From: a virus | Reading direction: 5' to 3' (one strand) | DNA: 27,576 bases | IMG/VR virus record: IMGVR_UViG_3300026078_000077 | Coordinates: 1-27,576 of that record | Shown: positions 1 through 27,576 of the stretch, one piece after another | How positions within the stretch are numbered: position 1 is the first letter of the stretch | How the letters are laid out: every line of letters starts with the position of its first letter | Made by a program: the position numbers and the translations under genes | Notes under the pieces: model-generated | The model's input: the letters and a program-made list of their open reading frames with translations, nothing else | Database searches by the model: none | Told to the model about the DNA's origin: nothing

Positions 1-1
1 C

Positions 2-205
2 CCCATCCAGCCGCCCCGGCCCCACCCCCCGACCAAGCCCAAGGGGTCGGCGACCCCGGCTGAGATCACCCTGGTGGACCTGCGCCCGGTGACCGACGCG
101 ACGCAGGAGCTGCCCCGGGTGCCCCGGCATGTACCACCGGAGCGGCTGCTCAGCAGCGACTGGCGGCCCCTGGTATCCAACAGCGCAAAGGAGACGGAGC
201 GGTGA
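2..205 (+). CDS. 3' end of an unknown gene (partial)
   Basis: The frame is open from the left edge to the TGA at 203-205 and gives about 67 residues. The visible part begins with a Pro-rich linker (PIQPPRPHPPTKPKG) followed by a short segment around EITLVDLRPVT and a charged tail ending KETER. The stop overlaps the GTG of the next gene in a GTGA arrangement, which supports it being a real, translationally coupled member of the replication operon. The main domain lies outside the window, so no function can be given. Confidence 0.65.
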   Translation, partial: PIQPPRPHPPTKPKGSATPAEITLVDLRPVTDATQELPRVPRHVPPERLLSSDWRPLVSNSAKETER

Positions 206-453
206 GCGTACCCCTGCCCCTGGACGACCCGGCGCGGTGGATGCTGCATGACGGATTCACCACCACCCCTACGGTGTACCGGGCGAGCTGCTACATCTGC
301 CGGGACCCCGAGTTCGCGCAGATGGGCCTACCGCTGTGCTACCCGTGCTCGGAGTGCGGGGGGCACGTCCCCGCCGACGATGTTGAGTGCAGCGACTGCG
401 GATACGTCCACGAGCCTCCGACACCCGAGGGGGGCAGCTGTGCCCAAGGATAA
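202..453 (+). CDS. Small zinc-ribbon protein, unknown function
   Basis: 83 residues from a GTG that overlaps the previous stop (GTGA). The protein has three Cys pairs: CYIC near residue 30, CYPCSEC near residue 47, and CSDC near residue 63, an arrangement typical of zinc ribbons that bind nucleic acid or another protein. The gene ends 14 bp inside the polymerase gene, so the two are probably co-translated. A polymerase accessory role is only suggested by position. The family is not recognised. Confidence 0.7.
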   Translation: MSVPLPLDDPARWMLHDGFTTTPTVYRASCYICRDPEFAQMGLPLCYPCSECGGHVPADDVECSDCGYVHEPPTPEGGSCAQG

Positions 454-2797
454 CACCACCCGAGTCGGTGACGTCGAGCTGCCCGACCTCCCCCCGGGGG
501 CTTGGGTCGCGTATGACACTGAAACAAACGGATTGTTTACGGATGGCGACCCCGGCACCGACAGCGGCGACCCGGGGTCGCCTCCCGCGCGCGTGGCGAC
601 CGCCAGCATGGCCTATCGGGACCCGAATACCGGACAGGTCGTCAAGCACGCCTGGGGATTCGACCAGGGACCCCACCCCAGCAAGGACGGGCGAGTGCGG
701 CGCCCCCGGGAGGGGGGTGGCGTAGAGCCGCTGGATGTCGATAAGCTGCTGGCGAATCTGGCGAAGGCTGGATACAACAACGGCTGGCGGGACCAGATAG
801 GCAAATCGGGCAAGGTGCTCAAGACCCGGCTGGCGATTCCGTGGACGGTCGAGCAGTCGTACGAGGCGACCGGGCTGGATTCGTGGCTGCGTCTGTTGCG
901 CTGGCTGCGGGCGCGCGACCAGCTGGTGATGCACCACCGCAAGTTCGACGAGTGGGTGACGTTGGCCGGACCGCGCGACTGGCGCATCCGGTACGAGTGG
1001 AAGAACAACCCGGCGCTGCGGGCCGAATTCACCCCGCAGGAAGCGACCACCATCGACGTGCTGATGTCCGATCCGAACCGCGACATGGGTCCGCTGTTCG
1101 GCTGCAACCTGGACCTGGTCCCCGATGAGAACGGAGGACTGATCGAGCGTCCGATACGCGGGATCTGGGACACGATGCTGGTTCAGGCTTTCTTCGACCC
1201 GGACCACCCGGTGGCGCTGAAGAAGTCTGCCAAGCGACTGTTCGGAGTGGACGCCGACGCCGACCAGAAAGCACTGTTGGCGGCGATGTCCAAGCAGGGC
1301 ACCGGCCTGACCAAGCGTTACGACCTCACCCCCTGGTCGATCATGGGGCCGTACGCCGCCACCGACCCGGAGCTGACTTTGTTGCTGGCGGAGAACCAGC
1401 AGCGCCGGATCGCCGAGGGCGATCATCCGCCGAAGCACGACGAGCAGATCGACAAAGAGTTCGAACTCAGCCGGGTTCTGCTCAAGATGGAGCGGCGGGG
1501 GGTGGCGTATGACGTCCAGACGTCGCGCCGGGGCGCGCAGTTGCTGACGGCGGAGATGGAGCGGGTGCATGCACAGCTGCCGTACGACCCGACCAAGCTG
1601 GACGAGATCCGGAAGTTCTATTTCGCGCCGGAGGCCGAAGGTGGACTGGGTCTGGTTCCGCTGAAGCTGACCGATCAGACCGGTGTAGCCAGCGTGGACG
1701 AAGCCCAGATGCGGCTGTTGGTCCAGAGCGGCAAGCCATGGGCGGCCGAGTATGATGAGTGGTCGCACTGCAAGTCTGCGCTCGGCAAGTGGTATCGAGG
1801 ATGGGCCGAGCGCACCGGTCCGGACGGACGCCTGCGGACCAGCTTCAAGCAGTGTGTGATGGCGGAGGAGCGCGCCGGTGCTCGAAATGGCGGCACGATC
1901 TCCGGACGCCTGGCGGTCGGCCGGGTACAGTTGCAGGCCATCCCCCACAACAGCCAGCTTCCCACTCCCGTCCGGCACATTCCGGTTCGCAGCCTGATCG
2001 GAGCCAAAGAAGGTCACGCCCTGTACGAGATGGACCTGCCACAGGGCGAGGTCCGGATCGCCACAGTGGTGGTCAACTGCCAGGCGATGTGGGACGTGAT
2101 CGACTCGGGCGAGGACCTGCACGGCGCCAACGCCAAGCGGATCTTCGGTATCACCGAGGACCATCCGGACTACAAGGACCTGCGCGGCGTGGCCAAGCGG
2201 ATCGTGTTCGGCACGCTGTACGGGGCCGGGGTGCGGACGCTGCGGGCCCAGATCCTGGAGTACACCGGCATCGACTATTCGGAGAATGAGACCCGGGCGG
2301 CCAAGGAGGCGTTCGAAAGGACGTTCCCGGAGTTCCCTCGTGTCGCGCGCCGGATCCAGCGCAAGGCCGACCGCACGCTCGGCGGGCCGGGGTACGTGAC
2401 CCTGATCGACGGTCGGCGCCGCTGGTTCGGTCCGGACGAGTTCAGCCACAAGGCGTTCAACGCGGTGATTCAGGGCGGTCTGGCCCAGACTGGCAAGACC
2501 TGGATGATCGAGGTCGAGCGGCAGGTACCCGGCGTCCAGGTGCTGGCCATCCATGACAGCATCGTGGTTGAGGTGGAGGACAACGAGCGCGGTGTGGCGA
2601 TGGCGACGCGGGTTGCCGCCATTGGCAAGGAGGTCTACGAGCGCGACTACGGCATCCGTGGCCGCAAGATGTACTTCGACATCGTCCCGGAGCGTTGGGA
2701 CGAGAAGGAGCCGGTGCTGCCCGCCCTGGCCGACCAGGTCCGCGCCCAGCTTGGCGAATCGACGGCGATCGACAGACCGAAGGAGCTGACCGCGTGA
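440..2797 (+). CDS. Family A DNA polymerase with 3'-5' exonuclease domain (DpoZ candidate)
   Basis: About 785 residues. The frame is open further upstream, but the GTG at 440 follows a GAGGGGGG ribosome site by 5 nt and gives a natural N-terminus. The proofreading domain shows ExoI DTE (about residue 26), an ExoII-like HHRKFDEW (about 165) and ExoIII YAATDPELT (about 304). The polymerase domain shows motif A EMDLPQGEVR (about 530), motif B AKRIVFGTLYG (about 584) and motif C IHDS (about 704). It is Klenow-like with no 5' nuclease domain. Motif C has HDS where most family members have HDE; the metal-binding Asp is kept. The presence of a PurZ gene 2.3 kb downstream makes this a candidate for the DpoZ-type polymerases of aminoadenine phages, but that subfamily cannot be assigned by eye. 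The stop overlaps the next GTG. Confidence 0.92.
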   Translation: MPKDNTTRVGDVELPDLPPGAWVAYDTETNGLFTDGDPGTDSGDPGSPPARVATASMAYRDPNTGQVVKHAWGFDQGPHPSKDGRVRRPREGGGVEPLDVDKLLANLAKAGYNNGWRDQIGKSGKVLKTRLAIPWTVEQSYEATGLDSWLRLLRWLRARDQLVMHHRKFDEWVTLAGPRDWRIRYEWKNNPALRAEFTPQEATTIDVLMSDPNRDMGPLFGCNLDLVPDENGGLIERPIRGIWDTMLVQAFFDPDHPVALKKSAKRLFGVDADADQKALLAAMSKQGTGLTKRYDLTPWSIMGPYAATDPELTLLLAENQQRRIAEGDHPPKHDEQIDKEFELSRVLLKMERRGVAYDVQTSRRGAQLLTAEMERVHAQLPYDPTKLDEIRKFYFAPEAEGGLGLVPLKLTDQTGVASVDEAQMRLLVQSGKPWAAEYDEWSHCKSALGKWYRGWAERTGPDGRLRTSFKQCVMAEERAGARNGGTISGRLAVGRVQLQAIPHNSQLPTPVRHIPVRSLIGAKEGHALYEMDLPQGEVRIATVVVNCQAMWDVIDSGEDLHGANAKRIFGITEDHPDYKDLRGVAKRIVFGTLYGAGVRTLRAQILEYTGIDYSENETRAAKEAFERTFPEFPRVARRIQRKADRTLGGPGYVTLIDGRRRWFGPDEFSHKAFNAVIQGGLAQTGKTWMIEVERQVPGVQVLAIHDSIVVEVEDNERGVAMATRVAAIGKEVYERDYGIRGRKMYFDIVPERWDEKEPVLPALADQVRAQLGESTAIDRPKELTA

Positions 2798-3072
2798 ACG
2801 ACGCCCGCAAGTCCCTGGCCCAGCTGGTGGTCAAGGCTATCGACAGTGCGCTGGAGTTCGGGTATGAGCCGCACGAGCACGGATTGATTGCCGAGACAGT
2901 GGTGGCCGCGATGTTCACGGCCGACCCGGCCGAGCCGGACGGTGGTTGGCTGATCGTTCAGGAAGAGGTGCACCGGGTGGTCGAATGCGACCAAGTCGGC
3001 GAGAACGAAGGGTACCGGGGGTGGACGGTGTTGGTCCTGTCCAACCCGGAAGGGGAGGACGACGATGAGTGA
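2794..3072 (+). CDS. Unknown small acidic protein
   Basis: 92 residues from GTG 2794, which overlaps the polymerase stop (GTGA), with AAGGAG about 9 nt upstream. The C-terminus is very acidic (NPEGEDDDE). The pattern of an N-terminal amphipathic helix followed by DGGWLIVQ resembles DGWFILG in the next protein, so the two may be distant paralogues. No known domain is recognised. Confidence 0.75.
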   Translation: MNDARKSLAQLVVKAIDSALEFGYEPHEHGLIAETVVAAMFTADPAEPDGGWLIVQEEVHRVVECDQVGENEGYRGWTVLVLSNPEGEDDDE

Positions 3073-3322
3073 CGCACGCGAGGAGATGCGGGACGCCATC
3101 CGGCGGGGTCTGCGAGACGCTGACGTAATGGGCGATCCCGATCAGGTCGAATACCTGGTCGACGGGGTGATGGCCTTGCTGATGGAAACTCGGGACAGCC
3201 ACGACGGGTGGTTCATCCTGGGAACCCTGGGGCACGTGTACAGCGTACAGGCGTGCCGGATGACCAACGCCTTGGACGTCGATCACAGCCTATGGAATAT
3301 TCAGACCAGGAACGACTTGTGA
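3065..3322 (+). CDS. Unknown small protein
   Basis: 85 residues from ATG 3065, overlapping the preceding stop by 8 bp, with GGGGAGG upstream. The N-terminal half is acidic and helical (EEMRDAIRRGL), the C-terminal half is mixed (DGWFILGTLGHVYSVQ). It shows weak resemblance to its upstream neighbour. No domain is recognised. It sits in a tight operon between the polymerase and other small genes. Confidence 0.7.
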   Translation: MSDAREEMRDAIRRGLRDADVMGDPDQVEYLVDGVMALLMETRDSHDGWFILGTLGHVYSVQACRMTNALDVDHSLWNIQTRNDL

Positions 3323-3339
3323 TCGGGAGATGAGGCGAC

Positions 3340-3573
3340 GTGAGCAAGAACAGCAAGACTCTGGTGCAGATCGAAGATCTGACTGACACCCAGGTCGGAG
3401 TGGACCCGGACGGGGTCCTGCACGTGCTGATCGGGGCGGACGACGAACATCAGGTCGAGCTGGTGTGTTCGATCCGAACCGGGTGCGGCCTGGCGGCCAG
3501 TATCGTAGACGCCGTACCGGACCGGGTCGAGGTGCTGCAACACGAGCTGGCGAAGTGGATCACGGAGGGATGA
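3340..3573 (+). CDS. Unknown small protein
   Basis: 77 residues from GTG 3340, preceded by GGGAGATGAGG. The sequence alternates short beta-like stretches (GVLHVLIGADDEHQVELVC) and a C-terminal helix (VEVLQHELAKWITEG). The C-terminal pattern of a helix ending W-x-E resembles the 72-residue protein encoded at 4891. No family is recognised. Confidence 0.7.
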   Translation: MSKNSKTLVQIEDLTDTQVGVDPDGVLHVLIGADDEHQVELVCSIRTGCGLAASIVDAVPDRVEVLQHELAKWITEG

Positions 3574-3574
3574 G

Positions 3575-3763
3575 ATGGGCTGGTCAATATTCGGGTATGC
3601 AGTGGTGGCGGTCGTCACCCTGGCCTATCTGACGTCGACGATCTGGCGAGATCATCATGATCCGGTCGTGGAATGCGAACCGGCGGTGATCGAGCTGACG
3701 TGGTCGATCCTGGCCTCGGCGGTCTGGCCGTACTACTGGCTGGCGGTGTTCGCGTCGGCCTGA
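3575..3763 (+). CDS. Small two-helix membrane protein
   Basis: 62 residues from ATG 3575, one base after the previous stop, with GGAGGG about 8 nt upstream. Two hydrophobic segments (about residues 4-23 and 42-60) are separated by a short charged loop (WRDHHDPVVECEP), so an inner-membrane hairpin is expected. Small phage membrane proteins of this kind are often involved in lysis or exclusion, but nothing here decides that. Confidence 0.7.
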   Translation: MGWSIFGYAVVAVVTLAYLTSTIWRDHHDPVVECEPAVIELTWSILASAVWPYYWLAVFASA

Positions 3764-3788
3764 TTCGTCAGGTTTCAATCTTCAACCC

Positions 3789-3824
3789 GACTGTACACCA
3801 CCCGGGCGGGGGTGGTGTACTGTC
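3789..3824. repeat. Inverted repeat built from two copies of the 12-bp motif
   Basis: The arms GACTGTACACCACCC (3789-3803) and GGGTGGTGTACTGTC (3810-3824) are complementary except for one position. The right arm contains an exact GGGGGTGGTGTA (3808-3819) and the left arm a 10/12 copy on the opposite strand. The repeat stands just upstream of the putative promoter for the HNH gene. It could be a terminator for the upstream operon, an operator, or both. No T run follows. Confidence 0.65.
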
Positions 3825-3827
3825 TCG

Positions 3828-3856
3828 GTGACAGTAACTTAGTAGTTGTGTGATAC
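3828..3856 (+). promoter_or_regulatory. Putative promoter for the HNH gene
   Basis: GTGACA (3828-3833), a 17-nt spacer and TGATAC (3851-3856) give a reasonable sigma-70-type promoter. The expected start point is only a few bases before the GTG at 3867, so the message would be nearly leaderless, as is common in actinobacteria. Confidence 0.4.
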
Positions 3857-3866
3857 CCTAGGTGTC

Positions 3867-4316
3867 GTGCCAACTAGAGAGTGTTGGGATTGCCACGAGA
3901 CAAAACCGGACACTGAGTTTAGAAAGCTGTACGACGGTAAAAATGGGGAAGTTCGGAGAAGAAGGTGCTTCAAGTGCGAACATCGACACCGAACTAGTAC
4001 CGAAGAAAAACGAAAAGCTCTTAACTCGGCCAAGACTAAATCCAGGAAGAACCTGTGGCTGCAGACGGTAGAAGCTTACGGCGGACAATGCACGTGTTGT
4101 GGCGAGAGTGAAGAAGCGTTCTTGGTTATAGACCACGTGAACGATGATGGGGCCGAACACCGCAGGAAACAAAGACCGAACAGTCCTAAATCCTGGTCGG
4201 GAAAAGCGTTGTACGGGTGGTTGAGGAAAAACTGCTGGCCCTCTGGATTCCAGTTGTTGTGTGCAAACTGCAACATGGCGAAAGCCCGGAAAGGAGGGTG
4301 CCCTCATGGTCGTTGA
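3867..4316 (+). CDS. HNH homing-type endonuclease
   Basis: About 149 residues from GTG 3867 (the frame is open to a TTG at 3846). An N-terminal CWDC...CFKC zinc-binding pair is followed by a basic linker and an HNH core: CTCCGE, VIDHVNDDG, a LYGWLRKNCWP helix and LLCANCNMAK. This layout matches free-standing phage HNH nucleases. Base composition is visibly richer in A and T than the neighbours, consistent with acquisition as a mobile gene. It ends 11 bp inside the start of a RuvC-like gene that is itself disrupted 38 bp further on. Confidence 0.85.
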   Translation: MPTRECWDCHETKPDTEFRKLYDGKNGEVRRRRCFKCEHRHRTSTEEKRKALNSAKTKSRKNLWLQTVEAYGGQCTCCGESEEAFLVIDHVNDDGAEHRRKQRPNSPKSWSGKALYGWLRKNCWPSGFQLLCANCNMAKARKGGCPHGR

Positions 4317-4820
4317 CTGGGGCTCGGGTTTGTTCTGGGCCATCGACCCTGGTTAGGTGAGTCCAAATGTGGCGTGGCGATCTTCGAGCGGGGCAGGTGT
4401 CTGCAGGCTCTGCGGTCCACGCCGATGGAATGTGTTGACAAGCTGTGGGAGCACCTCGGGTACGATCCGGACAGCCCGGTACGGCCCCATGGGGTCGTGC
4501 TGGAGCGGTTTGAGTTGCGCGGGGACCTGGCCCCGCAGCAGACAGGTAGCGAGATGGGCACTTCCCAGATGATCGGTGTGATCCGGTGGATGTGCCGCGT
4601 TACCGGCACGCCGGTGATGATGCAGACTCCCCGCCAGGCGTGGAGCTTGACCAACAACCCCGGGACCGAGCCGTTTCGTAGCTGGCCGCAGCGCCGATGG
4701 GCCAGCTACGGGCAAGGATCGGACGCCAAGATGGCCGAGCGGCACGGGTATTTCCGTATCTCGACCTCGTGGGCGACCTCGGCCGACCGCGAGGCTTGGC
4801 GCCAGTCGTTGCGGACTTGA
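4306..4820 (+). pseudogene. RuvC-like Holliday junction resolvase, frameshifted by 5 nt
   Basis: ATG 4306 has a strong AAAGGAGG upstream and opens a frame reading MVVDWGSGLFWAIDPG, the first catalytic motif of RuvC-type resolvases, then hits TAG at 4354. Removing the five bases TAGGT (4354-4358) joins this to ESKCGVAIFERG and a further 140 residues ending at 4820, giving a normal resolvase of about 169 residues. DPG-x3-CGVA fits the family without the insertion. Later features include VVLERFELRG (second acidic residue) and a SDAKMAERHG helix. A restart at GTG 4374 would lack the first catalytic Asp. Alternatives to a dead gene are a -1 ribosomal frameshift or a sequencing error. Confidence 0.75.
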
Positions 4821-4846
4821 CCAGCTGGCAAGTCCCCCACTAGACT
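4817..4846 (+). promoter_or_regulatory. Putative promoter before the 4891 gene and purZ
   Basis: TTGACC (4817-4822), 18-nt spacer, TAGACT (4841-4846). It lies just after the resolvase stop, in the only gap before the 4891 gene, and would drive the purZ operon. Judged by eye only. Confidence 0.4.
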
Positions 4847-4890
4847 GATGATCAATCGTCCGGGCACCCATCAGCACACAGGCGGCAGTC

Positions 4891-5109
4891 ATGAAGTACA
4901 TCGAGATACCACTGGCCGGGGGCGGTGTGCTGGTGGACACGCGCAACCGGTCTGTGGACCTGGTGCTGGCTGTCGAAGACGGATCTAGAACGGTTCGCGT
5001 CAGCCTGTACGGGGTCGCGGCCGACTGCGTGGTCCGTAAGGTGGCGGGTGCGTTGCCCGCCATGCGTCAGGACGTCCTGGAAGAGTTCACCGAGTGGGTA
5101 AGGGAGTAG
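4891..5109 (+). CDS. Unknown small protein upstream of purZ
   Basis: 72 residues from ATG 4891. The N-terminal half looks like a beta hairpin (KYIEIPLAGGGVLVDTRN), the C-terminal half is helical (LPAMRQDVLEEFTEWVRE). The stop is 2 nt before the purZ GTG, and the purZ ribosome site lies inside this gene, so the two are coupled. No family is recognised. Confidence 0.7.
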   Translation: MKYIEIPLAGGGVLVDTRNRSVDLVLAVEDGSRTVRVSLYGVAADCVVRKVAGALPAMRQDVLEEFTEWVRE

Positions 5110-5111
5110 CG

Positions 5112-6356
5112 GTGGCCAGCAAGCTGTTTGTTGTGGTCGGTGGGCAGTTCGGCTCCGAGGGCAAGGGGGCGGTGACCGGGCGCATCTGCGCCGACATGCA
5201 CGAGGCCGGGCGTGCAGTTACCAACGTGCGGGTCGGCGGGCCGAACGCGGGACACACGGTGCTGGGCCGATGCCCGAAAGGGTGTGACTTGTCCCATCGG
5301 GCCGCAGGTCCGGCAGGGACTTGGGCCCACCCCTGGCGGCTGCGGCAGGTGCCGGTGGGGGCGGTAACCGACCCAAAGTCCGCCTTGGTGATCGCTGCCG
5401 GGTCGGAGATCGATCCGGAGGTGCTGGCGGCCGAGATCCGAGAGCTGGAGGCGGCCGGATACGAGGCCGCCCAGCGGCTGTTCGTAGACAGGTCGGCGAC
5501 AGTTCTGACGCCTACGCATCGGATGATCGAGAAGGCCCGCCGTTTGTCCGATCGGATCGGATCGACAGCCAAGGGTATCGGGGCCGCACGGGTTGACCGC
5601 ATCTGGCGTACCGCTGAGATCTGGGGCGACTGGTCGGCTGCGGGAGAATTTCCTTCCGATATGCTGGTCTCAGACGCCCGGATGCTGCATAACCTGCAGG
5701 TCACAGACACGGCGGAAATGCTGCGGCGCGTACTGCGGGTAGACGATCATGCAGTAGTCATCGAGGGTACCCAGGGGTATGGGCTGGGACTGCACACCTC
5801 GAACTATCCGCACGTAACCTCGGGAAACTGCCGGGCGGTGGACTTCCTGGCGCAGGCGGGAGTCAGCCCCTGGCAGACGGACGCCGCCGGATGGAGTGTC
5901 GATCTGAAGGTGGTCGTGTGCTACCGGCCCTACCCGATCCGGGTCGCAGGTCCTTCGGGAAGACTGAAGGGTGAGACTACCTGGGACGCGCTCGGTCTTC
6001 CGGTCGAGCATACCACCGTGACTCAGAAGGTGCGCCGGGTCGGGCAGTGGGACCCGGAGCTGGCGCGGGAAGCGTGGCAGGCCAACGGTGGACCCCGGCA
6101 GGGGGTGGTGTGGGTGGCCTTGACCATGATGGACAGCGTGGAGCCGAAGCTGGCTGGGGCCAATCAGAACTTGCGCAATTGGACCGTCAATCAGAACTTG
6201 CGCAATTGGACCTCGGTGCAGGACGGCACGGACGGCGAACTGACGTTCGACACGGGTTCCAAGTACCTGGCCGACTTGGGGATCGGAGTGCAGCACCTGG
6301 GGTACGTCGGTACCGGTCCCGACACCGCGATAGTCAACGAGAGGATGTACGACTGA
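5112..6356 (+). CDS. purZ: PurZ-type aminoadenylosuccinate synthetase
   Basis: 414 residues from GTG 5112 (AAGGGAG 5 nt upstream; an in-frame GTG at 5094 is possible). The PurA fold is clear: P-loop GGQFGSEGKG, RVGGPNAGHT, GSTAKGIGAARVDRIWR, EGTQGYGLG, YPHVTSGN, and the late VRRVGQWD. Residue 15 (TCC, 5154-5156) is Ser where PurA has the catalytic Asp of GDEGKGK. Change of this Asp is the recognised mark of phage PurZ, which condenses dGMP with aspartate to make the precursor of 2-amino-dATP. The partner gene immediately downstream resembles MazZ. A 27-bp tandem duplication (6162-6212) adds nine residues near the C-terminal third. A plain PurA is the alternative, but the Ser argues against it. 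Confidence 0.88.
   Translation: MASKLFVVVGGQFGSEGKGAVTGRICADMHEAGRAVTNVRVGGPNAGHTVLGRCPKGCDLSHRAAGPAGTWAHPWRLRQVPVGAVTDPKSALVIAAGSEIDPEVLAAEIRELEAAGYEAAQRLFVDRSATVLTPTHRMIEKARRLSDRIGSTAKGIGAARVDRIWRTAEIWGDWSAAGEFPSDMLVSDARMLHNLQVTDTAEMLRRVLRVDDHAVVIEGTQGYGLGLHTSNYPHVTSGNCRAVDFLAQAGVSPWQTDAAGWSVDLKVVVCYRPYPIRVAGPSGRLKGETTWDALGLPVEHTTVTQKVRRVGQWDPELAREAWQANGGPRQGVVWVALTMMDSVEPKLAGANQNLRNWTVNQNLRNWTSVQDGTDGELTFDTGSKYLADLGIGVQHLGYVGTGPDTAIVNERMYD
6162..6212 (+). repeat. 27-bp tandem duplication inside purZ
   Basis: A 24-bp unit beginning AATCAGAACTTGCGC occurs at 6162-6185 and again, identical, at 6189-6212, separated by GTC; the period is 27 bp, so the frame is kept. The encoded NQNLRNWT is repeated with one Val between. 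The perfect identity suggests a recent replication-slippage event. Each unit contains the palindrome TTGCGCAA. Confidence 0.95.
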
Positions 6357-6853
6357 TGGCACAGCCGATGAGCCCGCAAGAGCGGGACGTGGTTCGCGCA
6401 CAGAATGAGGCGGAGCTGGCGGACGTGGCGGCCGGGTCCCTGACGCAGGTGTTCGGGGCGGTGGGTGAGAACAGCCTGGCGGAGTCGCTGGCCCAGCTCG
6501 GCCCCCGCACTAGCACCCACAGCACGAGGAGTCCGGGGGCAGACGCCGCCCCCAAGTTCGACGAGTGGGTCTCCCGCTGGATGGCCGACCACATTCCGGC
6601 GGCGATGGAGAAGGCCCAGGTCTACGGGTCCAACTCGCTGGCCAAGAAGGGACACCGGTTCGCGGCGGCGGGTGGCCGACAGGTCGAGCACGGACAGGCG
6701 TTGGAGCTGGGCGTGGCCCAGTACATCACTGAGAAGGCAGACCGGGTCGAGGACGCCATCCTGTGTGGTCGCCTGCCGAGCAACGACACCTGGGTCGACC
6801 TGGCGGTTTACGCTCTGATGGCCCAGTACATCCGCCAGCACGGCAGTTGGTGA
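6356..6853 (+). CDS. MazG/DUF1599-like nucleotide pyrophosphohydrolase (MazZ candidate)
   Basis: 165 residues from ATG 6356, which overlaps the purZ stop (TGATG). The N-terminal third is low-complexity; the C-terminal domain has the pattern K-x-x-R-x-E-D-A-I followed by NDTWVDLAVYALMAQY, typical of the all-alpha MazG-like / DUF1599 nucleotide-processing proteins. In aminoadenine phages MazZ converts (d)GTP to (d)GMP for PurZ and is commonly its neighbour, so this role fits the context. The first half of the metal site is less clear (ELGVAQYITEK), so the enzymatic class is inferred. Confidence 0.65.
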   Translation: MAQPMSPQERDVVRAQNEAELADVAAGSLTQVFGAVGENSLAESLAQLGPRTSTHSTRSPGADAAPKFDEWVSRWMADHIPAAMEKAQVYGSNSLAKKGHRFAAAGGRQVEHGQALELGVAQYITEKADRVEDAILCGRLPSNDTWVDLAVYALMAQYIRQHGSW

Positions 6854-7224
6854 CCGAGTCTGTTGGCCCGGCCACCCGGGCAAACGGTAAGAAAAAGCAG
6901 CGGGCGTCGGGGCGTAGCCCCGCACCCGAGGCAAGACACCTGCGGATACCGCAGACAGCCGCAGAACAGCTGTCTGCGGCGCTGAACTGGATAGACGTCG
7001 CCAGCAAAGGGCGACTCGGCCGGGATCTGATCGCGGCGGCGATGCGACACCGCCGCAGCGTGGGCACCGAGCCCGGCATCCTGATTGCGGCGGCGATTCA
7101 GTTCCTGATCTGCTCTGCGGATCGGGAGCCTGACAAGCTCAACCGGTACTGGACGCTGGTCAACCAGGTGTCAGCACGTGAGCGCGCCCGATATCTCAAC
7201 ATGGAAGAGAGTGAACTGCTTTGA
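6850..7224 (+). CDS. Unknown protein between mazZ-like gene and dut
   Basis: 124 residues from GTG 6850 (GTGA overlap). The first 35 residues are basic and probably disordered (RANGKKKQRASGRS); the rest looks helical, with GRLGRDLIAAAMRHRR and GILIAAAIQFLICSADR. There is no HD motif, so it is not a DatZ. It is co-transcribed with purZ and dut, which suggests but does not show a nucleotide or DNA role. Confidence 0.7.
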   Translation: MTESVGPATRANGKKKQRASGRSPAPEARHLRIPQTAAEQLSAALNWIDVASKGRLGRDLIAAAMRHRRSVGTEPGILIAAAIQFLICSADREPDKLNRYWTLVNQVSARERARYLNMEESELL

Positions 7225-7757
7225 GCGACGACAAGGGCAGCCTGCAGAGCCTCACGGAGACGCTTCGCAGGATGGGAGAAGCCATTCGCGAGGCGACCAA
7301 GCCCAAGCCGCTGGTGTTCGAGCCGGTGGGAGCCGACATGGTGGTCACCGCCGCCGGTCCGGTGCACCTGCTGCCGACTCGGGGGTACGCGGATGACGCC
7401 GGACTGGACCTGTACGTCTCAGTTGACGTCAAGATCCTGCCGTTCCAGTTCGTCGACGTCCCCAGCGGTGTCAAGATCGACGTGCCCGATGGGCTGTGGG
7501 GCATGATCACGGGGAGATCGTCGACCCTGCGCAACCGGGGGCTGCTGGTCAACCCCGGGGTGATCGACGCGGGGTGGACCGGGGAGCTGTTCGCGGGCGT
7601 GCAGAACATGACCGACAAGACGGTCGAGGTGGAGGCGGGCGACCGACTGGCCCAGCTGATCCTGCTGCCCGCTCCGGTGATCGGATACGACCCGGAATGG
7701 GGACAGGTGCGCGCGAAGGCGCGCGGGACCAACGGATTCGGGTCGACTGGCAGCTGA
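7221..7757 (+). CDS. dut: dUTPase (dUTP diphosphatase)
   Basis: 178 residues from a TTG at 7221 that overlaps the previous stop (TTGA). All five trimeric dUTPase motifs are visible in order: DAGLDLYV, GRSST, GVIDAGWTGEL, GDRLAQLIL and RGTNGFGSTG. Motif 3 has Trp where Tyr is usual. The enzyme hydrolyses dUTP to dUMP and keeps uracil out of phage DNA. About 45 extra N-terminal residues precede the core. It is the last gene of the operon, followed by a clear terminator. Confidence 0.93.
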   Translation: MSDDKGSLQSLTETLRRMGEAIREATKPKPLVFEPVGADMVVTAAGPVHLLPTRGYADDAGLDLYVSVDVKILPFQFVDVPSGVKIDVPDGLWGMITGRSSTLRNRGLLVNPGVIDAGWTGELFAGVQNMTDKTVEVEAGDRLAQLILLPAPVIGYDPEWGQVRAKARGTNGFGSTGS

Positions 7758-7775
7758 CTGGCTGATTCGACCTTT

Positions 7776-7806
7776 GAGCGGGCCGGGTGTTGAACCCGGC
7801 CCGCTC
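7776..7806 (+). terminator. Hairpin terminator after dut
   Basis: GAGCGGGCCGGGT (7776-7788), loop GTTGA, ACCCGGCCCGCTC (7794-7806): a perfect 13-bp stem followed by TGTGTG rather than a long T run. It lies 18 bp after the dut stop and closes the purZ-dut operon. Confidence 0.85.
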
Positions 7807-7826
7807 TGTGTGAGAGGATAGGTACC

Positions 7827-8039
7827 ATGCGCGCACCCGATGGCGGGTCGGTCCACGACCCGAGTTCTCAGCTGCCCGCACCGATGTGGGACCGGATCGA
7901 GCAGGCCCAAAAAGGCCCCCAGTGCCGGGGTTGCTCAACCTCCAAGAACAAGGTTCACAAGCGAGTCCTGTGCACGTCGGCGGGGGTGGTGTCGGTTTGT
8001 TGGCGTTGCGACGGTGGAGTCTGGTCGGTCAAAGCTTGA
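7827..8039 (+). CDS. Small zinc-ribbon protein
   Basis: 70 residues from ATG 7827, with GAGAGG upstream. The second half has CRGC (about residue 33) and, after C49, CWRC (about 58), a likely zinc site. It carries the coded AGVVS copy of the 12-bp DNA motif (7982-7993, 11/12). It stands alone between a terminator and a strong promoter. A larger frame at 7840 in another phase lacks such features. Function unknown. Confidence 0.65.
   Translation: MRAPDGGSVHDPSSQLPAPMWDRIEQAQKGPQCRGCSTSKNKVHKRVLCTSAGVVSVCWRCDGGVWSVKA
7982..7993 (+). repeat. 12-bp motif, 11/12 copy (GGGGGTGGTGTC)
   Basis: Differs from GGGGGTGGTGTA at the last base only. It lies inside the zinc-ribbon gene, 43 bp upstream of the -35 box of the promoter at 8036. 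Confidence 0.7.
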
Positions 8040-8064
8040 CAGTTAGACAACCGTCTGGTTTAAT
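8036..8064 (+). promoter_or_regulatory. Strong promoter with the GACAA spacer motif
   Basis: A consensus TTGACA (8036-8041), 17-nt spacer and TTTAAT (8059-8064). The spacer contains GACAA four bases after TTGACA, as in the promoters at 12747, 14720, 25801 and 26581. It drives the gene at 8114 with a leader of about 40 nt. Confidence 0.8.
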
Positions 8065-8113
8065 GGTTTCCAGAGGGACAATCCACCGATAGAATTCCAA
8101 GAGGAGCCCAGAG

Positions 8114-8788
8114 ATGAACGCCAAGACCGTCGCCGAGATCCCGACTCCCTGCGCGTGCCAGGCCTACGAGATCGAGATCTGGAAGGGCGAAGTGCCCGAG
8201 GACGCCGACCCGGGCGAGTATGTGGAGTACGAGGGTACCGGCTGCACCCAGACCACCGAGCGCATCTTCGCGCCGGGCCACGACGCCAAGCTCAAGAGCC
8301 TGCTGATCCGGGCCGGGGCCGCTGGCCGTGAGGTGCGTCGCGACGAGGACGGCATGGCCGTGAACTCCTCGGCCGAGAACGTCGCCAAGAAGTACGGATT
8401 CGAGCACCAGGTCCTGGCCGGAATCCGGCGGGCGCAGGACAAGGTCCAGGCGCGAGCCGCCAAGAAGGCCGCTGTGGAGAAGGCGCGGGCCGACCTGAAG
8501 GCGGGCAAGGTCACCCCCGAGGGTGCTGCCGCGCTGAAGTCGGACAACCGGTCCAAGAAGGCCAAGGCGGCTGCGAAGCAGGCGCCCAAGGCGCCCCGCA
8601 GCCAGGCCGAGCAGGCGTCCGAGAAGATGAAGATCAATGCCCTGCCCAAGGTGAAGATCAAGCTCGGGCGCTGGACCTACGAGGCCCAGATCGACACCAG
8701 GACCAACGCCGCCCACTTCACCAGCGCCAACGGCGAGCAGAAGGTGGCCCCCGAAGGCAAGTACAAGCTGGTGGAGGCGGCGGCCTGA
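8114..8788 (+). CDS. Lys/Ala-rich basic protein, probably abundant, unknown function
   Basis: 224 residues from ATG 8114 behind a strong ribosome site (AAGAGGAG). Residues 1-55 carry several Cys (TPCACQ, GTGCTQ) and a segment IFAPGHDAKLKSLL; residues 105-180 are a long Lys/Ala/Arg-rich helical or disordered region; the last 40 residues look like a small beta domain (KIKLGRWTYEAQID). The basic centre suggests DNA or RNA binding. The near-consensus promoter and single-gene unit suggest high expression. Confidence 0.8.
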   Translation: MNAKTVAEIPTPCACQAYEIEIWKGEVPEDADPGEYVEYEGTGCTQTTERIFAPGHDAKLKSLLIRAGAAGREVRRDEDGMAVNSSAENVAKKYGFEHQVLAGIRRAQDKVQARAAKKAAVEKARADLKAGKVTPEGAAALKSDNRSKKAKAAAKQAPKAPRSQAEQASEKMKINALPKVKIKLGRWTYEAQIDTRTNAAHFTSANGEQKVAPEGKYKLVEAAA

Positions 8789-8835
8789 GGGTCGCTGACC
8801 GCGAGCACCAGGCCGCCCTCGCCGACTCCGGCGGG

Positions 8836-8847
8836 GGCGGTGGTGTG
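8836..8847 (+). repeat. 12-bp motif, degenerate copy in an intergenic gap
   Basis: GGCGGTGGTGTG, 10/12 to the consensus and the same variant core as in the 11.3-kb terminator. The 120-bp gap 8789-8908 holds this site and a possible TACGCT -10 box six bases before the next ATG, and nothing else that is clear. Confidence 0.45.
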
Positions 8848-8908
8848 TCTGGGCTGCTTCGCAGATCCACGCTGGCGGTGCCCGGGGTCCCAGCGGTACG
8901 CTGGACCC

Positions 8909-9340
8909 ATGAGCGAAGGCGGTACGCGGCCGACAGCCGCCAAGCTGTACCAGACACCGGCGGATTCCGGTCTGAAGACCGGGCCGAATTACACCCCGCC
9001 TGGTCGTCCCGCACCCCGGGAGCCGGAAGCCACCCTGGAGGTGCGCCGCAATAACCCGGAGACGGCTTCCGACAGCCACCGGACGGATCCGACGCCTGCG
9101 GTGGGATCTCGGGTCCAGCACCGGGTCTCCGGCCAAACCGGAACCGTGGAGGGCCACCGCTCGCACGGCTACGGCCGGGCGGTTCCCGAGGTCAAGTGGG
9201 ATGGTGAGGAGCACAGCTGGGCGCAGGGGGTGTCGGCCAACGCGCTGCGGGTGGTCGGCTCGACGCCGGAGGATCTGTACCAGTACAACCAGGACGCGAC
9301 GTCCAACCGACCTCTAAACCGGAACACGGGTGCGGCATGA
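8909..9340 (+). CDS. SH3-like small protein, paralogue 1 of 3
   Basis: 143 residues from ATG 8909; the frame is open further upstream, but TACGCT just before the ATG suggests a near-leaderless message. The first 60 residues are Pro-rich and probably disordered. Residues about 63-115 form a small beta domain: VGSRVQHRVSGQTGTVEGH, then HGYG...PEVKWDG and SANALRVV. The same pattern recurs in the proteins at 9337 and 16826. This is KOW/SH3-like in appearance. Function unknown. Confidence 0.75.
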   Translation: MSEGGTRPTAAKLYQTPADSGLKTGPNYTPPGRPAPREPEATLEVRRNNPETASDSHRTDPTPAVGSRVQHRVSGQTGTVEGHRSHGYGRAVPEVKWDGEEHSWAQGVSANALRVVGSTPEDLYQYNQDATSNRPLNRNTGAA

Positions 9341-9606
9341 GCAACCCCGCCTACACGTCGGGCCAGCCCGACGTGCCTCGCAGCTCTACGGATGCGCTGC
9401 CGCGCGACCTGTCCGGCACGGGCGAGACCCAGCGGCTGGCGGTCGGCGACAAGGTGCGCCACGCCCTCAGCGGAGCTGTGGGCGAGGTGGTGGACCTGCA
9501 CGCCGATCCGTTCGTGAAGGACGTCACCCACGGTATCGTCAACTGGACCGGAGATGGTGACGGCTTCGGCCAGGGGTATGCCAACACCAGCCTGATCAAG
9601 TTCTGA
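9337..9606 (+). CDS. SH3-like small protein, paralogue 2 of 3
   Basis: 89 residues from ATG 9337, overlapping the previous stop (ATGA). After a 30-residue variable start it shows VGDKVRHALSGAVGEVVDLH, then HGIVNWTGDGDG and YANTSLIKF, the same beta-domain pattern as its upstream neighbour. The adjacent pair looks like a tandem gene duplication. It ends in a terminator hairpin that includes its stop codon. Confidence 0.8.
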   Translation: MSNPAYTSGQPDVPRSSTDALPRDLSGTGETQRLAVGDKVRHALSGAVGEVVDLHADPFVKDVTHGIVNWTGDGDGFGQGYANTSLIKF

Positions 9607-9633
9607 CGGTGCGCTGCTGCACAGCGCACCGTC
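9605..9633 (+). terminator. Hairpin terminator
   Basis: GACGGTGCGCTG (9605-9616), loop CTGCA, CAGCGCACCGTC (9622-9633): a 12-bp perfect stem starting in the stop codon of the 9337 gene. Confidence 0.75.
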
Positions 9634-9639
9634 CTGTCG

Positions 9640-9945
9640 ATGGGAAGTACTTTGAGCAGCGAAAGCTGGCGGCAACCGCCCTCGGTCGGCTGTATTGTTC
9701 ACTATGTCAGCTACGGCACACCGATTCGGCCGGACGGATCTCAGGCGTACACCTCGCAGTGCCGGGCGGCGATCGTCACCGAAGTCACCGAGCATCCGGA
9801 CGCGGACGGCACGGTGGGTCTATGCGTGATGAACCCGGACGGGCTGTTCCTGAAGGGCGGTATCGAGCACGCCGAGGACGTGGCCGAGGGCAGTCTGGTC
9901 CAGCGGCATCCGCCGGGCACCTGGCACTGGCTGGAGCGGGTCTGA
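9640..9945 (+). CDS. Unknown protein, possible SH3-like relative
   Basis: 101 residues from ATG 9640; an in-frame TTG at 9652, preceded by GGGAAG, is an equally possible start. The protein has an early VGCIVHYVSYG, then AAIVTEVTEH, GLCVMNPDGLFLKGG and a Trp-rich end (GTWHWLERV). The order V-x-V-x-H ... V-T-E-V ... resembles the neighbouring SH3-like proteins only weakly. Function unknown. Confidence 0.65.
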   Translation: MGSTLSSESWRQPPSVGCIVHYVSYGTPIRPDGSQAYTSQCRAAIVTEVTEHPDADGTVGLCVMNPDGLFLKGGIEHAEDVAEGSLVQRHPPGTWHWLERV

Positions 9946-10163
9946 TGGCCGAGACGGCGAAGATACCGGTCGAGGTCACCACCCGGTTCAAGGTGGACGT
10001 CGAGTTCAGATTGGGCGACGGCCACCCGTGCCATGCGAATGGCTGCTGCTGCCTGCGCCTGGAGCATCGTCTTGATAAGATGGAGCGTCAGCTGCGGGAG
10101 ATACTCCGGCGTCTGCCGGACCCGGCAACCGTTCCCGCGCACATCACTCTCAAAGCCAGCTAG
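9945..10163 (+). CDS. Small Cys-rich helical protein
   Basis: 72 residues from ATG 9945 (TGATG overlap), with GGAGCGGG 8 nt upstream. A beta-like start (VEVTTRFKVDVEFRLGDG) leads to HPCHANGCCCLRLEH and a helix (LDKMERQLREILRRLP). The CHANGCCC cluster could bind metal. Family not recognised. Confidence 0.7.
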   Translation: MAETAKIPVEVTTRFKVDVEFRLGDGHPCHANGCCCLRLEHRLDKMERQLREILRRLPDPATVPAHITLKAS

Positions 10164-10175
10164 GAGCACACCGAT

Positions 10176-10460
10176 ATGCCCGTCAAGAAGCCGATCGGCT
10201 CTACCGCCACCTTCACCGCCCGGGTGACCAACGCCGAGGGCGTGGAGCTGCCGGACGCGATCGTCACCTTCACCAATGACGTCTCGACCCCGGTCGTGGT
10301 CGACCCGGCCACCCCGCAGGTCGGCACAGTCACCGACTCCAACATCGAGATCGTAACGGTCACCGTGTCGGTCGAAGGGGCTGACGGCCCGATCACCGCT
10401 TCCGACACCGCCGAGTTCGTCGACAACACCCCGGCAGCGGTCACCCTCACCGCGTCCTGA
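10176..10460 (+). CDS. Single Ig-like domain protein
   Basis: 94 residues from ATG 10176 with TAGGAG upstream. The sequence is all beta-like: TATFTARVTNAEGVELPDA, IVTFTND, VTVSVEGADGPITASDTAEF and a Thr/Val-rich end, the usual look of bacterial Ig-like (Big/FN3-type) domains found in phage virion and surface proteins. It has no signal peptide and no partner domain. It could decorate a virion, but it sits away from the structural genes. Confidence 0.7.
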   Translation: MPVKKPIGSTATFTARVTNAEGVELPDAIVTFTNDVSTPVVVDPATPQVGTVTDSNIEIVTVTVSVEGADGPITASDTAEFVDNTPAAVTLTAS

Positions 10461-10693
10461 TGTCGTACACGCCTGGCTTCGAGGGCCCGCACCCCAGCCA
10501 GCTTCCGGTATACGACCCGGCGATCGACGAACCGGTCGACCGGTGTACGCACAACGGGTGCGAAGATCGGTGGCACGGGGACGAGATGTGCGGGCCCGGC
10601 CGGGTGTGGTCGTGCATGCACCGGTGCGGGGCGTCAGGGTCGCAAGTGTTCTACCCGGACGAGGTTGACCATTTGGCAAACCCCGTGGTCTAG
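10460..10693 (+). CDS. Small Cys/His protein
   Basis: 77 residues from ATG 10460 overlapping the previous stop (TGATG). It contains CTHNGCEDRWHGDEMC and CMHRCG, an arrangement that could bind one or two zinc ions, with a Pro-rich N-terminus. Family not recognised. Its end overlaps the likely promoter of the lipoprotein gene. Confidence 0.65.
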   Translation: MSYTPGFEGPHPSQLPVYDPAIDEPVDRCTHNGCEDRWHGDEMCGPGRVWSCMHRCGASGSQVFYPDEVDHLANPVV

Positions 10694-10700
10694 TGGTCTC

Positions 10701-11012
10701 ATGATCAACACCAGAAAACGGATGGCGGTCGGCGGTGTCATGCTGGCCGTCGTCCTGCTGTGCACGGGCTGCCCCCACGACAAGTTCACCGAACCGTTCG
10801 CAGACGCGCCTCGGTCCGGCCAGGACAACGGAGCCCCGATGAACGTCATCCAGGGGGCGGACGGATTCAGCAACATCGGCTGGAAGTGTGTTGGTGCGGA
10901 TGGTGTCTACGCCGCCTACCATGGCGACAAGACGTACGCGTCGATATTCGTTCTCGCCAACGATCCGAACTGCGCGCCTGGGTCGACCGTGCCCGGCGCG
11001 CACGCCAAGTAG
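10701..11012 (+). CDS. Phage-encoded lipoprotein
   Basis: 103 residues from ATG 10701. A basic N-terminus (MINTRKRM) and a hydrophobic stretch end in the lipobox LCTGC, so Cys 24 would be lipid-modified and the protein anchored outside the membrane. The mature part is about 80 residues with two Cys (WKCVG, DPNCAPG) that may form a disulfide. Small phage lipoproteins often cause superinfection exclusion; that role is inferred only. TTGACC (10664) and TCTAGT form a weak promoter just upstream. Confidence 0.8.
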   Translation: MINTRKRMAVGGVMLAVVLLCTGCPHDKFTEPFADAPRSGQDNGAPMNVIQGADGFSNIGWKCVGADGVYAAYHGDKTYASIFVLANDPNCAPGSTVPGAHAK

Positions 11013-11024
11013 GGAGGTACTGCT

Positions 11025-11249
11025 ATGGCGGTCGAAGGACGCTTCGGTTGCACCCGGAAGCAGGTCGTCGACCAGCAGTCGGTGCAGGTCAGGCTCGACG
11101 CCTGCACTACCGGGCAGGACAACGTCGAGTGGGCCAGATACACCCCCGCCGGTAGTATCGAGCTGCTGATGAACGGTCCGGCTGCCGCCGATATCGTCGA
11201 GGGCGGCCGGTACCGGATGGTCCTGGAGAAAGTAGAGGAGGGCGAGTGA
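11025..11249 (+). CDS. Unknown small protein after the lipoprotein
   Basis: 74 residues from ATG 11025 with GGGAGG upstream, 12 bp after the lipoprotein stop. It begins with a beta-like GRFGCTRKQVVDQQSVQVRLDAC and ends YRMVLEKVEEGE. No signal peptide is seen. Its position suggests co-expression with the lipoprotein. Family not recognised. Confidence 0.7.
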   Translation: MAVEGRFGCTRKQVVDQQSVQVRLDACTTGQDNVEWARYTPAGSIELLMNGPAAADIVEGGRYRMVLEKVEEGE

Positions 11250-11310
11250 TGAGTTGAGTTTCCGTTTCCTGATGTCGATCATCTTCGACACCAGCTGGGC
11301 GTAACCCAGC

Positions 11311-11355
11311 ACACCACCGCCCCCCGTTCAACGGCTGAACGGGGGGCGGTGGTGT
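11311..11355. terminator. Bidirectional terminator between convergent operons
   Basis: ACACCACCGCCCCCCGTTCA (11311-11330) and its exact complement (11336-11355) form a 20-bp stem with a 5-nt loop. It separates the plus-strand block from the minus-strand block. Both arms carry the variant GGCGGTGGTGT(A/G) of the repeated motif, so it may also be a protein-binding site. Confidence 0.9.
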
Positions 11356-11362
11356 AAGGGGG

Positions 11363-11869
11363 TCAGGACCAGTCGGGATGCTTGGTGAACACGACCGGAA
11401 CCGGGGCGTGGCTGTTGTCTCCGTCCAGCCACCAGCAGTGGCTAGGAGCGTCCCACCAGATCGTCCGCAGGCTCCCGGACAGCGATCGGGCAACAATTTG
11501 GTTGACGTCGTTGCCGAATTCAATGACTGACCAGATCTCGCGCAGCAGGTTGTCTCGGCCTCGGACCAGCGCGCCCAGCGTCGGGTTGACGGTGACCGTA
11601 CCGGCTGCGGGTGTCGGCTGCAGGGTGGACACCGCGACTGAGGAGGTCTCGACCGCCAGCAGGTCCGTCAGGTCGGCCGACAGGCCCCGGAGCGCTATCA
11701 GCGTCTCCGGCTCTTCCCCTTCCTCGGACGCGTCGCAGGATTCCTCGATGTTCAGCAGATAGGCCACGGCGGCCTGCATCTTGCGCAGTTGGTGGCGGGG
11801 GATCGCCACCAGTTCCGGGTCCCGCTCGTCCGGAGCGAGCGGGTTGACCTGCGCGGATCGTGCACTCAT
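11363..11869 (-). CDS. Unknown minus-strand protein
   Basis: 168 residues; ATG at 11869 follows AAAGGAA by 5 nt and is preferred over an in-frame ATG five codons earlier. The first 60 residues include a helix (RHQLRKMQAAVAYLLNIEES) and an acidic stretch; a second helical region (GALVRGRDNLLREIWSVIEF) leads to a Trp-rich end (IWWDAPSHCWWLDGD). The leader shares a hairpin and a GCTGACWATTGAAAGGA element with the 16054 gene. Function unknown. Confidence 0.75.
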   Translation of the reverse strand: MSARSAQVNPLAPDERDPELVAIPRHQLRKMQAAVAYLLNIEESCDASEEGEEPETLIALRGLSADLTDLLAVETSSVAVSTLQPTPAAGTVTVNPTLGALVRGRDNLLREIWSVIEFGNDVNQIVARSLSGSLRTIWWDAPSHCWWLDGDNSHAPVPVVFTKHPDWS

Positions 11870-11891
11870 CTTGATTCCTTTCAATAGTCAG

Positions 11892-11916
11892 CCCCGCCAG
11901 CTCTTTGCTGACGGGG
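11892..11916 (-). promoter_or_regulatory. Leader hairpin between two minus-strand genes
   Basis: CCCCGCCAGC (11892-11901) pairs with GCTGACGGGG (11907-11916), one wobble, 5-nt loop. On the minus strand it is followed by CTGACTATTGAAAGG and the ribosome site of the 11869 gene. The same order is seen at 16055-16103. It may attenuate or process the transcript. Confidence 0.55.
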
Positions 11917-11925
11917 TGGGGGATG

Positions 11926-12699
11926 TCAGCCGACGGGCTGCGTGGCGCGACGGGCCCGGGTCTCGGCCCGCAGCTGTCGGCCGTTGACGGACAGCATCGC
12001 CTCGGCCAGCTCCAGCCGGGTTTCGTATTCGCCATCCTCGGGGTAGGCCGAATTCCACATGTCTGTCTGCGGGTTGTAGAACATGGTACCTCGCATCGAC
12101 CCGTCCTCGCGCAGGATGAGCGAGGTGATCTTGCTCTTGTGCTTGACGTCGTCGCAGGTGACCCGACCTTGGGCGTTCAGCGGCTGACGCTCCAGCGGTG
12201 TCACGAACCACGTCCGGACGCCATTCGGAGTGCGCCAACACGCCGCTGCGTCCCGCATGATCGCCTGGCAGTACGATCGATCGTCGGTGCGCCGCACCAG
12301 TATCCACGACCCCGAGTCGGCCACCTCACTGACTTCCCACACATAGCCGTCTTGGTCGGTTGGGTTGACCGGCTGTGCGACGTCACCCAGGCGGGCGACG
12401 TTCGAGTGCGGAATTCCCAGAGTGGTAGATCCGTCCTGTTCGGTGACCTCGACGCAGGCCACGAACCGGATCGGTCGACGAGTGCCGTCCGCCAGGCACC
12501 AGTGAAATCGCCCCCGGACGATCTGCAGCGCCTTGTTGGTGTGGACGTGCCGGACCGTGCCCCGGCCGGTGTTGTAGTCGACCCGGACGACCCGATACCG
12601 GGCGTCGTCCAGGCGCTGCACCAGGGTGCCCGGAATCACCAGTCCGTCCACTACGACGTCGCCCACAGACGGGCTGTCGGAAATGTGGTACCCGCTCAT
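11926..12699 (-). CDS. Unknown minus-strand protein behind a conserved promoter
   Basis: 257 residues from ATG 12699 with AAAGAGG upstream. It is beta-rich at the start (VGDVVVDGLVIPGTLVQRL, YRVVRVDYNTGRG) and repeatedly alternates Trp/Tyr with charged stretches, ending with a helical region (ETRLELAEAMLSVNGRQLR). No catalytic motif is recognised. The early V-G-D-V-V-V-D-G-x-V segment is superficially like the SH3-like paralogues. Driven by the promoter at 12747-12775. Confidence 0.8.
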   Translation of the reverse strand: MSGYHISDSPSVGDVVVDGLVIPGTLVQRLDDARYRVVRVDYNTGRGTVRHVHTNKALQIVRGRFHWCLADGTRRPIRFVACVEVTEQDGSTTLGIPHSNVARLGDVAQPVNPTDQDGYVWEVSEVADSGSWILVRRTDDRSYCQAIMRDAAACWRTPNGVRTWFVTPLERQPLNAQGRVTCDDVKHKSKITSLILREDGSMRGTMFYNPQTDMWNSAYPEDGEYETRLELAEAMLSVNGRQLRAETRARRATQPVG

Positions 12700-12746
12700 C
12701 TCGGTGCCTCTTTCGGTCGGCGAGGTCGATCGACCCCTTTAAAGCC

Positions 12747-12795
12747 ATTCAATCATAGGATTGTCTCCCTGTCAATATTGCTGACAGGGAGACAA
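12747..12795 (-). promoter_or_regulatory. Promoter overlapped by a 14-bp inverted repeat
   Basis: On the minus strand: TTGACA (12775-12770), 17-nt spacer containing GACAA, TTGAAT (12752-12747). TTGTCTCCCTGTCA (12761-12774) and its exact complement (12782-12795) form a 14-bp inverted repeat covering the -35 box and half of the spacer, so a regulator bound there would block RNA polymerase. It serves the 12699 gene. Confidence 0.8.
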
Positions 12796-12816
12796 GCAGT
12801 CCGGGTCCCGTCCGGG

Positions 12817-14073
12817 TCATCGCACCGGGATCACCGTGATCTCCGACTTGGCCAGGTCTTCGTTGACGATTCGCATCTCCACCCATTTCAGCTTGGGAGT
12901 ACGAACCCCGTCGCGCGGACCGTACCAGTAGGTGTGCCAGTGCGCCCGCCGGATGTGAGGACGGCGACGCTTGGCGGTGCCGACATCGAGTGACCCGGCA
13001 TGAACAATCTCCGTGCGCCTCTCGGCGGCCTTCGTGAGGATCGGGCCGACCCGATATCCCAGGTTATACGTCCGAGTCGGCGCGACATCCTTCTCGGCCT
13101 GCCGCTTGCCGTTCTTGCGGGGCCGTACCGTGATTGTGCGGCCGGTGTCCAGTTGCGTGTCGGCGTTCACCGAGCAGCAGTACATCACCACCGGCAGACA
13201 GACCTCCAAGATGGTGCGCGTCCACGCCTGGATCTGGTCCAGGCTTCCGCGATCGCTGCCTCTGGAGTCCCACCGGGACGCGCTGAGATGAGCCACCGAG
13301 TCGACTGTGAACGGCTGGTCCAGCGGGACCGACACTCCCGACAGGTCCCAGTCGTGCGGTGCCGCGTCTGGAGGGCCCAGTGAGGTCAACGCGCACAGTT
13401 GGTAGTGGGTTGCGCGTTCGTCGGCGGTCGAAATTGAGAATTGCCCGGTCCCCAGACCACGCAGGAAGAACGCTCGCATCACCCCCGGTTCCCCATTCCC
13501 CACGACGACTGGGACGCCGTGCGGCAGCAGGAATATCGGGTCATCGTGGGGCAGCTGGCGCAGAACCTGCGGCGGGATGAGTGTGCCACCCGGGTCGGTG
13601 TCGCGCAACGCCTGATGCAAGCCAGGGTCGACCGAATAGGCGACCCGGTGTCGCTCCCAGTTCAGGGCCAGCTGCACGTCGGACACCGAGCGCCGGACGT
13701 AGTCCTGGTTCTCTTCAGTCATCTGGCGCCAGACCGCGACCGCTCCCAACCACCGGGCCGAGTTTCGGGTCTGCGATCGGACGGTAGTGGCCAGCGGTTC
13801 CAGGTTGAACCGCCATAGTACCCCGCGTCCGACGTGGAAGTACGCGTCGACCAGATCCAGCATCCGACGTGTGGACACGACTGACGGCAGGGGGTGGTGT
13901 AGCATCTCAGTCTTGGCACCGTATGACTGGCGAGCCCGCTGCTGCTGGCACAGGACGATCCGCCGCACCTCTCGGGCTATCTCTTCCGGCGGGACGTTGC
14001 CCGGCGCTTTGTCGTTCATCACCTCGAACAGATTGAAGTCGATCGACTGTTTGGCTTCTCGATTCAGGTCCAC
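12817..14073 (-). CDS. AcrVA2-like protein (anti-CRISPR family candidate)
   Basis: 418 residues from GTG 14073 (GGAG 5 nt upstream; the frame is open to 14145 and an internal ATG lies at 14019). The C-terminal region carries RPHIRRAHWHTYWYG (residues 371-385) followed by LKWVEMRIVN, which I recognise from memory as the signature of AcrVA2 from Moraxella and its many relatives. Other matching segments are LPHDDPIFLLPHGVPVVVG and a hydrophobic stretch ending in a Cys pair (VVMYCCSVNAD). AcrVA2 blocks Cas12a production. Many relatives occur in genomes without Cas12a, so the role here is open. It is translated with the 14378 gene, overlapping by 10 bp. Contains an exact copy of the 12-bp motif. 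Confidence 0.65.
   Translation of the reverse strand: MDLNREAKQSIDFNLFEVMNDKAPGNVPPEEIAREVRRIVLCQQQRARQSYGAKTEMLHHPLPSVVSTRRMLDLVDAYFHVGRGVLWRFNLEPLATTVRSQTRNSARWLGAVAVWRQMTEENQDYVRRSVSDVQLALNWERHRVAYSVDPGLHQALRDTDPGGTLIPPQVLRQLPHDDPIFLLPHGVPVVVGNGEPGVMRAFFLRGLGTGQFSISTADERATHYQLCALTSLGPPDAAPHDWDLSGVSVPLDQPFTVDSVAHLSASRWDSRGSDRGSLDQIQAWTRTILEVCLPVVMYCCSVNADTQLDTGRTITVRPRKNGKRQAEKDVAPTRTYNLGYRVGPILTKAAERRTEIVHAGSLDVGTAKRRRPHIRRAHWHTYWYGPRDGVRTPKLKWVEMRIVNEDLAKSEITVIPVR
13890..13901 (+). repeat. 12-bp motif, exact copy
   Basis: GGGGGTGGTGTA on the plus strand, inside the minus-strand AcrVA2-like gene where it encodes part of LHHPLP. Here the motif points against the direction of transcription. 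Confidence 0.85.
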
Positions 14074-14378
14074 AGCGACTCCGGGTTGTTCAGAATGTTG
14101 ATGGCGTGAGTCAGCGATACCTGGCGCTGGCTGGTCGGTGACCACGGGTAGGTCGAACGCCGAACCATCACTGACCAGGCGCGGTTGTTCTTGGCCACTG
14201 ACACGAACACCAGGCGCCGGTAGGTGGGCTCAGACCATAGGCGCCCAAATGCGTCGGCTGGGGTGACCTCCTCGGGAGAGGTCCACATCAGAGTTTCGAA
14301 GATGTCGTCGACTCTGTACCATGCCGAAGCGGCGGCCTGGGCGAAGACCGCCGCCAACTTCGCTTGTAGGAGCGTCAC
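14064..14378 (-). CDS. Unknown minus-strand protein
   Basis: 104 residues from GTG 14378, which overlaps the stop of the 14671 gene (GTGA). A helical start (LLQAKLAAVFAQAAASAWY) is followed by a mixed region (PTYRRLVFVSVAKNNRAW) and a Ser/Thr-rich end. It is the middle member of a three-gene operon ending with the AcrVA2-like gene. Family not recognised. Confidence 0.7.
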   Translation of the reverse strand: MTLLQAKLAAVFAQAAASAWYRVDDIFETLMWTSPEEVTPADAFGRLWSEPTYRRLVFVSVAKNNRAWSVMVRRSTYPWSPTSQRQVSLTHAINILNNPESLWT

Positions 14379-14671
14379 TCGGTCACCGACAGCAGCGCCT
14401 GGGCCAGCTTCTCGGCGGTCAGGGTGCGCGGGTAGTCCTTGCCCTTGCGGCAGGCGGCCAGGATCTCGGCAGCGGATTCGCGGACCATGTCGCTGGCTCC
14501 CTCGATCGCGCCCCGGCGCCGCTGCTCCAGCTCTCCCGCCCACAGCTCGACTGCCCCGGCGCCCAGGTCGCCCTGACTCCACTGCTGGGCCGACACCACC
14601 GTGCAGCGGGCCATCGTCAGCGCCATGCCCGACAGGCCCAGTTCGGTCGCGATCTGCTGGAGGTTGCTCAT
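14375..14671 (-). CDS. Small helical protein, first gene of the AcrVA2-like operon
   Basis: 98 residues from ATG 14671 with GAAGGAGAG upstream. Almost wholly helical: LQQIATELGLSGMALTMARC resembles the start of a helix-turn-helix, followed by ELWAGELEQRRRGAIEGASD and a Leu/Ala-rich end. It could be a small regulator like the Aca proteins that accompany anti-CRISPR genes, but no complete HTH can be demonstrated by eye. Confidence 0.7.
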   Translation of the reverse strand: MSNLQQIATELGLSGMALTMARCTVVSAQQWSQGDLGAGAVELWAGELEQRRRGAIEGASDMVRESAAEILAACRKGKDYPRTLTAEKLAQALLSVTE

Positions 14672-14719
14672 CTCGGTCTCTCCTTCAGTGTCGGGGGCTG
14701 GTCGCTCCCTCTAAGATCA

Positions 14720-14764
14720 ATTCAACCATAGAATTGTCCCGCTGTCAATATCGACAGCGGGACA
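14720..14764 (-). promoter_or_regulatory. Promoter overlapped by a 12-bp inverted repeat
   Basis: Minus strand: TTGACA (14748-14743), 17-nt spacer with GACAA, TTGAAT (14725-14720). The arms TGTCCCGCTGTC (14735-14746) and its complement (14753-14764) form a perfect inverted repeat over the -35 box. Same design as at 12747 and 25801. It drives the operon of the AcrVA2-like gene. Confidence 0.8.
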
Positions 14765-14774
14765 TCCGAGTCGG

Positions 14775-14906
14775 CTACTTCTTGCTCTTGGAGCAGGACT
14801 GTTTGTGAATGTCCAGCGCGGCCCTGGCGGCCTCCTCGTTGCCATATTCGTTGGTGACGAATCCGCAGCTGCAGCTCTTGCGGTAGGTCTGGTTGTCAGC
14901 CGTCAG
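14775..14906 (-). CDS. Tiny Cys-containing protein, apparent CTG start
   Basis: 43 residues beginning MTADNQTYRK if the CTG at 14906 is used; this is the only start-like codon 7 nt after a clear GGAGG. The peptide contains CSCG (about residue 12) and QSC (about 38), a possible zinc site, and ends in a basic tail (SKSKK). It overlaps the 17-codon frame upstream. The composition looks coding, but the start codon is unusual. Confidence 0.5.
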   Translation of the reverse strand: MTADNQTYRKSCSCGFVTNEYGNEEAARAALDIHKQSCSKSKK

Positions 14907-14949
14907 TCTCGGTCCTCCGGATCAGCGCGTAACGGTTCCGGCGCCTCAT
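14896..14949 (-). CDS. Possible 17-residue leader peptide
   Basis: ATG 14949 overlaps the stop of the 15035 gene (ATGA) and the frame reads MRRRNRYALIRRTETDG before TGA. It contains the ribosome site for the CTG-started gene that follows, so it may exist only to couple translation. There is no strong ribosome site of its own. Confidence 0.35.
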   Translation of the reverse strand: MRRRNRYALIRRTETDG

Positions 14950-15035
14950 CGCTTGGTCTGCTCGGCGCCGATGCGGAATGATTCGGCGATGGAGGCCCAC
15001 CACGCGCGCCTCAACGGCTTGAGAAACCGTCTCAT
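14946..15035 (-). CDS. Tiny basic protein
   Basis: 29 residues from ATG 15035, which overlaps the previous stop (TGATG), with GGAGGAGGGG upstream. MRRFLKPLRRAWWASIAESF looks like a basic amphipathic helix and could bind membrane or nucleic acid. Supported by the start context and by tight overlaps on both sides. Confidence 0.55.
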   Translation of the reverse strand: MRRFLKPLRRAWWASIAESFRIGAEQTKR

Positions 15036-15310
15036 CAGTACCCCTCCTCCAGGCCCCAGGCGGGCCAGTTCTCGAAGATCCGGTCCAGCGCGATCGAGAC
15101 GTTGTCTTCGTCCTCGTCCACGCAGGGGCCGCCGTCCACGTAGGCGGTACCCAGCGCGGTCGGCTGGCCCTTCTCGTTGTACTGCACCCCGCCGCTGTAC
15201 AGCTCCCAGCGGCCGGACCGGGCCCGGTAGTACACCCCGACCCCGTTGATGGTCCCCTCGATCTGAATCGGACAGGAGTCGGGGAACACCTTCAAGCTGA
15301 TCTCGACCAT
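15035..15310 (-). CDS. Unknown small beta-rich protein
   Basis: 91 residues from ATG 15310, overlapping the preceding stop. The pattern of short strands (EISLKVFPDSCPIQIEGTIN, GVGVYYRARSGRWELYSGG) ends with an acidic helix (DEDEDNVSIALDRIFENW). Part of a chain of overlapping minus-strand genes. Family not recognised. Confidence 0.75.
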   Translation of the reverse strand: MVEISLKVFPDSCPIQIEGTINGVGVYYRARSGRWELYSGGVQYNEKGQPTALGTAYVDGGPCVDEDEDNVSIALDRIFENWPAWGLEEGY

Positions 15311-15525
15311 CAGAACGCCGTCCAGTCTGTAGCTTCTCGGTCCTGCTCGGTCGGCTCGTACGGGCGCAAGCAGGTGAACTGGTAGAACAGGTACACCACC
15401 CCCGGCCCGTTCTCGTATGTTCCCACCCAGCAGTCATACAGATGGTGGCTGGGGATGGACCACGCTTCGCGGGCAGCAGCGGCGCCGGACATCAGTTGGG
15501 CGTGGGTGTCCAGCCAGCTGGCCAT
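15310..15525 (-). CDS. Unknown small protein
   Basis: 71 residues from ATG 15525, which follows the previous stop after one base (TGAGATG). It starts with a helix (SWLDTHAQLMSGAAAAREAW) and has a Tyr/Phe-rich centre (GPGVVYLFYQFTC). An exact copy of the 12-bp motif is read here as GPGVVY, in the direction of transcription. Confidence 0.7.
   Translation of the reverse strand: MASWLDTHAQLMSGAAAAREAWSIPSHHLYDCWVGTYENGPGVVYLFYQFTCLRPYEPTEQDREATDWTAF
15392..15403 (-). repeat. 12-bp motif, exact copy
   Basis: GGGGGTGGTGTA on the minus strand, inside the 71-residue minus-strand gene and in the same orientation as its transcription. Confidence 0.85.
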
Positions 15526-15526
15526 C

Positions 15527-16054
15527 TCATCGGCCCCGTTCGTGGTACCAGCGCCACGGGTCGATGACTGCGTCTGAACGAGAGCGGTCGGCCTCAGCCA
15601 ATATGGCCATGGTCCGCCCGTTCGACGGGTCGCCTCCTCCGTCTAGATAGACCTGTGTCGCCGTTCGAGTGTCAGGCCGCAGGTTTCCCGGCTCGTAGGT
15701 TAGCATCCGCAGGTTGGCCCGGAGCTGGATCGGAGACGCCTGCACCACCGGTTGGGTGAAGCACTCGAACCAATGGGTGACATCCGGACCCGAAGGCGGG
15801 TCTCCTGCCTGAGCCAGGTCCGGCCGGGTGACCTTCACGCTTCCCACCCGTTGGTCGCGCGGCGAGAATTGCGCCAGTTTGACGCCCAGCATCTCGATGC
15901 CCTGCCACGACAGATTGCGCAGGTACCTGACTCGCTCGCCGTCCTGGTTCACAGCCTCGTACGACAGCACGAACGGCCGGGTGTTCTTCGGCGGCAGCAG
16001 CCCGAACCACCGGCGCTTGGTCGGCGGTGGTCTGCGCATATCCACGACACGCAT
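15527..16054 (-). CDS. Unknown minus-strand protein, first of the small-gene chain
   Basis: 175 residues from ATG 16054 with AAAGGA 7 nt upstream. A basic, Pro-rich start (MRRPPPTKRRWFGLLPPK) leads into a beta-like region (FVLSYEAVNQDGERVRYLRN), a central WFECFTQPVVQ and a helical end. No domain recognised. The leader shares the hairpin-plus-GCTGACWATTGAAAGGA arrangement with the 11869 gene. Confidence 0.75.
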   Translation of the reverse strand: MRVVDMRRPPPTKRRWFGLLPPKNTRPFVLSYEAVNQDGERVRYLRNLSWQGIEMLGVKLAQFSPRDQRVGSVKVTRPDLAQAGDPPSGPDVTHWFECFTQPVVQASPIQLRANLRMLTYEPGNLRPDTRTATQVYLDGGGDPSNGRTMAILAEADRSRSDAVIDPWRWYHERGR

Positions 16055-16075
16055 GTCTGTCCTTTCAATTGTCAG

Positions 16076-16112
16076 CCCGCCCGCACGGCCGTGTGCGGGC
16101 GGGGGTGGTGTA
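16076..16112 (-). promoter_or_regulatory. Leader hairpin with an exact 12-bp motif
   Basis: CCCGCCCGCAC (16076-16086) pairs with GTGCGGGCGGG (16093-16103), 6-nt loop. The right arm runs into an exact GGGGGTGGTGTA (16101-16112, plus strand). It lies between two minus-strand genes and could be a terminator for the 16340 gene, an attenuator for the 16054 gene or a repressor site. Confidence 0.65.
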
Positions 16113-16127
16113 GCCGACGACCGTCCG

Positions 16128-16340
16128 TCAGTCGCCGATCTCGGCCCGGATCAGCGTCAGCGCCTCGTTGTGGGTGGGAGCGTCGCCCAGGTACTCGATC
16201 CCGCCGTCCGAGACGGCGTGGACGTCGAATCCGGACCAGTCGATCAGGCGGTTCCGCACGACCAGGAACACCTCCCCGTTCACACGCACCGACCACAGGA
16301 TACCGTCCGTCTCGGCCGTCAGCTTCAGCTCGTTCGCCAT
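16128..16340 (-). CDS. Unknown small protein
   Basis: 70 residues from ATG 16340 behind AGAAGGAGA. The sequence looks like a compact alpha/beta protein: LKLTAETDGILWSVRVNGEV, FLVVRNRLIDWSGF and a C-terminal helix (THNEALTLIRAEIGD). Family not recognised. It has its own promoter at 16379-16408 and is the first gene of the minus block. Confidence 0.75.
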   Translation of the reverse strand: MANELKLTAETDGILWSVRVNGEVFLVVRNRLIDWSGFDVHAVSDGGIEYLGDAPTHNEALTLIRAEIGD

Positions 16341-16378
16341 CTTGAGATCTCCTTCTACTTGACTAACTGACAAATGCC

Positions 16379-16408
16379 AGCTTAGCAGCCCCTGTGTCCG
16401 ACTGTCAA
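16379..16408 (-). promoter_or_regulatory. Promoter of the first minus-strand gene
   Basis: Minus strand: TTGACA (16408-16403), then GACAC four bases further, and TAAGCT (16384-16379) after an 18-nt spacer. It is a looser member of the GACAA promoter group. Confidence 0.6.
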
Positions 16409-16527
16409 GTATGGGTTTTATCATGCTCGGGACCTGGCGACGCAAAACGCCTGCGTGCTAGAGTGGTATCTGCCGCTGCTGCTGTGCCAGTCAGGTCGCG
16501 GGGGCGGTAGTCAATTAAATAGACGCT

Positions 16528-16596
16528 GCGGGTGTGGTGGAGTAGTACCACGTCGGCCTCATAAGCCGAAGGCGCCGTGCGAATCGGACACCCGCT
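16528..16596 (+). tRNA. tRNA-Met(CAU)-like sequence, degenerate T-arm
   Basis: Acceptor arms GCGGGTG (16528-16534) and CACCCGC (16589-16595) pair fully; the base after the first arm is T as expected at position 8; the D stem GTGG/CCAC is perfect; the anticodon stem TCGGC/GCCGA is perfect with loop CTCATAA, anticodon CAU. The T-arm is poor: loop TGCGAAT with only three good pairs, and the D-loop lacks GG. It is either a degenerate phage tRNA, a tRNA mimic or a remnant. The stretch 16409-16734 holds nothing else convincing. Confidence 0.5.
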
Positions 16597-16734
16597 ACGA
16601 TCTCGACGACGTGACTGCTGTGTCAACCAGGCTCTGCGTCCAAGAAAACACGGGTGCGCGCGACCCTGGAACTTGGGACATCCTGCTCTGACTGGGGCAG
16701 TGCGGTTCGGAGATCGTACGGCGGTCTCACCGTT

Positions 16735-16784
16735 CACAACAGGGCCCGTGTGCCAGCTAAGCAGCGCACACGGGCCCTGTTGTG
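16735..16784. terminator. Very long perfect hairpin terminator
   Basis: CACAACAGGGCCCGTGTGC (16735-16753) and its exact complement (16766-16784) give a 19-bp stem with a 12-nt loop CAGCTAAGCAGC. It lies after the tRNA-like sequence and seven bases before the -35 box of the next gene. Its length and perfection suggest a strong terminator or a processing site. Confidence 0.85.
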
Positions 16785-16790
16785 TCCCGA

Positions 16791-16819
16791 TTGTGCAACC
16801 GCGCAGCCGGGCGTAGCCT
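16791..16819 (+). promoter_or_regulatory. Promoter for a near-leaderless gene
   Basis: TTGTGC (16791-16796), 17-nt spacer, TAGCCT (16814-16819), and the ATG six bases later. The start point would fall at or next to the ATG. Confidence 0.6.
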
Positions 16820-16825
16820 GGTCAC

Positions 16826-17116
16826 ATGGACACCGCCGACAGCCTCGCCTACGATTCGTACCTGGGCGGCATAAATCCGGGTCCGCGCTACAGCGGGCAG
16901 CCGAACGTCAAGCCGGGTGATGACTCGCGCGATACACCACCCCCTGCCGGGACTCGTGTTCGGCACGCGAAGTCAGGGGAGTCCGGCACCGTGACCGGCG
17001 AGCATGTTCACGGGCATTCGGGTGAGCGCATGCCCACTGTGCGCTGGGACGGCCAGCCAGCCACGGGTTTCACCTCCGACCAGGGCTACAGCCTCGATAG
17101 TTTGACCAACCCGTAA
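16826..17116 (+). CDS. SH3-like small protein, paralogue 3 of 3
   Basis: 96 residues from ATG 16826. After a variable 40-residue start it reads AGTRVRHAKSGESGTVTGEH, then HGHSGERMPTVRWDG and DQGYSLDSLTNP, closely following the protein at 8909 (VGSRVQHRVSGQTGTVEGH ... PEVKWDG). The N-terminal parts of both contain NPGPRYSGQP/GPNYTPPGRP-like stretches. An exact motif copy lies inside, on the opposite strand. Function unknown. Confidence 0.8.
   Translation: MDTADSLAYDSYLGGINPGPRYSGQPNVKPGDDSRDTPPPAGTRVRHAKSGESGTVTGEHVHGHSGERMPTVRWDGQPATGFTSDQGYSLDSLTNP
16933..16944 (-). repeat. 12-bp motif, exact copy
   Basis: GGGGGTGGTGTA on the minus strand, read as DTPPP by the plus-strand gene, so the motif points against transcription. 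Confidence 0.85.
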
Positions 17117-17126
17117 GGAGAAAGTC

Positions 17127-17300
17127 ATGTTCGGCATCGCAGCGGTGGTCCTGTTCACGATCGCCGCGATCTTGTCCGGTACGGCCACGCACGTCTCGTC
17201 CACATGGTTCCAGCCCGCTACGCTGATGTTGTTCGGCCTAGCCTGCCTGGCCGTTCACCTGCTACCACTGGATGAGTACCGCAGGCGCTTTGTCCGCTGA
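17127..17300 (+). CDS. Small two-helix membrane protein
   Basis: 57 residues from ATG 17127 with AAGGAG 6 nt upstream, 10 bp after the previous stop. Two hydrophobic helices (about residues 2-18 and 30-47) are joined by GTATHVSSTWFQP and followed by a basic tail (YRRRFVR), giving a hairpin in the membrane. Role unknown. Confidence 0.75.
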   Translation: MFGIAAVVLFTIAAILSGTATHVSSTWFQPATLMLFGLACLAVHLLPLDEYRRRFVR

Positions 17301-17325
17301 GCAAGTCCTGTGCTAGCCTGCCCGC

Positions 17326-17628
17326 ATGAGCGACTACCCCGAGCACGACAGGATGCACGCGGTTCAATCCGCCGCCCACGCGATCGGCGAGTTCTTGGAG
17401 TGGCTGATCGACGAGCGCGGTGTCACGCTGTGCCGGGACGACGGCGAGGGCAGGCTGGAGCCGTTCCCGGTCAACATCGAGAGCCTGCTGGCCGGACACC
17501 TCGGCATCGACCTGGCCCGCATCGAGGCTGAGAAGGACCAGATGCTGCAGGTTCAGCGCGAGGTCAACGAGCGTGCCCGCGCCGGTGTGGTAGAATCTCG
17601 GAAAGCACAGCCGACGAACCTGGACTAG
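17326..17628 (+). CDS. Unknown helical protein
   Basis: 100 residues from ATG 17326. Helices are evident at HAVQSAAHAIGEFLEWLIDE and in a C-terminal coiled-coil-like stretch (IEAEKDQMLQVQREVNER). TAGCCT sits about 10 nt before the ATG, so the message may be nearly leaderless. Family not recognised. Confidence 0.75.
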   Translation: MSDYPEHDRMHAVQSAAHAIGEFLEWLIDERGVTLCRDDGEGRLEPFPVNIESLLAGHLGIDLARIEAEKDQMLQVQREVNERARAGVVESRKAQPTNLD

Positions 17629-17776
17629 CAGGCGGCGGGCCAGCCCGTGTTGGCGGGTTCCAGACAGGCGCCGCACGTGTTGCAGGGGTCGGGTCGACGG
17701 ACCCGGGGGCTGTGAGACGTCGGCGCCTGCGATCATGGGCCTTAGCTGATCGATCAAGGGTCGGCGCGACGTTACA

Positions 17777-17811
17777 CTTCACCCCCGGTGGCCGAAAGCA
17801 CGGGGGTGAAG
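17777..17811 (+). terminator. Hairpin terminator candidate
   Basis: CTTCACCCCCG (17777-17787) pairs with CGGGGGTGAAG (17801-17811), loop of 13 nt. It lies 150 bp after the 17326 gene. The stretch 17629-18071 contains this hairpin, a TTGACA at 17947 with no good -10 box, and no gene that I can support. Confidence 0.6.
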
Positions 17812-18071
17812 CTGTATGCTAGGGTGTTTCTAAGCACGAGACAAGACCGGCAACCAGCTGGAGTTGAGTGCTGCCGCGTCGTTTAGTGGGTTCTACGGCC
17901 GATTAACGTCAGCGGCTGGGACGGTGAGCGAAAGCAGCCGACCTTCTTGACAGCGTGGCGGTCGACCCCGGCCTAGGTGGAGCAGGGCTGTGAACCGTAT
18001 CCTCACAGCACGCAGTGAAGCCGCTCCCAGTTGGGTACGGTGGAGAGAAGCCGGGGCAGGCCGCCACGCAC

Positions 18072-18155
18072 GGAGAGGCCGCCGATGTGGCGACGGCAGC
18101 ACCCTGCTAAGGTGTAGGCTTTCGGGTCTTGCGGGTTCGACTCCCGCTCTCTCCG
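18072..18155 (+). tRNA. tRNA-Ser(GCU)
   Basis: 84 nt including the discriminator G, no CCA encoded. Acceptor GGAGAGG/TCTCTCC (7 bp with one wobble), D stem GCCG/CGGC with loop ATGTGGCGA containing the expected GG, anticodon stem GCACC/GGTGT with loop CTGCTAA (anticodon GCU, codons AGC/AGU), a 15-nt class II variable arm with its own stem (AGGC/GTCT), and a perfect T-arm GCGGG-TTCGACT-CCCGC. Position 8 is C rather than T. A second GGAGAGA lies exactly 30 bp upstream (18042-18048), possibly from a partial duplication. Confidence 0.9.
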
Positions 18156-18176
18156 CGTCTGATGTACACTGGCGGC

Positions 18177-18416
18177 ATGACAGCAGTATTCGCCTCACCG
18201 CCGGAGCCGGGTACGAAGCCCCAGTATCCGTTCGCCGAGTGGCTCAACGGTCGAAAGTGGGTGCTGGTGCGGGGCCGAGATTTCTGGGGAGACCCAGCCG
18301 TCCTCGTCCGCAGCATCGAGGCGTCGGCCCGAGCTCGGCGACTGACCGTCGAGATCAAAATCGACGGAGGATTGATGGCCGTTCAGGCGGTGTCCAGTGG
18401 TCAAGATCACCCCTGA
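18177..18416 (+). CDS. Unknown small protein after the tRNA
   Basis: 79 residues from ATG 18177, with TACACT (a -10-like box) six bases upstream. The sequence is mixed: FAEWLNGRKWVLVRGRDFWG, then RSIEASARARRLTVEIKIDGG, suggesting a small alpha/beta fold. The stop lies 20 bp inside the next gene. Family not recognised. Confidence 0.75.
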   Translation: MTAVFASPPEPGTKPQYPFAEWLNGRKWVLVRGRDFWGDPAVLVRSIEASARARRLTVEIKIDGGLMAVQAVSSGQDHP

Positions 18417-18591
18417 GCATCGTGAGGCCAGCCGTCTGCGTGCCTGTGGGTTGAATTACCACGAAATCGCGGCCGTGATGCGCACCACGCCGGATAGGGT
18501 TTCAACTCAGGTCCGTGAGTATTGCCGAGTGATCCAGTTGCAACTGGCGGCAGAACAGGAGGACGCTGATGGCGAAGAAAACAGCGGCTGA
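18397..18591 (+). CDS. Small helix-turn-helix protein
   Basis: 64 residues from GTG 18397. The core ASRLRACGLNYHEIAAVM followed by TTPDRVSTQVREYCRV is a sigma-region-4-like or transposase-like HTH. It overlaps both neighbours, as in a coupled operon. Its place two genes upstream of the probable small terminase suggests DNA binding in packaging or regulation; this is inference. Confidence 0.75.
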   Translation: MVKITPEHREASRLRACGLNYHEIAAVMRTTPDRVSTQVREYCRVIQLQLAAEQEDADGEENSG

Positions 18592-18859
18592 GCGTTACGC
18601 CACCCGCAAGCAACGAGTGGCGATCGATCTGCGGATTCGTACCCTGATAGCGGCCGATGTCGGAGCACGCCACGCCCGCTTGCGCGACAAGTACGGCCCG
18701 GACTGGAAGGGCAAGCTGATCCGGTCGATAAACCAGCAGACTGCTGACTGGCTGCATATTGTCGAGTCAAACCCCTATCGACGCCCGTCCGATCCGGAGT
18801 TCGGTCCCCCGACTGCGGGCGACAGCCCAAAGCCGTGGCTACGGCGGGGGGTGGTGTAG
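18569..18859 (+). CDS. Unknown basic protein upstream of terS
   Basis: 96 residues from ATG 18569 with AGGAGG upstream. A strongly basic helical N-terminus (AKKTAAERYATRKQRVAID) continues to about residue 70; the C-terminus is Pro-rich and ends RRGVV. The last four codons and the TAG stop coincide with an exact copy of the 12-bp motif. Family not recognised. Confidence 0.75.
   Translation: MAKKTAAERYATRKQRVAIDLRIRTLIAADVGARHARLRDKYGPDWKGKLIRSINQQTADWLHIVESNPYRRPSDPEFGPPTAGDSPKPWLRRGVV
18847..18858 (+). repeat. 12-bp motif, exact copy, covering a stop codon
   Basis: GGGGGTGGTGTA whose last two bases are the first two of the TAG stop of the 18569 gene; the terS-like gene begins two bases later. 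The G run could also serve as its ribosome site. Confidence 0.85.
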
Positions 18860-19381
18860 GTGGCGGCGTCCGAAGGCGGAGGGGTTCCCAAGTCCCCGGC
18901 TGCGATTGCCCGGTACGAACGGGAGAAGGCGGAGAACCGAGAGCGCCAGCGGCAGGCTCTGGAGCTGCGTCAGTCGGGGCATACGTACCGGCAGATCGCT
19001 GAGATCCAGGGCACGTCGGCCAGATCGGCGATGCTGCGTTGCAAGAAGGCGGTCAAGAAGGATATCCCGCCTGAGTTGGTGGAGACGGTCCGCGATATTG
19101 AACTGTCTCGGCTGGACATCATTACGCAGATGAACCTCATCTTGATGCAGAAGGCGTACGAGGCAGGCGACGTAGACAACTTCTGCAAGCTGCAGGACCG
19201 GGTGCACGCCGTCCACGATCGGCGCAAGAAGATGATACCGATCGAAGCGCCAACGAAGCTGGTGATCGATCAGACGACCACGATGCAGACCGATCAGGAC
19301 CGCGAGCTGTCGGATCTGCTGTCCAGGAAGGCACAAGAGGTCGAGGACACGATCCGCTGGCTGAGTGAGAACGCGGAATAG
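18860..19381 (+). CDS. Probable terminase small subunit
   Basis: 173 residues from GTG 18860, directly after the previous stop. Residues 30-70 form an HTH (ALELRQSGHTYRQIAEIQ, then TSARSAMLRCKKAV); residues 75-130 are helical with SRLDIITQMN and a GD turn followed by LQDRVHAVHDRRKKM, a layout seen in small terminases that recognise the packaging site. The acidic C-terminal helix could be the large-subunit contact. The large subunit lies 4.1 kb downstream, unusually far, so the call is moderate. A different HTH regulator is the alternative. Confidence 0.6.
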   Translation: MAASEGGGVPKSPAAIARYEREKAENRERQRQALELRQSGHTYRQIAEIQGTSARSAMLRCKKAVKKDIPPELVETVRDIELSRLDIITQMNLILMQKAYEAGDVDNFCKLQDRVHAVHDRRKKMIPIEAPTKLVIDQTTTMQTDQDRELSDLLSRKAQEVEDTIRWLSENAE

Positions 19382-19395
19382 CAAAGTTAGATTCA

Positions 19396-19422
19396 GGCCG
19401 GACGCTCAACGGGCGTCTGGCC
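19396..19422 (+). terminator. Hairpin terminator after the terS-like gene
   Basis: GGCCGGACGC (19396-19405), loop TCAACGG, GCGTCTGGCC (19413-19422): a 10-bp stem with one wobble, 14 bp after the stop. Confidence 0.65.
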
Positions 19423-19445
19423 AAATAGTGCGGTAGGATAGCGCG

Positions 19446-19712
19446 GTGGCTGGACTGATAGCAGATGAAGAGCTTACCGATGCGGTCGACCGATACCTGC
19501 ACGCGGTGGGATGGGCCGACGCCCAGATGCCGGTGGTGGACGTGCTGGTGGTGATCCATCGGCGTGGATTCGACGAGGACGGCGGCAAGTCTCTAACTTC
19601 AACGATCATTCCGACTGACTCTTCGGTGCCTACCCTGATGGGGATGTGCCGGGCCGCTGAGATGAGGTTCGAGAAGATGGTCAATGCGTCTTTCGTTGAC
19701 CCGGAAGAGTAG
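19446..19712 (+). CDS. Unknown small protein
   Basis: 88 residues from GTG 19446; TAGGAT seven bases upstream could be a -10 box for a near-leaderless message. An amphipathic start (DEELTDAVDRYLHAVGW) is followed by a strand-like PVVDVLVVIHRRGF and a Met-rich helix (LMGMCRAAEMRFEKMV). Family not recognised. Confidence 0.7.
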   Translation: MAGLIADEELTDAVDRYLHAVGWADAQMPVVDVLVVIHRRGFDEDGGKSLTSTIIPTDSSVPTLMGMCRAAEMRFEKMVNASFVDPEE

Positions 19713-19713
19713 G

Positions 19714-20073
19714 GTGATCGTGATGATGCCGCTGCGTCGATACGCTCCCAACGCAGAGTGGGAGGTGGTGTCACATCCGATGACCAGTCCTGCCCCGGAC
19801 GGGTCGGTGGCCTACTACCAGGACAGTCTGTCGCCACTGGACGAAGAAGGCAGGTTCGTAGACGGTGTGGCCAGGGCGCTGTGCCAGTACCTGGCTGCAT
19901 TGACCGTACGCAAGAACGTTCCGATCACTGACGGCCCATATCTGCAAGTGCTGGAGGACGACGGTGCGGTCCCGCCCGGTTGGGTGATGATCCGGGCGCT
20001 GGTCTGGTGCGACGAGTTCGACCTGCTGACTCCCTTGACTGACGACGCGGTGTCGACGGGAACTGTGGTATGA
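19714..20073 (+). CDS. Unknown protein
   Basis: 119 residues from GTG 19714 (GGAAGAG upstream; ATGs at 19723 and 19726 are possible). Mixed alpha/beta with a central helix (DGVARALCQYLAALTV) and a strand WVMIRALVWCDEFDLL. A 10/12 copy of the 12-bp motif lies at 19761-19772. The stop overlaps the next ATG (ATGA). Family not recognised. Confidence 0.7.
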   Translation: MIVMMPLRRYAPNAEWEVVSHPMTSPAPDGSVAYYQDSLSPLDEEGRFVDGVARALCQYLAALTVRKNVPITDGPYLQVLEDDGAVPPGWVMIRALVWCDEFDLLTPLTDDAVSTGTVV

Positions 20074-20282
20074 CCGACTGGCGCGAGTACGACCACGAAC
20101 GCAAGGCCGACACCGCCCCCGAGGCCGATGAGTTGGTGTGGGTCTGGGAGGCCGGATACCAGGGTGAGCCCGGAGCCAGTTTCGGTTACTTTGACGGTCA
20201 CTGCTTCCGGATGTGGTGGGGCACCGATGACTGCCACGTCACTCACTGGGCCGAGATTGAGTATCCGGCGGGCCCGTCATGA
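20070..20282 (+). CDS. Small DUF551-like protein
   Basis: 70 residues from ATG 20070. The pattern ELVWVWEAGYQGEPG followed by FGYFDGHCFRMWWG and CHVTHWAEIEYP resembles the DUF551 family of phage proteins, which end in V-T-H-W-x-P. Function of the family is unknown. The match is by pattern only. Confidence 0.7.
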   Translation: MTDWREYDHERKADTAPEADELVWVWEAGYQGEPGASFGYFDGHCFRMWWGTDDCHVTHWAEIEYPAGPS

Positions 20283-20325
20283 CGTCGGCCGTCGATCATA
20301 AGAAGGCCAAGGAAGGACAACCCCC

Positions 20326-20550
20326 GTGTTCAACGCTGATTTCAGCCAGTTCCGCATCGAACCGATGGTCGACCCCAACCCGGACACAGATCCGGAACCG
20401 TGGCTGGCGATACGCCACCTGCCTTGCAGTACCTTCGTGTTCGACGGTGACGCAGACGCGTTTGACACGTTGCTGGTCACTCAGCTGATTCCGATGATCA
20501 ATGCCCACAAGTGCCCGCAGGAGGGAAAGTACCGTGCCCGAGCAGCCTGA
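20326..20550 (+). CDS. Unknown small acidic protein
   Basis: 74 residues from GTG 20326 behind AAGGAAGGA. An acidic first half (VDPNPDTDPEPWLAIRHL) is followed by CSTFVFDGDADAF and a helix (LLVTQLIPMINAHKC). A competing frame at 20279 lacks a ribosome site and has Ser/Thr-rich noncoding composition. Family not recognised. Confidence 0.7.
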   Translation: MFNADFSQFRIEPMVDPNPDTDPEPWLAIRHLPCSTFVFDGDADAFDTLLVTQLIPMINAHKCPQEGKYRARAA

Positions 20551-20776
20551 GTCCGCACCGGCCGCCCACCTAGTAACCCTGCGGAGCGCCGAGGGAGGGG
20601 GTGGTGTACTGGTCGGGCACCTGCGGTGCGATGGCCCGGAGGTATTCGTGCCCAACATGCCGGGACAGTCGTACGTCTTGGCGATCGACATGATCCAGGC
20701 GGCTGTGCACCATGAGTGTCCACCGGGCACCGGGGACAACGTGGGAGACGCGACTACGGGAACGGTGAAGTCGTGA
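20534..20776 (+). CDS. Unknown small protein
   Basis: 80 residues from GTG 20534 behind GGAGGGAAAG, overlapping the previous gene by 17 bp. Strand-like LVTLRSAEGGGGVLVGHLRC leads to a helix with Met and His (LAIDMIQAAVHHECPP). An exact 12-bp motif is read here as GGGV. Family not recognised. Confidence 0.7.
   Translation: MPEQPESAPAAHLVTLRSAEGGGGVLVGHLRCDGPEVFVPNMPGQSYVLAIDMIQAAVHHECPPGTGDNVGDATTGTVKS
20597..20608 (+). repeat. 12-bp motif, exact copy
   Basis: GGGGGTGGTGTA inside the 80-residue gene, in a different reading phase (GGG-GGT-GGT-GTA) from the G-V-V copies. Confidence 0.85.
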
Positions 20777-21504
20777 GCACAGAGGATGACATCCCAACAC
20801 CGGAACAGTTGAGGCAGCGGATGCGGGATTTCGAGTCGGTTCCGGAGTCGGAGCGCGATGCTGCGATGGGCGAAATCATTCGCCAGGCTGAATCCGGCGG
20901 GCCCGCCCACATGGACGCAGTAATCGATGCGCTGCCCCATCCCGACTACACCACTCCTCGACCGCCGATGCCGAACGATCTTCTTTACCCGTCGGAGGGT
21001 GGGCGTCCTCGGTATCGATCGGACAACCTCAATACCACCGTTGAGCTGCGGCTGACGATCGACGGGCGGCGGTACCTGTGCCGGGAGATGGTCGATCCGT
21101 TTCTGTGGGAGATGCAGCTGGCGCCTGATCAGAACGCACTGGAGTCGTACGTCCAGTATTTCTTGCGCAAGTCGTTGGGCGGTCTGGTCATGGACTCGCA
21201 GGCGATGGGCTATTTCCGCAGCCGTGTGTTCATCGTGCGACCCGGTGACCCGCATGACCTGCAGCGTTGCTCACACTCGAACGACGGCCAGCACCCGAAT
21301 CTATGGCCAAGGTGTCTGGAAGGATTCATCCTGACCGAGCTGCCGGGCGACAGCCCGGTGCCGGGTGCGGGCAGGCGTTGGAAGCGGAAGTCGATGCTCG
21401 GGTATTGCCCGTGTCGCTGCCACCAGCGGGATCGGCACATGAATGGCCCGCGCCCATACATTCCGGGCCTCGGTACGTTCGATGAGGACCGATACGACGG
21501 GTGA
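20773..21504 (+). CDS. Unknown protein with a Cys/His cluster
   Basis: 243 residues from GTG 20773 (GTGA overlap). The first 90 residues are acidic and helical; a central region (VELRLTIDGRRYLCREMV, YVQYFLRKSLGGLVM) looks folded; near the end are CSHSND and GYCPCRCHQRDRH, a possible zinc site. Family not recognised. It may be a virion-associated or late-region accessory protein by position. Confidence 0.75.
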   Translation: MSTEDDIPTPEQLRQRMRDFESVPESERDAAMGEIIRQAESGGPAHMDAVIDALPHPDYTTPRPPMPNDLLYPSEGGRPRYRSDNLNTTVELRLTIDGRRYLCREMVDPFLWEMQLAPDQNALESYVQYFLRKSLGGLVMDSQAMGYFRSRVFIVRPGDPHDLQRCSHSNDGQHPNLWPRCLEGFILTELPGDSPVPGAGRRWKRKSMLGYCPCRCHQRDRHMNGPRPYIPGLGTFDEDRYDG

Positions 21505-21527
21505 ACCACCGCTGCTACACTTGAGGT

Positions 21528-22001
21528 GTGAACAGCGCGGATGTGGCCGGAGGCCAGAACACCAACTCGGTGTTCCGTGACCGCATGTCCAAGGGTTGGC
21601 CGCAAGATCAAGGTTCGGCGGGCGCCGACCCGGCCGCTGCTCAGGGGGTCAACCAATTTCCCGGCGCTAACCCGACCACCGTCCGGCAGGCCAGTGCGTT
21701 GGAATATCGAACATACGAGACTGTGCCCGGTCAGCAGCGGACGGTGGTACACCAGGGCGTACCGATCGGGTACGTACAGAAGTACAACGACCCCGGACAT
21801 GGACCGCTATGGTCGGCGGTGCTGGCGGACCACGTGGCAGCACGCGCCCCGCACGTCCGCCGGGTCCAGCGTGGTATCGTCAACGTGTCCGACGCCGAGC
21901 ACCACGTGATGGATGCACACCGGGACGTCGCCCAGATCGAGAACAGCGGAATTTGGCGGCCAGGCCCGGCCAACTCCGGCCCGAATCTGCTGGGGCACTG
22001 A
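21528..22001 (+). CDS. Unknown protein
   Basis: 157 residues from GTG 21528; TACACT about 8 nt upstream suggests a near-leaderless message. The first 60 residues are Gln/Asn/Gly-rich and look disordered; then YRTYETVPGQQRTVVHQGVP and IGYVQKYNDPGHGPLWSAVL form a probable beta domain, with a His-rich helical end (DAEHHVMDAHRDVAQ). Family not recognised. Confidence 0.75.
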   Translation: MNSADVAGGQNTNSVFRDRMSKGWPQDQGSAGADPAAAQGVNQFPGANPTTVRQASALEYRTYETVPGQQRTVVHQGVPIGYVQKYNDPGHGPLWSAVLADHVAARAPHVRRVQRGIVNVSDAEHHVMDAHRDVAQIENSGIWRPGPANSGPNLLGH

Positions 22002-22002
22002 G

Positions 22003-22200
22003 ATGAGCGAATTGCTGACTGCCGCTCGGTTGTACGAACTAGCCAACGCGCTACCTACGCACGCGGAGCCGCCTCCGCTGCTGCTGCCCGCGTGGTTCCC
22101 TACTGAACACTTGGAGTTCGCCGATCGGTGGGCCCGAGACAACGGATGGACAGGAGTTGTTCGTGGCCGAGAAGAAGTCCCCCGGTCCGATGCACAGTAA
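22003..22200 (+). CDS. Unknown small protein
   Basis: 65 residues from ATG 22003, one base after the previous stop. A helix (SELLTAARLYELANALP) is followed by a Pro-rich hydrophobic stretch and FADRWARDNGW. It overlaps the next gene by 38 bp. Family not recognised. Confidence 0.65.
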   Translation: MSELLTAARLYELANALPTHAEPPPLLLPAWFPTEHLEFADRWARDNGWTGVVRGREEVPRSDAQ

Positions 22201-22342
22201 GGCGCAGTGGCGATTTCTGTACGCCACCCATAAGCCGTTCGCCCATAAGTGGGCCGAGCAGGTGGTGGCCGAGCGCGGACCGAAGATCGGGTACCGCAGC
22301 CTTCCGGCCAAGAAGACGGCCAGCGCCAGGCGGGGCAAGTGA
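22163..22342 (+). CDS. Small basic protein
   Basis: 59 residues from GTG 22163, chosen because CAGGAG lies 6 nt upstream (a TTG at 22157 is nearer to it). The protein is rich in Lys, His and Trp: MHSKAQWRFLYATHKPF, WAEQVVAERGPKIGYRSLP, then a basic tail (KKTASARRGK). Short basic proteins with a K-A-Q-W-R-F start occur in many actinophages. Function unknown. Confidence 0.7.
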   Translation: MAEKKSPGPMHSKAQWRFLYATHKPFAHKWAEQVVAERGPKIGYRSLPAKKTASARRGK

Positions 22343-22524
22343 AAGCACCGGACGGAACGTACGTCAGCCGCTGGGAATACGTCAAAGAGGTCCTGGCCGG
22401 GTGGTTCGGGTACCCGCACCGGCACCGCTACCAGCGCCAGTCGTATCCCCATCGAGGGTGGGATGGGTCCGTATTCTATCTGAGGGAGTGCGTCGGGTGT
22501 CACAGGACGAAGCCCTACCGATGA
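22339..22524 (+). CDS. Small Tyr/Arg-rich protein
   Basis: 61 residues from GTG 22339 (GTGA overlap). WEYVKEVLAGWFGYPHRHRY is followed by SVFYLRECVGCHRTKPYR, with a single CxxC plus His that could be half of a metal site. Family not recognised. Confidence 0.65.
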   Translation: MKAPDGTYVSRWEYVKEVLAGWFGYPHRHRYQRQSYPHRGWDGSVFYLRECVGCHRTKPYR

Positions 22525-22799
22525 CATGGGAGGGGGTGGTGCAGTCCGTCGACCGATTCGTGGCATTATGGGGCAGGAGTCACCTCGATCCTCCGCCCGA
22601 GATTCGGCTGACTCGGGGACAGCTGGGTCGGGTGCGGCAGGAGATTCCGACACTGGATTTTGATCTGTGTCCGGGGGCGTTGATGTTCGGGATACCGGTC
22701 AAGATGGTAGACGACGTCGAGGATTCTACCCCGTTCCAGCGTTGGCACGAGCAGTTCCTGACCGCCGTTCGGAAGGTCGACTGTCGTGGAACTGACTGA
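22521..22799 (+). CDS. Unknown protein
   Basis: 92 residues from ATG 22521 (ATGA overlap). It starts with TWEGVVQSVDRFVALWG and contains LTRGQLGRVRQEIP and ALMFGIPVKMVDDV. The 12-bp motif (11/12, GGGGGTGGTGCA at 22532-22543) is read as EGVVQ. Family not recognised. Confidence 0.7.
   Translation: MTWEGVVQSVDRFVALWGRSHLDPPPEIRLTRGQLGRVRQEIPTLDFDLCPGALMFGIPVKMVDDVEDSTPFQRWHEQFLTAVRKVDCRGTD
22532..22543 (+). repeat. 12-bp motif, 11/12 copy (GGGGGTGGTGCA)
   Basis: One difference, at position 11. It lies eleven bases into the 22521 gene, close enough to the start to affect its translation or transcription. Confidence 0.65.
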
Positions 22800-22986
22800 G
22801 ATCCGAGTGACTCCGGAGCAGTTGGAAGAGCTGAAGACGATGTGTATCGGAAATCCGGACACCATCCCGATGTGGCCTGCGATCTTGGGCATATCGGTGA
22901 TCGTCGACCATGATCCAGAACATTCTACCCTGGCGCAGAACGAGTGGGACTGGCGCGATCTTTACGACGCGGTATTGAGGAGATGA
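22786..22986 (+). CDS. Unknown small protein
   Basis: 66 residues from GTG 22786 with GGAAGG upstream, overlapping the previous gene by 14 bp. VTPEQLEELKTMCIGNPDTI is a helix; PAILGISVIVDHDPEH looks like a strand; WDWRDLYDAVLRR ends it. Family not recognised. Confidence 0.7.
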   Translation: MELTEIRVTPEQLEELKTMCIGNPDTIPMWPAILGISVIVDHDPEHSTLAQNEWDWRDLYDAVLRR

Positions 22987-22990
22987 GTCA

Positions 22991-23527
22991 GTGAGTAAGA
23001 TTCCGCCTGCCGGGTCCATCGGGTTGGTCCGAATCAAAGGTCTAGTGGGCCAGGCCATCCGGGTCGGCCAGTTTTTGGACGGTGACGGCTTCCGAGACTT
23101 CGAGCATGCGTTCGTACTGTACCAGCGTGGTAGTTCGGCCGAGCTGTGTACCGTGGTCGAAGCCGAGCCCAGGGGCGCCCGTCTGGCCGGGCTGGATGAG
23201 TACAAGGGCCGACAGGTGCTGTGGCTGTCGTGCCCGGAGCAGTATGCCGCTTCAATGCTGGCCGCTGCGGTCACCTACGTCGGCGTACCGTACTCATTCA
23301 CCGACTACGTCACCGTCGCCGCCCACCACTTGCACTTGCCGGTGTCCAAGCTGCTGGAGTACGTGGTTGAACACAGCCATCACGTGGTGTGCTCTCAGCT
23401 GGTAGTCGCCTGCGCCGACAAGGCAGGTTGGCCGCTGCTGCCTGAGCACGACTGGCCGGGGTTTGTCACCCCTGGACGGCTGGCACAGCTGGCTGCGGCC
23501 GATGCTGAGCCGACCCTGGTCGAGTGA
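22991..23527 (+). CDS. Permuted papain-fold (YiiX/NlpC-P60-like) protein
   Basis: 178 residues from GTG 22991. FEHAFVLY (His 39) and VVCSQLVVACADKAG (Cys 134), with a Glu/Tyr-containing VVEAEP and VPYSFTDY between, follow the order His before Cys of the circularly permuted papain-like enzymes (YiiX/DUF830, NlpC/P60 superfamily). Members act on amide or thioester bonds in cell wall or lipid substrates. No signal peptide is seen. It overlaps the large terminase start, so it is co-expressed with packaging genes. The substrate is unknown. Confidence 0.65.
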   Translation: MSKIPPAGSIGLVRIKGLVGQAIRVGQFLDGDGFRDFEHAFVLYQRGSSAELCTVVEAEPRGARLAGLDEYKGRQVLWLSCPEQYAASMLAAAVTYVGVPYSFTDYVTVAAHHLHLPVSKLLEYVVEHSHHVVCSQLVVACADKAGWPLLPEHDWPGFVTPGRLAQLAAADAEPTLVE

Positions 23528-25227
23528 CTGTCACCGACACACCGGTCGAGGCTGTCGAGGACTTCCCTACCCGCATCATCCGGCCGTCTGAGCGTCTGGG
23601 GTACCTGGAGGGTGAGACCTCTGAGACGTTCGAGCCGGTGACGTACATCCGCTCAAAGGACATGGGGTGGAAGGGACGCCCCTCGATGCTGGCCGACCCC
23701 ACCGAGGCCGGATCTACTTATCGGCGCATCCAGACCAAGCTCGACCCGATGCTGTTTGCTCTGCTGTACCTGCGCGATCACTTGCGGGCCGAAGCCACTC
23801 GGGGCCAGATCACATTCTGCGACGCACATCTGGACTGGTGCCGTGAAGCGTTGGACTGGGTCCAGCCCACCAGCGGTCCCCGATCTGATCGAGATGTGTA
23901 CGTCGCCCCTCGTGAGCTGGGCAAGTCTACCTGGTTCTTTCTGATCCTGCCGCTGTGGGCGGCGGCACACGGGCACCGCAAGTTCATCGCCGCCTTCGCC
24001 GACGCGGGCACCCAGGCCGAGATGCACCTGCAGACCTTCAAGAACGAGCTGGAGAACAACCAGCTGTTGCAGCGGGACTTCCCGATGCTGTGCGAGCCCG
24101 CCACCCGCTACCGGGGCGCCACCCAGTCCGATACCAAGGGCCTGACCATCCGCAAGAGCGGATTCGTATTCGGTGCCCGAGGTGCGGACTCCAAGACTCT
24201 GGGCATGAAGGTCGGGCACCAGCGGCCCGACATGCTGATCCTGGACGACATCGAGCCGGGCGAAGACCAGTATTCCGAGTTCCAGGTGGGTGGCCGTCTG
24301 ACCACTATCACCGACGTCATCTTCCCGCTGTCCGAATACGCCCGCGTGGTGATCGCAGGTACGGTGACCCTGCCCGGTTCGATCATCCACCAGCTGGTAA
24401 AGAGCGTCACGGAGCCGCAGGAGGGCCACCCGGACTGGATCTCCGAGCAAAACATGCGGGTGCACTATTACCCGCCGATTCTGACCAATGACGACGGTAC
24501 CGAGCGCAGTATCTGGCCCGCCAAGTGGCCGATCACCTACTTGCAAGCCATCCGGCACACCCGGTCGTTCTTGAAGAACTTCGCCAACAGCCCGCTGGGC
24601 ATGGACGGCGATTACTGGACCAAGGACGACTTCCGGTATGGCAGGCTGTCCGGCAAGACCCGGGTGGTGCTCAGCATCGACCCGGCGGGCAAACTGAAGA
24701 AGACCTCCGACTGGACCGGCATGGCCGTGGTCGGCTGGGCGCCCCCGTTGCAGCCGAAGGACCCGCGCCGACAGGCGATCGATGCCGACGACATTCAGGC
24801 CGCTGTTCTGGGCAACCTTGGCATGTGCGAGGTGATGTACGCCCGTGCGGTAAAACTGGTAGGTGAGAAGCTGCGGGCCGAAGTTCTACGCATCTTGGAG
24901 ATGTTCCCCGAGATCGGCCTGGTGCTGGTCGAGATCAATCAGGGCCAGGAGCACTGGTACGACATTCTGCACCACCTCCCCTGCAAGATACAGCTGATCG
25001 ACCAGACGGTCGACAAACGAGTACGCGCGGCCGAATCCCTGGCCCACTACCAGCGGGGGAGGGTGGTGCACGCAGAGCGGCTTGGTGCGGCCGAGGAGCA
25101 GATGGTATCGTTCCCGCGCGGTCCCAACGACGACATGGTGGACGCGATAGGGTCGGCGGTGACCCGCCTGCTGCGTCGCAAGAAGGCCACCGGCATCCAG
25201 GCCCAGAATATCGGGTCATACGCGTGA
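23524..25227 (+). CDS. terL: Terminase large subunit
   Basis: 567 residues from GTG 23524 (GTGA overlap). The ATPase half shows APRELGKST (residues 128-136, Walker A-like) and PDMLILDDIE (Walker B). The nuclease half shows SIDPAGK (about 384), VLVEINQGQ (about 468) and NDDMVDAIG (about 534), the acidic residues of the RNase H-like nuclease. It cuts phage concatemers and pumps DNA into the prohead; the portal gene follows at 27.2 kb. A 10/12 motif copy lies at 25059-25070. The protein is complete. Confidence 0.93.
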   Translation: MTVTDTPVEAVEDFPTRIIRPSERLGYLEGETSETFEPVTYIRSKDMGWKGRPSMLADPTEAGSTYRRIQTKLDPMLFALLYLRDHLRAEATRGQITFCDAHLDWCREALDWVQPTSGPRSDRDVYVAPRELGKSTWFFLILPLWAAAHGHRKFIAAFADAGTQAEMHLQTFKNELENNQLLQRDFPMLCEPATRYRGATQSDTKGLTIRKSGFVFGARGADSKTLGMKVGHQRPDMLILDDIEPGEDQYSEFQVGGRLTTITDVIFPLSEYARVVIAGTVTLPGSIIHQLVKSVTEPQEGHPDWISEQNMRVHYYPPILTNDDGTERSIWPAKWPITYLQAIRHTRSFLKNFANSPLGMDGDYWTKDDFRYGRLSGKTRVVLSIDPAGKLKKTSDWTGMAVVGWAPPLQPKDPRRQAIDADDIQAAVLGNLGMCEVMYARAVKLVGEKLRAEVLRILEMFPEIGLVLVEINQGQEHWYDILHHLPCKIQLIDQTVDKRVRAAESLAHYQRGRVVHAERLGAAEEQMVSFPRGPNDDMVDAIGSAVTRLLRRKKATGIQAQNIGSYA

Positions 25228-25251
25228 GGCCCGGTCTGTCGGCCGGGCCTC
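25226..25251. terminator. Bidirectional hairpin between terL and a convergent gene
   Basis: GAGGCCCGG (25226-25234) pairs with CCGGGCCTC (25243-25251), 8-nt loop. The left arm includes part of the terL stop codon. Confidence 0.75.
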
Positions 25252-25265
25252 AGGGCGGGGGTGGG

Positions 25266-25748
25266 TCAGATCAGGGAAACCCGGATGTAGATCAGGCCGT
25301 CCATCGGGTGGTTGACCAGGAACTCGCTGGTGCCGATCGCGAGCTGCTCGACATGCGACTGGGTCAGCGGGATCAGATACTCCCCGAGCACGGAGTCGAC
25401 TTCCTCGACCCGACCGTCGATGTCTTCGATCGTCACCGAGCTGTCGGCCAGGTCCGCGTCGAGCAGCTCGGCGACCGCCCCCACGACCAGGTTGCGGTCA
25501 GTGACGTACGGGAAGGAACCGTCGGGCATCTCGTACTCCACAGTCACCTGCCAGCCGTCGGACAGCGGCTGCGAGGGGAGGGTGGCGTGGACGGGCTCGG
25601 CCACCGGGCGGGCGGTCAGCTGGGCCAGCAGCACCCGCAGCTTGTCGGAATACTCGATCAGGCCCGACTCGGAGGCGTCGCCGATCGCGGTGCCGATCGC
25701 GCTCTGCAGCTCGGTGGCGAACTCGGCGGTGATGAGGTAGTCGATCAT
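25266..25748 (-). CDS. Unknown minus-strand protein, C-terminal paralogue of the 26531 gene
   Basis: 160 residues from ATG 25748 with GAAAGAG upstream. Helical start (FATELQSAIGTAIGDAS), a central region WQVTVEYEMPDG, and a C-terminus LIPLTQSHVEQLAIG ... GLIYIRVSLI that matches LIPLDIKAMEELALD ... DLYSIRVEIPR of the 26531 protein. Each has its own promoter of the GACAA type. Function unknown. Confidence 0.8.
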   Translation of the reverse strand: MIDYLITAEFATELQSAIGTAIGDASESGLIEYSDKLRVLLAQLTARPVAEPVHATLPSQPLSDGWQVTVEYEMPDGSFPYVTDRNLVVGAVAELLDADLADSSVTIEDIDGRVEEVDSVLGEYLIPLTQSHVEQLAIGTSEFLVNHPMDGLIYIRVSLI

Positions 25749-25800
25749 CTCGGCATCTCTTTCGGTCTGGAGGGCGGTCTGTCCGCCCCCTCTAAACCCC

Positions 25801-25847
25801 AGTCAACCATAGGGTTGTCCCCCTGTCAATATTGCTGACAAGGGGAC
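25801..25847 (-). promoter_or_regulatory. Promoter overlapped by a 12-bp inverted repeat
   Basis: Minus strand: TTGACA (25829-25824), 17-nt spacer with GACAA, TTGACT (25806-25801). GTCCCCCTGTCA (25817-25828) and TGACAAGGGGAC (25836-25847) are complementary except for one position and cover the -35 box. Confidence 0.8.
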
Positions 25848-25856
25848 GGCGGCGTG

Positions 25857-25943
25857 TCATCTACGGCGGAGACAGTACCAGATCACCACGCACCAGATGA
25901 TCGCCGACATCAGTAAACCGAGGTGCGCCGAGTAGTCGCTCAT
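25857..25943 (-). CDS. Tiny single-helix membrane protein
   Basis: 28 residues from ATG 25943, overlapping the stop of the 26173 gene (TGATG). MSDYSAHLGLLMSAIIWCV followed by VIWYCLRRR is a clear single transmembrane helix with a basic tail, so the N-terminus should face outside. The start overlap and topology support expression. Role unknown. Confidence 0.65.
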   Translation of the reverse strand: MSDYSAHLGLLMSAIIWCVVIWYCLRRR

Positions 25944-26173
25944 CAGGCGCCCTCGTACTGCGCGTTCTCGAAGTTCTCGATCAGCGCGGTCTCGTCCGGC
26001 TCGTCATCCTCGTCCGGCTCGGACTCGTCGACCCGGGTGGTCAGCCACAGATTGACGGCGATCCTCTCCGCCGCGCGACGGGTGGCGTACTTGTCCGTGA
26101 CCGGCTGCCACGTCTCAGTTCCGCGTTCGGTCCGCAGCAGCGCCCACACCTGGTACCGCATCTTCTTGGCCAT
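25943..26173 (-). CDS. Unknown small protein with an acidic stretch
   Basis: 76 residues from ATG 26173 with GAGGAGA 7 nt upstream. A basic, strand-like start (KKMRYQVWALLRTERG), a helix (TRRAAERIAVNLWLTT) and a very acidic tail (DESEPDEDDEPDE). Family not recognised. Confidence 0.75.
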   Translation of the reverse strand: MAKKMRYQVWALLRTERGTETWQPVTDKYATRRAAERIAVNLWLTTRVDESEPDEDDEPDETALIENFENAQYEGA

Positions 26174-26186
26174 CGTTGTTGTCTCC

Positions 26187-26531
26187 TCAGCGCGGAATCT
26201 CGACGCGGATGGAGTACAGGTCGTCGTAGACCCGAACCTCGCGAATCCACTGGGAGCCGTCCAGCGCCAGCTCCTCCATCGCCTTGATGTCCAGCGGGAT
26301 CAGCCATTGTCCCGGAACCTGGTCGATGGCGTGATTCGGCTTGACCAGGTTGCGCCATTCGGGCTCCAGCGTGCTGTACATCGCGAATCCGAGCGCCTGG
26401 CGGACGACGGTCACGGCGGCCAGCCACATCGTCACCGGCTCGGCCCGCCCGTCCTTGACCCAGTGGATGTCGGCCAGCCAGCCGGTGGCCAGATTCCGTC
26501 CGGACACGGTCGTGTACGTGCTCTCGGCCAT
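26187..26531 (-). CDS. Unknown minus-strand protein, C-terminal paralogue of the 25748 gene
   Basis: 114 residues from ATG 26531 with GAGAGGA upstream. Starts with YTTVSGRNLATGWLADIHWV and contains WLAAVTVVRQALGFAMYS; the last 37 residues match those of the 25748 protein (see there). It is the first gene after the repressor, behind its own GACAA promoter. Function unknown. Confidence 0.78.
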   Translation of the reverse strand: MAESTYTTVSGRNLATGWLADIHWVKDGRAEPVTMWLAAVTVVRQALGFAMYSTLEPEWRNLVKPNHAIDQVPGQWLIPLDIKAMEELALDGSQWIREVRVYDDLYSIRVEIPR

Positions 26532-26580
26532 CTCAGTATCCTCTCGATCGGGGGGCGGCTGGTCCGCCCCCTCAACCTCC

Positions 26581-26609
26581 AGCCAACCAGATCCTTGTCC
26601 AGTTGTCAA
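26581..26609 (-). promoter_or_regulatory. Promoter with the GACAA spacer motif
   Basis: Minus strand: TTGACA (26609-26604), 17-nt spacer with GACAA, TTGGCT (26586-26581). The -35 box lies two bases after the repressor stop. There is no long inverted repeat here. Confidence 0.65.
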
Positions 26610-26611
26610 GA

Positions 26612-27016
26612 CTACCGGATCGATCGTACCAGGATGTCGGCGATCACCTGCAGGTCGTCCGCTACCGACTCTGACCCGCTGGCGCGCGCTGCCATGGCTT
26701 GCGAGATCAGCATGCCCGACGCCAGTGCCGTCTGGTACCGGCTCAGGTGCACAGTCGTCAGGTCAGCCGGGAGATCGTCGCTCGGGACCGCAACCCGATG
26801 CTTTCGGGTCGGCTTCAGAATCGGTTCGAAGCCCAGTTCGTAGGCCCAGGTTCGCAGGACCGACAGCTTCACCGTCGCACCGTTCTCCAGGCCGGAGAAG
26901 GTCGCCGCGTTCATGTTGATAGCCTCGGCGAATTCCTGAGACTTGAGCCCCACGTCCAGTCGTGCCTGGCGCAGCTGCACTACGAGCGGGTCCAGCTTCT
27001 GCTTGTCGTAAGTCAC
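26612..27016 (-). CDS. XRE-family HTH repressor (candidate immunity repressor)
   Basis: 134 residues from GTG 27016 with AAAGAGAG 6 nt upstream. Residues 13-68 form an HTH of the XRE/HTH_3 type: LRQARLDVGLKSQEFAEAIN, then MNAATFSGLENGATVKLSVL. The C-terminal half has a helical region with IRLxE-free, Ser/Ala-rich sequence and probably mediates dimerisation; no peptidase residues of LexA-like repressors are seen. Its promoter region carries three copies of the 12-bp motif, so it is the best candidate for the protein that binds that motif and for autoregulation. A DNA-binding regulator of a toxin-antitoxin pair is less likely, as no toxin is next to it. Confidence 0.82.
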   Translation of the reverse strand: MTYDKQKLDPLVVQLRQARLDVGLKSQEFAEAINMNAATFSGLENGATVKLSVLRTWAYELGFEPILKPTRKHRVAVPSDDLPADLTTVHLSRYQTALASGMLISQAMAARASGSESVADDLQVIADILVRSIR

Positions 27017-27055
27017 GTTGTACTCTCTTTCACATCAGCCTGGCGGCAGTCGGAC

Positions 27056-27118
27056 GGGGGTGGTGTAACTGACACCACCCTAGCACATAATTGCCTAGCT
27101 GACAAGCACACCACCCCC
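27056..27118 (-). promoter_or_regulatory. Repressor promoter with three operator-like motifs
   Basis: Minus strand: TTGTCA (27105-27100), 17-nt spacer, TAGGGT (27082-27077). GGGGGTGGTGTG (27118-27107, 11/12) abuts the -35 box. TAGGGTGGTGTC (27082-27071, 9/12) contains the whole -10 box. An exact motif on the opposite strand (27056-27067) lies just beyond the expected start point. Binding of a protein to these sites would shut the promoter, as expected for autoregulation. Confidence 0.75.
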
Positions 27119-27201
27119 GCCTGTCTGGCTGAACGTGGCCGACTACCCGCGTCCGATGATTCAATGGTCTGAAATCGTGAACGCGTGTCAGGAGGCAACG
27201 G

Positions 27202-27576
27202 GTGGCGGACCCCACTGAGGTGACGCTGGCTGCCAGCCAGGACCTGATGGAGGGGCTGCAGGTCCTAGCCAACTCGCTGCCGGACTATCACCGGGCCGAG
27301 ATGTACTACGAGGCCACCAATCCGGAGTTCTTCGCCAGCATCCGGTTGCGGCGGGCGCTCGAACGGACGGGTATTACTTTCCGATTCAACATGGCCAAGA
27401 CTCCAGTCGACGTGATGGCCGACCGGCTGGAGATCCACGCCGTCCAGGTGGCAGGAGACAACCGGGCCGACCAGATCCTGCAGGAGATCTGGGAACGAAA
27501 CATGATGGAGCTGGAATCGACCAACATCCACCGCCGCGCGGGGGAGTTCGGCGACGCCTATCTGATCGTGTGGCCG
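27202..27576 (+). CDS. Portal protein, N-terminal part (partial)
   Basis: 125 codons from GTG 27202 (AGGAGG 9 nt upstream) to the right edge. AEMYYEATNPEF, TPVDVMADRLEIHAV, then ADQILQEIWERNMMELES and HRRAGEFGDAYLIVWP follow the start of SPP1 gp6-like portals, which form the ring through which terminase packs DNA. The gene continues outside the window. The 83 bp before it contain no clear promoter. Confidence 0.85.
   Translation, partial: MADPTEVTLAASQDLMEGLQVLANSLPDYHRAEMYYEATNPEFFASIRLRRALERTGITFRFNMAKTPVDVMADRLEIHAVQVAGDNRADQILQEIWERNMMELESTNIHRRAGEFGDAYLIVWP

Follow-up and report, generated by a model that had tools for sequence, protein, structure and literature searches.

The window, meaning the whole stretch of DNA that was analysed, is a viral record of 27,576 bases with 64% G+C that probably derives from an actinobacterial tailed phage. 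A terminase gene lies at 23524-25227, and a portal gene begins at 27202. Megablast of the whole window against the phage collection returned no match. On the minus strand, a 418-aa gene (12817-14073) without an assigned function matches phrog_6160. The locus studied here comprises the following genes and features:

248..2797, plus strand: family A DNA polymerase, closest to the Wayne-type DpoZ, starting at 248 or 440
3846..4316, plus strand: HNH/endonuclease VII-like protein, homologue of the Wayne HNH gene that lies between polymerase and purZ0
4374..4820, plus strand: conserved protein encoded ahead of purZ0, a homologue of Galactica gp60 (which is annotated as a Cas4 family exonuclease), also present in L003, L004 and Ghobes
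5112..6356, plus strand: PurZ0-type succino-2-amino-deoxyadenylate synthetase, 414 aa, predicted to convert dGMP and Asp to dSMP (NF038379 PurZ, phrog_1211, PurZ0 clade, pocket residues)
6162..6212, plus strand: in-frame tandem duplication inside purZ0, seen in the window only (a 24-base stretch at 6162 recurs unchanged at 6189, period 27)
6356..6853, plus strand: ORF2, 165 aa, a purZ0-partner family without annotation and a predicted dGTP/dATP pyrophosphohydrolase (linkage, hhalign, structure models, Foldseek)
6850..7224, plus strand: small helical protein, 124 aa, kept in the close relatives of the window (GTGA overlap with ORF2)
7221..7757, plus strand: DutZ homologue with dUTPase fold, starting at TTG 7221 or ATG 7272

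The synthetase gene starts with GTG. The original prediction had described its product as a PurA homologue with Ser at the catalytic Asp position, and the coordinates given for that codon (5154-5156) proved exact: TCC encodes Ser15, within GGQFGSEGKG, which corresponds to GTQWGDEGKG in E. coli PurA. Homology to the PurA/PurZ family lies far above chance (Pfam PF00709, 1.1e-33; PHROG 1211, 1.3e-79), and the best PDB match is 7vf6, a 'PurA-like adenylosuccinate synthetase' (2e-79). The product passes the curated NCBIfam PurZ model NF038379 (316.5 bits, cut-off 300) and stays below the cut-offs of all NCBIfam PurA models. The phylogeny against PurZ and PurA that had been proposed as a check was run as a maximum-likelihood tree of 65 sequences, a quick tree with SH-aLRT support only in which E. 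coli PurA is a long branch. It established membership of the window sequence in the PurZ0 clade (support 100), which also contains Wayne, Ghobes, Theresita, Olihed, Goodman and Galactica, and grouped it with the related contigs L003, L004, L015 and L012 at 99. The PurZ proteins of S-2L, VP5, SH-Ab, PSA28 and Bm1, as well as cellular PurZ-like proteins, fall outside this clade. Ser15, N45, A46, T152, R166, Q221, R277, V278, T301 and R308 match the substrate (dGMP) pocket of S-2L PurZ; since many of them are common to PurA, the weight of the assignment lies on Ser15 and the clade. In the phosphate-donor site, Thr338, Met339 and Asp341 are the same as in Wayne. Assignment of the gene to the PurZ0 (Wayne/Ghobes) subgroup of PurZ is thus well supported by its sequence.

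The insert that follows the NAGHT motif of PurZ0 (window 5256-5343) displays a conserved CPxxC...H...HPW[RK]L pattern. The CPxxC...H insert also occurs in L003, L004, L006, L009, L017, L018, L022 and others, is absent in Wayne and Ghobes, and might form a metal-binding knuckle close to the nucleotide site.

As originally described, the synthetase and the second gene overlap: the purZ0 stop (TGA, 6354-6356) shares one base with the ATG (6356-6358) that opens ORF2. The GTG at 6850 in turn overlaps the ORF2 stop and opens the 124-aa gene, which is followed by the dUTPase-fold gene ending at 7757. The original prediction had listed three parts known from Z-genome phages and had missed this last one, a DutZ homologue at about 7221-7757 that is a known member of the PurZ0 set. 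Its product matches PF00692 (9e-27) and phrog_135 (3e-40), and shares 57% identity with the C-terminal domain of Wayne DmtZ-DutZ and 50% with Ghobes DutZ. The DutZ motif GVIDAGWTGEL (window 7374-7754) carries Trp at a position that is Tyr in Wayne and Ghobes; L004 shares the Trp.

Using the proteins of Ghobes, Wayne, Galactica and Theresita as tblastn queries, we found homologues of PolA, PurZ0 and DutZ of all four phages in the window, together with homologues of the ORF2 proteins of Ghobes, Galactica and Theresita (not Wayne). The long related contigs L003 and L004 gave the same result. PolA, PurZ0 and DutZ follow each other in the window as in Gordonia phage Ghobes, Arthrobacter phage Wayne and Streptomyces phage Galactica (PMC12884076), whose PurZ0 proteins are 43-53% identical to that of the window, and the order purZ0-ORF2-(small)-(dmtZ)-dutZ recurs across the PurZ0-containing IMG/VR contigs. 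At the level of sequence, these comparisons establish the identities of the genes and the conservation of the operon. Unlike the Ghobes, Wayne and Galactica clusters, the window gave no DmtZ match by tblastn. DmtZ is present in 72 of 80 PurZ0 contigs, and dmtZ is also missing from L003, L009, L014, L033, L066, L070 and Theresita. Among published PurZ0 genomes, all carry dutZ and 85 of 98 carry dmtZ (PMC12884076); as the remaining 13 do without it, its absence from the window is inside the known range. Ghobes and Galactica (L005, L006) have an annotated adenylosuccinate lyase of their own; a homologue was not found in the window fragment, and neither was DatZ. The Z-clusters of S-2L and SH-Ab (PurZ, MazZ or DUF550-DUF5664, DatZ) follow a similar logic, with a synthetase beside dNTP phosphohydrolases, but differ in having PurZ instead of PurZ0 and in the presence of DatZ. 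The window cluster is a PurZ0-type Z-DNA cluster, a known system, and what is new in it is ORF2, a purZ0 partner without annotation.

Two rival readings concern the synthetase and the state of the cluster, and we consider both very improbable. The 5112 product could be a plain PurA that uses IMP, in which case the gene would serve metabolism and have nothing to do with Z DNA. Most of its pocket residues are indeed common to E. coli PurA, and Asp341 stands at what we take to be the guanine-recognition position of PurA. This reading has to face the Ser at the catalytic Asp, the PurZ model passed where all PurA models failed, the placement in the PurZ0 clade and the presence of Z-phage genes as partners. 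Alternatively, the cluster could be decaying in this individual, having lost dmtZ and acquired a 27-base duplication in PurZ0. The duplication was found in the window only (relatives, L003 and L004 among them, do not have it) and may be real or an assembly artefact, and a DmtZ match is lacking. Yet every frame is open, the 24-base repeat at 27-base spacing is in frame and near the variable C-terminus of PurZ0, and dmtZ is missing as well from the seven relatives named above and from the 13 published genomes. The curated model, the phylogeny, the dGMP-pocket residues and the operon together make the PurZ assignment, and hence a 2-aminoadenine pathway, well supported.

The family A polymerase that had been noted upstream is indeed there (PF00476, 5e-32, for the 248/440-2797 frame). 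Its listing as a Z-phage part held in so far as NF038381 (DpoZ_2) is its best NCBIfam match, and was weakened by a score of 251.7 bits, below the curated cut-off of 350, and by the Tyr kept in its helix O (AKRIVFGTLYGAG), where characterised DpoZ have Phe. The window and Galactica polymerases share 42% identity and also this Tyr, which those of Wayne and Ghobes lack. Tyr is also kept in L003, L004, L006 and most other PurZ0 contigs, and Phe was found in Wayne, Ghobes, Theresita, L073 and L081. With Tyr in most PurZ0-linked polymerases and Phe in few lineages, Phe does not mark PurZ0 phages in general. Of the changes that characterise DpoZ, Tyr-to-Phe in helix O has been described as the only one found in both clades, and the same authors doubted that a single residue controls selectivity (PMC8599892). 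This leaves two possibilities: the Tyr-bearing PurZ0-linked polymerases have no selectivity for Z, or the residue is immaterial to it. From its sequence, the window polymerase is probably a relative of DpoZ.

The gene downstream of purZ0 belongs to a family that accompanies it almost everywhere. ORF2 lies directly after purZ0 in 74 of 80 viral PurZ0 contigs, a non-independent sample with many close relatives. In five of the 80, all Arthrobacter-type, DUF5664 occupies the slot and ORF2 is absent, and a single contig (L081) has neither; the two were never found together in this set. Wayne likewise has DUF5664 where the window has ORF2. In the reverse direction, scans seeded with ORF2 found PurZ in 86 of 88 loci, and in the remaining two the contig begins within or just before ORF2. 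These 88 loci overlap the 80-contig set, and the search patterns came from PurZ0-linked members, so wider relatives of ORF2 could exist outside PurZ0 phages. The 'hypothetical protein' annotated directly after PurZ0 in Ghobes (gp51), Sapo, Frizzle, Archimedes, Galactica (gp66), Hiyaa, Spocter, Keanu, Theresita and Olihed is a homologue of ORF2, and Goodman has one as well. The linkage between ORF2 and purZ0 is thereby established from gene order.

The second gene had been called a MazG/DUF1599-like pyrophosphohydrolase and the MazZ-like half of the pair. The latter claim failed: hhalign gave a probability of 0.3% to S-2L MazZ (against a single MazZ sequence, which limits sensitivity), and the ExxE...ExxD metal-binding acids of MazG were not found among the conserved residues of ORF2. 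The former found no support in single-sequence searches of Pfam, PHROGs, NCBIfam, PADLOC and PDB, none of which returned a match, and is plausible at the superfamily level through profiles. Indeed, the ORF2 profile reached an hhalign probability of 88% to DUF6378 (PF19905) and 15% to DUF1599, with comparison sets that are small (6 and 7 sequences), and YG, K..R and D...D...Y motifs are in register in both alignments. The score to DUF6378 was 42.9, where the best of 100 column shuffles reached 20.9; to DUF1599 it was 26.2 for a best shuffle of 17.4, and none of 100 scored as high. Although the motif pattern is common to DUF6378 and ORF2, the latter is tied to purZ0, unlike DUF6378, and no ORF2 member reached the Pfam gathering cut-off for PF19905 (best E 0.053). 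DUF550 and DUF5664 were rejected as relatives (hhalign 0.1-0.2%, no Pfam match), either half of the SH-Ab protein gave 0.1-0.2% and DutZ 0.1-0.3%.

K86, Y90, G91, L95, G99, Y123, K127, R130, D144, D148 and Y152 are invariant in the ORF2 family and E117 almost so; of its acids, only E117, D144 and D148 reach this level of conservation. Modelling predicts four helices for the core (residues about 67-165) with a pLDDT of 91.7; trimming to it raised the pLDDT from 85.7 and did not raise the significance of PDB matches. Beyond the family itself, the viral Foldseek neighbours are largely DUF6378 and nucleotide-modification-associated proteins (E of at least 0.08). The leading and most frequent PDB fold neighbour is the MazG-like dUTP pyrophosphohydrolase DR2231, an all-alpha four-helix domain like ORF2, although the match is weak (E 1.6, TM 0.42) and the catalytic acid motif of DR2231 was not found in ORF2. 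PDB profile matches to designed helical repeats and adenosine kinase, at marginal E, were rejected as due to helical composition. Kinship of ORF2 with the DUF6378/DUF1599 superfamily is thus supported, mainly by sequence profiles, and the fold evidence is consistent with it. Eight family members also match phrog_474, 'phosphofructokinase'. Because the mycobacteriophage proteins with this label (for example NC_021297 gp53, L179) match a DUF6378 protein, we read the label as a misannotation, one that looks to have spread through databases, and not as a kinase function.

Two points of the pathway admit a serious alternative. ORF2 might not be a pyrophosphohydrolase and could instead assist PurZ0 or DutZ in a structural or regulatory role, serve as an accessory to a kinase, or represent a degenerate, non-catalytic four-helix domain. 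The canonical MazG acids are absent, Pfam, NCBIfam and PDB gave no sequence match, and we found no paper that tests a function for DUF6378; we give this alternative about one chance in three. What tilts the balance is an invariant polar set (K86, K127, R130, D144 and D148, with E117 nearly so) and a slot that is that of the tested enzyme DUF5664, with which ORF2 never co-occurs in the 80 contigs. With the MazG acids missing, catalysis is inferred from this shared slot, and by analogy we marginally favour ORF2 as a dGTP/dATP pyrophosphohydrolase. For the polymerase, dZTP could be made and not selected, giving mixed A/Z DNA or DNA that is Z-rich only through pool depletion. The helix O Tyr, as in ordinary PolA and most PurZ0-contig polymerases, and the score under the DpoZ cut-off agree with this, and S-2L is described in PMC8342488 and PMC8065100 as likewise relying on a non-selective polymerase. 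Nevertheless, DpoZ_2 is still the best match, the authors' doubts on single-residue selectivity apply here too, and DutZ alone may deplete dATP fully; we judge a non-selective polymerase rather unlikely and expect, with some reserve, that the window polymerase prefers dZTP.

We therefore read the operon at 5112-7757, very probably and as a whole, as a PurZ0-type cluster for DNA containing 2-aminoadenine (Z). With activities that for PurZ0 and DutZ are inferred from characterised relatives, PurZ0 would join dGMP and aspartate into dSMP, which an adenylosuccinate lyase and kinases, from the host or from phage genes outside the fragment, would turn into dZTP for the upstream family A polymerase to put into DNA. 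DutZ would shape the pool by removing dATP and part of the dGTP; DUF5664 and DutZ have both been measured to convert dATP and dGTP to monophosphates (PMC12884076). ORF2, in the slot of the Wayne-like DUF5664, would probably hydrolyse dGTP, dATP or both to monophosphates and so supply PurZ0 with dGMP. The reading is limited by the missing ExxE...ExxD and weak DR2231 match of ORF2, by the Tyr and sub-threshold DpoZ score of the polymerase, and further by the lack of a local DmtZ, the unique in-frame PurZ0 duplication and a contig that is a 27.6 kb fragment. The original claim that adenine is replaced by 2-aminoadenine accordingly survives without its MazZ component, as a strong prediction from the PurZ0 cluster: from the genes alone, we consider 2-aminoadenine in virion DNA highly likely.

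In Z-DNA phages, the nucleotide pool is remodelled to exchange one letter of the genetic alphabet for another base. The pool enzymes published for PurZ0 phages are DutZ, DmtZ and DUF5664, the last reported for Arthrobacter phages (PMC12884076), and our data on ORF2 point to another, nearly universal partner of PurZ0. Tentatively, and at slightly less than even chances, ORF2 would represent a further dGTP/dATP pyrophosphohydrolase family of Z phages, independently recruited from DUF6378/DUF1599, with a non-MazG set of acids and acting as the standard PurZ0 partner to which the DUF5664 of Wayne is the exception. As homologues are annotated as hypothetical in Ghobes and Galactica, isolates exist in which ORF2 can be tested. 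Many PurZ0-linked polymerases lack the one residue that the two DpoZ clades are reported to share, and this makes the choice of Z over A directly testable as well.

Finally, PurZ-like synthetase cassettes with Ser at the catalytic position were observed in cellular bacteria and archaea of many phyla (L091-L158; for example L119:926-6789 and L136:1962-6349), where the Ser is partly due to selection because these loci were found with PurZ0-derived patterns. They gave weak PADLOC matches only. Upstream of the synthetase lies an RNase_H_2 protein, which in L136 is fused to a kinase-like AAA_18 domain; downstream follows a dCTP-deaminase/dUTPase-like protein. All three genes are present in 43 of 69 loci.
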